A stretch of 64,000 bases of DNA from Novosphingobium sp. G106 (GTDB lineage Bacteria; Pseudomonadota; Alphaproteobacteria; Sphingomonadales; Sphingomonadaceae). Both the position numbers and the translations under genes were made by a program. Position 1 is the first letter of the stretch, and every line of letters begins with the position of its first letter. Below the pieces are notes generated by a model. The model searched no databases, was not told where the DNA came from, and saw only the letters and a list, made by a program, of their open reading frames with translations. The stretch is from positions 1,612,001 to 1,676,000 of the forward strand of contig NZ_JAHOOZ010000001.1 of assembly GCF_019075875.1 (NCBI RefSeq). The letters are read 5' to 3'. Shown here piece after piece: positions 1 through 64,000 of this stretch.

Positions 1-678
1 AACGTCCCACCACTGCACCGACTGCGGCATCGGTGCGTCGTGGCGCAGTAGCAGATAGTGGCCCCCCGGCAGCTTCTGAACCCCCTTGAGGATCGACCGG
101 CTGTCCGGGACGTATCCCCAGGTCAGATAGTCTTCCACCGCCAACGGATCGGCCTCGCGCCGCAACAGCGGGTGCGCAGTCAGCGCTTTCAGTTCCGAGC
201 CGAAGATCACGCTGCCGTCGGCCAACGGCGCCAGGAACAGCGGCTTCACGCCCAGCCGGTCTCGTGCGAGGAACAGCGTGCGCTGGCCGAGATCATAGAT
301 CGCAAAAGCGAACATGCCGTGGAGCCTGGACAGGCAATCGACACCCCAGCGCTGCCAGGCGGCGAGGATCACCTCGCTGTCGCCGTCGGTGTGGAACATC
401 GCGCCGCCCTTGCGCAGTTCCTCGCGCAGCTCGCGGTAGTTGTAGATCTCGCCGTTGAACACGAGCATCGCGCGGCCGTCGGTCGAGGCCATCGGCTGCG
501 GCGAGCCGGCGAGGTCGATGATCGACAGCCGACGGTGGCCGAGGCCGACGCCGGGCGCGGTCCAGACGCCCTTGCCGTCGGGACCGCGGTGCGCGATCGC
601 GTCGCACATGCGCTCGACCCGCGCCGGATCGACCGGCTTGGGCGTCGATAGATGAAATATCCCCGCAATCCCGCACAT
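1..678 (-). CDS. XrtA-associated asparagine synthase-type amidotransferase (partial)
   Basis: The first 226 residues of a class II glutamine amidotransferase/asparagine synthase; the gene runs off the left edge. Cys2 of the MCGIAGIF start is the N-terminal nucleophile that frees ammonia from glutamine, and HRGPDG, NGEIYNYREL and DRLGVKPL are the usual glutaminase-domain motifs. The AsnB-like synthetase domain lies outside the window. It starts 11 bases after the exosortase stop, at the downstream end of the operon, the place occupied by the PEP-CTERM/XrtA system amidotransferase in such loci. There it probably amidates a sugar or polymer rather than making asparagine (inference from context). 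A six-G run near base 61 is in frame here. Confidence 0.9.
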   Translation of the reverse strand, partial: MCGIAGIFHLSTPKPVDPARVERMCDAIAHRGPDGKGVWTAPGVGLGHRRLSIIDLAGSPQPMASTDGRAMLVFNGEIYNYRELREELRKGGAMFHTDGDSEVILAAWQRWGVDCLSRLHGMFAFAIYDLGQRTLFLARDRLGVKPLFLAPLADGSVIFGSELKALTAHPLLRREADPLAVEDYLTWGYVPDSRSILKGVQKLPGGHYLLLRHDAPMPQSVQWWDV

Positions 679-689
679 AGGCGCCGGAC

Positions 690-2252
690 CTAGCGGACGC
701 CGGCGGTGCGGTCCATCCACCGGTCAGTGGGACCGATCGCGCGCAGGAAGGCGTCCATCGCAGGCTGGGCAGGCTTGCCCTCATGATCCTCGGCCGAGAG
801 GATCAGCATCGTCGTCGGGCGCGGACGCAGCAGCAGCCGATCGGCCATCGCCGCCAGCTTGAGCCGGGCATTGCTGCCCGTGGTGAGATCGCCGATTCGG
901 TACCAGCTATAGGCCAGCCGCTCGACGCTGCCTTCGGCGAGCAGCCGATCGGTCTTAGCGTCGTCAACCGCGGGGCCAGGCGACTGCCAGGCCCAAGTGC
1001 CGCCGGGTGGCAAGGCGCCCTGCCCGAAGCCCCCGGCCTCCCGGCCATCACCCTGCGAGCCATAGACCGCGATGAAAACGTCGACCTCGCGCCCTTGGGC
1101 GTCGGCATAACGGCCGAGCAGGCGATGATCGGCGCCCTGGGCGAGCGGCGCCCAGCTGACCCGCGGCGCGTAGGGAACGCGGTGCCATCCCGGCACGGGC
1201 GGCAACATGATCTCGCGCGGCAGCGGTGCCGACGAGGCATCGGCGGCGCGTGCCCAGGCCTGACCAGCAAGCAGTATGACGACGAGGCTGAGCAGCGCCG
1301 TTGCAAAGCCGATGCGCATCGTTTCCAGACGGGCGAGAAGCGGCGATGCCTCGATCCGCGCGATGTCCAACGGCGGTTGATCGAGCGGCCGGTCGAAGAA
1401 ACGCCACGACAGTACAAGGACCAACGCGATGACTACCGCGAAGAATATCCAGCCATAGACGAGGTGGTCGAAGCCCGAGGCCTTGTCGGCACCCACGAAC
1501 TGCGCGGCGAAGACCGTCGCCCAGGCACGCACGCCGTTGGCCAGCACCGGCACGACGAGGCAGACCGCGAGGAAAGCGCCGCGCCGCCCCCAGCTGGTAA
1601 AGCAGACACCCGCGGCCAGCACGCCGAACGCTGCCATCGCGATGAGGAACTTCACCCCCGAACAGGCTTCGGCCACTTCGAAGAGCCCTGCCGGCGTGTG
1701 GATGAACACCCCGTCGATGACCGCGGAAATGCCGCTCAGATGGACGAGCGCGATGGTGATACCCGCGGTGATCATCTGCAGCGACGGCACGAGTTCGTCA
1801 CCGAACGGGACGAGGAATGCCATGTAAGCCAAGGGAAATGCTAGCGCCGTGCCGACACGCGGGCCAAGCAGTGCGAGCACCGAAGCGGCCAGCAGCGCAA
1901 GAGCTCCGGCTTGGCGCGCGACGGAGAGCCCGGCGAACTCGCCGAGCACCCACATAAACCCGGCTCCCAGCGCCAGGACCAGTCCGGGCCACCAGCCCTG
2001 CGGTGTCAACCGCGCGAGCTGCGGCAGGCGTTCGTGCACCAGCCAGGCGACGATCACGGGAACCAGCAAGATGTGGTTGTAGGTCGAGATATTCCACCAC
2101 TGGTCGGCCATGGCCATCCAGTCGGGCAGAAGCAGGATGAAATTGGCCACCCACGCCAAGGCAAGCAAGGCGAGCGGCTGACGCCAAGGCGCCGACAGGC
2201 TGGCGAAGAGTCCGGGGCCCGCGCGTAGCCGCGCGGCTAAATCAAGCGGCAT
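690..2252 (-). CDS. xrtA: Exosortase A fused to an EpsI-type domain
   Basis: A 520-residue inner-membrane transpeptidase-like protein. Many hydrophobic helices fill residues 25-280, carrying the exosortase catalytic triad: Cys197 in EACSGVKF, Arg242 in NGVRAW and His263 in FDHLVYGW. After another membrane helix (about 315-335) comes an EpsI/DUF3485-type periplasmic domain to the C-terminus, the usual fused form in XrtA loci. Exosortase A is thought to cleave PEP-CTERM tails and to work with exopolysaccharide export. The ATG at 2252 overlaps the glycosyltransferase stop by 11 bases; a longer in-frame reading starting at 2444 lies inside that gene and has no family-like sequence. No PEP-CTERM substrate is encoded in this window. 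Confidence 0.94.
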   Translation of the reverse strand: MPLDLAARLRAGPGLFASLSAPWRQPLALLALAWVANFILLLPDWMAMADQWWNISTYNHILLVPVIVAWLVHERLPQLARLTPQGWWPGLVLALGAGFMWVLGEFAGLSVARQAGALALLAASVLALLGPRVGTALAFPLAYMAFLVPFGDELVPSLQMITAGITIALVHLSGISAVIDGVFIHTPAGLFEVAEACSGVKFLIAMAAFGVLAAGVCFTSWGRRGAFLAVCLVVPVLANGVRAWATVFAAQFVGADKASGFDHLVYGWIFFAVVIALVLVLSWRFFDRPLDQPPLDIARIEASPLLARLETMRIGFATALLSLVVILLAGQAWARAADASSAPLPREIMLPPVPGWHRVPYAPRVSWAPLAQGADHRLLGRYADAQGREVDVFIAVYGSQGDGREAGGFGQGALPPGGTWAWQSPGPAVDDAKTDRLLAEGSVERLAYSWYRIGDLTTGSNARLKLAAMADRLLLRPRPTTMLILSAEDHEGKPAQPAMDAFLRAIGPTDRWMDRTAGVR

Positions 2253-3472
2253 CGCGCTCCGCTCCCCGTGGACCCACCATGATCGCGGCCAACGGCTCCA
2301 GCGCGGCGTCCCAACTGGCGTGGTCGAGCACGAAGCTGCGCGCGGCCAGCCCCAGCGCGCGGGCACGCACCGGCTCGTCGAGCAGCGCGAGGATTGCCTG
2401 CGCCAGAGCCTCGTCATTTTCGGCAACCACGAAATGCTCACCATCGCAGGCGGAGATGCCGGTGGCAGCCTCCCCGCTGACCACGACGGGAAGCGCCATA
2501 GCCATGGCTTCGAGCACCTTGTTCTGGACCCCGCGCGCGATCTCCAACGGGATCAGCGCATGAGTCGCCGCGGCAAGCCAGGGACGGATGTCGTCGACCC
2601 GGCCCCAGATATGGCAGCCGTTCTCACCGTGCCACGCGCGAAGTTCGGCAGGCGGATTGCGGCCGACGACATGGAAGGTCGCGTCGGGCCGTACCGCACG
2701 GATCGCGGGCAGGATGCGGTCGATCACGCGGCGCACGGCATCAACATTGGGGGCATAGTCCATCTGCCCGGTGAAGATCAGCCGCGGCCCCGAGCAGGCC
2801 AGCATGCGCGGCTCCGGCGCGACCATTGCCGGATCGTAGGCGATGCAGTCGATGCCGTTGCCCAGCGCGCGAACGTAGGCGTAATGTCCCGTGGGAAGCC
2901 GCGAGCGGAACAGCGAAGCCTCTGCGGGCGATACCAGCAAGGTCACCGCCGCACGCGCCGCCAGCCGCGCTTCCTCGGCGGCCAGCAGCTTCGCCTCGCG
3001 CATTTCGACCCAACCCATCGGGCTGGAACGCTTGCGGGCATAGGCCTCGAATTTCGCCGAATCGACATCGACGAGGTCAAGGACCAGCCGGCCCGTGAAG
3101 GTCTTGGGGACATATTGCCCCATCTGTCCCGAGAACACGTAGATCGCCGAGATCGGCCGGGTAGCCAAGACATCGGCGACATAGGTAGCCAGTGCCCGGT
3201 CATGAAAAGCGGTGAGACTGACCGGCTGATGCGCAGCAAGGGCTTGAACTGCGGCCAGCGCCAGCGGCTTCGAGCGGCGACGCAGGCGATAGGACGCCGC
3301 GAGCGCCGACAGGCTGGCTTCCTCCGCGAAATCGGCCTCGTCGTCGGCGAAAGTCGCGACATGGACCGGCGCCAGCTTCGTCAGGGCCTTCAGGATATGG
3401 TGCGAGCGGATTTTGTCGCCGCGATCGGGGGGGGAACGGCAGGCGATGCGCAATGAACAGGATTTCGCCCAT
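2242..3472 (-). CDS. XrtA-associated glycosyltransferase (TIGR03087-like), frameshifted
   Basis: A GT4-like glycosyltransferase of about 409 residues, expected to add sugar in cytoplasmic exopolysaccharide assembly. The ATG at 3472 overlaps the upstream stop as TAATG and gives the family start MGEILFIAHRLPFPP, but a run of eight G on the plus strand (3427-3434) throws the frame. With seven, the protein continues into DRGDKIRSHH and the long open frame to 2242. As written, only a TTG at 3453 opens that frame, and it loses the conserved N-terminal strand. The C-terminal half has the donor-site signature region (IPLEIARGVQNKVLEAMAM) typical of sugar-nucleotide transferases. It is either an assembly error or a real frameshift. 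Confidence 0.85.
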
Positions 3473-4548
3473 TATCCTAGGCCCCGGGCGATCAGCGGCC
3501 CGAGCCGGTTGGCGAGTGCCAGCGGCAAGCGCTGCCATATGGCGATCTGCAGTGAGTGCTTGGCACTGGTCGGATCGGCATTGCGCGGCGCGGCGCCGGG
3601 CGCGGTCCAAGCGGCATATGTCAGCGGTTCGGGCTCGAAGCCCCAGTTACGCTTGAAATGGTAGGCGCCGCTGTTCGTCTTGGAGCGGCCGAAGTCGAAA
3701 TGGCTGCAACCGCACCGGCGGGCGTGGAGCATCAGCTCGAAATACATGCGGTCGTTGGCGCGCAGCCCGCGCGCCGCATAGGTGCCGCCTCCCCAATAGG
3801 GCATGACCGCGCCGCGATGGTAGAGTGACAGCACGCTCGCCACAGCGTCGCCTTCGTGACGGACGGTGAGGATATCGGCATCGGCGCCGAAGCGATCGAG
3901 CACAGCATCGAACAGCGCGCGCGGGAACACCGGCGTGCCGAGGTTACGCACGCTTTCGGCATAGACGGCATAGTGGGCATCGCGGTCGCGTAGCGCGGTG
4001 CCGATCTCGATCTCGAACTCGTTCGCCAAGCCCTTGCGCACTTCGGCGCGCTGCTTGCGCGGGATGGCGAGCAGCTGCGCCTCGTCGTCGGCTGCGAGCG
4101 GCGTCACGAAACCGCAGTGCGATTCGGTCTTGAGCGTCCAGCCGGCGCGCTTCTGCGGCAGCACGCCGCCGCGCAGTTCGATCGCCGGGCAGGAACGGCG
4201 CTCGGCCAGTTGCTCGGCGAAAGCGAATATCGCTGTGCCATCGACGCCCTCGGCGACCAGTAGGCCACCGTCGACGGCAAAGCCGCTCGAAGCGAGCAAA
4301 CGGCCGAAGATCGGCGAATGAATTTCGCTGAGCGGCAGATAGGCAGCAATCTCGCCATGCCGCTCGGCGACCAGCGCCAACGCGGCGTTACCTGTTCCGG
4401 CGGCGACGGACTGGAGCCAAGCGCTCGTATGAAACGGCGTGCCCTCGACATGCGCAGCGACAAAGGCATCGATCCGCACCGCCTCGTTGGCGTCGGCCAG
4501 ATCGACGATGCGAACGCGCTCGCGCGGCGGGGTGAAGGGCGCGTTCAT
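3472..4548 (-). CDS. FemAB-like XrtA/PEP-CTERM-associated acyltransferase
   Basis: A 358-residue protein of the FemAB/GNAT-fold group seen in exosortase A loci (TIGR03019-like). FemAB proteins move aminoacyl or acyl groups onto a glycan or peptidoglycan precursor; the acceptor here is unknown. Family signs are FHTSAWLQ near the start, the double-GNAT layout, and FDFGRSKTNSGAYHFKRNWG close to the C-terminus. There is no signal peptide, so it is cytoplasmic. Its ATG overlaps the deacetylase stop (ATGA), and its own stop overlaps the next ATG (TAATG), so translation is probably coupled on both sides. Confidence 0.88.
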   Translation of the reverse strand: MNAPFTPPRERVRIVDLADANEAVRIDAFVAAHVEGTPFHTSAWLQSVAAGTGNAALALVAERHGEIAAYLPLSEIHSPIFGRLLASSGFAVDGGLLVAEGVDGTAIFAFAEQLAERRSCPAIELRGGVLPQKRAGWTLKTESHCGFVTPLAADDEAQLLAIPRKQRAEVRKGLANEFEIEIGTALRDRDAHYAVYAESVRNLGTPVFPRALFDAVLDRFGADADILTVRHEGDAVASVLSLYHRGAVMPYWGGGTYAARGLRANDRMYFELMLHARRCGCSHFDFGRSKTNSGAYHFKRNWGFEPEPLTYAAWTAPGAAPRNADPTSAKHSLQIAIWQRLPLALANRLGPLIARGLG

Positions 4549-5417
4549 GCGGCTAGCGGCACGGCTTTCGCCGCCTCGCGCTCGGCCAGGGCGTCCATTC
4601 GCCCCCAGGAGAAATCTCCGATCAATTGCCGCAGCTTGCCATCCATAGCTGTAAGATTGGTGTAATGGCGCAGCTTCGACTTCATCGACGCGTTGGGCAC
4701 GCGCGGCTGGCCGGGATCGATCTCCCAGGGATGGAAATAGAACACCGCCGGCCGCTCGTCGCGGCGGTTCACCTGGCGGATGGCCCAGCGCGAGAAAGCA
4801 TAGGGAAGCACGCGGAAGAAACCGCCCCCGCCCGCCGCGAGCCGCCGCCCGGCGAACTCGGCGGTGGTCACGGGAATCTCGATCAGGTCGGCTCCGGCCA
4901 GCGGCCTGAAGGCGAAGCGCGGCGCCTCGCGCCAGCCATAATGGTCATGCGCGATCGGCGCGACGCTCGAACTGTAGGTAAAGCCCTGCTCTGCCAGTTC
5001 GGCGAAAGCCCAGGGCGTGCGCTGGTCGATAGAGAAGCTCGGCGCGCGATAGCCGCTGACCTTGGCGCCCGAGGTATCCTCGATCGTCTTGCGGCTCATC
5101 TCCAGGTCGATCCTGAAGCTGTCGCGGTCCATCTGGAAGACACGGGCGTGGTCCCAGCCGTGGCTGGCCATCTCGTGCCCGGCATCGGCGATCCGACGCA
5201 TCAGCGCAGGATAGCGCTTCGCCACCCAGCCGAGCGTGAAGAAAGTCGCCAGCACCTCGGCTTCGGCGAACATATCGAGGATCATCTCGCAATTGCGCTC
5301 GACCCGCATCGACAGCGTATCCCAGCTGCCGCGGTCGATCACCCGCTCGAAGGCGCCGACCTGGAACCAGTCCTCGACGTCGACCGAAAGGCCGTTGATG
5401 GGACGCACGGGATTCAC
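4545..5417 (-). CDS. XrtA-associated polysaccharide deacetylase
   Basis: A NodB-type carbohydrate esterase 4 protein of about 290 residues, expected to remove N-acetyl groups from the exopolysaccharide. The start GLSVDVEDWFQ carries the catalytic-base/metal Asp pair in the form typical of the TIGR03006 group, and ASHGWDH supplies the two metal His residues; YRAPSFS and YFHPWEIDP are later conserved motifs. I chose the GTG at 5417 because GGGAG stands nine bases before it. An ATG at 5462 is in frame but lies inside the end of the ATPase gene and adds 15 unconserved residues. No signal peptide is visible, so it may act before export or be membrane-associated through partners. Confidence 0.9.
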   Translation of the reverse strand: MNPVRPINGLSVDVEDWFQVGAFERVIDRGSWDTLSMRVERNCEMILDMFAEAEVLATFFTLGWVAKRYPALMRRIADAGHEMASHGWDHARVFQMDRDSFRIDLEMSRKTIEDTSGAKVSGYRAPSFSIDQRTPWAFAELAEQGFTYSSSVAPIAHDHYGWREAPRFAFRPLAGADLIEIPVTTAEFAGRRLAAGGGGFFRVLPYAFSRWAIRQVNRRDERPAVFYFHPWEIDPGQPRVPNASMKSKLRHYTNLTAMDGKLRQLIGDFSWGRMDALAEREAAKAVPLAA

Positions 5418-5439
5418 GGCTCGGTTCTCCCGAAAAGGA

Positions 5440-6564
5440 TCAGGCGGCGGCGCGAGCGCCATTCTCCGTCTCGATCCACTCGATCAGCATGGTCAGCGTG
5501 TGGCGGACGGCGCTCTCCTGCTCGAGGAGCTGGCCTTCGAGCGTCGAGACGCGGTCCTGCAAAATGGCGATCTCGCCGCGATTGCTCGGCTCGGCATTGT
5601 TGGCGAGTTCGATGATCGCGTGCTGCAGCTCGGCAATCTGCGCGTCGCGCTGCGCCAGGGCTTTTTCGAGCTCGGCGCCAGCAACGCCCGGCACAGCCGC
5701 AGCCGTAGCGGCGACGGGAGCCGGAGCGGGCACCGACACGCGCGCGGGCGCACCGTCCTGGCCAAGCTCGGCGAGAACCTGCTGCAGCATGGCCCCGTCG
5801 ATCCGGCTGCGCCGGTCGACCGCGCCGAGCATCAGCAGCCGGTTGACGATCTGGTTGATCCGCCGCGGCACGCCGCCGGTCGCGGTATAGATCTCGGCGA
5901 AAACGCGCTGGTCGAAGCTCGGATTGCCCTCCCAGCCGACGCGCTTCATGCGGTGTTCGATATAGGCCTGGACCTCGTTGGCCTCCATGGCCTCGAGGTG
6001 ATGCGTCGCGATCACGCGCTGGCGCAGCTGTTCGAGCTCGGGATGTTCTAGCAGCGTGCCGCGGAACTCGGGCTGGCCGAGCAGCAAGGTCTGCAGCAGC
6101 GGGTGCGAGCCAAGCTGGAAGTTCGACAGCATGCGCAGCTCTTCGAGCGCCCCGATCGACAGGTTCTGCGATTCGTCGACGATCAGCAGGCAGCGGCGAC
6201 CGGCCCGAGCCTCGTCGTGCAAGAAACCCTCGATCGCGCCGAGCGCCGCGGCCTTGTCGTGCCCCTGCACGCGCAGGCCGAAGGACTGGGCGACGACATG
6301 GATCAGTTCCTCGCTGTCGAGCTTCGAAGTAACGATCTGCGCCGCGGTGAGCCGCACCGGATCGATCGTCGCCATCAGGTAGGCGACCAGCGTCGACTTG
6401 CCCGCGCCGACCTCGCCGGTGATGACGACGAAGCCCTCGCTCTGGGCGAGACCATAGGACAGGTAGGACAGCGCCTTCCGGTGCGTCAGGCTTTCGAAAT
6501 AGAACGCCGGATCGGGCGTAAGCTGGAAAGGCCTTCCGGTGAGCCCATAGAATTCGTCGTACAT
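5440..6564 (-). CDS. XrtA/PEP-CTERM-associated AAA ATPase
   Basis: A 374-residue ExeA/GspA-like AAA ATPase (TIGR03015-like). Walker A is GEVGAGKST at residues 50-58 and Walker B is LLIVDE at 126-131; GGVPRRINQIVNRLL is the sensor-2 region. After a Pro/Ala linker (about 275-295), residues 300-355 form a probable coiled coil. The family occurs in exosortase A exopolysaccharide loci, where it may power or regulate assembly with the kinase and chain-length protein; its exact role is not known. It follows the outer-membrane protein gene after 22 bases. Confidence 0.9.
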   Translation of the reverse strand: MYDEFYGLTGRPFQLTPDPAFYFESLTHRKALSYLSYGLAQSEGFVVITGEVGAGKSTLVAYLMATIDPVRLTAAQIVTSKLDSEELIHVVAQSFGLRVQGHDKAAALGAIEGFLHDEARAGRRCLLIVDESQNLSIGALEELRMLSNFQLGSHPLLQTLLLGQPEFRGTLLEHPELEQLRQRVIATHHLEAMEANEVQAYIEHRMKRVGWEGNPSFDQRVFAEIYTATGGVPRRINQIVNRLLMLGAVDRRSRIDGAMLQQVLAELGQDGAPARVSVPAPAPVAATAAAVPGVAGAELEKALAQRDAQIAELQHAIIELANNAEPSNRGEIAILQDRVSTLEGQLLEQESAVRHTLTMLIEWIETENGARAAA

Positions 6565-6586
6565 TGCCTGGTTCCTTCCCGCAGGC

Positions 6587-8344
6587 TCAGAAACTGTAAC
6601 GGATGCCGAACAGCGCCGAAGCGATCCATTCGTCGGTCAGCGGTGCCTCGCGATCGATCCCGTTGATGCCCACTGCGGCACTCGCCGTCAGATGACGCGT
6701 CAGGTCGCGATAGTAAGATGCGGTTGCGCCGATCGCGGTCTCGTCGCCAGCGAAGCTCGATCCGCTCTGGAGCCAATTGGCGAAAACGTCGGCGCGAATG
6801 CCCGAGCTGGCGTCGAGCCGCTGGCTGACAAAGCCGGCAAGCCAATAGTTCTCGTCGATAACGCCGCTCGACGCGGCCAGCACGGTTCCCGGCGCACCAA
6901 TGAACTTGCGCCGGTCATAGCCCGCACCGATACCTGCCTGCATGCGGCCGAAGTTCATGTTGTAGGTGGCCATCACGCCGCGCGCGCGGAAGACGGAGGA
7001 GCGGACATTCCCCAGTGAACCGGACAGACAGCTGCCGCCCTCAAGCGAGCTGACGCAGCCGGTAACGCCGCCAGACAGCGGATTGCGCACAGCCTCGAAG
7101 TCGGTCGGCAGACCGATCAACGACCGGTTGAGCTGGCCGCCGAAGCCCGAGACGTTGTCATAGACCGAGACGTTGAACGAACTGCGTGGCGACGGGGCGT
7201 AGGCCAAGCTGCCGTAATAGGTGGTCGAGCCATAGCGGCGGCCGATGTGGGCCTCGAGCGCGGTGCGGCGGCTCGGCCGCCAGATTACCCCGGCGTCCCA
7301 GATGAGGCCGCTGACGTCATAGGCCAGGATGCGCGGGGCCGACTTGTCGGTGACATAGCGGCCGTCGGCGCCGACCACCGGAACGCCGGCAGCGTCGCGC
7401 ACGGCGTCACGGCCCGAGACCTGGACCTTCTCGTATCCGACGCCCCCGACGACGGCGAAGGTGTTGGTCACCGGCACGGTCACGTCGGCGCGGGCCGAGA
7501 AGTCCTCGGCGCGCTGGTCCAGATTGGAGATGTCCTCGCGGTAGTACTTGGCACCGGCGCCGAGCCCGACGGGCAGGATCTGCCCGGCACTGACACCGGC
7601 ATGCACGTCGGCGAGCTGGACCACGCTGTCGTCGAACACGTCGACCGGCGACTGGCCGGGCACCACCGTCAGCGCATCGGGCGATTCCACCTTGGTGTAG
7701 CCGATACGGTAATTGGCGTTGATCGCGACATCACCTGCATGGGTGCTGACCGAAGGCCCGGCATAGACCGAGTAGATCTGCGTGACGCTGTCGCCCTGGC
7801 TGAATGGCGATAGCACTGCGGAACCGTCCGGCTCGACACTGGAGCGGGCGGCGAGGCCGCCGGCATGCACGGTCACGCCGGGCACGACGGTCGCATAGCC
7901 GTTGGCGATGCCGCTGTAGATGTCGCCATCCTCGGCCCTGCCCCAGCCGAAGCGGTGCTCGTAGCGCAGCGAGACGCTGGCGCCGTTGTTCCGGCCCGCG
8001 ACCGAGGCATCGACGCCCGCGGCAAGAACGGAGTAGGTCAAGGTATCGTCGCCAGGGGAAAGGCGCGCCGAGATGATCTGCGCCGCCTCGATATAGGGCG
8101 TCACCTTGACGCCATAGCTGCCTGAACCTTTCCCGCCGTGGCCGTGACGTGTGCCGGCGCCGTCCTTGCCGGACGCGGTCGGCGCGTCGGCGTCGTCGCT
8201 CGAACCGGCGCTGCTGCTGCCACTACTGCCGCTTCCGACGTTGCCATAGGGGATCGACTGCGCCGCCGCGACCAGCGGCAGCGCACAGGCTCCGACCGAG
8301 GCCAGCACGGCCAGTTTCCAGGGAAGGCGCGACGTCATGGTCAT
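6587..8344 (-). CDS. XrtA-locus outer-membrane beta-barrel protein (TIGR03016-like)
   Basis: A 585-residue secreted protein. A signal peptide (residues 1-29, ending VAAAQ) is followed by a low-complexity Gly/Ser/Asp stretch (35-75) and then a long run of alternating beta-strand sequence ending in RYSF, the terminal aromatic signature of an outer-membrane barrel. The position between kinase and ATPase matches the PEP-CTERM system outer-membrane protein, which probably helps polysaccharide cross the outer membrane. Two ATGs (8344 and 8338) are six bases apart; the first overlaps the kinase stop (ATGA). The family name rests on context and barrel features more than on a sharp motif. Confidence 0.82.
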   Translation of the reverse strand: MTMTSRLPWKLAVLASVGACALPLVAAAQSIPYGNVGSGSSGSSSAGSSDDADAPTASGKDGAGTRHGHGGKGSGSYGVKVTPYIEAAQIISARLSPGDDTLTYSVLAAGVDASVAGRNNGASVSLRYEHRFGWGRAEDGDIYSGIANGYATVVPGVTVHAGGLAARSSVEPDGSAVLSPFSQGDSVTQIYSVYAGPSVSTHAGDVAINANYRIGYTKVESPDALTVVPGQSPVDVFDDSVVQLADVHAGVSAGQILPVGLGAGAKYYREDISNLDQRAEDFSARADVTVPVTNTFAVVGGVGYEKVQVSGRDAVRDAAGVPVVGADGRYVTDKSAPRILAYDVSGLIWDAGVIWRPSRRTALEAHIGRRYGSTTYYGSLAYAPSPRSSFNVSVYDNVSGFGGQLNRSLIGLPTDFEAVRNPLSGGVTGCVSSLEGGSCLSGSLGNVRSSVFRARGVMATYNMNFGRMQAGIGAGYDRRKFIGAPGTVLAASSGVIDENYWLAGFVSQRLDASSGIRADVFANWLQSGSSFAGDETAIGATASYYRDLTRHLTASAAVGINGIDREAPLTDEWIASALFGIRYSF

Positions 8345-9426
8345 GCTCCGTAGCCGTAGTAGGCGCCGAAGCGGCGGCCACTCGGGCTGAAGTTGGCCGC
8401 GTTCAGCAGCAGCTGGATGTTGGGACAGCCTGACAGCAGCGAGATCGCATCCTCGAGCGACTGCTGACCGGTGCGGTCGGCGCGGCAGATGACGAGCGCC
8501 TGGCCGACATACTGAGCAAGTTCCGCAGCCGGCGATGCTGCCAGCGCGGGGGGCGAATCGAAGATCACGATGCGGTTCGGCGCGCCCTGGGTCAGGCGGT
8601 CGAGCACGGTCGCTGTACGCGAAGAGCTCAGGTATTCACTGTCCGATGTGGTGGCATCGCCGGCAGGCAGGACCTTGAGGCCCGGCACGTCGGTAGCGAG
8701 GACGAGTTCGGTGACGTCGAGCGAAGGATCGGCCAGCGCGTCCATCAGCCCGCGACCGCCCGGCAGGCCGAGCGCGCTCAGCACCGAGGGCTTGGCGAAA
8801 TCGGCATCGACCAGCAGGACTTCGCTTTCCTTCTCGGCCGCGATCGACAGCGCGAGATTGACCGCGCAGTAGGTCTTTCCCTCGCCCGGATGCGGCGAGC
8901 AGATCAGCACGCGTTGGGCCTTCGCGTCACCGCCCTGGCGCTTGAGCTCGGCGGCGTTGAGCAGCAGCTGCCGCTTGACGATGCGGAACTCCTCGAGCGT
9001 CGCAGTGACATTGCCTTCGGGCACGATGAAGCCCTGGCGCCGCAGATGCTCGCGATCGACCCGGTGCGGACCGCCGGCAGCGATCGGCGACGGCTCAGCG
9101 GCCGGAGCGGGAACGATTTCTGCGACCGGTTCCGGCGCAATGGCAACGGGCTCCGGCTCGATGACTTCGGGCTCGAGCTCGACAACGACGGGATCGGGCT
9201 CGATTGCGGCCGGCATAAAATCTGGTTCAGGCTCTACGATTTCAGGCGCGGGTTCCGACTGATACCGCACAGGTTCGGGACGCACGATCGGCTTGATATC
9301 CAGCGGCGGTGGCGAAAGCTTGCCCCAGCCGAAGCTTTCGACGGCGCGCTCGATCAGCGAGGCGCCCGGAACTTCGACCGGCTGTTCGCCGTCCTGCGGC
9401 AGGGGGATCTTGGTCTGGTCGGTCAT
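8341..9426 (-). CDS. XrtA-associated bacterial tyrosine autokinase (CpsD/Wzc-C-like)
   Basis: A 361-residue cytoplasmic BY-kinase. A long Pro/Glu-rich linker (about 49-112, many EPEP units) leads to the ATPase domain: Walker A SPHPGEGKT at 177-185, Walker A' LLVDADF, and Walker B VIFDSPP. The C-terminus AYYGYGA has three tyrosines, a short version of the autophosphorylated Tyr cluster. Such kinases pair with a separate chain-length membrane protein, here the next gene upstream, and phosphorylation cycles control polymer length. The low-complexity linker is longer than usual. A six-G run at about 8548 is in frame. Confidence 0.92.
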   Translation of the reverse strand: MTDQTKIPLPQDGEQPVEVPGASLIERAVESFGWGKLSPPPLDIKPIVRPEPVRYQSEPAPEIVEPEPDFMPAAIEPDPVVVELEPEVIEPEPVAIAPEPVAEIVPAPAAEPSPIAAGGPHRVDREHLRRQGFIVPEGNVTATLEEFRIVKRQLLLNAAELKRQGGDAKAQRVLICSPHPGEGKTYCAVNLALSIAAEKESEVLLVDADFAKPSVLSALGLPGGRGLMDALADPSLDVTELVLATDVPGLKVLPAGDATTSDSEYLSSSRTATVLDRLTQGAPNRIVIFDSPPALAASPAAELAQYVGQALVICRADRTGQQSLEDAISLLSGCPNIQLLLNAANFSPSGRRFGAYYGYGA

Positions 9427-9436
9427 GCCACTCCCC

Positions 9437-10960
9437 TCAGGCCACCATGCTGCGCTGGATGAACTCGACCGCCATCAGCAGGACGAAGACCCCGCCGAGC
9501 GCACCCGCGCCTGCGAAAAACAGCTTCAGCTGACGCTGACGCGCCGCCTGGGCCGCTTCGGTCAGTGTGCGAGAGATCGCGCCCAGCACCGGCAGACCGA
9601 TCGCCTTCTCGAGCTTAGTCGTGGTCGAGAACGAGCCGCGCAGCTGGCCGAGCGCGAAGGCCGCGCCGACACCGGCGCCGAGGCCGACGATGAGCACGCC
9701 GAGCAGCAGTACCGGGCGGTTCGGCGCGATGGGTGCGCGCGGCGTCGTCGGCGGATCGACCACTTCGAACTTCACCGCCTCGCGTTCGGTCTTCACTTCG
9801 CCGCGCAGGCGCAGTTCCTCGCGGTCCTGCAGAAGCTTGTCGTACTGTGCACGAAGCACGTCATAGTCGCGGCCGATCCGCTGCGCCTCGGCGGCAACCT
9901 CGGGATCGTTGATCTGGCGCGAGGTCAGATTGGCCACTTCGGTCTGCGTCATCGTGCGGCGCGCCTGGAGCGACTGTACGCTGGCCTCGCGGTCGGCCTT
10001 GATCGACTGGAGCGAGCTGTAGGCGGGATTGGGTACCCCGCCGAGATTGCCGTTGTCGCCCTGCGCCGCCGTGCGCAGCGCCGCGATCTGGTTCTTGACG
10101 TTTATGACGTCGGGATGATTGTCGGTCAGGCCGCGCGCGCGCATATTGGCAAGGTCGGTCTGGGCCAGGGCCAGTGCGTTCTTCGGGCCGCCCGTACCGG
10201 GCGCGCCCGGCAGCGTCGCCGGCGTGCCGGCAAGCTGGCCGTTGATCGCAGCGAGCGCGCTCTGTGCCCCGGCGAGATCGGCGTCGATCCCGCGCAGCTC
10301 GGTGCGCGCGGCCTCGAGCCGCTGGACGCCGCCGACACCGCCCGCGACCATGTCGGGGTTCTTCGCCTCGAACACCTGGCGGCGCTGTTCGGCCGCTTCG
10401 AGTTCCTTCTCGCGCTGGGCGAGCTGGCCGTTGACGAAAGTCAGAGTCTCGGTGACCTCGCCGCGACCGCCCGAGAGGTTCTCCTCGCGGAAGAGGTCGA
10501 TCATCTTCTGCGCGATTTCCTGGGCCAGCTTGGCGTTCTGCGCCTCGGAGAGCGAGCTTTCGTGGGCTTCCGCGGTGATCTCAAAGATGTTCTCTTCGGT
10601 GCTCACCATCTTGATGCTCTTGCCGAGCTTGAGCACCGCGGCTTCCATTTCCTTCGGAGAATTCACCGAATCGCCGAGCCGGGTCGAGCGGACCACCTTC
10701 TCGAGGTTGACCGCGCTGGTCAGCGTCTGGCGGATGCGTTCGATGTCGCGCTTGCGGTCGGCCACGCCGATGCCGATCTGCTCGGCCAAGGCGTCATCGA
10801 GCTGGATGAAGATGCGGGCCTTCGATTCGTAGGTGTTGGGCACCATCGCCACGACCAGCCAGCCGAGCAGGCACACGACCCAGGCCACGCCCAAGGCCAG
10901 CCAGCGCCGGTTCCAGACGCCGTGCAGCGCGGAGAGGATTTCGTCGTAGAGCCCGTTCAT
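9437..10960 (-). CDS. XrtA-associated polysaccharide chain-length determinant protein (Wzz/Wzc-N-like)
   Basis: A 507-residue inner-membrane polysaccharide co-polymerase. Membrane helices lie at about 20-40 and 425-450, the second after the Pro-rich TTPRAPIAPNRPV motif typical of Wzz proteins, and a third is near 485-500. The periplasmic middle (40-420) is mainly long coiled-coil helix. It lacks its own kinase domain; the kinase is the next gene, ten bases downstream, so the pair makes a split Wzc. It matches the TIGR03007 type found with exosortase A. The ATG at 10960 lies 22 bases after the export-protein stop. Confidence 0.92.
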   Translation of the reverse strand: MNGLYDEILSALHGVWNRRWLALGVAWVVCLLGWLVVAMVPNTYESKARIFIQLDDALAEQIGIGVADRKRDIERIRQTLTSAVNLEKVVRSTRLGDSVNSPKEMEAAVLKLGKSIKMVSTEENIFEITAEAHESSLSEAQNAKLAQEIAQKMIDLFREENLSGGRGEVTETLTFVNGQLAQREKELEAAEQRRQVFEAKNPDMVAGGVGGVQRLEAARTELRGIDADLAGAQSALAAINGQLAGTPATLPGAPGTGGPKNALALAQTDLANMRARGLTDNHPDVINVKNQIAALRTAAQGDNGNLGGVPNPAYSSLQSIKADREASVQSLQARRTMTQTEVANLTSRQINDPEVAAEAQRIGRDYDVLRAQYDKLLQDREELRLRGEVKTEREAVKFEVVDPPTTPRAPIAPNRPVLLLGVLIVGLGAGVGAAFALGQLRGSFSTTTKLEKAIGLPVLGAISRTLTEAAQAARQRQLKLFFAGAGALGGVFVLLMAVEFIQRSMVA

Positions 10961-10982
10961 CGCAGCGATCCGCCTCCCGCCC

Positions 10983-11624
10983 TCAGAACATGCTCTCGGG
11001 GATGATGATCACATCGCCCGGCATCAGCATCACGTTGGCGCGGGTATCGCCCTTCTTGAGAAGGTCGCCGAGCTTGACCGCGAATTCCTTCTGCTGGCCG
11101 CTAGTCTTGTCGAAGCGGACGAGCTTGGCGCGGTTGCCCGAAGCGAATTCGGACAGGCCGCCGACGGCGATCATCGCATCGAGCAGCGTCATGTTGGCGC
11201 GATAGGGCAGCGAGGCCGGCTTCTCGGTCGCGCCGACGATGCGGACCTGCTGGCTGAAGGTGCCGGCGAACTTGTTGACGATCACCGAGACCAGCGGATC
11301 CTGAATGTACTGCGACAGCTGGAGCTTGATATCCTCGGCCAGCATCGAGGGCGTCTTGCCCACGGCCGGCATGTCGGTGATCAGCGGCGTGGTGATGCGG
11401 CCGTCCGGGCGCACCTGGACATTGGCGCCGAGCTCGGGGTTGCGCCAAATGAACACGGTCAGCTCGTCGAGCGGGCCGATGACATATTCCTCGCCCGGGC
11501 CCTCCTGCATCGCCACGAAGGAAGCGGACGGCAACTCGGGCTTCGACGTGCTGGCGCAGCCCGTCAGCAGAAGGCTGGCAATGGCGCTCCCGGCAAGGAG
11601 CCGGACAAAGCGGTCGCGGGACAT
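10983..11624 (-). CDS. Polysaccharide export lipoprotein (Wza-like, XrtA-associated)
   Basis: A 213-residue outer-membrane lipoprotein. The signal peptide ends in LTGC with lipid Cys23. A polysaccharide biosynthesis/export domain follows (YVIGPLDELTVFIWRNPEL, VRPDGRITTPLI) and then a SLBB-type domain (VRIVGATEKPASLPYR to VMLMPGDVIIIPES). Such proteins form the outer-membrane channel for the polymer. I chose the ATG at 11624, which has GAGG upstream and starts the signal peptide directly; a reading from 11678 adds 18 unlikely residues. This is the first gene of the ten-gene operon, so its promoter should lie in the 173 bases up to 11797, where I see no clear terminator or operator. Confidence 0.93.
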   Translation of the reverse strand: MSRDRFVRLLAGSAIASLLLTGCASTSKPELPSASFVAMQEGPGEEYVIGPLDELTVFIWRNPELGANVQVRPDGRITTPLITDMPAVGKTPSMLAEDIKLQLSQYIQDPLVSVIVNKFAGTFSQQVRIVGATEKPASLPYRANMTLLDAMIAVGGLSEFASGNRAKLVRFDKTSGQQKEFAVKLGDLLKKGDTRANVMLMPGDVIIIPESMF

Positions 11625-11797
11625 CGGTACATCCTCAACAGCACCGGACCGCGCGCAGGATCGAGCTATCCCACGCACAAATCAGGCGATTTCAGACGCA
11701 GCTATCGGGAAAAAGGGTAAATATAGCGTTAGGCTTGGCAGCTATTCGCGTCGGAACGGGACAGTCCGATGCCGCCGTCCCATTTCAGGACTTGGCG

Positions 11798-13345
11798 TTA
11801 CTGTACCGCGAGTTCCGCCTGAAGACCCGTCCGATCGATCTTGCCGTTAGGTCCGATGGGCATGGCATCGCGCCAATGGATCTGCTTGGGCTGCATGAAG
11901 TTCGGTAGCTCCTGCATGAGCTTGCGCGGCAGTTCTGTTTCCGCGTCCGAGCTTCCGGGAAGCGCGCGAACCACCAGATGGACAGTCTGGCCAAGCCTTT
12001 CGTCAGGCAAGCCGAGCGCCACGGCTTCGGCCACCAGCCCAGTCGCGAGCGCCGCTTCCTCGATCTCCTGCGGGCTGATGCGATTGCCCGCGCTCTTGAT
12101 CATCGCGTCGCGGCGCCCGACGAAATAGAGCAGGCCCTCGGCGTCACGCCGCACCCGATCGCCCGACCAGACGGCCATGCCGCCGTAGCGCGAGGCGGCT
12201 GGCGCTGGCTTGTAACGCTCGGCGGTGCGCCCGGCATCCTGCCAGTAACCCTGCGCGACCAGCGGTCCGCAATGGACCAGCTCGCCTTCTTCTTCGTCCG
12301 CAGAAACCTCTCCCAAATCATTGATAACGAGGATTTCGGCGTGAGGGATGGCTTTACCCATCGAAGTTGGATGCGTGTCGACCAGCACGGGATCGAGGAA
12401 GGTCGAACGGAAAGCCTCGGTCAAACCGTACATCGCAAATAGCCGCGCCTGCGGGAACAGCGCGCGCAGCCGGCGCACGAGATCGGGCGTCAGCGCGCCC
12501 CCACTGTTGGTCAGCCGGCGGAGCATCGCGCGCGTTTCGTCGGGCCAGTCTAGTTCGGAAAGCTGGACCCAAAGCGGCGGCACCGCTGCGAGCGTAGTTA
12601 TGCCATGGCGTTCGACCGCCTTGATGACGTCGCGTGGCGTAAGGTAGTCGAGCGGAACTAGGCTCGCGCCGGCGTACCAGCTCGAAAGCAGCTGGTTCTG
12701 GCCATAGTCGAACGACAAAGGCAGAACCGCAAGCGTGCGGTCGTCATGTGTCAGTTCCAGATAGCTGGCGACGCTTTCCGCGCCGAGCCACATGTTCGCA
12801 TGGCTGAGCATCACCCCCTTGGGCCGCCCGGTCGAACCGCTGGTGTAGAGGATCGCGGCGAGATCGCCGGGGTGCGCTTCCGACCGCGTCAGTTCACAGC
12901 CCAGCGATCCGGCTTCGGAAAGCGCATCGGCTTCCAAGACTACTTCACAGCTATCGGGCACATCTCCTTGTTCCAGGCTGGAAAGCCGAGCCGGCGTACC
13001 GATGATCATCAGCGAACCGCTGTCGCCGAGAATATGCGCGACCTGCGCATGCTTGAGCAGCGGATTGATCGGCACGTGGACGAGGCCCGCCCGCGCTGCG
13101 GCGAGCGGCATCAGGCAGGTCAGTTCACCCTTGGCCGCCCAGGTCGCGACCCGTGCGCCCTTCTCTGGCACGCGCTGGCTCAGCCAGCCCGCCAGGAGGG
13201 AGACACGCGATCTTAAGGCCTTGTAGCTAAGCGTCTCTCCGCGCAGCACGAGCGCGGGGGCCTCGTCGGCTCCCCGAAGCGCGAGGTGGTCGAGCGACCG
13301 GGTCGTGGTTTCGGGTTCCGCGCGCAAGGCTGCTGAACACTCCAA
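11798..13345 (-). CDS. Exosortase A-associated acyl-CoA/AMP ligase
   Basis: An ANL-superfamily adenylating enzyme of about 515 residues (TIGR03098-like). The AMP-binding P-loop motif is LYTSGSTGRPKGVMLSH, followed by MYGLTEA, the hinge motif VWSGDRVRRD, and a C-terminal Lys in GPNGKIDRTG. It should activate an acyl group and load it onto the acyl carrier protein encoded divergently. No ATG lies at the expected N-terminus. The TTG at 13345 or the TTG at 13327 are the likely starts, while readings farther upstream run into the divergent gene. The exact start is uncertain; the family is clear. Confidence 0.88.
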   Translation of the reverse strand: MECSAALRAEPETTTRSLDHLALRGADEAPALVLRGETLSYKALRSRVSLLAGWLSQRVPEKGARVATWAAKGELTCLMPLAAARAGLVHVPINPLLKHAQVAHILGDSGSLMIIGTPARLSSLEQGDVPDSCEVVLEADALSEAGSLGCELTRSEAHPGDLAAILYTSGSTGRPKGVMLSHANMWLGAESVASYLELTHDDRTLAVLPLSFDYGQNQLLSSWYAGASLVPLDYLTPRDVIKAVERHGITTLAAVPPLWVQLSELDWPDETRAMLRRLTNSGGALTPDLVRRLRALFPQARLFAMYGLTEAFRSTFLDPVLVDTHPTSMGKAIPHAEILVINDLGEVSADEEEGELVHCGPLVAQGYWQDAGRTAERYKPAPAASRYGGMAVWSGDRVRRDAEGLLYFVGRRDAMIKSAGNRISPQEIEEAALATGLVAEAVALGLPDERLGQTVHLVVRALPGSSDAETELPRKLMQELPNFMQPKQIHWRDAMPIGPNGKIDRTGLQAELAVQ

Positions 13346-13363
13346 GTGTGGGGGAAAAGGCGG

Positions 13364-14377
13364 GTGATCGCCATCGAATATCACGCCGATCTTAAGGAAG
13401 TGCAATCGGACGCGACGCTCGCGGCCCTGCTTTCCCCAGAGATGCAGCATGCCCCTTTCGACCGCCTCGCATGGTGGCAAGGGCTCGCCGATCATTGCGG
13501 GCTAGAGCCGCTGCTCGCCGTGGCACGCGACGGCGATGCCGCCGCCGTGCTGCCCTTGCAGCGCGCCGGCGGTCAGCTCTCGGGGCTCGCCAACTGGTAT
13601 AGCTTCCGCCTGCGGCCGGTTTCATCGCCCGGTTCCGATGTCGCCGGGCTTCTGACTGCCCTTGCCCGCGATCTCGCCCGGCGGGCGCCCCGCGTGACAC
13701 TGTCGGGCTTACCGCAGGAAGACGGCAGCGCCGACCTCACCGAAGCCGCGTTCCGCAAGGCCGGTTGGGTCGCGCTGCGCGAAGCTTGCGACACGAACCA
13801 CGTTCTCCACCTCGCGGGCCGCAGCTACGACGAATACTTGGCAGGCCGCCCCGGCCCCCTGCGCACCACGCTGAAGCGCAAGACCAGCAAGGTCGAAACA
13901 CGCATTCTCAATCATTTCGATGACGAAGTATGGGCAGACTATGAGGATATCTACGCCGAAAGCTGGAAACCATCCGAAGGCTCTCCCGACTTCCTGCGCG
14001 CTTTCGCCCGGGCGGAAGGCGAAGCAGGACGGCTGCGTCTCGGCGTAGCCCATGCCGAAGGCCGCGCGGTGGCCGCGCAGATGTGGACCGTCGAACGCGG
14101 CACGGCCTTCATCCACAAACTGGCGCACCGCGAGGAAGCCAAGCCGCTTTCGCCCGGCACGGTGCTTAGTGCCGCGCTGTTCCGCCAGGTCATCGATGAA
14201 GACAAGGTCACGCTCGTCGACTTCGGCACGGGCAACGACGGCTACAAGCGCGACTGGATGGAAGAGGTCCGCCCGCGCTACCGACTCGAGATGCTGCGCC
14301 CCGAAGCGCCCGGGAACTGGCCTTTTCTCGCCAAGCGCGCGCTCAAGCGCCTTGCGGCTGGCGGTAACCATGGTTAG
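13364..14377 (+). CDS. GNAT/FemAB-type acetyltransferase of the exosortase A acyl module
   Basis: About 337 residues of a BioF2/acetyltransf_6-like GNAT protein. The C-terminal half holds the fold signature (ERGTAFIHKLAHREEAKPLS, then VDFGTGNDGYKRDWM). It is cytoplasmic, with no signal peptide. GTG at 13364 has purine-rich sequence (GGGGGAAAAGG) just upstream; a GTG at 13346 is also in frame. The start is almost back-to-back with the divergent ligase, so each gene's promoter must lie inside the other. Followed by the acyl carrier protein and two hydrolases, it probably uses acyl-ACP as donor for a polysaccharide or protein target, which is inference. Confidence 0.83.
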   Translation: MIAIEYHADLKEVQSDATLAALLSPEMQHAPFDRLAWWQGLADHCGLEPLLAVARDGDAAAVLPLQRAGGQLSGLANWYSFRLRPVSSPGSDVAGLLTALARDLARRAPRVTLSGLPQEDGSADLTEAAFRKAGWVALREACDTNHVLHLAGRSYDEYLAGRPGPLRTTLKRKTSKVETRILNHFDDEVWADYEDIYAESWKPSEGSPDFLRAFARAEGEAGRLRLGVAHAEGRAVAAQMWTVERGTAFIHKLAHREEAKPLSPGTVLSAALFRQVIDEDKVTLVDFGTGNDGYKRDWMEEVRPRYRLEMLRPEAPGNWPFLAKRALKRLAAGGNHG

Positions 14378-14429
14378 AGGCCCGGCACTTTCACCCATCC
14401 TGTGCCCGGATCTGGGCCGAGAGAGGCCC

Positions 14430-14690
14430 ATGACCGATACCGACCAGCTTCTGCGCCGTATCCTCACCGACGTCCTGGGCCTCAAGGCAGGCCAGGCCGA
14501 GGGCTTTGACGCAGACACCGGTCTGTTCGGCCATCTTCCCGAACTCGATTCCATGGCCGTCGCCGGCCTGCTGACCGAAATGGAAGACCGCCTCGATATC
14601 GTGATCGAGGACGACGAGATCGACGGCGAATTGCTGGAAAGCTACGGCTCGCTGCTCGCTTTCGCCGAGGCCAAGCGCGCCACGGCGTGA
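14430..14690 (+). CDS. Acyl carrier protein of the exosortase A module
   Basis: An 86-residue acidic helical protein. Ser41 in PELDSMAV is the phosphopantetheine site, in the usual position at the start of helix II. The ATG at 14430 has GAGAGG a few bases upstream. Its stop overlaps the GTG of hydrolase 2 (GTGA). It should hold the acyl group activated by the ligase and pass it to the GNAT protein or another transferase. Confidence 0.92.
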   Translation: MTDTDQLLRRILTDVLGLKAGQAEGFDADTGLFGHLPELDSMAVAGLLTEMEDRLDIVIEDDEIDGELLESYGSLLAFAEAKRATA

Positions 14691-15361
14691 CGCCCGTTCT
14701 CTGGCCCTGCCCTTTGCCTGACGGCGGCAGCGCCGAGGAATATGCCCTTACCTTCGACCAGGGCCGCGACAAGCGGCTGCTGATCGTGCCCGCGCTGTTC
14801 GACGAGGCCAACCGCATGCGGCGCTTCACCGTAGAGGTGATGCGCCGGCTCGATGGCGCCGGGATCGACAGCTTTTTCCCCGACCTTCCGGGCTGCAACG
14901 AAAGCCTCGAGCCGCTCGAAACCCAGACGCCGGCGCGTTGGCGTGAGGCCATGAGGTCAGCCGCCGCGCATTTCGGCGCAACGCATGTAATGGGTGTCCG
15001 CGGTGGCGCCCTGTTGACCCCCGAAGACCTGCCAACCTGGCACTATACCCCCGCCAAGGCCGCCTCCATCCTGCGTCAGCTGATCCGCTCGCGCATCCTG
15101 ACGGCGCGGGAAGCGGGCATCAGCGAGAGTCAGGAAGGGCTGATGGAAACCGGCCTCGCCGAAGGGCTCGAACTCTCTGGCTTCCGGCTTGGTGCGGCGT
15201 TCCTGCGCGAATTCCAGGCACTGACACCTCCGGTCGGCGCCTCCGAGATCGCCCAGGACACAATCGGCGGCGGCGGACTCTGGCTGCGCGCCGAGCCCGA
15301 CGAGGACCGGCAGCAAGCCGATGCGCTGGCGGCCGCGCTCGCGATCGGGATCAAGGTATGA
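14687..15361 (+). CDS. Hydrolase 2, exosortase A system-associated
   Basis: A 224-residue protein matching by position and by LLIVPALFDEANRMRRF the TIGR03101-like hydrolase 2 of exosortase A loci. It has alpha/beta-hydrolase-like strands, but a classic GxSxG nucleophile is not obvious: VMGVRGGALL sits where it should be and has Arg in place of Ser. It may therefore be degenerate or use different chemistry. The GTG start overlaps the ACP stop and its own TGA overlaps the next ATG (ATGA), so it is translated coupled to both neighbours. Confidence 0.82.
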   Translation: MTPVLWPCPLPDGGSAEEYALTFDQGRDKRLLIVPALFDEANRMRRFTVEVMRRLDGAGIDSFFPDLPGCNESLEPLETQTPARWREAMRSAAAHFGATHVMGVRGGALLTPEDLPTWHYTPAKAASILRQLIRSRILTAREAGISESQEGLMETGLAEGLELSGFRLGAAFLREFQALTPPVGASEIAQDTIGGGGLWLRAEPDEDRQQADALAAALAIGIKV

Positions 15362-16131
15362 GCCGGCGACATGTCAGCTTCGCCTGCGAAGGTGCGACGC
15401 TGGTCGGCACGCTCGACAGCGCCGATGGCTCCACAGGCCTGTTGCTGGTCAGCGGCGGCAACGAATTGCGCTCGGGCGCCTGGGCGGGACAAGCGCTGCT
15501 CGCCGCGCGGATTGCGGAAGCAGGCCATCCGGTGTTCCGCTTCGACCGGCGCGGCGTTGGTGACAGCGAGGGCGTCAACGGGGGTTTTCGTAGCAACGCG
15601 CCCGACATCGCCGCGGCCCTGGCCGCATTTCGCGCCGAGCAACCGGGCCTGACGCGCGTAGTAGGCTTCGGCAATTGCGACGGCGCGAGCGCGCTGATGC
15701 TCGCTAAGGGAGCGGAGCTCGACGCTCTGGCTCTGTCCAACCCCTGGACGATCGAGAGCGACGATGCCCCGCCCCCGCCCGAGGCGATCCGTGATCACTA
15801 CAAGCGCCGGGTCAGCGATCCTGCGGCCCTACTGCGGTTGCTGACGGGCAAGGTCTCGCCGGGCAAGCTGATCGCGAGTCTGCGCGACGCGCTGCGCAAA
15901 CCGCCACCGCCGAGCACCTTGGCGCAGGACATGGCCGCCGGTATTGCCGGTTTCGCCGGCCCGATCCGCTTCCTCGTCGCCGAACGCGACCGCACGGCGC
16001 AGGCCTTCATCGCCGCCTGGGACAAGGCCGACACGCGCATCCGCCGCTGCCGCGAGGCGACGCACAGTTATGTCGAAACCTCGGCGCGCGACTGGCTCGC
16101 CGATCACCTGATCGAAATGCTGCGCGCCTAG
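15358..16131 (+). CDS. Hydrolase 1, exosortase A system-associated
   Basis: A 257-residue alpha/beta hydrolase (TIGR03100-like). The order LLLVSGGNELRSGAW, FRFDRRGVGDSEG (oxyanion/loop region) and VVGFGNCDGASALML fits the fold. The nucleophile elbow reads G-N-C-D-G, so Cys rather than Ser appears to be the nucleophile. It is probably a thioesterase-like enzyme releasing or editing acyl groups from the ACP in this module (inference). Its TAG shares the CTAG with the convergent trxB stop. Confidence 0.85.
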   Translation: MSRRHVSFACEGATLVGTLDSADGSTGLLLVSGGNELRSGAWAGQALLAARIAEAGHPVFRFDRRGVGDSEGVNGGFRSNAPDIAAALAAFRAEQPGLTRVVGFGNCDGASALMLAKGAELDALALSNPWTIESDDAPPPPEAIRDHYKRRVSDPAALLRLLTGKVSPGKLIASLRDALRKPPPPSTLAQDMAAGIAGFAGPIRFLVAERDRTAQAFIAAWDKADTRIRRCREATHSYVETSARDWLADHLIEMLRA

Positions 16132-17102
16132 CCCGCCGCAGCGGCCAACTTGACCGCTTCGAACTCGCGCTCGGCAAGGAAGCGCTCGGCATCGAGCGCG
16201 GCCATGCAGCCCGTGCCGGCGGCGGTCACCGCCTGGCGGTAGGTGTGGTCCATGACGTCACCGCAGGCGAAGACGCCCGGGATCGCAGTCTTGGGCGTGC
16301 CCGGCTCGACGACGATGTAGCCGCTGTCATCGAGCTGGAGCTGGCCCTTGAACAGCTCGGTCGCCGGGGCATGACCGATCGCGACGAAGGCGCCCTGAGC
16401 ATCGAATTCGCTCTGCTCCCCGGTAATCATGTCGGTCAGCAGCAGTGCACGCAACGCACCTGTCGCCTCGTCATGCAGGAAGCGCTCGACCTTCTTGTGC
16501 CAGAGCGTTGAAACATGCGGGTTGGCCTCGAGCCGGTCCTGCAGGATCTTCTCGGCGCGCAACGTGTTGCGGCGGTGGATCAGGGTGACGTCCTGGCTAT
16601 GGTTGGTCAGGTACAGCGCCTCCTCGACCGCGGTATTGCCGCCACCGATCACCACGACCTTCTTGCCACGGTAGAAGAACCCGTCGCAGGTCGCGCAGGC
16701 CGAAACGCCCTTGCCGCCCAGTTCCTGCTCGCCCGGCACGCCGAGCCACTTGGCCTGGGCCCCAGTGGCGATCACCACTGTATCTCCCTCGTAGACGTCG
16801 CCGCTGTCGCCGAAGGCGCGGAACGGATGGCTGGAGAGGTCGACCGAGGTGATCGTGTCCCATAGCATCCGCGTGCCGACATGCTCAGCCTGGGCCTGCA
16901 TCTCCTGCATCAGCCAGGGACCCTGGATGACGTCACGGAAGCCCGGATAATTCTCGACGTCGGTGGTGATGGTCAGCTGCCCGCCGGGCTGAAGGCCCTG
17001 CACGACGATCGGCTGCATCCCGGCGCGAGCGCCATAGATCGCCGCCGTCAGACCGGCGGGTCCGGAGCCGATGATGAGCATGCGGGTGGTGTGAACGGTC
17101 AT
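16128..17102 (-). CDS. trxB: Thioredoxin-disulfide reductase
   Basis: A 324-residue NADPH- and FAD-dependent flavoprotein that reduces thioredoxin in the cytoplasm. FAD-binding GSGPAGLTAAIYGARA is near the N-terminus, the redox-active CATC is Cys136/Cys139, the NADPH-binding GGGNTAVEEALYL follows, and the FAD motif is ACGDVMD. Length and motif order are normal. GGAGG stands six bases before the ATG at 17102. It is convergent with hydrolase 1, the stop codons overlapping, and divergent from the DUF899 gene. Confidence 0.97.
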   Translation of the reverse strand: MTVHTTRMLIIGSGPAGLTAAIYGARAGMQPIVVQGLQPGGQLTITTDVENYPGFRDVIQGPWLMQEMQAQAEHVGTRMLWDTITSVDLSSHPFRAFGDSGDVYEGDTVVIATGAQAKWLGVPGEQELGGKGVSACATCDGFFYRGKKVVVIGGGNTAVEEALYLTNHSQDVTLIHRRNTLRAEKILQDRLEANPHVSTLWHKKVERFLHDEATGALRALLLTDMITGEQSEFDAQGAFVAIGHAPATELFKGQLQLDDSGYIVVEPGTPKTAIPGVFACGDVMDHTYRQAVTAAGTGCMAALDAERFLAEREFEAVKLAAAAG

Positions 17103-17251
17103 GAATTCCTCCGACCTGCGAAATAGGATGGGCGGGTGGCTTTTGCCAAGCCGGTCCGACGCAGCAATCCTTTCATCGCAAATAGTGTCTGTATCCTGGG
17201 GACCCTATCGCCCAGAATGGCGTTCAATCCGCAAGTTTGGGAGACGCGATT

Positions 17252-17965
17252 ATGCACAGCAACCTTGCCCCGGCCGCCGAACTCGCCGCCCATCGCGCGC
17301 CGCGTTTCGCGAACGAGAGCGCCGAATATGCCCGCGCCCGCGAAGCCCTGCTGGCAGAGGAGATTGAAACGCGGCGCCATCTCGGCCGGCTGGCGGCGCA
17401 GCTTCGCGAACTGCCGCAGGGTCCGGAGATCGAGGAAGACTATCGCTTCATCGATCCCAACGGTGCCGAAGTCGGCCTTGCCGAGATGTTCGGCGGCCAC
17501 GACACGTTGGTGATATACCACTGGATGTTCGGCCCTGACCGCGAGCGCCCCTGCCCCATGTGCACCGCGACGATCGGCTCGCTCAACGGCAACGGACGCG
17601 ACATCGCGCAGCGGGTTGCCCTGGCGATCACCGGGCGGTCGAAGGTCGAACGGCAGATCGCTTTCGCGCAGGAGCGCAGCTGGCACAACCTGCGTTTCTT
17701 CCAGAGCAAGGGGGATTACTGGGCGCTCAAGATCGGCGGGCTGGATCCGGACAAGGGCTGGGAATATCCGGCGCTGCTGGTGCTCCAACGTGAGGGCGAC
17801 AAGATCCGGCTGCACTGGATGGGCGAGACCAACCTCCAGATGGCCGATCCTGGCGAGGACTCCAGAGGCGCCGTGGAAATACAGGCTTTGTGGAACGTTC
17901 TGGACCTGACGCCCGAGGGCCGCGGCACCGACTGGTACCCGAAGCTCGACTACGCACCCGATTGA
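17252..17965 (+). CDS. DUF899 family thioredoxin-like protein
   Basis: A 237-residue cytoplasmic protein of the DUF899 (thioredoxin-fold) family. Hallmarks are YRFIDPNG, the strand-plus-active-site segment IYHWMFGPDRERPCPMCTAT (with CPMC) and GLDPDKGWEYPALLV. Biochemical function is not established. The ATG at 17252 has GGGAG eight bases upstream; a TTG at 17237 is also in frame. Divergence from trxB may point to a thiol-redox role, but this is only context. Confidence 0.85.
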   Translation: MHSNLAPAAELAAHRAPRFANESAEYARAREALLAEEIETRRHLGRLAAQLRELPQGPEIEEDYRFIDPNGAEVGLAEMFGGHDTLVIYHWMFGPDRERPCPMCTATIGSLNGNGRDIAQRVALAITGRSKVERQIAFAQERSWHNLRFFQSKGDYWALKIGGLDPDKGWEYPALLVLQREGDKIRLHWMGETNLQMADPGEDSRGAVEIQALWNVLDLTPEGRGTDWYPKLDYAPD

Positions 17966-17986
17966 CGTAGCTGCTTCGCGGAAGCA

Positions 17987-18865
17987 ATGCGGGGCATGCG
18001 CGAATTCGGACCCACATCGAACAGCTTCATCTCGCAGCGGCTGCGGCTCCACTACGTCGACTGGGGCAATTCCGATGCGCCCCCGCTGATCCTCCAGCAC
18101 GGCGGCCGCGATCACTGCCGCTCGTGGGACTGGGTGGCCGAGGAGCTGGCGCGGGACTGGCACGTCATCGCCCCCGACCTGCGCGGCCACGGCGACAGCG
18201 CCTGGTCGCCCGAGGGGCATTACGCCATGGACGCCTTCGTCTATGACTTCGCCCAGCTGATCCACACGCTGGGCTACGAGCAGGTGACGATCATTTCGCA
18301 TTCGCTGGGCGGCAACATCGCCACGCGTTTCACCGGGCTCTATCCCGAAAAGGTGCGCAAGCTCGTCAATATCGAAGGCCTGGGCCCCTCGCCCGAGATC
18401 CGCGCCCAGCATGACGCCGAAGGCACGGCTAACCGCGAGCGCAAGTGGATCGACGACAAGCGCAGGGCGGCCGGCCGCCTGCCGCGCCGCTATCCGACGC
18501 TCGCGGCCGCCTATGCACGCATGAAGGAAGAGAACGGCTTCCTGACCGACGAGCAAGCCCGTCACCTGACGATCCACGGCGCCAGCCGCAACGAGGACGG
18601 CACCTGGAGTTGGAAGTTCGACAACTACCTCAACGTCTGGAGCGCGACCGACATCCCCTATGCGGACGTCATCAAGCTGTGGGAGGCGATCACCTGCCCA
18701 GTCCTGATGTTCTACGGGACCGACAGCTTCGCCTCGAATCCCGAGAAGGACGGGCGAATGCAGTACTTCCCCACAGCCAGCCTGAAGGTCTACGAGAAGG
18801 CCGGCCACTGGCTGCATCACGACCAGTTCGACCGCTTCGTCGCCGACGTGAAGGCATTCCTCTAG
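17987..18865 (+). CDS. Alpha/beta hydrolase
   Basis: A 292-residue alpha/beta-hydrolase-fold enzyme. ILQHGGRDHCRSWDW is the oxyanion-hole region, DLRGHGDS the next loop, and SHSLGGN gives nucleophile Ser106; the acid lies in FYGTDS and the catalytic His in EKAGHWLHHDQ. No signal peptide. Substrate cannot be told from sequence; nearby genes do not help. ATG at 17987 is close to a GGAAG; a second ATG at 17996 is possible. It ends three bases from the convergent phosphatase. Confidence 0.88.
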   Translation: MRGMREFGPTSNSFISQRLRLHYVDWGNSDAPPLILQHGGRDHCRSWDWVAEELARDWHVIAPDLRGHGDSAWSPEGHYAMDAFVYDFAQLIHTLGYEQVTIISHSLGGNIATRFTGLYPEKVRKLVNIEGLGPSPEIRAQHDAEGTANRERKWIDDKRRAAGRLPRRYPTLAAAYARMKEENGFLTDEQARHLTIHGASRNEDGTWSWKFDNYLNVWSATDIPYADVIKLWEAITCPVLMFYGTDSFASNPEKDGRMQYFPTASLKVYEKAGHWLHHDQFDRFVADVKAFL

Positions 18866-18868
18866 CCG

Positions 18869-19660
18869 CTACTTGGCGACCAACGCGCGCCGAATACGCT
18901 CCTGCAAAGCCGCATCGACGCCGAGCACATCGGCAAGATAGGCATCGAGCGAACCGTGGCTGGCGTGCATCGCCGTGAAAGCGGCCTCGAGGAATTCGGG
19001 GCTCACGCCGCGCAAAGCGCGTGAAGCCGCCTCGTCCATCTGCGCGTAACGCGAAGCGTCGCCACTGGCCCTGCCCTGGAAATCACGCCCGGCCATCGCC
19101 TGGTTGGTCAGCAGATAGTCGGCCATGGCATCGTCGGGATGCACGCCCAGGACATGATGGGTCAAGGCGACGGCAACGCCGGTGCGGTCCTTGCCTGCGA
19201 AGCAGTGGATCAAGTTGACCCCGTCACCCTCGGCCAGTGCCGCGAAATGGCGGCGATAGACCGTCACCAGATTCGGGCGATAGGGCATTTCGGTGTAGAG
19301 TCGGCTCATGGCGCCGCGCGCGTCGGCCTCCGTCACAACACCCGCACCGGCATCGACATGCGAAGCCAGCGCCGCCGTTTCACCTTCGCAGGTAAACACT
19401 TGTGCGGAAAAGCTCGCATGACGCCGGCAGGGATTGAGCTGGCGCTCACTGTCGCCGCGCAGGTCGGTCACCGTCGTCAAGCCGAGCGCGGCGATCAGAT
19501 CGAGGTCGCCGTCGCTCGCCATGACATGCTGGCCCGAGCGCCAGAGCACACCGCGTTTCACGCGCCCGCCGCCAGCGACCGCATAGTCGCCGTAGTCGCG
19601 GAAATTGTTGACGCCTTCCAGCGTCAGGATGCGTTCGCCAACCACTTCGTCATTCACCAC
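18869..19660 (-). CDS. Tyrosine-protein phosphatase (Y_phosphatase3 family), copy 1
   Basis: About 263 residues, cytoplasmic. The CX5R phosphatase loop is HCFAGKDRTG (Cys153, Arg159). NFRDYGDYAV near the N-terminus and YLLTNQ after the loop match the IphP/PF13350 group, which acts on phosphotyrosine and sometimes phosphoinositides. I prefer the GTG at 19660, seven bases after a perfect GGAGG; a TTG at 19666 overlaps the upstream stop. It is a paralogue of the next gene with the same layout, so the pair arose by tandem duplication. Confidence 0.88.
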   Translation of the reverse strand: MVNDEVVGERILTLEGVNNFRDYGDYAVAGGGRVKRGVLWRSGQHVMASDGDLDLIAALGLTTVTDLRGDSERQLNPCRRHASFSAQVFTCEGETAALASHVDAGAGVVTEADARGAMSRLYTEMPYRPNLVTVYRRHFAALAEGDGVNLIHCFAGKDRTGVAVALTHHVLGVHPDDAMADYLLTNQAMAGRDFQGRASGDASRYAQMDEAASRALRGVSPEFLEAAFTAMHASHGSLDAYLADVLGVDAALQERIRRALVAK

Positions 19661-19662
19661 GA

Positions 19663-20478
19663 TCAATCCTCCACCAGCGCGGCACGCAGCCGGGCCTTCA
19701 TGACATCGTCGACACCCAGCACATCACGCAGATAGCCGTCGGTCGAACCGTGCTTCTCGGCCATCATGGCGAAGGCCGATTCGAGATATTCGGGCTCGAC
19801 CCCCATGAGAATACGCAGAACCTCGGAGTCGAGCTGGCCGGTCACCGCAGTGATCGTCGCCATGCCCGCAGCGATCCGCGCCTCGACGTTACCCGCCGTA
19901 TTGGTCAGCAGATAGTCCGCCACGATGTCGTCGCGGTGAACGCCGGCCGCTAGATGCACCGCGGCGACGGCGATGCCCGTGCGGTCCTTGCCGGCCATGC
20001 AGTTGACCAGGCTCGGTCCTTCGACCTCGGCCAGATCGGCCAGCATCCGGCGCATCGCGACGACGAGTTCGGGGCGGAAGGCGATCGCACCGTAGTTGCG
20101 GCGCAGTCCCTCGCGCGTGGATGCCGCGTCGCGCTGGCGCGTTACTGGCGCGGCGGCGACATGCGGCGCGGCATGTGCTGCTGACACGCCACCGGCCCGC
20201 GGCGCTGGATCCTCGCCGAAATAGATCTCAGCAGCAAAGCCATTTGGCCGGCGGCAAGGCTCGGCATTGCGCTCCTTCGACGAGCGCAGATCGTACACAG
20301 TCACCAGATCGAGCGAAGCAATCTGCGCGAGGTCCGAGTCGGTCGCTCCGTGGTGCTGGCCCGAACGCCAGAGCAGGCCGCGGCGCAATCGCCCGCCGCC
20401 GGCGACCGCATAGCCCCCGTAATCCCGGAAATTGTGCACCCCTTCGAGCGGGAGCACCCTGTCTTGCGAGATATTCAT
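19663..20478 (-). CDS. Tyrosine-protein phosphatase (Y_phosphatase3 family), copy 2
   Basis: A 271-residue phosphatase with loop NCMAGKDRTG (Cys160, Arg166) and the same NFRDYGGYAVAGGGR start and GSTDGYLRDVLGVDD end as copy 1. An Ala/Pro/His-rich insert lies at about 92-118. The ATG at 20478 has AGGA six bases upstream. It is the first gene of a two-gene operon and is divergent from the efflux operon, sharing the intergenic region that holds a perfect inverted repeat. Both copies keep their catalytic residues, so neither looks like a decaying duplicate. Confidence 0.9.
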   Translation of the reverse strand: MNISQDRVLPLEGVHNFRDYGGYAVAGGGRLRRGLLWRSGQHHGATDSDLAQIASLDLVTVYDLRSSKERNAEPCRRPNGFAAEIYFGEDPAPRAGGVSAAHAAPHVAAAPVTRQRDAASTREGLRRNYGAIAFRPELVVAMRRMLADLAEVEGPSLVNCMAGKDRTGIAVAAVHLAAGVHRDDIVADYLLTNTAGNVEARIAAGMATITAVTGQLDSEVLRILMGVEPEYLESAFAMMAEKHGSTDGYLRDVLGVDDVMKARLRAALVED

Positions 20479-20491
20479 TTTTCTTCCTATT

Positions 20492-20519
20492 GCCGATACT
20501 AGCTATGCTTAGTATCGGC
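20492..20519. promoter_or_regulatory. Perfect 10-base inverted repeat, probable operator
   Basis: GCCGATACTA at 20492-20501 and its exact reverse complement TAGTATCGGC at 20510-20519, separated by eight bases, lie in the 68-base gap between the divergent phosphatase and HlyD-type genes. Size and symmetry fit a dimeric repressor (TetR/MarR-like) controlling efflux and possibly the phosphatases. No such regulator gene is adjacent. Confidence 0.6.
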
Positions 20520-20546
20520 GGCGGGGATGAGGAAACGGGAAATCGC

Positions 20547-21677
20547 ATGAACGCCGAGAGTACGATAGCCGCTGACCATGACAGTCAGACCGACGTGCCG
20601 CGGCAGCGCAGGGGCCTGCGACGCATTCTGATGCTCGCCGCGCCCGTCGTGGTGCTGATCGGTGCGCTCTATTTCTACCTGACCGGCGGCCGCTACGAAT
20701 CGACCGAGAACGCCTCGCTGCAGACCGGGCTGGTCGCAGTCAGCGCCAGCGTCAGCGGCAAGGTCACGGCGATCGAAGTCACCGAGAACCAGCTCGTCCA
20801 CAAGGGCGACGTCCTGTTCCGCATCGATTCCGACAGCTTCCAGACCGCGGTTGCCGCGGCCGAAGCGCAACTTGCCGATGCGCGTACCGACATCGGCTCG
20901 AAGCAGGCCGACTATCAGGAGGCGCTATCGCAGGTCAGCGCGGCCAGGGCGCGCGCCAGCTATGCGCAGAACGAAGCCGCTCGGCAGGCCTCGCTGCTCA
21001 AGGAAGGCATCTCCTCGAAGGCCCAGGCCGACCAGGCAGCAACCGAAGCCCGCACCGCGCGCGACACCATCGCCGCAGCCGAAGCCAAGGCCGAAAGCCT
21101 GCGCGCCGGCCTGTCGGGCAATGTCAGCGGCCCCGCCGATGCCCAGCCGGCCGTGCGCCGGGCTGCCTCGCAGCTCGAGACGGCCCGTATCTCGCTGCGC
21201 GACGCGGTCGTGCGCGCGCCGCAGGACGGCATCGTCACGCGCGTCCATCAGCTTCAGGTGGGCAACTATGTGACCGCCGGGCGCACCGTGTTCATGCTCA
21301 CCGGTACGCGCTTCTGGGTCCAGGCGAACTTCAAGGAAAACCAGCTGCGCTACATGCGCGTCGGCCAGCCGGCGACGGTTAAGATCGACGCCTTCCCTGA
21401 TCGCAAGCTGAAGGCCCACGTCGCCAGCTTCAGCCCGGGCACCGGCAACAGCTTCTCGATCCTGCCGGCCGAGAACGCCACCGGCAACTGGGTGAAGGTC
21501 GTCCAACGCCTGCCGGTGGAGATCGCCATCGACGAGGCGCCCACCGACCTGCCGCTGCACACGGGACTCAGCGTGGTCGTCGAGGTCGATACCGGCCACG
21601 AGCGCCACCTGTTCGGCGCCGATACGCCGCCGACCTCGCCCGCTGCCAACAAGGCGCCAGCCGCCGCCCGGCCTTGA
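20547..21677 (+). CDS. HlyD/EmrA family periplasmic adaptor of an efflux pump
   Basis: A 376-residue membrane-fusion protein. A cytoplasmic N-terminus is followed by one membrane helix (about 30-50), a lipoyl half-motif (VSASVSGKVTAIEVTENQLV), a long coiled-coil hairpin (about 100-215), the second lipoyl half (VRAPQDGIVTRVHQLQVGNYV) and a beta-barrel (FWVQANFKENQL). It links the inner-membrane transporter and the outer-membrane factor encoded just downstream. The ATG at 20547 has GGGA six bases upstream. A reading open from 20121 reaches into the divergent gene and is not used. Confidence 0.93.
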   Translation: MNAESTIAADHDSQTDVPRQRRGLRRILMLAAPVVVLIGALYFYLTGGRYESTENASLQTGLVAVSASVSGKVTAIEVTENQLVHKGDVLFRIDSDSFQTAVAAAEAQLADARTDIGSKQADYQEALSQVSAARARASYAQNEAARQASLLKEGISSKAQADQAATEARTARDTIAAAEAKAESLRAGLSGNVSGPADAQPAVRRAASQLETARISLRDAVVRAPQDGIVTRVHQLQVGNYVTAGRTVFMLTGTRFWVQANFKENQLRYMRVGQPATVKIDAFPDRKLKAHVASFSPGTGNSFSILPAENATGNWVKVVQRLPVEIAIDEAPTDLPLHTGLSVVVEVDTGHERHLFGADTPPTSPAANKAPAAARP

Positions 21678-21690
21678 TCCTGCCCGGGCC

Positions 21691-23217
21691 GTGAGCCAGA
21701 CCTACCCCGATCCGTTCCGACGCTTCATGATCACGCTGCCGTCGATGCTCGCATCGACGATGGTGGCGGTCGACATCACCATTGCCAATGTCGCCTTGCC
21801 ACATATGCAATCGGCGCTCTCGGCATCGTCGGACCAGATCGTCTGGGTGCTCACGTCCTACCTGATCGCCGGCGCCATCGCGACGCCGCTCAGCGGTTGG
21901 CTTGCTGGGCGCTATGGCCGCAAGCTGGTCATGACGATATCGGTTATCGGCTTCACCCTCGCCTCCGCCCTCTGCGGCGCGGCCAACGATCTGTCGACCA
22001 TCGTCATCGCCCGCGCTTTGCAGGGCGCGAGCGGCGCGGCGCTGATCCCACTCAGCCAGGCGATCCTGCTCGACATCAACCCGCCCGAACGGCTGGCCCG
22101 GGCCATGGCCGTATTCTCGCTGGGCTCGATGGCGGGACCGATCCTCGGACCGTCCGTAGGCGGCTATCTGACCGATGCGCTGTCTTGGCGCTGGGTGTTC
22201 TTCATCAACATCCCGCTCGGCATAGCTTCGTTCCTGCTGATGCTGGCTTTCCTGCCCGAATCGAAGAACGAAAGACGCGTCCGTTTCGACATGTTCGGCT
22301 TCGTCACCGTCTCGGTCGCACTTGCCGCGCTACAGCTGATGCTCGACCGCGGCGAGCAGCTCGACTGGTTCGAATCCGCCGAGATTCAGCTTTATGCCGT
22401 GATCATGGGCATGGCGACCTATTTGACCGCAGTCCACATGATGACTGCGAAGGACACATTCCTTCGGCCCGAGTTGTTCAAGGACCGCAATTTCGCGGTC
22501 GGCAGCCTAGTGCGTGCACTGCTCGGCGTGGTCGTCTTCGCGACCGTGCCCCTCGTCGTGGTGATGACCCAGAGCTTGCTTGGCTATTCGGCCTTCCGCA
22601 CAGGCATGGTCGGCATGCCGCGAGCGCTGGGCACCGTCGCGGCCACGATGCTCCTCGCCCGCGTCGTCGGCAAGATCGATACGCGGCTGATCCTGGGCAT
22701 CGGATTGCTGTTCTCGGCGGTTTCGATGCTGCTCTACGCGCGCATGGACCTCTACGTCGATCAGGACACGATGCTCTGGGTCGGCTTCGTCCAAGGCATC
22801 GGCGGTGGCTTCGTATTCCTGCCGCTGTCGGTCATGGTCTTCGCGACACTGTCCGACCGGCTGCGCAATGAAGGCGCCGCGCTGTTCTCGCTGACCGGCA
22901 ACATCGGCAATGCCATCGGCATATCGCTGCTCAATCGCGAACTGATCCATTTCACCGCCGCCTCGCGCGCGCATCTGGTGGAAGGGGTCCGGCCCGACAA
23001 TCCCATCGTGCAGTACGGCATGCCCGATTTCGACGCCGGATCGGCCACATCGCTGGCGCAAATCAACGGCGAAATCCTGCGCCAGTCGGCCATGGTCGGC
23101 AATGTCGATATCTACTACCTGGTCTTCTTCGTCAGCCTGGCGATGATGCCTCTCGTCCTCCTGCTGAGAACCCCCGGCCCCCGCGCCAGCCGCGAACCCT
23201 TGCCGGTGATGGAGTAA
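21691..23217 (+). CDS. DHA2 family (EmrB-like) drug:H+ antiporter
   Basis: A 508-residue, 14-helix major facilitator protein. Signs include DITIANVALPHMQ in helix 1, the motif-A loop GWLAGRYGRKLV, the antiporter motif C-type GSMAGPILGPSVGGYLTD and WRWVFFINIPLG. It exports hydrophobic compounds using the proton gradient, together with the adaptor upstream and the outer-membrane factor downstream. GTG start at 21691, 13 bases after the adaptor stop, with no strong ribosome site, so coupling is likely. Confidence 0.93.
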   Translation: MSQTYPDPFRRFMITLPSMLASTMVAVDITIANVALPHMQSALSASSDQIVWVLTSYLIAGAIATPLSGWLAGRYGRKLVMTISVIGFTLASALCGAANDLSTIVIARALQGASGAALIPLSQAILLDINPPERLARAMAVFSLGSMAGPILGPSVGGYLTDALSWRWVFFINIPLGIASFLLMLAFLPESKNERRVRFDMFGFVTVSVALAALQLMLDRGEQLDWFESAEIQLYAVIMGMATYLTAVHMMTAKDTFLRPELFKDRNFAVGSLVRALLGVVVFATVPLVVVMTQSLLGYSAFRTGMVGMPRALGTVAATMLLARVVGKIDTRLILGIGLLFSAVSMLLYARMDLYVDQDTMLWVGFVQGIGGGFVFLPLSVMVFATLSDRLRNEGAALFSLTGNIGNAIGISLLNRELIHFTAASRAHLVEGVRPDNPIVQYGMPDFDAGSATSLAQINGEILRQSAMVGNVDIYYLVFFVSLAMMPLVLLLRTPGPRASREPLPVME

Positions 23218-23221
23218 ACCG

Positions 23222-24695
23222 ATGCGCAATACCCTCCCCCCTCGCAGCCCTCGTCCTGCCCCTTATGGCATTGGGCGCCTGCACCGTGGGACCGAACTTC
23301 ACCGCCCCGGCCGCGCCGCCTCCGCAGGCCAACTATGCCGGCGACGGCTCCGGCCGCGCGGCGCTCGGCGAAGGACCCGATCGCGGCTGGTGGACGGCCT
23401 TCGGTTCGCGCGACCTCGATGCGCTGGTCGACCGCGCCATCGCCAACAACCACAGCCTGGCGGCGAGCAAGGCAACGCTCGAACGCGCGCGCGAACGGAT
23501 CAACGCGGCGCGCGGGCGCACGCTGCCCCAGGTCGACGCCAATGCCCGCGCCGAATATCAGCAGCTCAATCTCGCGGCATTCGGCTTCGACGCCTTTGCC
23601 AGCAGCGACGGGCAGAGCATCAAGAACCCCAAGTTCGATCTCTACACGATCGGCGGCGGCGTGACCTACGACCTCGATCTGTTCGGCCGCAACCGCCGCG
23701 CCGTCGAGCAGACCGTGGCCGAGGCGGAGGCGGTCCAGCGACAGACCGAGGCGGCGCATCTCGTCATTGCCGGACGTGTCGTCGAGCAGGTCATGATGAT
23801 CGCGGCACTCAACGATCTCATCACCACCCAGCATACGCTGCTCGACGAGGACCAGCGCAACGTGACCCTCACGCGCAAGCGTCAGGAAGGCGGCGTCGGC
23901 ACGCTGGTCGAAGTGCTGAGCGCCGAGGGCCAGCTCGCCGAGGACCGCGGCGGGCTGCCCGCGGTAGAACAGCAACTCGTCGAAGCGCGCGGCATGTTGG
24001 CCGTGCTGCTGGGAATCTCGCCCGGCGAACTCGAAACGACCAGCTTCACGATGGCCAGTTTCACCCTGCCCGGCCAGGTGCCCGTCGCCCTGCCCTCAGC
24101 CCTGGTTCACAAGCGGCCAGACATCCTCGAAGCCGAAGCCCGGCTCCACGCCGCCACTGCAGCGGTGGGCGTAGCGACTGCGCAGCTCTATCCCGACATC
24201 ACCCTGGGCGCGAACCTCTCGCAGTCGACGTCGGTGCCCGGCAGCATGTTCAGCAGCCAGTATCGCGGGTTCGACATCTTCGCGGGCCTCACCGCGCCGA
24301 TCTTCCATGGCGGTACACTGAAGGCGCAGCAGCGCGGCGCCGAAGCCGACGCCCGGGCAGCGGCAGAAACCTACAAGCAGACCGTGACCGAAGCTTTCGG
24401 CCAGGTCTCAAACCTGCTCTCGGCGCTCGACACCGATGGACGGGCGCTCGCAACACGGCAGGAATCGGCGCAGATCGCGCAGCGCTCGCTCGGCCTCTCG
24501 CGGCGCAGCTTCCAGGTCGGCAACAGCGGCGTCCTGCAGGTGCTCGAGGCCAACCGCCTGTACCAGCGTGCCGAACTCGCGCTGGTCCAGGCCCGCTCAC
24601 GCCAGTACCTCAACGTCGCCCGGCTCTATGTCGCTACCGCGGGCGGCTGGGTGCAAGATGTAGCACAAGCGCCGGGAGCAACGCCTCAGTCCTAG
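23222..24695 (+). CDS. Outer-membrane factor lipoprotein (NodT family), frameshifted near the start
   Basis: A TolC-like outer-membrane channel lipoprotein (about 490 residues) completing the tripartite pump. The ATG at 23222 has GGAG seven bases upstream, four bases after the transporter stop. A six-C run (23236-23241) throws the frame; with five, the start reads as a lipoprotein signal MRNTLPLAALVLPLMALGAC. As written, the main frame opens only at ATG 23265 and loses most of that signal. The body has the family's repeated coiled-coil halves (DLDALVDRAIANNHSLAASKA; VHKRPDILEAEARLHAA). Probable single-base assembly error. Confidence 0.88.
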
Positions 24696-24794
24696 GTTTT
24701 TTAATGCGTTAACCTGTCGCTAACCCTAACCAGACAGCCCGTCTTAAGCATAACCACCTATCGCCTTCCGGATAAGCCATCGCGGAGGTCATTG

Positions 24795-25091
24795 GTGAAT
24801 CGCAGAACCGAGAGCCGTCTGTTCGTCGAAGTCCCCGGCTCGTATCAGGCAGGCGACGGCGCTCCGTGCCATATCGTGTTCTCGGCGATCTCATCGAATG
24901 GGTGCCGGCTCAATCACGTCGAGCCGGACGTGAGCGTGGGTGACATCGTCGCAGTGAACCTCGGCCCGATCGGCCCGCTCCAGGCGACCGTCCGTTGGCG
25001 CCACGAATCGAGCGCCGGCGTCCAGTTCCACGAGACGCTGGAAATGGCGATCGTCGACTTCTTCGCGGCCTATTGCGGCGCGGCTGCCTAA
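24795..25091 (+). CDS. Small PilZ-domain protein (probable c-di-GMP sensor)
   Basis: A 98-residue single-domain protein. NRRTESRLFVEVP has the RxxxR-type c-di-GMP-binding start, ISSNGCRL stands for the (D/N)xSxxG motif, and ATVRWRHESSAGVQF is the closing PilZ strand pair. GTG at 24795 is six bases after GGAGG; a TTG at 24792 is just before it. It could link c-di-GMP to the surface-protein genes downstream, but there is a 127-base gap, so shared transcription is not certain. The 99 bases before it hold only an AT-rich stretch (TTTTTTAATGCGTTAACC). Confidence 0.8.
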   Translation: MNRRTESRLFVEVPGSYQAGDGAPCHIVFSAISSNGCRLNHVEPDVSVGDIVAVNLGPIGPLQATVRWRHESSAGVQFHETLEMAIVDFFAAYCGAAA

Positions 25092-25218
25092 GCCGCCGAC
25101 TTCGGATCAATATCTCGTTGGTAAACCGAGATTGACTTAGACGCTCGCAATCCGATCGGTTACTTGGGCCCTGCGGTTCGGGCCGATCCTTGGCCCGCGT
25201 GATCCTCGGGGAGGGATG

Positions 25219-28200
25219 ATGCGCGTCGTTGCAGTCCTGGCCGCCGGCATCACGCTCATGGCATCGGTTTCGGCGAGCGCGCAGAGCGCCCGCCCTTCGC
25301 TGCAGGACAGCTTCCGGCTCGGAAACGCGCGCGGCGCGCTCTGCCAGATGCAGAGCCAGGGCAGCGACCCTGCCATTTCGGGCATATTCGACCGCTCCTG
25401 GGCGATCGTCTGCCGCGACGCGGCGCGCCCGGTCGGCCAAGTCTATGCCTTGCGCGACGATGCCACCGCGCCGGCTCGCCTCGCAGCTTCGCGCGGCGCC
25501 GGCATCACCTGCGAAGCCGGAGAGGCGAGCACCGAGATCATCGATCTGGGCCGCGTGGCGGTCACGCTCTGCCGGCTCGACGAGAGCAATGTCGGCTACA
25601 AGATCTACCGAATCCGCATCGGCAAGGTGACCTATGCGGCGCAGGGCCTCGCCGGCTACGACAGCGCGCTCGAACTGGGCCTGCGCACCATCGCCGCCGA
25701 CCGCATCGTCGATGGCGAAGTCCGCGTCGCCACGACCGGTCTGGCCGATCCCGTCGCCTTCGCCCGCGTCCAGGCCGGCGCACTCGACCCCGCGCAAACG
25801 CTCGCCGAGGGCTATCGCCGCAACAACGCCGGCAACTATGCCGAAGCCGCCGAATTCTTCGATACGCTGCAGAACCGGCTGAATGCCGAGGACGGCGCGC
25901 AGGGCAGCGCTGCAGGCCGCGATCAGCGCCTGCACGAATACATGGTCAACCAGGCGCTGCAGAAGTCCAACCTCGGCGAGTTCGCCGAAGCCGACGCGCT
26001 GTTTGCCGAGGCCACCCGCGTGCCCACGCTCGATCCGGTGCAAGTCCGCCTGGCTCGCAATTTCGAGGCGATGCACCTGCTGAACCAGAGCAAGCTGGAC
26101 GAGGCTTCGGCCGTCCTGGCGCGGCCGGTGGTCGCGATGGCCGAACTGGGCGCCGGCGCAGGCGTGGAGATCACCCCGTCGCTGTCGGCCGAGATCAATT
26201 CGAGCCTGCCCGCGGCCCAGCGGATGGGCGGCACCCAATCGGCGACGCTCTCGCCCGAGGAACGCGCCGCGATCCTCAATGCCCAGGCGCTGCAGCTGCG
26301 CGCCACGATCCTGCGGCTCCAGGGCAAGCCGGCCAAGGCGCGAGTCATGCTGGTCAAGGCGCTCGCCGACGCCACCTCGATCCGCGAGGGCCGTGTCACC
26401 TCGATCACCCGCCTGCGCGCGCAGATCATGGCCGAAACCGCGCTGACCCATGAGGACCAAGGCGGCTATGCCGCCGCCGAAGGGCTGCTACGCGGCGCGC
26501 TCGAACTGCTGCGAACCTCCTATCCCGAAACCACGGCGATGAACGGCGGTCGCGCGCGGCTCGCCGCCTTCCTGGTCCGTCGGGGCAAGAACGACGAGGC
26601 GATGACGCTCTACCGCGAAGTCGTCGCCAACACAGCGGCGAACCGCGCCAGCACGACCGGCCTGTCGAACCAGCTAGCGCCCTATTTCGACCTGCTCGCG
26701 GTGCAGATCCCGGTCCGGCCCGAACTGGCCGCCGACATGTTCCTCGCCAGCCAGACGCTGGTGCGTCCCGGTGTTGCCGATACCCAGGCCGTGCTCGCAC
26801 GCGAACTGCGCGATGGCGGGGGCGAGCCGGCGGCTCTGTTCCGCCAGGCGATCAGCCTGTCGCGCGACATCGAGCGCACGCGGATCGAGATCGGCCGGCT
26901 CAATGCCATCGAGAACCGCGACAGCACGATCCGCGACCTGATCGCCGCGCGCGATGCCGACCTCAAGACGCTGGTCGAGCAGCAGTCGCTGACTTTCGCC
27001 CGCCTATCCGAATTTCCGCAGTATCGCGCGATTTCGACCCAGGCGATGACACTGGACGATCTCAAGGCCGCGCTTCGCCCGGGCGAGGCCTATTACAAGA
27101 TGGCGATCGCCGGCAGCGGGGTCTATGCGATCTATGTCGACGCTCAGGGCGCGACGGCCTGGAAAACGCCGCTCTCGGCGGCCGATCTTGCGGCGAAGGT
27201 CCGTGGCCTGCGCGAGACGATCTCGCTGGTCGAGAACGGCCAGAACGTCACCTATCCGTTCGACGTCAAGCTGGCGCGCGAGCTCTACGACAACCTGTTC
27301 GGTCCCGTGGCGGCGCGGCTGGCGCCGGTGCAGCACCTGATCTTCGAGCCTGACGGCGCTATGCTGCAACTGCCGCCCAACCTGCTGATCGCCGATCAGG
27401 CAGGGGTCGACGCCTATCTCGCACGCACCGCCGATCCCAAGGCCGACGAATTCGACTTCCGCGGCATCGAGTGGCTCGGCCGCAACCACGCGGTTAGCAC
27501 TTCGGTCTCCGCGCGCGCCTTCCGCGATACCCGCAGCGCCCCACCTTCGACCGCGACGCGCCAGTACATCGGCTTCGGCGACAACGCCCCGGTAACGCGC
27601 GGCATGACCTACGCCAGCGGCACGCGCGGCATGGATGCCAGCGGCGCGACCGACTGCAACTGGCCGCTCAGCGAATGGAACAAGCCCGTCGCGGCGACCG
27701 AGCTCCGGCAGGCGGCATCGCTGATCGGCTCCAACAGCACCCAGGTCGTCACCGGAGCCGCCTTCACCGACACGGCCGTGCGCCAGCGCACCGACCTTGC
27801 CGATTACCGCATCCTGCACTTCGCGACGCACGGCTTCGTCACCGCCCCGCGCCCCGAATGCCCGGCCCGCCCGGCGCTACTGACTTCGTTCGGCGGCGGC
27901 GATTCGGATGGCCTGCTGAGCTTCAAGGAGATCTACGACCTCAAGCTCAACGCCGACGTCGTGATCCTCTCGGCCTGCGACACCGCCGGCGAGGCCAGCC
28001 GCTCGGCAACGCTCGAAGCCGGCGTGACCACCGGCGGCGGCTCGGCGCTCGATGGCCTGGTCCGCGCTTTCGTCGGTGCCGGCAGCCGCACCGTGGTCGC
28101 CAGCCATTGGCCCGCACCCGACGATTTCCAGGCGACCGAGCGGCTGATTTCGGGCCTGTTCGAGCAAGGCGCCGGCAAGCCGCTGGGAATCGCGATGCGC

Positions 28201-28308
28201 GACGCAGCGCGGTCGCTGATGGACGACCCGGCGACCTCGCACCCCTATTACTGGTCCGACTTCGCCATTATCGGCGACGGCGCGCAGCAGCTTCTCGTGC
28301 AGCGCTGA
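25219..28308 (+). CDS. Secreted CHAT-domain caspase-like protein with TPR-like repeats
   Basis: About 1029 residues with a signal peptide (ends ASVSASAQS). Residues 180-620 are helical TPR-like sequence (several YRRNNAGNYAEAAEFFDTL-like units). The C-terminal 350 residues are a CHAT domain, a clan CD cysteine-peptidase relative, with the catalytic pair in LHFATHGF (His about 871) and VILSACDTAG (Cys about 920) intact. HFATHG, SACDTA and SHWPAPDDFQAT are typical. Secretion to the periplasm is unusual for well-studied CHAT proteases but common for CHAT proteins beside two-partner secretion genes (my recollection). ATG 25219 is five bases after GGAG; ATG 25216 is also possible. Confidence 0.9.
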   Translation: MRVVAVLAAGITLMASVSASAQSARPSLQDSFRLGNARGALCQMQSQGSDPAISGIFDRSWAIVCRDAARPVGQVYALRDDATAPARLAASRGAGITCEAGEASTEIIDLGRVAVTLCRLDESNVGYKIYRIRIGKVTYAAQGLAGYDSALELGLRTIAADRIVDGEVRVATTGLADPVAFARVQAGALDPAQTLAEGYRRNNAGNYAEAAEFFDTLQNRLNAEDGAQGSAAGRDQRLHEYMVNQALQKSNLGEFAEADALFAEATRVPTLDPVQVRLARNFEAMHLLNQSKLDEASAVLARPVVAMAELGAGAGVEITPSLSAEINSSLPAAQRMGGTQSATLSPEERAAILNAQALQLRATILRLQGKPAKARVMLVKALADATSIREGRVTSITRLRAQIMAETALTHEDQGGYAAAEGLLRGALELLRTSYPETTAMNGGRARLAAFLVRRGKNDEAMTLYREVVANTAANRASTTGLSNQLAPYFDLLAVQIPVRPELAADMFLASQTLVRPGVADTQAVLARELRDGGGEPAALFRQAISLSRDIERTRIEIGRLNAIENRDSTIRDLIAARDADLKTLVEQQSLTFARLSEFPQYRAISTQAMTLDDLKAALRPGEAYYKMAIAGSGVYAIYVDAQGATAWKTPLSAADLAAKVRGLRETISLVENGQNVTYPFDVKLARELYDNLFGPVAARLAPVQHLIFEPDGAMLQLPPNLLIADQAGVDAYLARTADPKADEFDFRGIEWLGRNHAVSTSVSARAFRDTRSAPPSTATRQYIGFGDNAPVTRGMTYASGTRGMDASGATDCNWPLSEWNKPVAATELRQAASLIGSNSTQVVTGAAFTDTAVRQRTDLADYRILHFATHGFVTAPRPECPARPALLTSFGGGDSDGLLSFKEIYDLKLNADVVILSACDTAGEASRSATLEAGVTTGGGSALDGLVRAFVGAGSRTVVASHWPAPDDFQATERLISGLFEQGAGKPLGIAMRDAARSLMDDPATSHPYYWSDFAIIGDGAQQLLVQR

Positions 28309-28382
28309 GCACCGGCGATGGCAGAGTTCAAATCGACACGGTTGCTGTTCCGGCGATCGGCCCGGTCCGTGCCGCGGGAACG

Positions 28383-30320
28383 GTGCTGCTGTTGATTGCA
28401 GCCGTCATCGTCGCGCGGTTCGCCTGGACCCTGCCGGCCATACCGCTGGCGGAGCGTGCCGCCTACGATCTGCGTCAGGTCTGGGCCGCGCCGAAAGTAG
28501 AACCTGACAAACGTATCGTGATGGTCGTGTTCAACGACGAAACGCTGATCAATACCAAGAAGCGATCGCCGCTCGACCGCGCCACACTGGCCCGGGCGCT
28601 GCGCAGTCTCGATACGATGGGGGCCAAGGGAATCGGCATCGATATCCTGGTCGACCAGGAGCAGGATGAGGACCCCGAGCTGATCGCCGCACTGCGCGCG
28701 ATGCAGACTCCTACCTATCTCGCCTACGCCTCGTTCGGCACCAACAAGAACGAAATCGGCCAACGGCAGCAGCAATTCCTCGACGGCTTCCAGAAAGCGA
28801 TCGCCACCGACAAGGTGAAGCCGACGAGCATTCGGCTGGAAGTAGACCGGGACAACGTCGTACGCTCCTGGCCCAACGTTTTGCCCGGTTTGCCGCCGCT
28901 GATGGCCAGGGCGCTCGCGCCCGGCCATCCGGCTTTCGACAACTACACCGGCAGCATCCGTTTCCGGCAGCCGAAGTACAATGAGTACGGCGTCTACAAC
29001 AAACTGCCGATCGACGTGTTCGCCACCGGCGTGACGATCCCGCAGCTGGCCGATCAGATTCGCGGGCGCTACGTCCTGATCGGCGGCGACGTCACCGACT
29101 TCGACAAGTTCGAGACGCCGCTACGCCTGCTGCCGGCCAACGAAGACGCGGCGCAAGACTTTACGACGATGATCGGGCTCGAAGTCCATGCCACGCTGCT
29201 CTCGCAGCTTCTGGACAATGCGCCGTTCACACGAATTCCGGACGGCATTCTCTGGCTGGGGGCATTCTGCGCCGTGCTTCTCGGCGGGGTTTCAAGCCTG
29301 GTTTCGGGCAGCTGGTGGCGTACTGGTGTGATCCTCATCGCCCAGGCCGTGATCGTCGCTTACGCGCCGTTCAAGCTCCAGGAACACATGATCGACACGC
29401 AGGACCTGCCCGTGGTCGGCTCTGTGCTCGGCTGGATCATGGGCTTCATCGCGGTCGGCTCGGCGGCGCGCGAGGTCGGCTCGGAGGAGCGCAAGTTCGC
29501 ACAGTCGGCGCTGGGCAAATACCTTCCGCGCGACATCGCCAACCAGATCATCCAGGACCCCGACCAGCTCGCGCTCAAGGGCGAGCGGCGCGAGATCTTC
29601 GTCGTCTTCACCGATCTCGAGGGCTTCACCGCGCTGACCCATGCGATCGACGCTCAGGACACGGCGATGCTGCTCAACCGCTACCTCGATCTGCTCAGCG
29701 ACGTCGTGCTCGAGCATGGCGGGACGATCGACAAGTTCGTTGGCGACGCCGTGGTCGCCTTCTGGGGCGCGCCGATCTCGCGGCCCGACGACGGGACGCG
29801 GGCGGCGCAGGCCGCCCATGCCATGTGGCAGGCGGGCGAGAAATTCCGCAAGACCCACCGCCCCGGCATTCCGCCGATCGGCCGCACGCGCGTCGGGCTC
29901 CATTTCGGCGAGGCGATCGTCGGCAATTTCGGCGGCGACGACCGCATCCAGTATACAGCGCTGGGCGACAGCATGAACACCGCGGCGCGGCTCGAAGCGG
30001 CGAACAAGAAGCTGGAGACCAGCGTCATCGCCAGTGCCGAAGCGGTCTCGCGCTCGGGGCTCGACTGGTGGCGGCCGATGGGCCGCATCACCCTGCGCGG
30101 CCGTTCTACCCCGGTCGACATCTTCGAACCGGCGCCGGGCATGACTAACAGTGCGTTAAGCCACATCCAGGCCGTGCTCGATCGGGTAGCGAAAGGCGAC
30201 GGCAATGCCTTGGCCGAGCTGGAAACCCTCGCGGAAGGCAGCCCCGACGATGCGGCGCTGCGAAATCTGGTACACCGAATGCAGTCTTTGAAATCTGGAG
30301 GTTCCTATGTTCTCGACTAG
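28383..30320 (+). CDS. CHASE2-domain adenylate/guanylate cyclase
   Basis: About 645 residues. An N-terminal membrane helix precedes a periplasmic CHASE2 sensor (about 30-310; RIVMVVFNDETL, GAKGIGIDILVDQ), then about three membrane helices and a class III cyclase domain. Metal-binding Asp residues lie in FTDLEGFT (near residue 410) and FVGDAVVAFWG; IDKFVGD and YTALGDSMNTAARLE keep substrate- and transition-state residues, so it should be active, probably on ATP. The start is uncertain: GTG 28383 opens at the first helix, but an ATG at 28318 in another frame reads MAEFKSTRLLFRRSARS, a plausible cytoplasmic N-terminus, so a small indel may lie between. It overlaps the next gene by 14 bases. Confidence 0.87.
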   Translation: MLLLIAAVIVARFAWTLPAIPLAERAAYDLRQVWAAPKVEPDKRIVMVVFNDETLINTKKRSPLDRATLARALRSLDTMGAKGIGIDILVDQEQDEDPELIAALRAMQTPTYLAYASFGTNKNEIGQRQQQFLDGFQKAIATDKVKPTSIRLEVDRDNVVRSWPNVLPGLPPLMARALAPGHPAFDNYTGSIRFRQPKYNEYGVYNKLPIDVFATGVTIPQLADQIRGRYVLIGGDVTDFDKFETPLRLLPANEDAAQDFTTMIGLEVHATLLSQLLDNAPFTRIPDGILWLGAFCAVLLGGVSSLVSGSWWRTGVILIAQAVIVAYAPFKLQEHMIDTQDLPVVGSVLGWIMGFIAVGSAAREVGSEERKFAQSALGKYLPRDIANQIIQDPDQLALKGERREIFVVFTDLEGFTALTHAIDAQDTAMLLNRYLDLLSDVVLEHGGTIDKFVGDAVVAFWGAPISRPDDGTRAAQAAHAMWQAGEKFRKTHRPGIPPIGRTRVGLHFGEAIVGNFGGDDRIQYTALGDSMNTAARLEAANKKLETSVIASAEAVSRSGLDWWRPMGRITLRGRSTPVDIFEPAPGMTNSALSHIQAVLDRVAKGDGNALAELETLAEGSPDDAALRNLVHRMQSLKSGGSYVLD

Positions 30321-31023
30321 GCTCGGCTATGGCGCAGTCGCGCTTGCCTGCGCGCTCGGCTTCGGCGGCGCGGCGATCGCGCAGACCATCGTGATCAGCG
30401 CCTCGGGCCCTTCCGCGCGATCTTATCCCGCGGGCAAGTCGCTGGCCGCAGGAACGCGCATCGTGCTGGCGGCCGGCGACACGCTGACCGTGCTCGACAG
30501 CCGCGGCACGCGGACGCTGCGCGGACCGGTGACCACCGCCGCCGAAGCCGCTGCGACCACGACCAACCCCAGCTTCGCCGCGCTCGTCGCCACGCAGAAC
30601 CGCCGCCGCGCCCGCACCGGGGCGATCCGCGGCACGGGCGAGCCGCCCAAGCCCTCGAACCTGTGGTACGTCAACGCCACGGCCGAAGGCACGGTCTGCG
30701 TGACCGATGCGGCGTCGGTTCAGATCTGGCGTCCCGACATGCAGAAAGCCGCGACCTTGACCATCAAGGCCGAGTCCGGCCCGACCGCCAGCGTTCCCTT
30801 CATCGTCGGCCAGAGCGTCACCTCCTGGCCTTCCGCGCTGCCTGTTGCCGAGGGCGCCAGCTATGTGCTGAGCGACGGCGGCCTCGCCCAGCCAGTGCGC
30901 GTGCGCTTCACCATGATGGCCACGCCGGCGAGCGATCCCGCGAGCATTTACGCGGCGCTCGACGCCAAGGGCTGCAATATCCAGAAGCAGCTCCTGCTCG
31001 GCGCGATGTCGCGTAACCAGTAG
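30307..31023 (+). CDS. Secreted protein of unknown function in the TPS/CHAT operon
   Basis: A 238-residue protein with a clear signal peptide (ends GGAAIAQT). I do not recognise a family with certainty. The first half (SYPAGKSLAAGTRIVLAAGDTLTVLD, then TRTLRGP) reads like the beta-sandwich of periplasmic FecR-like or secretin-accessory modules; the second half (NLWYVNATAEGTVCVTDAASVQIWRP) has two Cys (in VCVT and KGCN). The start overlaps the cyclase stop by 14 bases and has GGAGG six bases upstream; TpsB follows after 20 bases. Position suggests a periplasmic partner of CHAT or TpsB. Confidence 0.8.
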   Translation: MFSTRLGYGAVALACALGFGGAAIAQTIVISASGPSARSYPAGKSLAAGTRIVLAAGDTLTVLDSRGTRTLRGPVTTAAEAAATTTNPSFAALVATQNRRRARTGAIRGTGEPPKPSNLWYVNATAEGTVCVTDAASVQIWRPDMQKAATLTIKAESGPTASVPFIVGQSVTSWPSALPVAEGASYVLSDGGLAQPVRVRFTMMATPASDPASIYAALDAKGCNIQKQLLLGAMSRNQ

Positions 31024-31043
31024 GGCCGTCGGGGGGGCTATTC

Positions 31044-32855
31044 ATGACTGTGTCGCGCAAAGCGCTTCTTCTGACGGTTGCGCTGGCCGGCGGCATGCCG
31101 CTGGCCGCCGCGGCGCAGCAGCCGCCCTCGCCGCCGACTCGCGAGGAGCTTCAGCCGGTCGCGCCGAAGCAGCCGCGCGACACGGCACCGCGCGTGACGG
31201 ACGAAAGCAATATCGAGCGCGCGCCCTGCCCGCTGGCCGACCAGCGCTTCTCCGCGGTCACGATCACGATGGCCGAGGCGCAGTTCGACGGGCTCAAGGT
31301 CGTCTCGGCCGACGAGCTTCGCCCGGCCTGGGCCGAGTTTGCCGGCCATTCGGTACCCGTCGCCACCGTCTGCGAAATCCGCGACCGCGCGGCGACGATC
31401 CTGCGCCGCAAGGGCTACCTCGCCGCGGTCCAGGTGCCGCCGCAGAAGATCGCGGAGAACGGAACGGTCCGCTTCGACGTGATGATGGCCCGGCTCGTGC
31501 GCATCCAGGTGCGCGGCAATGCCGGCCGCGCCGAGGGCGTGATCGCCCGCCAACTCGCCAAGATCCAGCAGCAGGAGGTGTTCAACACCTACGACGCCGA
31601 GCGCTACCTGCTGCTCGTACAGGACATCCCCGGCTACGATGCGCGCATGACGCTGCGCTCCGCCGGGACGCCAGGCGAAGTCATCGGCGAAGTCTCTGTG
31701 CGCTACACCCCGATCGAGATCGAAGCCGCCGTGCAGAACCTCGGCACGTCCGAAGTCGGTCGCTTCGGCGGGCTGATCCGCGCACGGCTCAACGGCCTCA
31801 CCGGCCTCGCCGACACGACGACGATCGCCTACTTCAACACTTTCGAGTGGAAAGAGCAGCACGTCCTCCAGGCGTCGCACAGCTTCCGCCTGGGCAGCGA
31901 AGGCCTGACGCTGGGCGGCGATTTCACTTATGCCTGGACCCGCCCCGAAGTCGGCGCGGGCGATCCCTTCCGCATCAACACGCTGATCGCCACCCTGCGC
32001 GCGAGCTATCCTCTGCAGCGCAGCCTGTCCGAAAACATGGTCCTGAACGGCGGCATCGACCTGTCCGACCAGCAGGTAAAATTCGGCACCATCCCGATCA
32101 GCGAGGACAAGATCCGCGTGCTTTTTGCACGGCTCGACTACGACCGGATCGACCTCGCCTCGATGAGTTCGATCCGCGGCTATTCCGCGGCCGAGCCGCA
32201 TTGGCGGGTGGGCGGATCGCTTGAGCTCAGGCAGGGCATTTCCGTGCTCGGCGCGAGCGCGCCCTGCCCCGCCGCCCCGGCGCCGGTCTATGCTGCCTGC
32301 CCGCTCCTGCTGCTCTCGCGCGCCGAAGGCGATCCCACGGCCTTCGTCGCCCGCGCCGCGGCCTATGGCGAATATCGGCCGACGCCAAAACTCGCCTTCA
32401 GCCTGACCGCACGTGCGCAATATGCCCCGCATCCGCTGCTCGCCTTCGAGGAATTCTCGACCGGCAACTACACGGTCGGCCGCGGCTACGATCCCGGCGC
32501 GCTGACCGGCGACAGCGGCCTGGGCATCCAGGCCGAAGTCCGCCTGGGCAGCCTGGTGCCGCACAAGATAACCGCCGTGGCGCTCCAGCCCTTTGCCTTC
32601 TTCGACGGCGCACGCGTGTGGAACCAGGACCGGCGTTCGCTCTATCCCAGCGATCCGCAGTCGCTCTATTCGGCGGGCGGTGGCCTGCGCGCGCGCTGGG
32701 GCAACCGCGCCCGGCTCGACGCCTATGCGGCCGCGCCGCTCAAGGCGATCTCCTATTTTACCGATCCCGTCAGCCAAAGGGGCCTGACCCGTGTTCAGGG
32801 TGACGTCCGCCTGCTCGTTTCGCTGACCGTCAACCTCATCCCCTGGACACGATGA
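31044..32855 (+). CDS. TpsB-type outer-membrane transporter (ShlB/FhaC/HecB family)
   Basis: A 603-residue Omp85-superfamily protein. Signal peptide (ends AAAAQQ), POTRA domains (about 65-215; FDGLKVVSADELRPAW, AATILRRKGYLAAVQVPPQ) and a 16-strand-type barrel. VGRGYDPG near residue 480 is the conserved tip motif (VRGY-like) of extracellular loop 6 that reaches into the pore. It secretes the large TpsA protein encoded immediately downstream; the stop and next start overlap (ATGATG). A seven-G run sits in the noncoding leader at about 31031. Confidence 0.93.
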   Translation: MTVSRKALLLTVALAGGMPLAAAAQQPPSPPTREELQPVAPKQPRDTAPRVTDESNIERAPCPLADQRFSAVTITMAEAQFDGLKVVSADELRPAWAEFAGHSVPVATVCEIRDRAATILRRKGYLAAVQVPPQKIAENGTVRFDVMMARLVRIQVRGNAGRAEGVIARQLAKIQQQEVFNTYDAERYLLLVQDIPGYDARMTLRSAGTPGEVIGEVSVRYTPIEIEAAVQNLGTSEVGRFGGLIRARLNGLTGLADTTTIAYFNTFEWKEQHVLQASHSFRLGSEGLTLGGDFTYAWTRPEVGAGDPFRINTLIATLRASYPLQRSLSENMVLNGGIDLSDQQVKFGTIPISEDKIRVLFARLDYDRIDLASMSSIRGYSAAEPHWRVGGSLELRQGISVLGASAPCPAAPAPVYAACPLLLLSRAEGDPTAFVARAAAYGEYRPTPKLAFSLTARAQYAPHPLLAFEEFSTGNYTVGRGYDPGALTGDSGLGIQAEVRLGSLVPHKITAVALQPFAFFDGARVWNQDRRSLYPSDPQSLYSAGGGLRARWGNRARLDAYAAAPLKAISYFTDPVSQRGLTRVQGDVRLLVSLTVNLIPWTR

Positions 32856-35800
32856 TGCAGCACGCCGCCCTCCAACTCCGCACGCCCCGGCGCCTGCTGT
32901 CGAGCTGCGCCATGGGCCTCGCTCTCGCGGCGCTCGGCCAGGGCGGCGCAGCCAGCGCACAGGTTGCCGCGATCCAGGGCACAGGCGTCGTCGACAGCGG
33001 CATCGCGAACATCGACAACACCGGCGGCACGACCTCCGCGCCGCGCACCAATGTCCAGGTCTTCAGCCCCAATGCCGTGATCAACTGGACGCCGACCGAT
33101 ACGGCTGCGGGGGCAACACCGATCAATTTTCTGCCGGCGGGCGGCCTCGCCTATTTCTACTCGCAGAGCGATCCCAACTTCATCGTCCTGAACCGCGTGC
33201 TCCCAGCAACCACGCGGCAGATCGGGCTCAACGGCGAAGTCCGCAGCAATCTTGATATCTCGGGCACGACTTCGCCGGGCGGCAACGTCTGGTTCTACAG
33301 CCCGACCGGCTTCGTCGCCGGCACCGGCTCGAAGTTCTCGACCAACGGCCTGATCCTCACCGCCAACGACATTCCCTACACGGCGGGTTCCAGCGCCGGC
33401 GGCATCACTTTCGGCCCGAACGGTGAGATCCAGATGACTGCCGCAGCGGGCAGCCAGGCCAACATCACCCTGCTGCCTGGCTCGCTGATCTCGAACACCG
33501 GCGCCAACGCCTATACGCTGATCGTCGCGCCGCAGATCGTCCAGGGCGGCACGATCGAGCTCGACGGATCGGTCGGCCTGATCGCGGCCGAAAGCGTCAG
33601 CGTACTGATCCAGAACGGCCTGTTCGACATCGACGTCCAGGTCGGCACCACGGTGGCCAATGCCATCACCCATACCGGCTCGACCGGCGCCGGCCCGACC
33701 GGCGCGACGCTCGCCGGGCCGCAGCAGGTCGTCATCATGGCGACGCCGGACAGCACCGCCAACACGGCGCTGACCGTGCTGCTCGGCGGCAATCTGGGCG
33801 CGACTTCGGTCAATGCCTCGGCGGCCGACCGTTCGGTCATTCTCTCGGGCGGCTACGACTACAAGGGCGCCAGCGGCACAGGTTTCGAGCCCGATCCCGA
33901 TACGACGACCCCGGTGAACTTCCAGTTCGGCACGACCAACTTCAATGCCGATCTCACCGCGCAGACCACAGGCTCGATCATCGGCAACCCGTCGCGCGGC
34001 ACGGCGATCAACTTCCTCGGCGATGCCTCGCTGACCGCCGGCACCACGGTAGGCCTGACCGCCGACCTCGACGAGACGATCACCGCCTCGGGCGACCTGT
34101 TCATGAAGGCGCCGATCTCGGCGACGATCACGCTGGGCACGACCAATATCGAGCCGGGCGCCGGCACCAATGCGGCCAGGCTGGACGTCGCCGGCGATCT
34201 CACGCTGAACGCCGACAACACCGCCCCGCCGCCGACCGCCGCCACGGGCGGCATCGCGAGAATAACGCTCGAGGCAGGCGCGGTCGGCCCGCAGATGACG
34301 GTCACGGGGAACACTCTCGTGACCGCCGTGGGGACCGGACAGCAACCCACGGGCGACGGGAATGGCGGCGCTGGCTTCGGCGGAACCGCGGAGATTCTCA
34401 TAAACAGCGGCACGCTGTCGCTGGGCGCCAACCCTACCCCTACGCCGACACCCGCGCCCTCGCCGCGCAACACCACCCTCCGGGCCGACGGCATCGGCGC
34501 CGACGGCCGGGCCGGCAACGGTGGTGCGGGCGCGGGCGGCACCGCGCGGCTGGTCGCCAATGGCGGCATCGTCAACGCGCCCGGCGACCTCACCATTTCC
34601 GCCGATGCCGTCGGCGGCGCGGGGATCGACGGCACTTTCAACGGCGACGTCGATAGCTCGGCCGCGGTGGCCCAGCTGGTATCGGCAGGCGCCGGGACCG
34701 AAGTCCATACGGGCAGCGTCACGATAAGCGCCGGCGCCCTCGGCAGGGCTGCCGACGTGACGTCGAACACTGCCCAAGCCGGCACGGTCGATGTCCGTGC
34801 CGATACGGGCGGCCTGCTCGACATCACCGGCCCGCTCAGCGGCTCGGCCAATGCCAGCTGGACTTTCGTCGGTCCCGGCTCGCCCACTGGCGCGGGCATC
34901 ACCAAGGCCGGCTCGGTACTGGTGACCGCCGGCGGCGGTTCGCTGAACACCTCGGGCGGAACGCTCAATGCCGACGCGATCGGGCTGGATTCGGCCGGCG
35001 CCCAAGGCGACGTCACGGGGGGCGTGGTCACGATCAGCGCCTTCGACGTTCCGGGCAGCGAAGGCTCGGTGACTTTCACCAGCGACGGTATCCTAGCCTC
35101 GGCCGTCGGCATCGGCGCCGGGGGTACCTCGGGCGGCAACGGCAGGGGCGGCGCGGTCTCGTTGATTGCCGACGGCGGCGTCATTTCCGCCGGCACGGCG
35201 CAAGTCACGGTCACCGCCAGCGGCCGGGCGGGCCAGGTCGCTGGCGCTGGCATTTCGGGAACCGGCGGCTCGTTCACTATGGTGTCGAGGGCAGGCGGAG
35301 CCCAGTCAGGCATCGACTTCGGCGATCTCAGCATCGACGTCACCGGCACGGCCGACTACTCCGGGCTCGCCACCGCCGACGGAGCGCTCGGCCAGGGCGG
35401 CACCGTCTCGATCACAGCTTCGGGCGGCAGCCTATCGGGCACGACGATCACCGCCGACCTTAGCGGGCGCGGCGGCAATGCCCAGGACGCGCCAACTTCG
35501 ACCAGCCTCTTCACTGGCGGAACCGGCCAGGGCGGCACGTTCAATCTGCTGATCGACGGCGGTGCGGTCACGCTCACCTCGCTCGACGTAACGGCCAACG
35601 GCACCGGCGGCACTGCGATCGATGCAGGCTTCAACAGCTTCGCCGGCAATCCCGGCCAGGGCATCGGCGGCTCTGCGACGATCACCGCGACCGCGGGCTC
35701 GTTCTCGGTGCCCAGCCTGTCGCTCAGCGCGAACGGCCAGGGCGGCGCGGCGGGCAGCGGCGGAAGTTTCGGCGTGCCTTCAGCCGCCGGAGCGCCGGGG

Positions 35801-38743
35801 ACCGGCGGCGGCGCCACGATCGATATCGGCGGTGCGAGCTTCACTACGAGCACGATCGCGCTGCACGCCGATGGCATTGGCGGAAACGGCGCGGATGGCC
35901 TGCCCGCCGGATCCGGTACCGGCGGGCTCGCCTCGCTGATCGCAACCGATGCGGGCGCCTATTCGCTCGGCGACCTTCTTATCACGGCCAACGGCCAGGC
36001 CGGCGACAGCAGCGGGGGAATCTCGCCCGACGACGGTACCGGCACCGGCGGAACCGCGCGTTTCGTCAACCAGGGCACTGCGGGAGCCGCCGTTGGCAGC
36101 CGCACGGTCGGCAGCCTGGTGCTCCAGGCCAACGGCAACGGCGGGAATGTCAGCGGCGTACAGGGCGTCAAGGCGGTTGCCGGGTTCGTCCGGTTCTCCG
36201 ACCTCTCGAGCGGTGCGAATGGGCATGCGAGCTACGCCAGCGTTTCGGCCCAGTCCGTCGGACAAACTGCACCGGCTGGCACCACCGCCCTGATCGAAAG
36301 CACGGGCGGCGTGACCGCGATCACCAATGGCTTCAATGTCGACAGCACGGGCGATGTCACGATCTCCGTTACGGGCAATGCGCCAATCAGCGCCGGCGAC
36401 TTCGTCAGTGTCTTCTCGGATGGCAACATCGCGATCACCCATACCGGCCAGGGCACGCCGCAGTTTGCGACGCTGACCGGAAACAACGTGACCGTCGATG
36501 CCGGCCAGAACGTCAGCGCCGGGCCTGGCACGCTCCTTTCGGCCAGCGGCAGCCTGGTCGTGACCGCGCGGACCGGATCCGCAACGCTCGACAGCCTGAC
36601 GGCGGTGGACAGCCTGGAGGTCCATGCACGGACTGGCGTCGCGCTGAAGAACGCCACGACCACCAGCACCCTTTCCGGCAGCGGACTGATCTACATCACC
36701 GCCGGCAACGATCCCGTCGAACTCGTCCCGCCTTTCCAGCCGGCCGACATCACGATCAGCGGCAATGTCAACGCGAGCGGGCAGCTCGACATACACGCCG
36801 GACGCGACATCCTCGGCAACGGTACTTCGCTGCTCGAAGGCCAGACCGCTTCGGTGATCGCCGAACGCGACATATCCGGGTCCGATCTCACGATCCGCTC
36901 GCGCAGCGATCTGGCATTGGGCGTGGCCGGCAACCTGACCGTCGGGACGCTCGACGTCGCGGGGCTGTTGGACATGGTCAATCCCGCCGGTACAGTCATC
37001 CAGCCCGCACAGCTCAACGTCAACGGCAGTCTCGCGGTCGACAACCTGATCCTGCGAGGACCTACACCCGCCCTGGTCCGAGCGACGGGCAACCTGACAA
37101 TCGGCAGCGCCTTTACCACGGGGCTCGATGTCGCGACACCCAGCGGCGTGCTGACCCTCGGCGGGCTCCAGGCCTATCCGAACGGCCTATCCGGCTTCCT
37201 CACCGCCAGCGCTCCGACGATCTCGCTCGCTGAGATCAAGGTGAGTGGAAACATCAACGCCACTGCCACCACGGGGTCGGTCACGACCAGCAACCTCACC
37301 GCGGGCGGCGCGATTACACTCACGACCCCGACGGACCTCATCGCGACGAACCTGCTCCAGGGATCTGCTGTCACCGTCACCGCGCCCGGGTCGATGAGCT
37401 TCGGCACGGTCAATGTGACCGCTGGCAACTTCAACGCCGCGCCGGGCGGGGCATTGAGCCTGCAGAACGCGACTGTGAGCGGTGCCATCGCGCTCGGCGG
37501 CACGTCGGTTACACTCGGAAGCGCCCAGGCGGGCGGCCAGCTGTCGGTCACAACACCGGGCACTTTCACGGCGAACGGCCAAGTCTCCGCCCCTACTGTG
37601 CGCGTCAGTTCCAGCGACGTGGTGATCGGCGCAAATGGCAGGATCGGCACTGCGGGCACGACATCGCTGGTCCAGCTGACCAACAACAACGCCGCGCGCC
37701 GGACCTATTACGGTGGCGCTGGCAATGCCGCCGGCTACAGCCTCAGCGGCGCCGAGATGGGCCAGATCTATGGCGCGAACATCACGCTGGTCGCGCCGCA
37801 GACCGCACAGAGTTCGGCCGCGGTGCCCGACGTGACGATCGGCGACATGACGGTCACCGGCGCACAGCTCGGTGCGCAGGGCGCGCTGACCATCCTGACC
37901 CCCGGCCGCGCGCTGATCAACGGCGCGGTGAAGTTCACCGGGCTGACCAATGCCAACACCTTCGGCATCAGCGCCGGCGAACTGATCGCGCTCGACACCC
38001 AGGCGGGTGCGGTCGATCTGCGCGGCGCGAACAATGCGCTGGGCGGCCGAATCGATTTCTCGGCCAACACGATCGTCGCTGCATCGAGCGCCGCGCAGAC
38101 CGCGCTGGCTGGCCTCACCGATCCGGCCGCGATCGACACGGTGCTGGGCAGCAATGACGGCAATCTCAGAGCCGACGGCGTCCTGTCCGCCGATTCGATG
38201 CGGTTTTCCGTCTCCAACAGCCTCTACATCCAGAATACAGGCATCAGCACGTTCTTCCCGCTGCGGCGCGGCTTCACGGTCGGCTCGGGCGGCTTTGCCG
38301 TGAGCACGCCCGTCGGCCGCACGACGCCGGTGATCGTGATCAACGGTCAGGCGACCACTTCCGCGGGCCTCGGCGCCTTGGGACTCGACGTGATTCCACT
38401 GGTCTCGATCAACGGCCAGCCCGCGCCGACGTCCAGCGGCAGCGCGGCGGGCTCGACGATCAACGGCTGCGACTTCACCAAGGCCGACGAGTGCCGCCCG
38501 CCGCTGACGCCCGAGCTCACGCTGACGCGCGACCGCGTGCAGAGCCCGGTCGAGGAAAATTCGGACAAGCCTTCGGATCTCGCAGTCGAGCGCCAGTCAC
38601 TGGTGACGCCGGGCGTCGAACTGCTGGATATCGGACGGTTTAATTACGAACCGTTGATCGACGAGCCGGTCACCGGATCGGGCAATGACGACCTCTGGGT
38701 TCCCGGATGCGATGCCAGCAAGGGCAACTGCCCCGCCCCTTGA
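32852..38743 (+). CDS. Giant TpsA exoprotein (filamentous hemagglutinin-like adhesin)
   Basis: A 1963-residue surface or released protein. An extended signal peptide (about 1-36, ASAQ end) is followed by the TPS domain (about 37-290; VFSPNAVINW, LNRVL, NGEVRSNLDISGTTSPGGNVWFYSP) read by TpsB. A Thr/Pro linker (about 530) leads into a very Gly/Ala/Thr-rich beta-helix region of degenerate repeats up to about 1800. Near the C-terminus are two Cys pairs, C-X7-C in GCDFTKADEC and C-X6-C in GCDASKGNC, the latter five residues from the end. Such terminal Cys loops can anchor TpsA proteins to the cell. A six-G run at about 34997 is in frame. No toxin domain is visible. Confidence 0.92.
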   Translation: MMQHAALQLRTPRRLLSSCAMGLALAALGQGGAASAQVAAIQGTGVVDSGIANIDNTGGTTSAPRTNVQVFSPNAVINWTPTDTAAGATPINFLPAGGLAYFYSQSDPNFIVLNRVLPATTRQIGLNGEVRSNLDISGTTSPGGNVWFYSPTGFVAGTGSKFSTNGLILTANDIPYTAGSSAGGITFGPNGEIQMTAAAGSQANITLLPGSLISNTGANAYTLIVAPQIVQGGTIELDGSVGLIAAESVSVLIQNGLFDIDVQVGTTVANAITHTGSTGAGPTGATLAGPQQVVIMATPDSTANTALTVLLGGNLGATSVNASAADRSVILSGGYDYKGASGTGFEPDPDTTTPVNFQFGTTNFNADLTAQTTGSIIGNPSRGTAINFLGDASLTAGTTVGLTADLDETITASGDLFMKAPISATITLGTTNIEPGAGTNAARLDVAGDLTLNADNTAPPPTAATGGIARITLEAGAVGPQMTVTGNTLVTAVGTGQQPTGDGNGGAGFGGTAEILINSGTLSLGANPTPTPTPAPSPRNTTLRADGIGADGRAGNGGAGAGGTARLVANGGIVNAPGDLTISADAVGGAGIDGTFNGDVDSSAAVAQLVSAGAGTEVHTGSVTISAGALGRAADVTSNTAQAGTVDVRADTGGLLDITGPLSGSANASWTFVGPGSPTGAGITKAGSVLVTAGGGSLNTSGGTLNADAIGLDSAGAQGDVTGGVVTISAFDVPGSEGSVTFTSDGILASAVGIGAGGTSGGNGRGGAVSLIADGGVISAGTAQVTVTASGRAGQVAGAGISGTGGSFTMVSRAGGAQSGIDFGDLSIDVTGTADYSGLATADGALGQGGTVSITASGGSLSGTTITADLSGRGGNAQDAPTSTSLFTGGTGQGGTFNLLIDGGAVTLTSLDVTANGTGGTAIDAGFNSFAGNPGQGIGGSATITATAGSFSVPSLSLSANGQGGAAGSGGSFGVPSAAGAPGTGGGATIDIGGASFTTSTIALHADGIGGNGADGLPAGSGTGGLASLIATDAGAYSLGDLLITANGQAGDSSGGISPDDGTGTGGTARFVNQGTAGAAVGSRTVGSLVLQANGNGGNVSGVQGVKAVAGFVRFSDLSSGANGHASYASVSAQSVGQTAPAGTTALIESTGGVTAITNGFNVDSTGDVTISVTGNAPISAGDFVSVFSDGNIAITHTGQGTPQFATLTGNNVTVDAGQNVSAGPGTLLSASGSLVVTARTGSATLDSLTAVDSLEVHARTGVALKNATTTSTLSGSGLIYITAGNDPVELVPPFQPADITISGNVNASGQLDIHAGRDILGNGTSLLEGQTASVIAERDISGSDLTIRSRSDLALGVAGNLTVGTLDVAGLLDMVNPAGTVIQPAQLNVNGSLAVDNLILRGPTPALVRATGNLTIGSAFTTGLDVATPSGVLTLGGLQAYPNGLSGFLTASAPTISLAEIKVSGNINATATTGSVTTSNLTAGGAITLTTPTDLIATNLLQGSAVTVTAPGSMSFGTVNVTAGNFNAAPGGALSLQNATVSGAIALGGTSVTLGSAQAGGQLSVTTPGTFTANGQVSAPTVRVSSSDVVIGANGRIGTAGTTSLVQLTNNNAARRTYYGGAGNAAGYSLSGAEMGQIYGANITLVAPQTAQSSAAVPDVTIGDMTVTGAQLGAQGALTILTPGRALINGAVKFTGLTNANTFGISAGELIALDTQAGAVDLRGANNALGGRIDFSANTIVAASSAAQTALAGLTDPAAIDTVLGSNDGNLRADGVLSADSMRFSVSNSLYIQNTGISTFFPLRRGFTVGSGGFAVSTPVGRTTPVIVINGQATTSAGLGALGLDVIPLVSINGQPAPTSSGSAAGSTINGCDFTKADECRPPLTPELTLTRDRVQSPVEENSDKPSDLAVERQSLVTPGVELLDIGRFNYEPLIDEPVTGSGNDDLWVPGCDASKGNCPAP

Positions 38744-38751
38744 GTATCGTG

Positions 38752-38973
38752 CTAGACGTTGAGCAAGTGGCCGAGGACGCGGCACACCGCGATTATGAGG
38801 GCAAGCGCGGCCGCAAGGCTCGCCACTTCACCGAGGCGCTGGGAGACCGGCTTGCGCGGCCGCACCGGATAGCCGCAGAAATCGCAGGCCGACGCATCTC
38901 CGGCCACCGGCTCTGCGCACTTGGCGCATTCGCTCGTGGCCTTGAAATCCGTCGGTCTCACCATTTCGTTCAA
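38752..38973 (-). CDS. Small zinc-ribbon membrane protein
   Basis: A 73-residue protein with a zinc-ribbon made of two CxxC knuckles (CAKC and CDFC, 11 residues between them) and one C-terminal membrane helix (about 50-70). TTG at 38973 is preceded by AAGGTG at good spacing; an ATG at 38964 is also in frame. It is convergent with TpsA, eight bases away, and lies downstream of glpD on the other side. Function unknown. Confidence 0.7.
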   Translation of the reverse strand: MNEMVRPTDFKATSECAKCAEPVAGDASACDFCGYPVRPRKPVSQRLGEVASLAAALALIIAVCRVLGHLLNV

Positions 38974-39013
38974 GCAGTGTCACCTTTCGCACATAGCAGA
39001 GACGCAAATAGGC

Positions 39014-40480
39014 TCAGTGAGCGCGATGCGCTAGGGCACCGTCCTCGCCTTCCCCCAGATAGGCATGCAATCCGGCGGCTTGCTCGGCGGTGAACCGGAG
39101 GCCGAGCTTGGTGCGACGCCAGAGCACGTCTTCGGCGGTGACCGCCCATTCATTGGCGACCAAGTAATCGACTTCACGCACCGTAAGCCCCAGCCCGAAA
39201 TCCTGACCCAGATCCTCGGGCGCTTTCGCATCGCCCAACACCTGGCCGATCCGCGTCCCGTAGGCCTGCGCCATGCGCTTTGCGGTGAAGGCATCGAGGA
39301 ACGGCCAATCGCGGTGGACCTGCGCGAGGAACGTAGTGAAATCCGCCAGATCGCCTCCGGGAAGAGGCCGCGCTTCAGTCAACCCGCGCGCGATGCCCAG
39401 CTTCCCGAGCACCTCTTCCGCCAGATGCCGCGCCGTGGTGATCTTGCCGCCGAACACGCTGAGGATCGGCGCGCGGGCCGTATCGAGCTCCAGCCGGTAG
39501 TCGCGCGTCACCTTGCTGGCAGAGCTGGTGCCGTCGTCGAACAACGGGCGGATTCCGGCGAAGGAATGGACGATGTCCACCCGTGCCAGCGGCTTGGTCA
39601 GATAGAGATTGGCCGCGGCGAGGATGTAATCGGTCTCCGCATCGCAGATCGTATCCTCCTCGGGCCGTTCCACGGTGAAGTCGGTCGTGCCGATCAGGGT
39701 GAAGTCTTCGAACCAGGGGATGGCGAAGACGATGCGGCCGTCGGGCTGCTGGAGCAGCCAGGCGTGATCGCCTTCGAGGCACCGGGGCACGACGATGTGG
39801 CTGCCCCGCACCAGCCGCACATTGCCGCGCGGGGTGAGATCGACTTCCTGCCGCAGCACCCGGTCGACCCAGGGCCCCGCGGCATTGACGATGGTCCCGG
39901 CGCGGACCGATCGCCCGTGCTGGAGCTCCGCCGTCCAGATACCCTTCTCCGCCCGGGCCGAGAAGAACCGCGTCCGCGTCGCGATCTCGGCGCCGTTGGC
40001 CTGGGCATCGAGTGCGTTCAGCACCACCAACCGGGCGTCGTCTACCTGTCCGTCCCAATAGGAGAATCCCCGCCCGCTGCCCGGCTTCAACCCGGGATCG
40101 TCGATCCGGATCGACCGCGATCGCGGCAGCCCGCCACCGATGGCGAGTAGGTCATAGAGCCAGAGCCCGATGCGCACGATTGGCCAAGGCCGCATCGACG
40201 GCGCGTGCGGCAGGCGGAATTCGAGCGGACGGACGATATGCGGCGCCATCCGCAGCATGATCCCGCGCTCCTTCAGCGATTCGTGCACGAGCTTGAACTC
40301 GTAGTGCTCAAGATAGCGCAGCCCGCCGTGCATCAACTTGGTCGAGGCCGAGGACGTCGCCTGGGCGAGATCCCCCTGCTCGACCAGCAGCACGCGCTGG
40401 CCGGCCGGCGCCGCAGCGCGGGCGATGGCGGTGCCGTTCACACCGCCGCCGATGATCAGCAGGTCGACGGTGTCAGTCAT
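39014..40480 (-). CDS. glpD: Aerobic glycerol-3-phosphate dehydrogenase
   Basis: A 488-residue membrane-associated FAD enzyme converting glycerol 3-phosphate to dihydroxyacetone phosphate and feeding electrons to quinone. FAD motif [18 protein letters not shown] is at the N-terminus, followed by [26 protein letters not shown] and [15 protein letters not shown]. Length is normal. The ATG at 40480 overlaps the glpK stop by eight bases; a reading from 40510 adds ten residues inside glpK. It is the last gene of the AKR-LLM-GntR-glpK-glpD run. Confidence 0.96.
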
Positions 40481-41972
40481 GGTTCGGTAGCAGCGTCCTG
40501 CGCAGGGCATCGCGCCAGCCGGCGAGCAGCGGCGCGCGGGCTTCGTCGCTCATCGCGGGGCTGAAGCGGCGGTCGCGGGCCCAGAGCGAAGACAGCTCGT
40601 CGAGATCGCGCCACAAGCCCACGGCCAGTCCGGCGAGCAGCGCAGCGCCGAGTGCCGTGGTCTCGACGACCTCGGGCCGATCCACCGGGGCGCCGGTCAC
40701 GTCGGCGAGGAATTGGCATAGCCAGTCATTCGCCGCCATGCCGCCGTCGACGCGGAGCGCGGCGAGCGCACCCGCGCCGTCGGCGACCATTGCTTCCACG
40801 AGGTCGTTGGTCTGATAGGCGACCGATTCCAGCGCCGCCCGCGCCAGATGCGCCGCGGTGGAATCGAGCGTCAGCCCGCAGATCAGCCCCCGCGCCTCGG
40901 GATCCCAGTGCGGCGCGCCGAGCCCGACGAAGCCCGGCACCATGTAGACGCCGTGATTGCCCGAGACGGCCGTTGCCATGTCGTTGGTCTGCGAGGCGTG
41001 GGTGATCACGCCAATGCCGTCGCGCAGCCACTTGATCGCTGCGCCCGCGACGAAGATCGAACCTTCAAGCGCATAGGCGGTCTTGCCGTTGAGCCGATAG
41101 GCCGGCGTCGTCAGCAGGCGGTTGTGCGAGGTCACCGCCTCGCCCGTGTTGAGCAGCATGAAGCAGCCCGTGCCGTAGGTCGCCTTGGCCATGCCCGGCG
41201 CGAAGCAGCCCTGGCCGAACAGCGCCGCCTGCTGGTCCCCCGCCATGCCGGCAATCGGGATTGCGGCGGCGAACAGGCCCTCGGCGGTATGGCCGAACAG
41301 GCCGCTGTTGTCCTTGACCTCGGGCAGTAGCGCGGCGGGGACGCGCAGCAGTGCGAGCAGGTCCTCGTCCCAGCGCTGGGCGTGGATATCGAACAGCATC
41401 GTGCGGCCGGCATTGGTCGGGTCGGTTGCATGGACCGCGCCGCCGGTCAGCCGCCAGAGCAGGAAGCTGTCGACCGTGCCGAAAGCCAGCTCGCCCTTTT
41501 CGGCACGTGCACGGGCGTCGGGGACATTGTCGAGGATCCAGGCGAGTTTGGTGCCCGAGAAATAGGGGTCGATCAGCAGGCCTGTCCTGGCGCGGACCAG
41601 GGGTTCCGCACCGTCGGCACGCAGGCGTTCGCAGACGTCGGCAGTGCGGCGGTCCTGCCAGACGATCGCGCGGTGGATCGCCTCGCCCGTGGCTCGGTCC
41701 CAGACCACCACGGTCTCGCGCTGGTTGGTGATGCCGATCGCGGCGATATCCGCGGCGCCGAGGCCCGCGCCTTCGAGCGCCTCATGCATCACCGCCAGCG
41801 TATCGCGCCAGATGTCCTCGGGATCGTGCTCGACCCAGCCGCGCTCGGGATAGTGCTGCGCGAATTCGCGCTGGGCGACCGCGACCGGGCGTGCCGCGGC
41901 GTCGAACACGATCGCGCGGCTCGATGTCGTGCCCTGGTCGATCGCCAGGATGTGAGTTGCGCCTTGGGTCAT
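40473..41972 (-). CDS. glpK: Glycerol kinase
   Basis: A 499-residue FGGY-family cytoplasmic kinase making glycerol 3-phosphate. [17 protein letters not shown] is the phosphate-1 motif; [29 protein letters not shown] and [18 protein letters not shown] follow in the family order, and [17 protein letters not shown] is near the end. It starts three bases after the GntR stop and overlaps glpD. No GlpF-type channel is adjacent, so the glycerol may come from intracellular hydrolysis of a glyceryl glycoside. Confidence 0.97.
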
Positions 41973-41975
41973 GAC

Positions 41976-42716
41976 TCAGGCCGGAATGGTAAGCTCGGAG
42001 ACGAAAGCGTAGGTATCGCCGCGGCAATAGGACTTGGTCACTTCGATCAGCCGGCCACCGGCATCGAAAGTCCGCCGCTCGACGAGAAGCCCCGGCGAGC
42101 CGATCTCTACCTCGAGCATCGCCGAGAACGCCTCATCGAAAATGATCGCCTGCAGGCGCTGCCAGGCCCGCGCCGGGCGGACGCCGTTGGCCTTCATCGC
42201 TTCATAGAGCGAATCCTCGACCGCATCGACCGCGGCCAGGCATTCGGCCGGAACCACCGTATGCTCGACCACCATCGGTACTTCGTCGGCATAGCGGATG
42301 CGGTTCAGCCGGAACAGCGGCATGCCAGGCAGAAAGCCCAGCGAGAAGGTATCGTCCGCGGTCGCGTCGCTGCACGAGCGGTCGAGCCAGTGGCTGCGCG
42401 GGGCGCCGCCGCGCGCCATCACGTCGGCGGTGAACGAGCTAAGCATGGAAAAGTCGTGCTGGAGCCGCTCGGTGACGACGGTGCCCGAGCCGCGACGACG
42501 CTCGATCAGGCCTTCCTGCTCGAGCCCGTCGAGAGCCTTGCGCACGGTGATGCGCGAGACGCCCAGAACCTTGGCGATATCGCGCTCCGGCGGAAGGAAG
42601 TCGGAAGCCTGAAGCTTCTCGCGCACCATCAGATCGCGCAGCGCGCGCTGCAGCTGGACATAGAGCGGTGAGGCGCCCTCCTCGTCGAGCGGAGGGATAC
42701 TCAGAAGCATCGACAT
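41976..42716 (-). CDS. GntR family (HutC/UTRA-type) transcriptional regulator
   Basis: A 246-residue regulator with an N-terminal winged helix-turn-helix (PLYVQLQRALRDLMV, LPPERDIAKVLGVSRITVRKAL) and a C-terminal UTRA ligand domain (GMPLFRLNRIRYADEVPMVVEHTVV, RRTFDAGGRLIEV). ATG 42716 has GAGGAGG upstream; a reading from 42800 is not family-like. A short inverted repeat (CTCACC at 42732-42737, GGTGAG at 42750-42755) overlaps the leader and could be an autoregulatory site. It sits between the flavin enzyme and glpK, so its ligand is probably an intermediate of this pathway. Confidence 0.92.
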   Translation of the reverse strand: MSMLLSIPPLDEEGASPLYVQLQRALRDLMVREKLQASDFLPPERDIAKVLGVSRITVRKALDGLEQEGLIERRRGSGTVVTERLQHDFSMLSSFTADVMARGGAPRSHWLDRSCSDATADDTFSLGFLPGMPLFRLNRIRYADEVPMVVEHTVVPAECLAAVDAVEDSLYEAMKANGVRPARAWQRLQAIIFDEAFSAMLEVEIGSPGLLVERRTFDAGGRLIEVTKSYCRGDTYAFVSELTIPA

Positions 42717-42807
42717 GGTCGCTGGGGCCTCCTCACCGTTTTCTCTTTTGGTGAGAGTATCATCACTTCGGCAAAGTCCCACGAATAAGTCTTGGTCCAT
42801 CGCGCGG

Positions 42808-43872
42808 TCAGACGTTCAGCCGCCCGTGGTCGATCCGCGGCAGCACATAGCGGCTGAACATGTCGCACTCGCGCAGATGCGGGTAGCCCGACAGGATGAA
42901 GGCCTCGATCCCCGCCTCGCGATAGGCCTCGAGCTTGGCCAGGACCTGGTCGGGATCGCCGACGATGGCCGCGCCGCAGCCCGAGCGGGCCCTACCGATA
43001 CCGGTCCAAAGGTTATCCTCGACATAGCCGTCGTTCCCGGCGTTCTCGCGCAGTTCGGCCTGGCGGGCGACGCCGGCGCTGGTCGCATCGAGCGACTTGG
43101 CGCGGATCGCCGCGCCCTGCGCCGCATCGAGCTTCGACAGCAGACGTGTGGCATAGTCGCGCGCCTCGGCCTCGGTCTCGCGGACGATGACGTGGGTGCG
43201 GTAGCCGAACTTGAGCTTGCGCCCGCGCCTGGCCGCACGCTCGGTCATATCGGCGATGATCGCCTTCACTGCGGGCATGGTGTCGGGCCACATCAGGTAG
43301 ACGTCGCAGCCCTCGGCCGCCGCCTCGCGCGCGTCCTCGCTGAGCCCGCCGAAATAGAGCGGCGGACACTTGCGCGATAGGGTCTTCATCCGCGGCGGGT
43401 CGAGGTCCAGCTGCCAGTGCTCGCCCTGATGCGACAGGTGTTCGCCATTGAGCAGTGTCTTGAGGATTTTCATCGCCTCGACCGTCCGGCCATAGCGCGG
43501 CGCGCTCGCCATCGTCTCTCCGGGCAAGTCCGAAGATATGATGTTAACCGTCAGCCGGCCGCCGAGAATGTGATCGAGCGTGGCGATCTGGCGCGCCAGC
43601 TGCGGCGGCCAAGTCTCGCCGACGCGTACCGCCATCAGCAGGCGGATGCGGCTGGTCAGCGTTGCGATGGCGGCGGCGAAAGCGGTCGTGTCCAGACCCA
43701 AGGCATAGCCCGAAGGGAGCAGGATATTGTCGAACCCGCCCTTCTCGGCGGCCAGCACGATATTGCGGCAATGCTCCCAGCTCGAGGCCAGCATCGGATC
43801 GGGCTGGCCGAGAAATTCGTAATCGTCGTCACAAAGCGCCGAGAACCAGCTGATTTCGCAAGGGTTTGTCAT
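42808..43872 (-). CDS. LLM-class FMNH2-dependent monooxygenase, SsuD/SmoC-like
   Basis: A 354-residue bacterial-luciferase-fold flavoenzyme of the alkanesulfonate monooxygenase group. EISWFSALCDDDYEFLG, LLPSGYALGLDTTAFA, WPPQLARQIATLDHILGGR, NIISSDLPGE and YFGGLSEDAREAAAE mark the fold. The sequence resembles, from memory, the sulfoquinovose monooxygenase SmoC of Agrobacterium, which desulfonates sulfoquinovose to 6-dehydroglucose and sulfite. The neighbouring aldo-keto reductase and sulfite/sulfate exporter support that reading. No flavin reductase gene is present, so FMNH2 would come from elsewhere. The stop of the reductase gene overlaps this start. Fold is certain, substrate inferred. Confidence 0.85.
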   Translation of the reverse strand: MTNPCEISWFSALCDDDYEFLGQPDPMLASSWEHCRNIVLAAEKGGFDNILLPSGYALGLDTTAFAAAIATLTSRIRLLMAVRVGETWPPQLARQIATLDHILGGRLTVNIISSDLPGETMASAPRYGRTVEAMKILKTLLNGEHLSHQGEHWQLDLDPPRMKTLSRKCPPLYFGGLSEDAREAAAEGCDVYLMWPDTMPAVKAIIADMTERAARRGRKLKFGYRTHVIVRETEAEARDYATRLLSKLDAAQGAAIRAKSLDATSAGVARQAELRENAGNDGYVEDNLWTGIGRARSGCGAAIVGDPDQVLAKLEAYREAGIEAFILSGYPHLRECDMFSRYVLPRIDHGRLNV

Positions 43873-44786
43873 GGCAACGGTTCCTCCCTCGATGCAATCA
43901 GGACCTTGTACCAGTCGGCCCGCGTCCAGCGGACCTTGAGCGCGTCGGCGGCCTCGGCGATGCGCGCCACCTGCTGCGAACCGACGATGGGAATGGCGCC
44001 CGCAGGGTGGGCCATCAGCCAGCTATAGGCGGCGGCCGTGCGGCTGACGCCCTGGGCCTCGGCCACGGCATCGAGCGCCTGCGCCACGCCGTGCTCGCGA
44101 TGGCTGCTGGGCTGCGCGATCCGCCCCTGCCCGAGCGGCGACCAGGCAAGCACGGCGGCGCCGAGCGTCATCGCCGTGTCGAGCAGGCCGTTTTCGATCG
44201 GCTCGAGCTGGAGCGCGGAGAACTCGGGCTGGATGCTCGCCAGCGGCACGGTCAGGTAACGGGCCAGGGCCGCGGTCTGCGCCGGGGTGAAATTGGACAC
44301 GCCGACCGCGCCGACCTTGCCACTTTTCACGGCGTCCTCGAGCGTACGAGCCAGTTCCTGCGGGTGCGTCAGGATATCGGGGCGGTGGATCTGCCAGAGA
44401 TCGATGTGATCGACGCCCATCCGCGCCAACGAGGCCTCGATCGCCTCGGCGACATAGGCGCTGCTCGAGTCGTAGGGCGTTCCGATGACGATGCCGCCCT
44501 TGCTGGCGAGCACCATGCGCCCGCGCAACGCCGGCGCTTCGGCCAGAACGCGACCCAGCAGAAGCTCGGCCGCTCCGAACGGCTCGCCGTTGTCGGGGCC
44601 ATAGATGTCGGCCGTGTCGAGAAGGGTGATACCGGTATCCAGCGCGGCTTCCACCAGCGCACGGGCAGCGGAAACGTCGCTTCCCTTGAAGCGCCACATC
44701 CCCCAGGCCAGGGGACTGATCTCCAGGCCATAGGGCCCGAGACGCCGCGTCTGCGGCGGCAATGGCAAGTGTCGGGCTTCGGACAT
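43869..44786 (-). CDS. Aldo-keto reductase (candidate 6-dehydroglucose reductase)
   Basis: A 305-residue NAD(P)H-dependent AKR. The catalytic tetrad is Asp57 and Tyr62 (LLDTADIYG), Lys96 (LASKGG) and His134 (WQIHRPD); GAVGVSNFTPAQ and PIVGSQQVARI complete the barrel. In sulfoquinovose monooxygenase pathways an AKR (SmoB) reduces 6-dehydroglucose to glucose, and this gene heads the operon with the SmoC-like enzyme, overlapping it by four bases. A predicted LacI operator lies 18 bases before its start. Family certain, substrate inferred. Confidence 0.88.
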   Translation of the reverse strand: MSEARHLPLPPQTRRLGPYGLEISPLAWGMWRFKGSDVSAARALVEAALDTGITLLDTADIYGPDNGEPFGAAELLLGRVLAEAPALRGRMVLASKGGIVIGTPYDSSSAYVAEAIEASLARMGVDHIDLWQIHRPDILTHPQELARTLEDAVKSGKVGAVGVSNFTPAQTAALARYLTVPLASIQPEFSALQLEPIENGLLDTAMTLGAAVLAWSPLGQGRIAQPSSHREHGVAQALDAVAEAQGVSRTAAAYSWLMAHPAGAIPIVGSQQVARIAEAADALKVRWTRADWYKVLIASREEPLP

Positions 44787-44804
44787 CGCTGGCTCCCGGC
44801 CTTA

Positions 44805-44818
44805 TGATAGCGTTGTCT
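44805..44818. promoter_or_regulatory. Predicted LacI-family operator upstream of the aldo-keto reductase
   Basis: TGATAGCGTTGTCT fits 13 of 14 positions of the general LacI/GalR operator pattern TGWNANCGNTNWCA. It shares CGTTGTC and its flanks with the site at 45977 and stands 18 bases from its start codon, exactly as the other one does. Confidence 0.6.
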
Positions 44819-44844
44819 TATTTGGCGCCCAATTCGGGCAGCCG

Positions 44845-45849
44845 TCAAGCCTTTCGCACCTCCGCGGTCGATTTGCGCACGACCAGCTCGTGCTCCAGAC
44901 GCTGGTGAACCGCCGCTTCGCCTTCGGAGAAAAGCAGCGCCGCAGCCGCTACCGCCATCTCGCGAACCGGCTGGCGGATCGTCGTCAAAGGCGGCCAGAC
45001 CAGGCTGGCCAAGGCCGTGTCGTCGAAGCCCGCAACCGAGAGATCACGCGGCACGTCGAGCCCGATACCATGGGCGTGCGCCAGCACGCCGGCAGCCATA
45101 TCGTCGTTGCTCGCGAAGATCGCCGTGGGGGGCGTCGGCATGGCCAGGAACGCCTCCGCCGCCGCCATGCCCGAAGCGAAATCGAACTCGCCCGGCAGGA
45201 CCAGCGCGGGCTCGTAAGTGATGCCGGCACGGTCGAGCGCCTTGCGGTAGCCGAAGTGACGCTGGTCACTCGCCATATGGCTCGAATGGCCGAGCACGAA
45301 GCCGATTCGCAGGTGGCCGAGACCGATCAGATAGGTCGTCATGTCGTCGGCGGCCTGAACGTCGTCCATATAGACCGACGAAGTGATTGCGTGGTTCGTA
45401 CCCGGGGAAATCCTTACGAAACGGACGTTTCGGCGCTCAAGTTCGGCCAGGGCAAGCGGTGCGTCGGTCACCGGGGAAGACAGAATCACGCCGTCGACAT
45501 GGGTTTCGTCGATCAGCCCGCCGATCTCGTCGGCCAGCGATTCCGAGGCGACATCCACCGGCTGGGCCAGCATCCTGACACCCTCCTGGCGGCATCGCGC
45601 CCAGACGCCGTCCTGGATCTGGTGGATGTAATGGGGGCTGTGATTGTCGTAGATCAGTGCGATCTGGAACGAACGATGCCCGGCTAGGGTCCGTGCCGCG
45701 AGGCTGGGGCTGAACCGCAGCGCAGCCATCGCTTCCTCGACCTTTTTTCGCGTATCATCGCGGACATAGCGCTCCTTGTTGAGGACGCGCGATACCGTCT
45801 TTATCGAAACCCCCGCTACCCGGGAAACGTCCTTGATCGTCACGCGCAT
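44845..45849 (-). CDS. LacI family transcriptional regulator
   Basis: A 334-residue repressor. The N-terminal helix-turn-helix and hinge are clear: VTIKDVSRVAGVSIKTVSRV, then FSPSLAARTLAGHRS. A periplasmic-binding-protein-like sugar domain follows (IALIYDNHSPHYI, DGVILSSP, FASNDDMAAGVLAHAH, SVAGFDDTALASLVWPPLTT). The ATG at 45849 gives the canonical LacI start; the reading from 45903 adds 18 odd residues. It lies between its two likely target transcription units (AKR operon downstream, Gfo/TonB-receptor operon divergent), each with a matching operator. Confidence 0.94.
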   Translation of the reverse strand: MRVTIKDVSRVAGVSIKTVSRVLNKERYVRDDTRKKVEEAMAALRFSPSLAARTLAGHRSFQIALIYDNHSPHYIHQIQDGVWARCRQEGVRMLAQPVDVASESLADEIGGLIDETHVDGVILSSPVTDAPLALAELERRNVRFVRISPGTNHAITSSVYMDDVQAADDMTTYLIGLGHLRIGFVLGHSSHMASDQRHFGYRKALDRAGITYEPALVLPGEFDFASGMAAAEAFLAMPTPPTAIFASNDDMAAGVLAHAHGIGLDVPRDLSVAGFDDTALASLVWPPLTTIRQPVREMAVAAAALLFSEGEAAVHQRLEHELVVRKSTAEVRKA

Positions 45850-45976
45850 GGGCTTCCGGCTAACACGGAAAGCGATTGGAACCAAATGTGGCGCGCAGGC
45901 CACGCCCCGAGCCTATTGCCGGCGAAATCGCGAGTCCTCTTGCGTTCGCATCCGGTTTTTGCGACAAGCATATTTC

Positions 45977-45990
45977 AGACATCGTTGTCA
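45977..45990. promoter_or_regulatory. Predicted LacI-family operator upstream of the Gfo/Idh/MocA gene
   Basis: AGACATCGTTGTCA matches 13 of 14 positions of TGWNANCGNTNWCA, with the central CG of LacI-family sites, 18 bases before the GTG at 46009. It is the only such site I found in the 159-base lacI-Gfo intergenic region. Confidence 0.6.
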
Positions 45991-46008
45991 TAACGGCGAG
46001 CAGGGCTA

Positions 46009-47097
46009 GTGGCGAGAGAGATCAGATACGGGCTGGTTGGTTCCGGCATGATGGGCGTCGAGCACATCAACAACCTGAAGATCACCCCTGGCGCGGTCGT
46101 CACCGCCCTCGCCGATCCTGTCGCAACCTCGCTCGGCTGGGCTAGGGACGCGCTGGGCGACGCCGCCACCGATGTAGCGACTTTCGCCGATTCGGCGGCG
46201 CTCGCTGCCTCGGGCCTGGTCGACGCGGTGATCGTCGCGAGCCCCAACTACACCCATCGCACCGTGCTCGAACCGTTGTTCGATGCGGGCCTCAACATCC
46301 TCTGCGAAAAGCCGATCGCCACGACGATCGACGACGCGCGCTGGATTGCCGAACGCGCCGAGGCCTCGCCCGGCCTGTTCTGGACCGCGATGGAATACCG
46401 CTACATGCCGCCCGCGGCGGAATTCATCCGCCAGGTCCACAGCGGCCGTATCGGCAACCTGCGGATGCTGTCGATCCGCGAGCACCGCTTCCCGTTCCTC
46501 GTCAAGGTGAACGACTGGAACCGCTTCGCCGCCAACACCGGCGGCACCATGGTCGAGAAGTGCTGTCACTTCTTCGACCTGATGCGGCTGATCGTCCGGT
46601 CGGAAGCCGTCCGCGTCTATTGCTCGGGTGCGATGGACGTGAACCACCTCGACGAGCGCTATGACGGCAAGCGGCCCGACATCATCGACAACAGCTTCAC
46701 CACGGTCGATTTCGCCAATGGCGTGCGCGCCATGCTCGATCTCTCGATGTTCGCCGACGGCGCCGAGAACCAGGAGGAGATTACCGCCACCGGCGATCAG
46801 GCCCGGCTCGACGTGCTGATTCCCTCGGGCGAACTCGTGTTCAGCCCGCGCACCGGCTTCGGCAATCCCAAGCGGGTCGAGCGCAGCCATGTGGAAGTCG
46901 ACGAGACCGCGCTGAAGGCCGGCAGCCATCACGGTTCGACCTTCTACGAGCATCAGAACTTCAACCGCGCGATCCGCGAGGGCCTGCCGGCGGAAGTAAC
47001 CGCGCGCGATGGACTGATGGCGGTCGCCATCGGCGTCGCGGCAGAGATCAGCGCGCGCGAGAAGCGCGTCGTCGAAATGAGCGAACTGGGTTTCTAA
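46009..47097 (+). CDS. Gfo/Idh/MocA family oxidoreductase (possible NAD-dependent glycosidase)
   Basis: A 362-residue cytoplasmic NAD(P) enzyme. Rossmann motif LVGSGMMGVEHI (9-20), the family EKP motif (Lys101 in CEKPIATT) and the active-site segment NTGGTMVEKCCHFFDLM (His187) are visible. The family holds sugar dehydrogenases and also NAD-dependent glycosidases, among them GH109 and a recently described sulfoquinovosidase family (GH188, from memory). In this locus it could release sulfoquinovose from its glycoside. GTG start at 46009; first gene of the divergent five-gene operon. Family is sure, reaction is inference. Confidence 0.88.
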   Translation: MAREIRYGLVGSGMMGVEHINNLKITPGAVVTALADPVATSLGWARDALGDAATDVATFADSAALAASGLVDAVIVASPNYTHRTVLEPLFDAGLNILCEKPIATTIDDARWIAERAEASPGLFWTAMEYRYMPPAAEFIRQVHSGRIGNLRMLSIREHRFPFLVKVNDWNRFAANTGGTMVEKCCHFFDLMRLIVRSEAVRVYCSGAMDVNHLDERYDGKRPDIIDNSFTTVDFANGVRAMLDLSMFADGAENQEEITATGDQARLDVLIPSGELVFSPRTGFGNPKRVERSHVEVDETALKAGSHHGSTFYEHQNFNRAIREGLPAEVTARDGLMAVAIGVAAEISAREKRVVEMSELGF

Positions 47098-47165
47098 GTC
47101 GGACAAAGCCAAGATTTGGCACCGCAATACCGCTAAAGCGGAACATGCAACGGAGGGAGGACACT

Positions 47166-49481
47166 ATGAAACGCGTTTTGACGGCAACGACGGCGTTGAC
47201 CTTGGCCGCGCTGGCGGTTGATCCAGCCTTTGCCCAGGATACGCCGGCGGCGGACGCCGATACCGGCGGCTATGGCGAGATCATCGTCACCGCGCAGAAG
47301 CGCGAGGAGAACCTGCAGAAGGTGCCCGCGGCGGTCAGCGTCGTCAGCGCCGCGCAGCTCGATGCGCGCGGCGTGGTCAATCTGACCTCGCTCCAGCAGC
47401 TCGTGCCCAGCCTGAACTTCAAGGACAGCGCGACGACGATCGATTCGTCGGTGTTCCTGCGCGGCGTCGGCACGATCAACTTCTCGATCGCCGCTGAGCC
47501 CAGCGTCGGCTTCGTCGTCGACGGCGTGACCTATGCCCGCTCGGGCGAAGCCTTCGGCGATCTCTATGACATCGAACGGATCGAAGTCCTGCGTGGGCCG
47601 CAAGGCACGCTTTTCGGCAAGAACGCTTCGGCCGGCGTGATCAACGTGGTGACCAAACGCCCCGGCAACGAGTTCGGCGGTTACATCGAAGGCACCGCGA
47701 CGACCGACGACGAGTACAAGATCCGCGGCGCGATCGACGTGCCAATGGGCGAAGGCATCGCGGCCCGCATCACCGGCAACTACGGCCGCTGGGACGGCAA
47801 CGTCCGCAACATCACGCTGAACAAGCAGGTCAACGGCTATGAGCGTTGGGGCATCCGCGGGCTGGTCGAGGCCAAGCCCAGCGACGCACTGACGCTCACC
47901 CTGATCGGCGACTACCGCAAGAACAACAGCGAGTGCTGCGCCGAAGTGATCGGCACGGTGCCCGGCAATGGCCTTGCGGCATCGCTGGCCGGGGTCACAC
48001 TCGCGGGCGACGAGACCCGCCAGATCCGCCAGAACACGCTGACCCGCACCAAGGAAACCAGCTGGGGCCTGTCGCTCCAGGCCGATCTCGACGTCGGCGG
48101 CGCGGGCACGCTGACCTCGATCACTGCCTATCGCAAATACCGCAACTTCGGCATCCGCGACGGCGACTTCATCGACACCGTCTATGCCAATGTCGGCGCA
48201 GTCACGGGCGGCAACCAGCTCGACGACTATGGCCCGCAGCCGTCGAAGACCTTCACCCAGGAACTGCGCCTGTCTTCGCCCGGCGGCCAGAAGCTCGAGT
48301 ACGTCTTCGGCGCGTTCTATTACAACGCCAAGCAGCAGCGCACGTTCGAGCGCGACGACATCGTCTGCTCGGCCACGACGCTGCCTGCGGTCGCGCCGGG
48401 CCTGTTCCCCTGCGCCGCCGGCTCCTCGACACTGCGCTTCCCAAGCGCGGTCGGCACTTTCGGCTCGACGATCGAGAACTACGCCGCTTACGGCAATCTG
48501 ACCTACAACCTCACCGACGCCTTCCGCCTGATCGCCGGGGCACGCTATACGCACGACAATGTCAGTGCGTTCAACCGCCGCACCCCGGCCAGCAACGGCG
48601 GCGGTCCCGGCCTCGCCAATCCGGGCGCGAACTACAACCTGAAGACCAGCAACGACGATTTCTCGTTCAAGGCCGGCGCGCAGTACGACGTGCTCGACAA
48701 CCTCATGGCCTATGCGACCTACAGCCAAGGCTACAAAGGCCCCGCGTTCAACGTCTTCTTCAACCAGAACGACGGCCAGCTCGCGCCGATCGCGGCCGAA
48801 ACCGCCGACGCCTACGAAGCCGGCGCCAAGTTCAAGACCCACGACGGCAGCTTCACGCTCAACACCGCGCTGTTCTACGCCAAGTACGACAACTTCCAGG
48901 CCAACAGCTTCGTCGTGCTCAACGGCTCAACCGTCACGCAGCTGACCAATGCCGGCAAGGTCTCCACGCGCGGCGTCGAGATCGAGACGGTGATCAGACC
49001 TGTCCGCAATTTCACGGTCAATGCCGGGCTGTCCTATACGGACGCGCATATCGACAAGTTCAACGTCCCGGCAGGCACGACGGGCAGCACCCGTGCAGGC
49101 GAGCGACTGCCGCTGGCGCCCGAGTGGAAGGGCAATATCGGCGCCACCTGGAAGATCGAGACCGGCGGCTTCGCCGATATCGAGATCGGCAGCCAGGTCT
49201 CGCTGACCAGCGACCAGGTTTCGTCCCTGCAAGCCGCCGATACCCCGGCCAACGCGGCGACCCGGCGCGCAATAACCATCGACGGCTACTACATCGTCGA
49301 TGCCAACATCGCTTTCGTCGACCCGAAAGGCGTCTGGCGGGTGAACTTCTTCGGCCGCAACCTGACCGACGAGAGCTATGCCACGCTGATCACATCTGGT
49401 GGCCCCGGCAACGCCTACCGCTACCTGCTGCCGCGCGACGTCGATCGCTATTTCGGGGTCCAGCTGCGGCTCAACTATTGA
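47166..49481 (+). CDS. TonB-dependent outer-membrane receptor
   Basis: A 771-residue receptor. Signal peptide (ends DPAFAQD), TonB-box-like EIIVTAQKREE, plug domain with IERIEVLRGPQGTLFGKNA and SAGVINVVTKRP, and a 22-strand barrel ending YFGVQLRLNY. It brings a substrate too big or too scarce for porins across the outer membrane, powered by TonB-ExbB-ExbD. I read the ATG at 47166 after GGAGGGAGG; 47145 is an in-frame non-signal start. Position after the Gfo/Idh/MocA gene and before PhyH and MFS genes makes it the entry point of this pathway. Confidence 0.94.
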   Translation: MKRVLTATTALTLAALAVDPAFAQDTPAADADTGGYGEIIVTAQKREENLQKVPAAVSVVSAAQLDARGVVNLTSLQQLVPSLNFKDSATTIDSSVFLRGVGTINFSIAAEPSVGFVVDGVTYARSGEAFGDLYDIERIEVLRGPQGTLFGKNASAGVINVVTKRPGNEFGGYIEGTATTDDEYKIRGAIDVPMGEGIAARITGNYGRWDGNVRNITLNKQVNGYERWGIRGLVEAKPSDALTLTLIGDYRKNNSECCAEVIGTVPGNGLAASLAGVTLAGDETRQIRQNTLTRTKETSWGLSLQADLDVGGAGTLTSITAYRKYRNFGIRDGDFIDTVYANVGAVTGGNQLDDYGPQPSKTFTQELRLSSPGGQKLEYVFGAFYYNAKQQRTFERDDIVCSATTLPAVAPGLFPCAAGSSTLRFPSAVGTFGSTIENYAAYGNLTYNLTDAFRLIAGARYTHDNVSAFNRRTPASNGGGPGLANPGANYNLKTSNDDFSFKAGAQYDVLDNLMAYATYSQGYKGPAFNVFFNQNDGQLAPIAAETADAYEAGAKFKTHDGSFTLNTALFYAKYDNFQANSFVVLNGSTVTQLTNAGKVSTRGVEIETVIRPVRNFTVNAGLSYTDAHIDKFNVPAGTTGSTRAGERLPLAPEWKGNIGATWKIETGGFADIEIGSQVSLTSDQVSSLQAADTPANAATRRAITIDGYYIVDANIAFVDPKGVWRVNFFGRNLTDESYATLITSGGPGNAYRYLLPRDVDRYFGVQLRLNY

Positions 49482-49489
49482 GGCCAGAC

Positions 49490-50242
49490 ATGGAATATTC
49501 CCAGCAATCCCGCCAGTTCGCGCAGCAGGGCTATGCCGTGTTCCCCGGCGCGCTGGCGGGCGAGGCGCTGGCGCTGCTCCGCGCCGAATGCGACGCCTTC
49601 GTCGCGCGCGAGGATGCGCGGATGGACGCCGCAGGGGTCGATACGATCGACATCAGTCACCGCGGCAAGCGCTATTTCGCCAACGAATGCCAGCGCGTCG
49701 TTCCTGCACTGCGCAGCGTGCTATTCGGCCGGGCGATGGCCGACGTCTGCCGCGCCACGCTGGGGAGCACGGCCTATTTCTTCTTCGACCAATATGTCGT
49801 GAAAGGCCCCGAAGGCGGCCTGCCTTTCGCCTGGCACCAGGATTCGGGCTATGTCGTCGGCAACGGCGGCCCGCCCGAACACGCACCCTATCTCACCTGC
49901 TGGTGCCCGCTCGACGATTCGAACGAGGAGAACGGCACGGTCCGTCTGATCCCGGGCAGCCACCGCGGCGGCATCGTGCCGCACGATCGCCAGGCCGGGA
50001 CCAACGACCTGGTCGGCGCGCCGGCCTCGTCCGAAGGCATCGTCGTCGAAGCCAAGGCGGGCGACGTCGTCGCCTTCTCCAGCCTGACGCTGCATGCCAC
50101 CGGGGCCAACCGATCGACCCGGCCCCGCCGCGTCTATCTCGCGCAATATACCCCAGAGGCCATGCTCAATCCCGGCACCAAGCAATTGCGCCGCAACGCC
50201 ATCCTGCTGCTGCAGGACGGCCAGCAAATGACCTTCGGCTGA
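49490..50242 (+). CDS. PhyH (phytanoyl-CoA dioxygenase) family Fe(II)/2-oxoglutarate oxygenase
   Basis: A 250-residue jelly-roll oxygenase. The facial triad is H116-x-D118 (AWHQDSG) and His202 (TLHATGANRS), with Arg208 placed to bind 2-oxoglutarate; RLIPGSHRGG is the usual strand. Family members oxidise many small molecules, including sulfonates and phosphonates. It starts eight bases after the receptor stop. It could be a second desulfonating oxygenase or act on a linked aglycone; the sequence does not say. Confidence 0.9.
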   Translation: MEYSQQSRQFAQQGYAVFPGALAGEALALLRAECDAFVAREDARMDAAGVDTIDISHRGKRYFANECQRVVPALRSVLFGRAMADVCRATLGSTAYFFFDQYVVKGPEGGLPFAWHQDSGYVVGNGGPPEHAPYLTCWCPLDDSNEENGTVRLIPGSHRGGIVPHDRQAGTNDLVGAPASSEGIVVEAKAGDVVAFSSLTLHATGANRSTRPRRVYLAQYTPEAMLNPGTKQLRRNAILLLQDGQQMTFG

Positions 50243-50246
50243 GTCG

Positions 50247-51497
50247 GTGGTCATCTCTCCAGCCCGCCGCAACGCCCTTTTCGTCCTCGCGCTCAGCGCC
50301 ACGATCCTGAACCTGGTCGATCGCCAGATCATCGCAGTGCTCAAGCCGATGATCGAGACCGACCTGAACTGGAGCGACAACGATTATGGCACGCTGGCGG
50401 CCTGGTTCCAGGGATCGGCGGCGGTGGCCTTCCTGTTCACCGGCTGGATCGTCGATCGGGTCGGGGTGAAATGGGCCAACCCGCTGGGGGTCACCTTGTG
50501 GAGCGTGGCGGCGATGGCCCATGCCGCCGCGGTCAGTTTCTTCCAGTTCGTCTTCTGCCGCATCGCGCTGGGCGCAACCGAGGCGATGGGCACGCCGGCC
50601 GCGATCAAGACGATCGCCGCGATCTTCCCACCCGAGCGCCGCTCGACGGGCTATGGCCTGCTCAACATGGTCGGCAGCCTGGGCGCGATCGTCACGCCAC
50701 TGATCATCCCGCTGCTCGCGGCCGAATGGGGATGGCGCGCGGCCTTTCTGCTCGGCGGCGCGCTCGGGCTCGTCTGGACGCTCCTTTGGCTGGTCACCGT
50801 GCGCGGCATCGATTTCAGCGGCGGTTTCGACGCCGACGCCAAGCCCGCCCTGATCTCCGCGCCCGGATCGGTCCTGACCGAACGCCGCACCTGGGCGATC
50901 GCGGCGGCCAAGTTCCTCTCAGACGCCACCTGGTGGCTGATGCTGTTCTGGATGCCCGACTTTTTCCATCGCAGCTTCGGCCTCGAAGGCATCGCGCTGG
51001 GGCCGCCCCTGGCCTTTGCCTATAGCTGCAGCGCGCTGGGCGCGCTGATCGCGGGCACCACGGCCACGCGCCTGCTCGCCCGCGGCGTCAGCATCGAGCG
51101 AGTGCGCAAGGGTTCGCTGCTCGTAGCTGCACTTTGCGCCGTGCCCCTGCCCTTCGCCGACTACGTCCACGATTACTGGCTCGCCGTTGCGCTGATCGGC
51201 TTGGTCATGGGCGCCCACCAGGCTTTTTCGTCAAGCCTGTTCGCGCTGATCGCCGATGTCTCGCCACCCGCCAAGGTCGGCCGCGTGACCAGCTTCGGCG
51301 CTTTCGCCGGCAACGTGGGCGGCATGGTCATCGCCAAGGTCGCCGGGCTCGTGCTCGCCGCAGGGCTCGGTTACCTGCCGCTCTTCGTCTTCGCCGGCTT
51401 TTCCTACCTCATGGCCGTCGGCGCGATCCAACTGCTGCTGCCGCGTCTGCCGCTCGACGGCATGGGGGTACGCGGGACGCAGCCCGCCGGCCACTGA
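50247..51497 (+). CDS. Major facilitator superfamily permease (ExuT/sugar-acid type)
   Basis: A 416-residue, 12-helix transporter. LVDRQIIAVLKP in helix 1 and GWIVDRVGVKWANPLG (motif A) resemble the anion:cation symporter branch that carries hexuronates and other sugar acids, which fits a negatively charged sulfosugar. GTG start at 50247, five bases after the PhyH stop. It probably carries the TonB-receptor substrate across the inner membrane. Confidence 0.88.
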   Translation: MVISPARRNALFVLALSATILNLVDRQIIAVLKPMIETDLNWSDNDYGTLAAWFQGSAAVAFLFTGWIVDRVGVKWANPLGVTLWSVAAMAHAAAVSFFQFVFCRIALGATEAMGTPAAIKTIAAIFPPERRSTGYGLLNMVGSLGAIVTPLIIPLLAAEWGWRAAFLLGGALGLVWTLLWLVTVRGIDFSGGFDADAKPALISAPGSVLTERRTWAIAAAKFLSDATWWLMLFWMPDFFHRSFGLEGIALGPPLAFAYSCSALGALIAGTTATRLLARGVSIERVRKGSLLVAALCAVPLPFADYVHDYWLAVALIGLVMGAHQAFSSSLFALIADVSPPAKVGRVTSFGAFAGNVGGMVIAKVAGLVLAAGLGYLPLFVFAGFSYLMAVGAIQLLLPRLPLDGMGVRGTQPAGH

Positions 51498-51514
51498 AAG
51501 ACCTTCTTCGCACC

Positions 51515-52561
51515 ATGGCAAAAACGCACCCCATCGCAGCCGATCTCTACGGCGACCTGCTCGACTACGAAGCGCCTGCGCCACCAGGCCGGCTCCGCGC
51601 GCATTTTCCGGGGCTGCTGGTCGCCGGCGTCGCCGCCCTGGCAGCCAGCTACCTGTCCGAGCACTATGGCGCACCTCTGATGCTGATGGGCCTGCTGCTG
51701 GGCCTCGCCCTGAACTTCGTCAATGTCGTGCCGCAGCTCCATCCGGGACTCAATTTCGCCTCCAAGACGCTGTTGCGCTGGGGAATCGTGCTGCTGGGAA
51801 CCCAGATCACGCTGTCGCAGATCGCCGGCCTCGGGATCTCCGGCCTCGGTGCCGTGGCGGCGATCATCGCGCTGGTCACGCTGACCGGACTGGTCGTCGC
51901 GCGCGCGCTCAAGCTCGAGCCTTGGCTCGGCCTACTCGCCGGCGGCGCGGTCGCGATCTGCGGTGCCTCGGCGGCGCTCGCCTTGTCGGCCCTGCTCGGC
52001 GAACGGCGAGTCAGCCATGCGCAACTGACGCTGGTTCTCGTCTGCGTTGCCGGGGCCAGCGCCTTCGCGATGTCGACCTATCCACAACTGGCCCATGTAC
52101 TGGCGCTCAGCGACCGCCAGGCCGGCTTTCTCATGGGCGCGTCGATCCACGACGTCGCCCAGGCGCTCGGCGCCGGCTACAGCTTCTCGCCCGAAGCCGG
52201 CGAGATGGCGACGATCGTCAAGCTGACGCGTGTCGCCCTGCTCGCGCCGACCCTGGCAGCGATCTCGTTGTTTCTGGCGCGGGAAGAGGGGGAAAAGGGC
52301 GGACGGATCACGGTGCCCTGGTTCGTCGGCGGTTTCTTCGCCCTGGCGGCGCTGTGCTCCTACTGGCCGCAGCCTGTCATCGTCACCGCAACCGCGTCGC
52401 ATGTCGCCAGCGGCATGCTGCTGCTGGCAGTCGTGGCGACGGGAATCGGATCGCCGATGCAACTGCTGCTCGATCAGGGGTGGCGGACGTCGATGCCTGT
52501 CCTCACGGCGACCCTTGTCTCGTTCTGCCTCGCGCTGGCGGGGGCGCTCTTCCTGTTCTAG
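51515..52561 (+). CDS. YeiH/UPF0324 family membrane protein (putative sulfite/sulfate exporter)
   Basis: A 348-residue inner-membrane protein with about ten helices. GLLLGLALNFVNVVPQLHPGLNFASKTLLRWGIVLLG and the glycine-rich GGAVAICGASAALALSALLGE and SIHDVAQALGAGYS are the family landmarks. Proteins of this family are annotated as sulfate exporters and some sit with sulfonate-degrading genes. In this operon it is a good candidate to remove sulfite released by desulfonation. ATG at 51515, 17 bases after the permease; last gene of the operon. Transport direction is inferred. Confidence 0.86.
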   Translation: MAKTHPIAADLYGDLLDYEAPAPPGRLRAHFPGLLVAGVAALAASYLSEHYGAPLMLMGLLLGLALNFVNVVPQLHPGLNFASKTLLRWGIVLLGTQITLSQIAGLGISGLGAVAAIIALVTLTGLVVARALKLEPWLGLLAGGAVAICGASAALALSALLGERRVSHAQLTLVLVCVAGASAFAMSTYPQLAHVLALSDRQAGFLMGASIHDVAQALGAGYSFSPEAGEMATIVKLTRVALLAPTLAAISLFLAREEGEKGGRITVPWFVGGFFALAALCSYWPQPVIVTATASHVASGMLLLAVVATGIGSPMQLLLDQGWRTSMPVLTATLVSFCLALAGALFLF

Positions 52562-52636
52562 GGTATGTCGAGTGTCCCAATATGAAACGGTTCATCCGGC
52601 ATGGAGAACGCCCCACCCCGTTAGTCGCAGCGACTG

Positions 52637-53026
52637 TCAGGATTCGAAAAGAGCCGAAGACCTGTTAAAACCGTTGCGGAAATCACGGGTGGGCTTGCGA
52701 ATTTTATTCAGGGATTCGCCCACTTTACTTGGCGGGTACTCTCCCTGGACCACTGGATGCCACACTTGCTCCGTAGCGACTGGTTCCATATCATCGAGCA
52801 GCCTGCCTCCGGTCAGGATGTTCGATGATATGGCAATAGCCACCATATGGGTACGGTTTCGGGCACGCATCTTCAGCCGCATGGTGTCGATATGACACTC
52901 GACCGTGCGCGGCGCGATTTCGATTTCCTGGGCCACCTCCTTGGCGGAGTAGCCCAGCGCCACCAGTTCCAGGATCTGCAATTCACGGGCCGTGAGTTCC
53001 AGCCCGCTGTCACTTTCCCTAGGCAT
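52637..53026 (-). CDS. Single-domain LuxR-type (GerE) helix-turn-helix regulator
   Basis: A 129-residue protein. Residues 9-70 are the LuxR DNA-binding domain: LTARELQILELVALGYSAKE and IAPRTVECHIDTMRLKMRAR, then MVAIAISSNIL. No receiver or autoinducer domain; the C-terminal 55 residues are not recognised. The ATG at 53026 follows AAAGGGGG. It is divergent from the repeat-protein gene with a 524-base gap, so it is a candidate regulator of the amyloid-like locus. Confidence 0.86.
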   Translation of the reverse strand: MPRESDSGLELTARELQILELVALGYSAKEVAQEIEIAPRTVECHIDTMRLKMRARNRTHMVAIAISSNILTGGRLLDDMEPVATEQVWHPVVQGEYPPSKVGESLNKIRKPTRDFRNGFNRSSALFES

Positions 53027-53550
53027 ATAGCCCCCTTTCTGCAGAACGCAGTCATCTAGGGCGACACATAATCCAGCACTCGCGATCCCGTGCTTGCCGT
53101 CGTTTTATCTAGCAAGCCAGGCTGTTAAGGCCCCATAAACGAATTATTATAATAAGTTAGCATCCTATTGCAGGAACGCCCGAGTTGCAAGCATGAAAAG
53201 AACGCGACGTGAAAAACTACGTATAGCAATTTACCATAGTGTTCTTTCACAAGCGATTAGGGTTTGTCCTAATCCGACTTTATCAGGTGCGACACACTCG
53301 CAATAGCCTCAGTTAGCCTACTGAAAATCGCGGTTTATTTGTTGATGGCCGCCGCGTGACGGCATCGCCTGATGCGTCCTGTTTTGGGACGCGGAACATC
53401 GGCCCCGAAACCGCATGACAAATATCAATCGGCGAATCCGGCGTTTCCATAGCCTGTGATTGTCCGCGATGGCGGACGAATCGCGATCGGCATCCCGCGT
53501 TCTTCTTTCTCGGGGGGCAAATGCAGATCGTTCCACATCAGGAGTGAAAC
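53027..53550. other. 524-base intergenic region, AT-rich, probable regulatory region
   Basis: No gene seen. Bases about 53100-53240 are much richer in A/T than the rest of the window (for example AATTATTATAATAAG at 53142-53156), as expected for a heavily regulated promoter or bent DNA. CGTGAAAAACT at 53208-53218 recurs upstream of the Crp/Fnr gene at 58923-58933. A TGA-N6-TCA site lies at 53416-53427. AGGAG stands just before the repeat-protein start. Confidence 0.5.
53415..53428. promoter_or_regulatory. Possible Crp/Fnr-family binding site
   Basis: ATGAC-AAAT-ATCAA has the TGA-N6-TCA core of Crp/Fnr boxes with a perfect FNR-type right half. It lies about 120 bases before the repeat-protein gene, and a Crp/Fnr regulator is encoded in the same locus. 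One such core per few kilobases is expected by chance, so confidence is low. Confidence 0.3.
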
Positions 53551-54591
53551 ATGACCAAGAAGCACTTCCTCACGGCGTCCGCCATCGCCCTTAGCCTGGC
53601 GATCAGCAGCGGTGCGGCCTATGCCGAAGTCGACGTCGACGCCAACGGCAACCAGCTTTCGAACGCCAGTGGCCAGAATGCCGACGACGGTTCGAACATC
53701 TCGACCTCGGGCGCGCTCGCCGACCATTCGTACAACGGTGGCGACACCACGACGAAGACCAGCACCGACACCGACACCACGACGAAGTCGTACAGCGACA
53801 GCTCGACCACGAACGTGACCAAGGATTCCAACAATCCTGACAGCTCGGTCTCGACGAAGAACGACGACTCGAACAACACGAGCACCAAGACCAACACCGA
53901 CACCGACACGAAGAACCTCGCGTCGTTCAACACGCTGACCAACACCAAGACCAACAACGACACCGACACCACGACGAAGACGAGCACGGAAGACTCGTAC
54001 AACGCGGACAGCTCGACTCACACCAAGACGAGCACCGACGATTCGTACAACTCGGACAGCTCGACCACGACGAAGACCAACACCGACACCGACACGAAGA
54101 ACCTCGCGTCGTTCAACACCGTCACCAAGGACGCGAACAACACCGACACCACAACCAAGAACGACGACTCGTACAACACGTCGACGAAGAACGACGATTC
54201 GTTCAACACCGACAACTCGACGCACTCGAAGAACGAAGACTCGTTCAACACCGACAACTCGACCCATTCGAAGAACGAAAACTCGTTCAACACGAAGGAC
54301 TCGAACAACACCGACAGCTCCGTCACGACCAACGTCGTGGCAGCTCAGGATCTGAAGGGCGTTGTCGTCAACATCGGCGTCAAGGAAGTCGTCGATGCGG
54401 GTCCGTCGGGCCTGACCACCGGCAGCAACAACATCGGTGGCAGCTCGTTCGCCGCTTATGCCGGTATCCTGAACGCCGCCTGGAACACGGGCGTCAACTC
54501 GAACGCGCAGGCCGCGACGAACATCTCGGCTCAGGGCAACGTGACCTTCGGTAGCGTCAGCGGCGCCGCCGCGGCCGCGCCGCAGCCCTAA
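53551..54591 (+). CDS. Secreted Asn/Asp/Ser/Thr-rich repeat protein, FapC-like candidate amyloid
   Basis: A 346-residue exported protein. The signal peptide ends GAAYAE. Residues about 60-265 are a low-complexity, very acidic run of Thr/Asp/Asn/Ser/Lys motifs (TKTNTDTDTKNLASFNT twice; DSFNTDNSTHSKNE in tandem). The C-terminal 80 residues are different: hydrophobic-polar sequence with NTGVNSNAQAATN and GNVTFG, resembling the Asn/Gln/Ala motifs of Fap amyloid subunits. AGGAG lies six bases before the ATG. With the C39 peptidase and FapF-like protein nearby, it is the likely main extracellular subunit. There are no Cys residues. Amyloid nature is inference. Confidence 0.85.
   Translation: MTKKHFLTASAIALSLAISSGAAYAEVDVDANGNQLSNASGQNADDGSNISTSGALADHSYNGGDTTTKTSTDTDTTTKSYSDSSTTNVTKDSNNPDSSVSTKNDDSNNTSTKTNTDTDTKNLASFNTLTNTKTNNDTDTTTKTSTEDSYNADSSTHTKTSTDDSYNSDSSTTTKTNTDTDTKNLASFNTVTKDANNTDTTTKNDDSYNTSTKNDDSFNTDNSTHSKNEDSFNTDNSTHSKNENSFNTKDSNNTDSSVTTNVVAAQDLKGVVVNIGVKEVVDAGPSGLTTGSNNIGGSSFAAYAGILNAAWNTGVNSNAQAATNISAQGNVTFGSVSGAAAAAPQP
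53887..53933 (+). repeat. 47-base direct repeat, copy 1
   Basis: Identical to 54073-54119, 186 bases away, inside the repeat-protein gene; it encodes most of KTNTDTDTKNLASFNT. Perfect identity including third codon positions points to recent duplication or gene conversion. Confidence 0.85.
54073..54119 (+). repeat. 47-base direct repeat, copy 2
   Basis: Identical to 53887-53933. The frame is kept, so recombination between copies would delete exactly 62 codons. Confidence 0.85.
54196..54279 (+). repeat. Tandem 42-base repeat, two units plus part of a third
   Basis: Units 54196-54237 and 54238-54279 each encode DSFNTDNSTHSKNE and differ at a few bases; a third partial unit (NSFNT) follows. 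Period of 14 codons. Confidence 0.8.
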
Positions 54592-54608
54592 CGACGTAGC
54601 CAACCTTG

Positions 54609-54636
54609 CCGGGCCGGTTGTTCGCAACCGGCCCGG
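54609..54636 (+). terminator. Strong hairpin between repeat protein and RGG protein 1
   Basis: A perfect 12-base stem (CCGGGCCGGTTG / CAACCGGCCCGG) with TTCG loop starts 18 bases after the repeat-protein stop. Only a weak T-rich tail (TCCTTGATCTTCGGTTT) follows, so it may act as a partial terminator or as a 3' stabiliser that lets the first gene be expressed far more than the rest. Confidence 0.65.
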
Positions 54637-54685
54637 TCCTTGATCTTCGGTTTATCCCGAAGATGGTTTATTCGGAGTAAGCACC

Positions 54686-55118
54686 ATGTTGCAGACCTCC
54701 CGGTTCGGTCCGGCTGCCTTCGCCATGCTTCTGCTTCTGCCCATCGAATGCGCAGCAGCGGCCCCCCCTGGCTTCGGCACCCGGCATCGAGGCGTTCGAC
54801 GCTACGCCGGCGGTTGCCGGTGCGGTCGAGAACGAAGTCCCCCTCCTCGCCATGGCCCCCGTCGACGAACAGCGGCCGACCATGGGCGAAGAGGACCTAG
54901 GCGAGCTTCGCGGCGGCCAGAGCCTCGTCCTTGCAAACCAGACCCTTGCGGCACTGAACGCCGGCAACACCATAGGCGGCAACAACATCGCCGGTGCAGT
55001 CAACGTATCGGACAATGCCCTGTCCAACTTCAACGGCCTGGGCAACATCATGATCAATACGGGCTCGCAGGTGAACCTGCAGTCGGGTATGAATATAACC
55101 ATCAACGTCCATCCGTGA
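54686..55118 (+). CDS. Secreted RGG (double-glycine) protein 1, frameshifted
   Basis: A 143-residue protein once one base is removed from a seven-C run (54762-54768). The ATG at 54686 has GGAG eight bases upstream and starts a signal peptide (MLQTSRFGPAAFAMLLLLP). The restored frame runs ECAAAAPLASAPGIEAFDAT into EEDLGELRGGQSLVLANQT, then an Asn/Gly-rich tail ending MNITINVHP. Gly76-Gly77 look like a double-glycine cleavage site for the C39 peptidase encoded next. The tail shares a motif with RGG protein 2 (NIMINTGSQVNLQ compared with NVIINTANNTSIQ). Probably a minor fibre subunit or nucleator. As written, only a start at 54852 opens the mature part. Confidence 0.75.
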
Positions 55119-55126
55119 GGAAGCTG

Positions 55127-55903
55127 ATGCCGCGGCTTGCCCCTTCCAGGCTTTTCACGACCGCGAGGCGCAGCGTGCCTCGCTGCGTTCTCGGCCTGGC
55201 GGCTTGTGCGCTTACCGCGATGACATCACAGCCGGCTTCCTCCGCCGAGGTACAGATCGGTGGCGGCCCCAATGCCTATTTCTCGGTCAATGTGATGAGC
55301 TGGTGGGAGATACCCTTCCGCACCGTGGTTCGGCAGCGTTACGACTTCAGCTGCGGCTCGGCCGCGGTGGCAACGCTGCTGACCTATCACTATGCCAAAC
55401 CCACCAGCGAGACGATGACCTTCTCGTCGATGTGGGACCACGGCGACCAGGAAGCAATCCGCAAGGCCGGCTTCTCCATGCTCGACATGCGCAATTACCT
55501 GATCAGCGTCGGGCTGCGCGCCGAAGGCTTCCGCTTCGACATCGAAGACCTCAAGAAAGTGCGGCGCCCGGGCATCGCCCTGATGAACCTCAACGGGTAC
55601 AAGCACTTCGTCGTCATCAAGGGGATCACGAACTCCAGCGTGCTGGTCGGTGATCCGATGCTCGGCCTGAAGACCTACCCAATCGACGAATTCGCCCAGC
55701 ACTGGAACGGCATCCTGCTGGCAATCATCGAAGCACCGGACAAGCGGCGTCCCACCTTCAACCTCGCCAGCGAGTGGGGTCCCTGGTCGAAGGCGCGGCC
55801 CGAGGACGCCTATCCCGCCGAAAGCGCTCAGCACCTGACCTCATTCCTACCGCCGACCTACCAGTTCAGCCCGCAAATCATCGTCGATCTGCGGCCGAAA
55901 TAG
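55127..55903 (+). CDS. Periplasmic C39-family peptidase, FapD-like
   Basis: A 258-residue protein with a signal peptide (ends QPASSAE). Cys76 in YDFSCGSAAVATLL, His160 in GYKHFVVIKG and Asp176 in VGDPMLG form the C39 papain-like triad. C39 enzymes cut after double-glycine motifs; this one has no ABC transporter attached and is exported, as FapD is in Pseudomonas. The two RGG proteins that flank it are its likely substrates. ATG 55127 has GAGGA upstream; a GTG at 55115 overlapping the previous stop is also possible. Confidence 0.9.
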   Translation: MPRLAPSRLFTTARRSVPRCVLGLAACALTAMTSQPASSAEVQIGGGPNAYFSVNVMSWWEIPFRTVVRQRYDFSCGSAAVATLLTYHYAKPTSETMTFSSMWDHGDQEAIRKAGFSMLDMRNYLISVGLRAEGFRFDIEDLKKVRRPGIALMNLNGYKHFVVIKGITNSSVLVGDPMLGLKTYPIDEFAQHWNGILLAIIEAPDKRRPTFNLASEWGPWSKARPEDAYPAESAQHLTSFLPPTYQFSPQIIVDLRPK

Positions 55904-55912
55904 GTGAACGCC

Positions 55913-56614
55913 ATGTGGCATCAATTGGCCCGTTGCCTCGCGATCGCTCTCGGATGCCTGGTCGCGTCCGAGCCCGCCCAAGCGGCCGTGCCGGGGATCG
56001 ACAACTTCGATAGCGATGCAGAGCTGTTCCCCACTGCCGACAGCAGCGCATTGATCGCCAGCGAAGGGCCGCAGTTCGCCCGATCGGAAGCCGCCGTGGG
56101 CGGTGCCGGCGACGAGGCTATGTTCGCCGCCGCCGAAACCGTCGATGCGGGCGAACTCGGCGACCAGCGCGGCGGCTTCGTCCTCGACGGCCTCGACATC
56201 AAGCTCGGCGCTCAGGTCCAAACGCTGGTCAATGGCGAACTCGCGCTTACCACGGCCATCACCTGGTCGGACTCGGGCGTGGAAACTTCGCAATTCGTTT
56301 CCAGCATGCTGTCCCAGCCCACCGCCCAGCAGTTGCAGTCCGGCCTGCTCAAGACCGGCAACATCTCGCTGAACGTCGGCGGCTCCACGGTCTTCCTCGC
56401 CAACGACGGCCAGACCGCGCTGATCCAGAACGCGACGTCGGGCATCCAGAACGTCATCATCAACACGGCGAACAACACCAGCATTCAGACGATGGTCAAT
56501 GCAACCATCGATCTCAGCGGCTACGCCGCGTTCCAGGCCACCAACCAGAGCAACACGCTGGGCAGTTCCCTGGGATCGGCGATCGGCAATGCAACGATCG
56601 GTATCGTCCGCTGA
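55913..56614 (+). CDS. Secreted RGG (double-glycine) protein 2
   Basis: A 233-residue protein with a signal peptide (ends EPAQAAV). VDAGELGDQRGGFVLDGLDI holds an RGG double-glycine motif (Gly87-Gly88) like that of RGG protein 1. The rest is strand-rich with many Asn, Thr, Gln and Ser (LLKTGNISLNVGG, NVIINTANNTSIQTMVN, FQATNQSNTLGSSLGSAIGN). No Cys in the mature part. ATG 55913 follows AGGTGA at good spacing; GTG 55904 is an alternative. The position after the C39 peptidase matches FapE in Fap operons, but I cannot show homology by eye. Confidence 0.8.
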   Translation: MWHQLARCLAIALGCLVASEPAQAAVPGIDNFDSDAELFPTADSSALIASEGPQFARSEAAVGGAGDEAMFAAAETVDAGELGDQRGGFVLDGLDIKLGAQVQTLVNGELALTTAITWSDSGVETSQFVSSMLSQPTAQQLQSGLLKTGNISLNVGGSTVFLANDGQTALIQNATSGIQNVIINTANNTSIQTMVNATIDLSGYAAFQATNQSNTLGSSLGSAIGNATIGIVR

Positions 56615-56715
56615 CGACCGAGCGGCGCGCGGCAAGCCAGGCGAGCCTTTCCCGACAGACTTCGTGATGCGTTTCGTCCGGCCAGGATCCATTTTAGCCA
56701 ACACGCTCGTGCTGC

Positions 56716-56764
56716 GCTTGTCGAAGCACTATTCGCGTTGCTGTGTCAGCGCCCTTCGACAAGC
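56716..56764. repeat. REP-like inverted repeat in a convergent intergenic region
   Basis: GCTTGTCGAAG (56716-56726) and its exact reverse complement CTTCGACAAGC (56754-56764) flank 27 bases. Sequences of the type CTTCGACAAGCTCAGG are, from memory, dispersed many times in sphingomonad genomes. It lies between the convergent RGG protein 2 and FapF-like genes and may also end transcription. Nothing else is seen in this 237-base gap. Confidence 0.65.
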
Positions 56765-56851
56765 TCAGGGTGAGCAGGCTTGTCTTGTGATCCGGGTCCG
56801 GGCACGACGCCAACCGCGTCCGGCGCAGCAGCTTGGGGACAGGCTCAGGCT

Positions 56852-58201
56852 TTAGTGGCCGGCCAGATCGACGCTGAAGGGCACCCGCAGCGAGAGCGAG
56901 ACGTCCGGTGCGTCCTCGGTAACACCGACATCGACACCGAAGTTGATCGAGGTCTGCTCCGTCAGGCGATAGGCCATGCCGAGCGACAGTGAGCCGACCT
57001 GCAGCCGCGAGGACTTCTGGGTCGTTCCGCCGATCTCCGAGGTGGTCGGGAAGAGGTAGCTGTGGCGGTAGCCGAGCGAGAACGAGAAGCGCGGGTTAAG
57101 CGCAAAGCCAAAGCCGAGGTTGGCGGAAATCGCGTCGCCCGGATTGACGTGGCCGACAAAGGTCCCGCCGACGTCCTTGTTGATGTCGCGGCCCATGTGC
57201 CAGAGATAGCCGACGCCGCCGTAGATCACGACAGGATCCGATGGCAGCAGGAAGTTGAGCGTCGGCGAGACCGCCCAGAAGCCCGAACCCGTGGTGAGGC
57301 CCGTGGCGATCCCGAACTCGTCATAACCGATATCGAACGGCCCCTTGCCGGTGTCGCTCTTGACGGTGACACCCGCGGTGAAGATGGGATGCTGCGCCGT
57401 GCGCGGCCGGTTGATCTGATAGCGCAGGCCGAACTCGATATCGCCGATATCCTTCTCCTTGAAGGAGAGCGTCCGGACGATACCCTCATCGCGCTGCTGG
57501 ACCACATCGATCCGGTCGCTGCGGTAAAGATACGGGACGCGCACTTCAGCCTGCAGGTTGTTGGTCAGTCCATAGCGAGCCGAGTAGGCCCCGACGAGCG
57601 TCAGACGATCGGCATTGCTGGCCTCGATCACGCCGATCTGGATGCCGGGAACGAGTTCGATGCCGCGGAACACGAGGCGATTGGTCGACGACAGGGCGTA
57701 TTCAAGCGAAGGCTCGATCACCAGGGTGCCCGCCTTTGTCAGCACGCCCTGGCCCTCGGGCACGGCGGCGACGCGCGCCTGAACCTTGTTGGTCTCTTCC
57801 TCGGCCGGCGCCTCGCCGACCGGCTGGCCGGGAACCGGCGCGGCTCCCGTCAGCGGAGCCTGCGCAGACTGCTGCGCCAGGTCGAACCTGTCGCTCCTGT
57901 CACTTCCTGGAACCAACGGGGCCATCGGGATCGGTCCGCCCAGGCCGCGCCCCTGGATCATCGCGAGCATGGTGTCACTGGCCTCGGCACTCCGGGCGAG
58001 CATCTGCTTCAGCGTGGCGATTTCGTCCTGTTGCTCGCGCACCCGACGCTCGAGCACGTCGACGCGCTGCTCCATCGAGACCGTCGCAGTGACGACCGCC
58101 GCATCCTGGGCCAGCGCTTGCCCGCCGGGCAGCGCAAAGACCAAAGAGACGGCGCTGCCGAGCAGGGCCCTAGATAGCAATGCGGTCCCTTGCCGTCCCA
58201 T
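56852..58201 (-). CDS. FapF-like outer-membrane beta-barrel protein with N-terminal coiled coil
   Basis: A 449-residue outer-membrane protein. A signal peptide (ends GGQALAQ) leads to a coiled coil (about 42-70, MEQRVDVLERRVREQQDEI), a Pro-rich linker (85-130) and a 12-strand-type barrel starting VLTKAGTLVIEPSLEYAL, then FRGIELVPGIQIGVIEASNADR and RYGLTNNLQAEVRVPYLYRSDR. This layout is that of FapF, the trimeric channel through which Fap amyloid subunits leave the cell. The ATG at 58201 has GGGAG seven bases upstream and overlaps the end of the Crp/Fnr gene by 32 bases, so the two are one operon. Confidence 0.85.
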   Translation of the reverse strand: MGRQGTALLSRALLGSAVSLVFALPGGQALAQDAAVVTATVSMEQRVDVLERRVREQQDEIATLKQMLARSAEASDTMLAMIQGRGLGGPIPMAPLVPGSDRSDRFDLAQQSAQAPLTGAAPVPGQPVGEAPAEEETNKVQARVAAVPEGQGVLTKAGTLVIEPSLEYALSSTNRLVFRGIELVPGIQIGVIEASNADRLTLVGAYSARYGLTNNLQAEVRVPYLYRSDRIDVVQQRDEGIVRTLSFKEKDIGDIEFGLRYQINRPRTAQHPIFTAGVTVKSDTGKGPFDIGYDEFGIATGLTTGSGFWAVSPTLNFLLPSDPVVIYGGVGYLWHMGRDINKDVGGTFVGHVNPGDAISANLGFGFALNPRFSFSLGYRHSYLFPTTSEIGGTTQKSSRLQVGSLSLGMAYRLTEQTSINFGVDVGVTEDAPDVSLSLRVPFSVDLAGH

Positions 58202-58844
58202 GGACGTTCTCCCTGACAAGCACATCGTCGTGGCCAACCCGGTCGGCGTCGCCATCGGCAACGACTTCCAGTCCGACGCGATCGAAGATGCGGAAATCGT
58301 GCAGGCCCGCGTGGGCGATGAACCCGCGCTTGACCAAGGCAGTGAGTGCGCGGCTCACGGTTTCCGGAGTCAGGCCCAGATAGTCCGCGATATCGCTGCG
58401 GTGCATGGGAAGGTGCACCAAGCCACCGATGCCCGTGCGGGCGTAGAGGTCACGCAGGAAAGCCGCGACGCGCTCCGCCGCGGTGCGATGGCCCAGCAGC
58501 AGGATCGAACGCTCGGCGCTGATCAGCGCCCGTTCGAAAACACCTTCGCCGACATTCTCGGCACCCCAGCGAACGCGCCGCACCCGGGCCGTGGACGTGA
58601 CGACTTCGGCCGAAGCCTTGTGCCGGCCGTGTTCCGCTCCGAAGATCTCTCCGGGTACGAAGAAACCGGTGATCTGCCGCCGGCCATCGAACGAAACATG
58701 CGCGGTGAGAACCATGCCGCGCACGACTTCGAACCAGCACTGCGCCGAATCGCCCTGGTGATAGATCACATCGCCCTGATCGAACCCAACATCGGCAATA
58801 TGCCCGGCGCTGACGGCATTTTCAGAGAATCGGTAAGATGGCAT
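58170..58844 (-). CDS. Crp/Fnr family transcriptional regulator
   Basis: A 224-residue regulator. An N-terminal cyclic-nucleotide-binding-type barrel (DQGDVIYHQGDSAQCWFEV, GFFVPGEIFG) is joined by a dimer helix to a Crp helix-turn-helix (MHRSDIADYLGLTPETVSRAL, LVKRGFI). There is no N-terminal Cys cluster, so it is not an FNR-type iron-sulfur sensor. ATG 58844 lies six bases after AAGGGG. It is transcribed with the FapF-like gene, which suggests it controls fibre export, perhaps in response to cAMP from a cyclase such as the one in this window (inference). Confidence 0.9.
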   Translation of the reverse strand: MPSYRFSENAVSAGHIADVGFDQGDVIYHQGDSAQCWFEVVRGMVLTAHVSFDGRRQITGFFVPGEIFGAEHGRHKASAEVVTSTARVRRVRWGAENVGEGVFERALISAERSILLLGHRTAAERVAAFLRDLYARTGIGGLVHLPMHRSDIADYLGLTPETVSRALTALVKRGFIAHAGLHDFRIFDRVGLEVVADGDADRVGHDDVLVRENVHGTARDRIAI

Positions 58845-58983
58845 GCCCAACCCCTTCGCAACGGGGCTAGCTGTTGCCGCGCCAAGATGGGAGCACGGGG
58901 GCTACCTACGTAATTTTCCGGTCGTGAAAAACTGACTAATTTCCGAACGGGATCAGCGACCTCGCAAAGCGCCAACCGGCGCG

Positions 58984-59947
58984 TCAGAGCTGCGCATCCA
59001 GGCCCGCCGCGCCGTAGTAGATGTCGCCATTCGCCCTGGTTAGCTGAAAGGCTACCGTCATGCCGCTCGGACTCGCGTCGTAGAGTTGACCGACGATAGT
59101 GCCCGTCAGACCACTGCCCCCCGGTGAGATTGCCGGTGATGCTTCCGTTCGGACTGATCTGGGCCCTGGTCGTCACCGTCTCCTCGGTGGTCGAGTTTGC
59201 AACTTCACCGAATACGGGGGCGCGCCCGCGCAAGGTCAGGGTGATCGCGACGGTGCTGGAGATGTAGTTGACGTCGGCCTTCGCAGCGCTCTCGAGCAGG
59301 CGCAGTGCCGTTCCGTTCGAATAGAAGATGCCGTCGCCAAATCCCAGGAAGGGAAGCGGCGCCTGGAAACGATTGCCGGGATGAACGAAGGCCGGCGGGC
59401 CGCCGGCCGCGTAGAAGCAAAGCTGGCTGTTGTCGCTGTAGCGCCCGATCGTGACGAAGAAGAGCTTGTTGTCGAGCTTGTTCCGATAGATCTCGAACTC
59501 GTCGGCACCGTCGCGGAAATAGTCGTAGACGAAAGTCGGCCCGGCCTTCTTGTCGACGGGGTCGAATGTGGGTCCGCCCATCCCGTTCGTGTCGAGCTTG
59601 TAGGTGTTCTCGGCCGGATAGCCAACCTGCAGCCGGTTATCGATCCTCGGTGCGGTCAGCGATGCGATCCCGCTCATCTGCGTGGTGCCGTCGGACTGCG
59701 CCGTGCGCGCGAACGTCCCTCCGGCACAGGCCATCGGCCCGCCGAAGCTCTGGCCGATATCCGCCTGCCCGATCCGCGTCGCGGGAACGGGCGTCGGCGT
59801 GGGCGTAGGCGTAGGACTTGGCGATGGTGACGGGCTCGGCGTAGGCGAGACCGCGGTAAGCGGCGGCGTGCTGCCGTCCTCGCACCCGCTCAGCGAAAGC
59901 ACCAGGAAAGCGGCCGCGCCCAACCAACGAGATCGATCTGCCCGCAT
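58984..59947 (-). CDS. Lipoprotein with Ser/Pro/Thr linker, frameshifted near the C-terminus
   Basis: About 320 residues in the restored reading. The signal peptide ends in a lipobox (SLSGC, lipid Cys near residue 22), and a SPSPSPTPTPTP linker follows. The folded part (VYDYFRDGADEFEIYRNKL, FFVTIGRYSDNS) is of unknown family. A six-C run on the plus strand (59117-59122) shifts the frame. With five, the protein continues GSGLTGTIVGQLYDASPSGM and ends AAGLDAQL at 58984; as written, it runs on in a nonsense frame to 58766. ATG 59947 follows AGAGGGG. The 139 bases to the Crp gene hold the CGTGAAAAACT element. Confidence 0.78.
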
Positions 59948-60045
59948 CGCAGCCCCTCTGTCCACGGTCGCATCATACGCAATAGGATGATTACGACCAA
60001 GCATCTTGGTCGACAGGGTTAACACTGAGGGTGAAGAGGGAAAGT

Positions 60046-60059
60046 TGGTAGCGGAGGAG
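60046..60059. repeat. 14-base copy of the tRNA-Met 3' end (att-like)
   Basis: tggtagcggaggag here is identical to 60754-60767, which is the CCA end, acceptor strand and first T-stem bases of tRNA-Met on the minus strand. The two copies flank 694 bases with the HEAT-repeat gene, as left by tRNA-targeted integration. Confidence 0.65.
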
Positions 60060-60153
60060 CGTCTTGGCTTTCATCATACCTTAGCGCGAATCCGGATTTA
60101 GCGCCCCATTTTCGAAATGACTGCCCGTCAGAACCCGCCACCGTTGCGGACGT

Positions 60154-60621
60154 TCACTGATCACCTTCGCAGGCTGCAATAGCTTCTGCCAACAAAGCAT
60201 CGACCCCATCATTCTCAGAACGCAACGCAAACCTCTTCAATGGCTCGACCAGAGAGGGGTGCGCTACAATCGCTGCGGCCTCAAATATATTGGCCATGAC
60301 GCGTGAACGCGTAAGCGCGCGCTGAACGAACGGAAGCGCAAGGCCTCTGTCTTTATGAGCCAGCCCACGGATCGCCTCTGCGCGAACCCGCTCCACTGGA
60401 TCTTCGGCGCCAGCGATCAAGGCCGCTCTGATGGCCGGCGTATCAAGGTCAAGATCGCCGATAATGAGCGCCGCCCAGTCTCGGTTGGCATTGTCCTCGT
60501 CAGCAACGAAGCTGATCACGCGTCGCAGGTTTTCTGCCGCAAATTCGCTTCCAACCAACGGCACCTCCCCGTTCAATACTTGCACGAGAAAGGGTGATGA
60601 GGGTTCGTAACCAGCTTGCAT
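60154..60621 (-). CDS. Small HEAT-repeat protein in a tRNA-flanked cassette
   Basis: A 155-residue cytoplasmic protein with HEAT-like helical pairs (DWAALIIGDLDLDTPAIRAALI, DPVERVRAEAIRGLAHKD, LVEPLKRFALRSENDGV). Many such proteins bind other proteins or tRNA-like ligands; function here is unknown. Base composition is visibly less GC-rich than neighbours, and it sits alone between two copies of the tRNA-Met 3' end, so it was probably acquired. ATG at 60621; no clear ribosome site. Confidence 0.75.
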   Translation of the reverse strand: MQAGYEPSSPFLVQVLNGEVPLVGSEFAAENLRRVISFVADEDNANRDWAALIIGDLDLDTPAIRAALIAGAEDPVERVRAEAIRGLAHKDRGLALPFVQRALTRSRVMANIFEAAAIVAHPSLVEPLKRFALRSENDGVDALLAEAIAACEGDQ

Positions 60622-60733
60622 TCGAGCGTATTAATCGCGGTTTCGTTTATGTCCGGTTTCCCGAACATTTCTGCCATACGCCAGTCCGAAATGTGGTAGC
60701 GCTCTATCAATGATTTGAGCGCCGGAAACGCGA

Positions 60734-60754
60734 GAAAACGGCCATTTAGGCCGT
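60734..60754 (-). terminator. Rho-independent terminator of tRNA-Met
   Basis: Read on the minus strand, ACGGCC-TAAAT-GGCCGT is followed by TTTTCTC, directly after the CCA end of the tRNA. Confidence 0.7.
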
Positions 60755-60767
60755 GGTAGCGGAGGAG
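60754..60767. repeat. Resident att-like copy in the tRNA-Met 3' end
   Basis: tggtagcggaggag, identical to 60046-60059. A shorter partial copy (gtggtagcg) is at 60693-60701. Confidence 0.65.
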
Positions 60768-60830
60768 GGACTCGAACCCCCGACACGCGGATTATGATTC
60801 CGCTGCTCTAACCAGCTGAGCTACTCCGCC
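60754..60830 (-). tRNA. tRNA-Met (anticodon CAT), elongator type
   Basis: A 77-base cloverleaf on the minus strand. The acceptor stem GGCGGAG pairs with CTCCGCT, CCA is encoded, the D-loop is AGCTCAGCTGGTTAGAGC, the anticodon stem GCGGA/TCCGC has loop ATCATAA with CAT, and the T-arm contains GGTTCGAGTCC. The sequence looks like alphaproteobacterial elongator Met; an Ile tRNA with lysidine at CAT cannot be fully excluded by eye. Confidence 0.93.
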
Positions 60831-60925
60831 ACACAGCAGGTGCTGGTAGCCCAACGCCCGTGCAGGCGGCGCTCTTAGGGCCGGCGGCGCGCGCGGTCAA
60901 CCACCGCAATCATGGAAAATCACAC

Positions 60926-61475
60926 CTACCCGCGAAACGGGTAAAGCTGTGCCATTTGCCAGAGTTCGTCACGCCAAAGCGACAGCGCGAGGCCGCGAAA
61001 GCGGAAGGCGCGCGGCCGCAGGATCAGGGCCAGCTCGGCCTGGAGCGCTCCCGCAGCAGCTGGCGGGACCTTGTTCTGGACCGTGATGTGCAACCGCGGG
61101 GGGATGCGTATCCCTCTGCTGGATCAGGCCGCGCAGATCCTCGGCCAGTTCGCTGTGGAGATCGAGCATCGCTGCGCTTTCGACTTCGAGCGCGGTGCCC
61201 CGCCCCAGGTCCATCAGCCCGACGATCCGCGCGTCGGGCGCAGGTCGTCCCGCCAGCCGAGCCAGCAGTCGCCGCACTTCGCCTTCCGCCGAGGGCGGCA
61301 GCCCGTGAAGCAGGGTGACATGCGCTCCAAGCCTGTTGCGCTCGGACGGATAGTGCGCGCGGCGCAAACCATCCGCCCAGGCGAACACGTCGGCGGGCAG
61401 TTCGGCCGTGACCAGCAGAGGCGCACCCCGGCCCGGAGGGGAACGTTCCGGGGCCGGGGTACTGCTGTCGGTCAA
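60926..61475 (-). CDS. 2'-5' RNA ligase/cyclic phosphodiesterase-like protein, frameshifted
   Basis: About 182 residues in the restored reading, 2H phosphoesterase fold. The first HxT motif is AHVTLLHG; the second, LHITVQNK, appears only if one base is removed from a six-G run (61098-61103). The restored protein ends LWQMAQLYPFRG at 60926; as written, the frame gives a nonsense tail to 60969. These enzymes act on 2'-5' RNA linkages or cyclic phosphates. The ATG at 61475 overlaps the peroxiredoxin stop. Confidence 0.83.
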
Positions 61476-62047
61476 GCAGGCTCCTTCTGCCCGCCCGACA
61501 GTTCCTGGGCCGTCAGATCCTGGGCTTTCAGTTCGTCGAGCAACTTCTCGGGCGCGGTTTCGCCGTAGGGGTCCTGGTCCGCGCCGGTATCGTTGATGCC
61601 CGGCTCCTCATACCAGTCGGTGACGAGGTTGTCGTCGACGACCATGGCATAGCGCCAAGAGCGCAGGCCGAAGCCCAGGTGGCTCTTGTCGATGAGCATG
61701 CCCATGCGGCGGGTGAACTCGCCATTGCCGTCGGGCAGCAGCTTGACGTTCTTCAGATTGAGGTTCTTGCCCCACTGATACATGACGAAGGCATCGTTGA
61801 CCGATACGCAGTAGACCTCGTCGACGCCGAACTGCTTGAATGCGTCGTAGAGCCTGTCGTAGTTCGGGCACTGCTCGTTCGAGCAGGTCGGGGTAAAAGC
61901 GCCCGGCAGCGAAAAGACGACGACCTTCTTGCCGGCGAAATGATCGCGGATGCGGAAATCTTCCCAGCGGAAGGGATTGGGCCCGCCGAGGCTGTCGTCG
62001 CGGACGCGGGTTTTCAGGGTAACGTCGGGAATCGGTCGATTTATCAC
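61472..62047 (-). CDS. Peroxiredoxin (Prx5/AhpC-TSA-like)
   Basis: A 191-residue thiol peroxidase. GAFTPTCSNEQCP holds the peroxidatic Cys55 in the PxxxTxxC motif, with Cys60 close by, and FGLRSWRYAMVVDD matches the C-terminal half of the redoxin domain. The Cys-to-Cys spacing of five suggests either a 1-Cys mechanism or an unusual local disulfide. Cytoplasmic; it reduces hydroperoxides. It forms a two-gene unit with the RNA ligase-like gene (four-base overlap). Confidence 0.92.
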   Translation of the reverse strand: MINRPIPDVTLKTRVRDDSLGGPNPFRWEDFRIRDHFAGKKVVVFSLPGAFTPTCSNEQCPNYDRLYDAFKQFGVDEVYCVSVNDAFVMYQWGKNLNLKNVKLLPDGNGEFTRRMGMLIDKSHLGFGLRSWRYAMVVDDNLVTDWYEEPGINDTGADQDPYGETAPEKLLDELKAQDLTAQELSGGQKEPA

Positions 62048-62140
62048 GGGCTATCTCCTTGCCTTGGCGAACGCGGAGATAGGGAAAGCTGTTTCATCGG
62101 TAAAAGTGCTTGAACTGGAAAGTTCGATCGCCTGAAGCGA

Positions 62141-63112
62141 TCAAAGCTCTCCCCTCGCCCGGCGGATCGCGAACCACTTCGCGACATTGGCATTGTGCTG
62201 CTGGAGCGTGTCGGCAAAGGCATGGCCGCCGGTGCCGTCCGCCACCATGTAGAGCGCATTGGTAGCGGCGGGATCGAGCACGGCCGCGATAGAATCGCTG
62301 CCCGGATTGGTGATCGGCCCCTTGGGCAGCCCCACCATAGTATAGGTGTTGTAGCTGTTGACCGCGGCGATCTCCGACTGCTTGATCCGCCGGCCGAGCG
62401 GCTTGCCCTTGGTGATGGGATAGATGATCGTCGGATCGGCCTGGAGCAGCATGCCGGTCTTGAGCCGGTTCGAGTAGAGTCCGGCCACCTCGCGTCGTTC
62501 GGACGGCTTGCCGGTTTCCTTCTCGACGATCGACGCGAGGGTCAGTGCTTCCTGCGGCGACTTCACGACCAGGCCCGGCTTGCGCTTGGCCCAGAGATCC
62601 TTGAGCCGCGCCTGCATCGCTGCCTGCATCCGCGCCAGCACCGCCTTGCGGCTCTCGCCGCGGGCGTAATCGTAGCTGTCGGGCAGGACCGAACCTTCGG
62701 CCGGCACTTCGATCTGCCCGGTGAGCTGGGGCTGCGCCATCAGCCGCTCATAGACCATGATCGAGGGCATGCCCTCAGGCACGGTGACGAAGCGGCGAAC
62801 GATCTCGTCGCTCGTGAGGATCGACAGGATCTTCGAAGGACTGGCGCCCCTGGGCAACAGGAACTCGCCAGCCTTGATCGAGGCGCCGCGGGCCAGGAAG
62901 CGCGCCCGCAGGCGGAACGCCTTGGCCGATGAGATCGCCCCTTCGCGCTGCAGCTTCTCGGCCACCACGGTCATCCCGGCCCCGTCCGGGACGACGAAGG
63001 CCGTGTCCTTTTGCAGCGGACCAGAGCCATACCAGCCAGCGAAGAACGTCCAGCCGGCGATCAGCAAGGCCAACGCAAGCAGCGCGGCCACAAGGCAGCC
63101 GCGTCGCCGCAT
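62141..63112 (-). CDS. mltG: Endolytic murein transglycosylase
   Basis: A 323-residue inner-membrane enzyme that cuts nascent peptidoglycan strands. One membrane helix (about 6-26), a LysM-like region (VPDGAGMTVVAEKLQREG) and the catalytic domain with Glu197 in ASIVEKETG, then ADPTIIYPITKG, NSYNTY and GLPKGPITNPG. Length is normal. The ATG at 63112 overlaps the fabF stop (TGATG), the common fabF-mltG pairing in alphaproteobacteria. Confidence 0.96.
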   Translation of the reverse strand: MRRRGCLVAALLALALLIAGWTFFAGWYGSGPLQKDTAFVVPDGAGMTVVAEKLQREGAISSAKAFRLRARFLARGASIKAGEFLLPRGASPSKILSILTSDEIVRRFVTVPEGMPSIMVYERLMAQPQLTGQIEVPAEGSVLPDSYDYARGESRKAVLARMQAAMQARLKDLWAKRKPGLVVKSPQEALTLASIVEKETGKPSERREVAGLYSNRLKTGMLLQADPTIIYPITKGKPLGRRIKQSEIAAVNSYNTYTMVGLPKGPITNPGSDSIAAVLDPAATNALYMVADGTGGHAFADTLQQHNANVAKWFAIRRARGEL

Positions 63113-64000
63113 CAGTCGACCCGGCGCATCACCAGGCTGGCGTTGGTCCCGCCGAAGCCGAAGCTGTTGTTGAGCACGGCGCGCACGGTGCGCTTCTTGG
63201 CCACGTGCGGCACGAGGTCGACGCCGACGCAGCTGTCGCTCGGGTTATCGAGGTTCAGCGTCGGCGGCACGATCTGGTCGCGCATCGCGAGGATGCAGAA
63301 GATCGCCTCCACCGCGCCGGCGCCGCCGAGCAAGTGACCGATCGCCGACTTGGTCGAGCTCATCGAGACATTGCCGATGGCGTCGCCGAACAGGCGGCGC
63401 ACCGCACCGAGCTCCAGCTCGTCGCCGAGCGGGGTCGAGGTGCCGTGAGCGTTGATGTAGTCGATGTCGGCCGGGGTCAGCCCGGCCTTGCGCAGCGCCA
63501 TCTCCATCGAACGGAACGCACCCGAACCCTCGGGATGCGGCGCCGTGACGTGATAGGCGTCGCCCGACAGACCATAGCCGATGATTTCGGCATAGATCTT
63601 GGCGCCGCGCGCCTTGGCGTGCTCGTATTCCTCGAGGCAGACCACACCGGCGCCCTCACCCATGACGAAACCATCGCGGTCCTTGTCGTAAGGACGGCTG
63701 GCCTTCTCCGGCTGGTCGTTGAACGCGGTGGACAGCGCGCGTGCCTGGGCGAAGCCGGCGATGCCGATCGGGCAGATCGTGCTTTCGGCGCCGCCCGCGA
63801 GCATGACATCGGCATCGCCGTCCTTGATCATGCGCGCGGCGTCGCCGATCGAGTGCGCGCCGGTCGAGCAGGCGGTGACGACCGCGTGGTTCGGCCCCAT
63901 CAGCCCGTACTTGATCGAGACCTGACCCGAAATCAGATTGATCAGACGGCCGTGGACGAAATGCGGCGAAACGCGCGTCGGTCCCTTGTTGGCCAGGACG
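63112..64000 (-). CDS. fabF: 3-oxoacyl-ACP synthase II (partial)
   Basis: The C-terminal 295 residues of a KASII condensing enzyme; the start lies beyond the right edge. The catalytic Cys is in VVTACSTGAHS, the two His are in NAHGTSTPLGD and KSAIGHLLGGAG, and NNSFGFGGTNASLV is near the end. It elongates fatty acids on ACP in the cytoplasm. Confidence 0.96.
   Translation of the reverse strand, partial: VLANKGPTRVSPHFVHGRLINLISGQVSIKYGLMGPNHAVVTACSTGAHSIGDAARMIKDGDADVMLAGGAESTICPIGIAGFAQARALSTAFNDQPEKASRPYDKDRDGFVMGEGAGVVCLEEYEHAKARGAKIYAEIIGYGLSGDAYHVTAPHPEGSGAFRSMEMALRKAGLTPADIDYINAHGTSTPLGDELELGAVRRLFGDAIGNVSMSSTKSAIGHLLGGAGAVEAIFCILAMRDQIVPPTLNLDNPSDSCVGVDLVPHVAKKRTVRAVLNNSFGFGGTNASLVMRRVD

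Follow-up and report, generated by a model that had tools for sequence, protein, structure and literature searches.

Does the segment 52637-58850 of the Novosphingobium sp. G106 DNA analysed here (a stretch of 64,000 nucleotides, referred to as the window) encode a secretion system for functional amyloid of the Fap type, and which protein would its exported C39 peptidase cleave? The segment codes for a LuxR-type regulator, a repeat protein, a small protein designated GG1, the C39 peptidase, a further protein designated GG2, an outer-membrane barrel and a Crp/Fnr regulator (Table 1). An earlier note on this DNA had proposed a divergent Fap-like locus, and the parts it had named, namely an exported C39 peptidase with Cys, His and Asp in place, a FapF-type barrel with a coiled coil, a repeat protein with a signal peptide and a Crp/Fnr regulator, are borne out. 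The host genome comprises 7.2 Mb, in which FapD, GG2 and FapF have a single match each.

We conclude that the locus quite probably encodes a Fap-type fibre secretion system belonging to a branch which is sister to canonical Fap. At the level of sequence this is supported by the triad of the C39 peptidase, the FapF fold of the barrel, a common leader, a common C-terminal module and the C39 phylogeny, from which we infer cleavage, secretion and amyloid formation as predicted steps.

Table 1. Coordinates of the features of the locus within the window
Feature	Position	Strand	Remarks
Small LuxR-type (GerE) regulator	52637..53026	-	Divergent from subunit gene; Pfam GerE E=3.9e-16
Repeat protein, candidate major fibre subunit	53551..54591	+	Signal peptide, T/N/S/D-rich repeats
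C-terminal Fap-type module of repeat protein	54418..54555	+	Residues 290-335
Strong hairpin, 13 pairs, weak T tail	54608..54637	+	3' of repeat-protein gene
GG1 gene	54686..55118	+	Signal peptide, linker, double-glycine-type leader, 66-residue Asn-rich mature part
GG1 leader MGEEDLGELRGG	54882..54917	+	Predicted cut at leader end
GG1 C-terminal Fap-type module	54990..55115	+	
Sec-exported C39 peptidase, FapD sister	55127..55903	+	Cys76, His160, Asp176
GG2, FapE-like	55913..56614	+	Signal peptide, variable linker, double-glycine leader, beta-rich mature part
GG2 leader VDAGELGDQRGG	56141..56176	+	Residues 77-88, predicted cut before Phe89
FapF-like outer-membrane barrel	56852..58201	-	N-terminal coiled coil (residues 43-83), plug-like helix (136-144)
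Crp/Fnr-family regulator	58170..58850	-	Overlaps barrel gene start; Pfam HTH_Crp_2 E=1e-16, cNMP_binding E=1.3e-10

Kinship of the peptidase and the barrel

The window peptidase matches PF03412 with 71.5 bits at a gathering score of 22, which places it in peptidase family C39, and the catalytic triad is invariant in 20/20 C39 sequences. With the NCBIfam model of FapD (NF058616) it scores 163.6 bits (E=4.2e-48), below the cut-off of 330 bits. In the C39 tree, which leaves out the 80 named loci described below, the window clade emerges as the sister of FapD at 98/87; the peptidase hence falls into a clade apart from canonical FapD, in agreement with the separate branch that had been suspected. 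The barrel scores 124.6 bits (E=4.3e-36) with NCBIfam NF058560 (FapF), whose cut-off is 700 bits. It exhibits the FapF fold, i.e. a trimeric-type barrel of 12 strands with plug helix and coiled coil, and FapF is its nearest solved fold. The earlier note had named a grouping of barrel and peptidase outside FapF and FapD as the outcome that would speak against a Fap-like machinery; the nearest fold and the sister position found here both favour kinship. Since the scores are far below the NCBIfam cut-offs for Fap, we call the locus Fap-like rather than Fap, and we file it as a variant of the Fap kind because it is predicted to work like Fap while staying below the curated Fap models.

With the Fap system of Pseudomonas the locus shares a Sec-exported C39 peptidase with a FapE-type gene behind it, a coiled-coil barrel of the FapF fold, subunits bearing Fap-type modules and the FapE leader. 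It differs in that no FapA or FapB homologue is recognised in the window, the subunit carries one C-terminal module behind T/N/S/D-rich repeats, a small additional protein (GG1) is present, the leader ends in GG instead of the GK or GR of canonical FapE, and the barrel gene is convergent and accompanied by the Crp/Fnr gene. The genes follow the order subunit, GG1, C39, GG2 and then the convergent barrel, and do not form a single fapABCDEF operon. The convergent barrel, to which the earlier note had drawn attention, is found in the window and in 40 of the best 80 of 584 relatives but is not universal in the branch, as among these 80 the barrel gene is located downstream on the same strand in 24 loci and upstream in nine, and was not found in seven. 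No NCBIfam model of FapA, FapB, FapC or FapE matches any protein of the window. According to a 2018 review, FapA is the Fap part lost most often (PMC6173800).

The putative pilus system Fil of Acinetobacter likewise combines a C39 peptidase and a barrel of the same superfamilies (FilB, 115.5 bits, E=2.7e-33; FilC, 73.7 bits, E=1.7e-20), but the NCBIfam cut-offs of 475 and 630 are not reached and, compared on FilB and FilC, the window peptidase and barrel score higher with FapD and FapF. The nap island of Neisseria (NapP, NapF, NapA-C) contains a C39 peptidase, a FapF homologue and GG-bearing products as well; by their description, however, the Naps are small cationic autolysis peptides, whereas the products encoded here are acidic, Asn-rich and module-bearing with a Sec signal ahead (PMC11798529). 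The C39-ABC transporters of bacteriocins resemble the locus in the C39 domain and in the double-glycine leader of their substrates. In contrast to these, the present peptidase is a stand-alone Sec-exported enzyme without transporter domains, and its putative substrates bear a Sec signal before the leader. As the 2018 review had pointed to FapD/FapF gene pairs outside Fap (PMC6173800) and a Neisseria set of GG peptides, C39 peptidase and FapF-like protein was described in 2025 (PMC11798529), this kind of system is already known. A survey from 2013 reported Fap to be limited to Beta-, Gamma- and Deltaproteobacteria (PMC3792158); with the loci collected here, Fap-like fibre machinery would also reach many alphaproteobacteria and further groups. 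The search for related loci yielded no match with the C39 sequence alone, while it did so with the alignment A3. Signal peptides were called by a hydrophobicity rule of our own, which assigns them to 48/51 GG2, 30/30 GG1 and 48/52 C39 proteins.

A common leader in GG2 and canonical FapE

Double-glycine leaders of bacteriocins are of the type LSxxELxxIxGG, with a hydrophobic residue at -12, an acidic one around -8, a further hydrophobic one at -7 and GG at -2/-1, and known C39 peptidases want Gly at the last leader position (-1). GG2 and GG1 of the window both conform to this arrangement with leaders of the form hydrophobic-x-D-x-E-L-x3-R-G-G, followed by Phe in GG2. Across the loci, the leader is placed behind the Sec signal and takes the form hydrophobic-x-D-x-E-L-x3-R-G-(G/K/R), the next residue mostly being Phe or Tyr. 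The two proteins had been listed in the earlier note as strand-rich Asn/Thr proteins, and both are indeed present; what had been missed are the leaders, by which both appear to be substrates of the peptidase.

Residues R86, G87, G88 and F89 are invariant in 37/37 aligned GG2 rows, collected through a simple sequence search, whereas the linker preceding the leader varies widely in length. The two closest homologues are both at 91%, one of them being labelled Novosphingobium (P0002). GG2 directly follows the peptidase gene in 51 of the 52 loci of our first set (L034 is without GG2), a figure which is partly selected since the GG2 ORF of 40 loci was chosen with a pattern that holds the motif, the others being picked by hand or by HMM. 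Within this set the last leader residue lies 28-91 residues (median 50) from the GG2 start. Of 33 branch loci, 31 have Gly at this position and two, L097 and L100, have Lys. Canonical FapE, which occupies the same gene place, carries the same leader, and in all 18 canonical Fap loci it ends with Gly-Lys/Arg. The 80 named loci are the best 80 of 584 relatives; L151, L162, L167, L183 and L192 repeat the first set, which leaves 75 new loci, three or four of them near-copies of each other. GG2 is present in 73 of these 75 (from the best 80 of 584), its leader ending with GG in 68, AG in two, GK in two and GR in one; Arg occupies -3 in 69 loci, Leu or Met -7 in 73, and Phe or Tyr follows the leader in 64, where the GG2 HMM used includes the leader and the leader given is the best-scoring window near the match. 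In the predicted GG2 structure, which is of low confidence (pLDDT 55), the leader forms a helix (79-85) and strands begin at residue 89; Foldseek retrieved nothing at E<=0.001 with this model.

The NCBIfam model of FapE (NF058559) matches neither the window GG2 at E<=1 nor the GG2 of L086 at E<=0.1 but does match the branch protein L121 GG2 (E=1.2e-4). Comparison of the GG2 leader and mature start with canonical FapE results in prob 96.8 (E=2.6e-10, score 46.6; best of 40 column shuffles 15.9). Without the leader, the first 48 mature residues of both proteins match weakly (prob 4.5, score 13.4, best control 10.0). The branch GG2 C-terminus has no match to the C-terminus of canonical FapE (prob 2.4) or to the FapB/C repeats, while a match to the GG1 module is obtained (prob 87, E=3.8e-6, score 29.5; best control 11.5). 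The leader, the place after the peptidase and the weak mature match are the grounds on which GG2 is taken to be FapE-like.

In a held-out test, a 12-position matrix derived from 64 branch leaders (33 GG2, 31 GG1) was scanned over 383 signal-peptide-like ORFs in 18 canonical loci. FapE takes up each of the first 15 ranks, one of these being a tandem copy, and 17/18 FapE are found within rank 23, the FapE of L117 having been dropped from the scan by our signal-peptide filter. FapE scores amount to 13.8-24.4, those of 18 ORFs with FapB/C repeats to <=9.0. The leader comparison thus predicts FapE as the substrate of FapD and, for Pseudomonas, a cut after L-x-D-x-E-(L/M)-x3-R-G-(K/R) and before Phe or Tyr. 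In six loci with FapD above the NCBIfam cut-off, taken from nine genomes whose FapD passes it, the predicted FapE cut is located after residue 39-45.

The 2017 structure paper describes the FapD target as unclear (PMC5557850), and in the 2018 review the substrate is still to be determined (PMC6173800). The former reports that the active-site cysteine of FapD (Cys38) is required for FapC secretion, and it states that Fap proteins are without canonical C39 sites while noting GG and GA motifs in FapE. Upon trypsin digestion of whole cells, its peptide map covers FapA-D throughout, FapE alone lacking N-terminal peptides over about 70 residues (PMC5557850). Since the -1 residue of FapE is Arg or Lys, trypsin would create the same end, and the published map therefore cannot distinguish a cut by FapD. 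The uncut FapB and FapC agree with both having no leader, and the uncut FapA is evidence against FapA as a substrate.

FapA was considered as a clear leader bearer and dropped, the indications being suggestive only. Of nine FapA proteins, selected visually among the 18 canonical loci, eight end with SG, GG or GR after a L-S-D-x-D-F-like stretch and that of L116 with AA. Seven were scored by the matrix and occupy ranks 26-60 of 383, L112 doing so at another site; in L105 and L118, the FapA-like protein is without a clear leader. Likewise rejected were C39 residues co-varying with the -1 residue of the leader, as the separating columns follow the clade; two GK rows within the branch retain branch-type C39 residues.

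We consider it rather likely that FapD-type enzymes are periplasmic double-glycine peptidases and that the whole Fap superfamily, in sphingomonads as well as in Pseudomonas, gates amyloid export by cutting a Sec-preceded bacteriocin-type leader in FapE (in the branch also in GG1, perhaps also in FapA), whose last Gly has been replaced by Lys or Arg in Pseudomonas. If so, Fap would have moved a bacteriocin maturation step from the cytoplasm into amyloid assembly. The branch, which keeps the full GG leader, makes the predicted cut site visible by comparison, and the question of the FapD substrate is reduced to one named bond. In the literature searched, mostly openly accessible journal papers, no description of the FapE leader or of this branch was found.

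Fap-type modules of the repeat protein and GG1

The repeat protein is without a double-glycine leader, its best leader score amounting to 0.9 bits as compared to 13.8-24.4 for FapE. Its C-terminus and that of GG1 have the module form I-x2-A-F-x4-G-I-x5-N-T-G-x-N in common (19 repeat-protein and 85 GG1 sequences). Aligned by hhalign, the two modules match with prob 97 (E=2.8e-11, score 48.2; best of 60 column shuffles 13.5), one repeat-protein fragment in the comparison, L088_173, having been cut at the wrong place. Against a profile built from 37 repeat units of canonical FapB/C, the GG1 module reaches prob 91 (E=1.1e-6, score 27.8; best of 60 shuffles 13.4) and the repeat-protein module prob 89 (E=2.3e-6, score 28.1; best of 60 shuffles 15.7). 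No protein of the window is hit by a plain HMM of the FapB/C repeat, nor do four rounds of iteration reach the window; the same HMM matches ORFs of five branch loci at E<=4e-3 (L205, L156, L184, L160 and L166). Judged by the shared module and the profile matches, the repeat protein and GG1 are distant relatives of FapB/C with one module each, preceded in the repeat protein by a long T/N/S/D-rich region. The view that the subunits are not obvious FapB/C homologues hence holds in so far as the NCBIfam models of FapB and FapC miss the repeat protein, but has to be amended with respect to this distant relationship.

In the window the GG1 frame is broken at a C-run (54762-54768), whereas the homologues are intact. 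Mature GG1 has a net charge of -1 and contains 14 Asn among its 66 residues. A leader-like stretch is seen in GG1 of 72 of the 75 new loci (best 80 of 584), ending with GG in 29, GR in 17, GM in five and otherwise in 21. With GG in only 29 of 72, GG1 is a weaker leader case than GG2 and, as known C39 peptidases want Gly at this end, may often stay uncut; canonical FapE, with its Gly-Lys/Arg end, departs from this preference as well. A homology of GG1 to FapA, which is absent from the window by its NCBIfam model, was rejected because no match extends beyond the leader (prob 0.4 with and 0.04 without it).

Predicted assembly pathway, alternative readings and regulation

We propose that the secreted proteins would reach the periplasm by Sec, where the C39 peptidase would grip the leader of GG2, and of GG1, and cut after the double glycine to yield a beta-rich mature part, in GG2 starting with Phe. 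Leader cleavage would license export through the coiled-coil-gated barrel. The leaderless repeat protein would be exported uncut to form the fibre body, GG1 as a single-module protein may nucleate or cap the fibre, and GG2 may start secretion or anchor the fibre.

Peptidase and barrel could instead free a GG1 peptide within a bacteriocin-like or signalling-peptide exporter, as proposed for Neisseria nap, the repeat protein being incidental. The nap set does consist of a C39 peptidase, a FapF homologue and GG peptides (PMC11798529), and mature GG1 comprises only 66 residues; yet its charge and its Asn content set it apart from the cationic Naps, at its C-terminus it carries the module of the subunit, which resembles FapB/C repeats, and a FapE-like GG2 is present in 51/52 and 73/75 loci (the latter from the best 80 of 584), which renders such an exporter very unlikely. 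We also regard it as quite unlikely that R-G-G is a barrel-targeting or chaperone-binding signal instead of a cut site, with the C39 protein acting as a chaperone or cutting elsewhere, e.g. in the barrel linker. Although the residue at -1 differs between proteins (G, K, R, M, Q), and although chaperones without catalytic activity are known among C39-like domains and GG motifs occur at the FapF linker (PMC5557850), the triad kept in 20/20 sequences argues against a non-cutting C39, as do the required Cys38 of FapD and the FapE N-terminus missing in mass spectrometry (PMC5557850); in the low-confidence GG2 model (pLDDT 55), moreover, the leader is placed at the junction of helix and first strand.

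The frame break in the C-run of GG1, whose homologues are whole, might further indicate a decaying locus, so that the system would have lost its function in this genome. This appears unlikely as every other gene of the locus is open and a single homopolymer break is also a usual assembly error; a broken GG1 here would, in any case, leave the branch as a whole untouched.

The hairpin behind the repeat-protein gene is possibly an attenuator; since the region holds eight terminator-like sites as compared to 5.0 (sd 2.5) in shuffles, it is the stem length which speaks for it. No sigma-70-like promoter was detected within 53000-58900 (1.1 expected). A role of the LuxR-type regulator in the locus is suggested by its position. 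The Crp/Fnr gene adjoins the barrel gene in 6/6 close relatives tested, while in 3/3 other relatives tested a sigma-54 activator, in two of them with a VpsR domain, is found; regulation hence varies by lineage.

Canonical-type fap loci and subunit modules

Five loci, L102, L103, L104, L105 and L118, whose hosts belong to the window's own alphaproteobacterial family, are of the canonical, i.e. Pseudomonas, type. FapE encoded by each of them ends in GK, and in the C39 tree their FapD peptidases fall on the canonical side. This differs from the 2013 survey (PMC3792158), which detected no Fap in alphaproteobacteria. Within the branch whose C39 peptidases form the sister clade of FapD, the subunit reading frames of L156, L157 and L160 contain repeated Fap-type modules; judged by sequence, these subunits bridge one-module subunits and FapB/C.

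Gene sets and regulators

The C39 peptidase of L034 (see table) sits on a very long branch of the C39 tree. Tandem duplications are observed in L121, where the set of C39 peptidase, GG1 and GG2 (the two flanking double-glycine leader proteins) occurs twice, and in L112, where fapD/fapE does. Since VpsR binds c-di-GMP, the VpsR domain of the activators adjoining the barrel gene hints at c-di-GMP control of L030 and L120.

Features of the window and of related loci
Locus	Position	Feature	Context
L030	4074-5480	sigma-54 activator with VpsR domain	adjoins barrel
L120	7798-9120	sigma-54 activator with VpsR domain	adjoins barrel
L034	7965-9500	C39 peptidase, directly followed by FapF-like barrel	no FapE-type gene between them
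window	54762-54768	seven-C homopolymer	in GG1 gene; site of reading-frame break
window	56754-56775	CTTCGACAAGCTCAGGGTGAGC	between convergent GG2 and barrel genes

GG1 frame and barrel region

While the GG1 frame is whole in homologues, that of the window is broken, which may reflect an assembly error, decay or phase variation at the homopolymer. The element CTTCGACAAGCTCAGGGTGAGC, known as a common sphingomonad intergenic repeat, occurs once in the window, whereas no copy is expected by chance. The branch barrel protein of L088 contains an internal leader-like stretch, LANSDLGALRGA, which deserves attention since cutting of the FapF linker has already been proposed.
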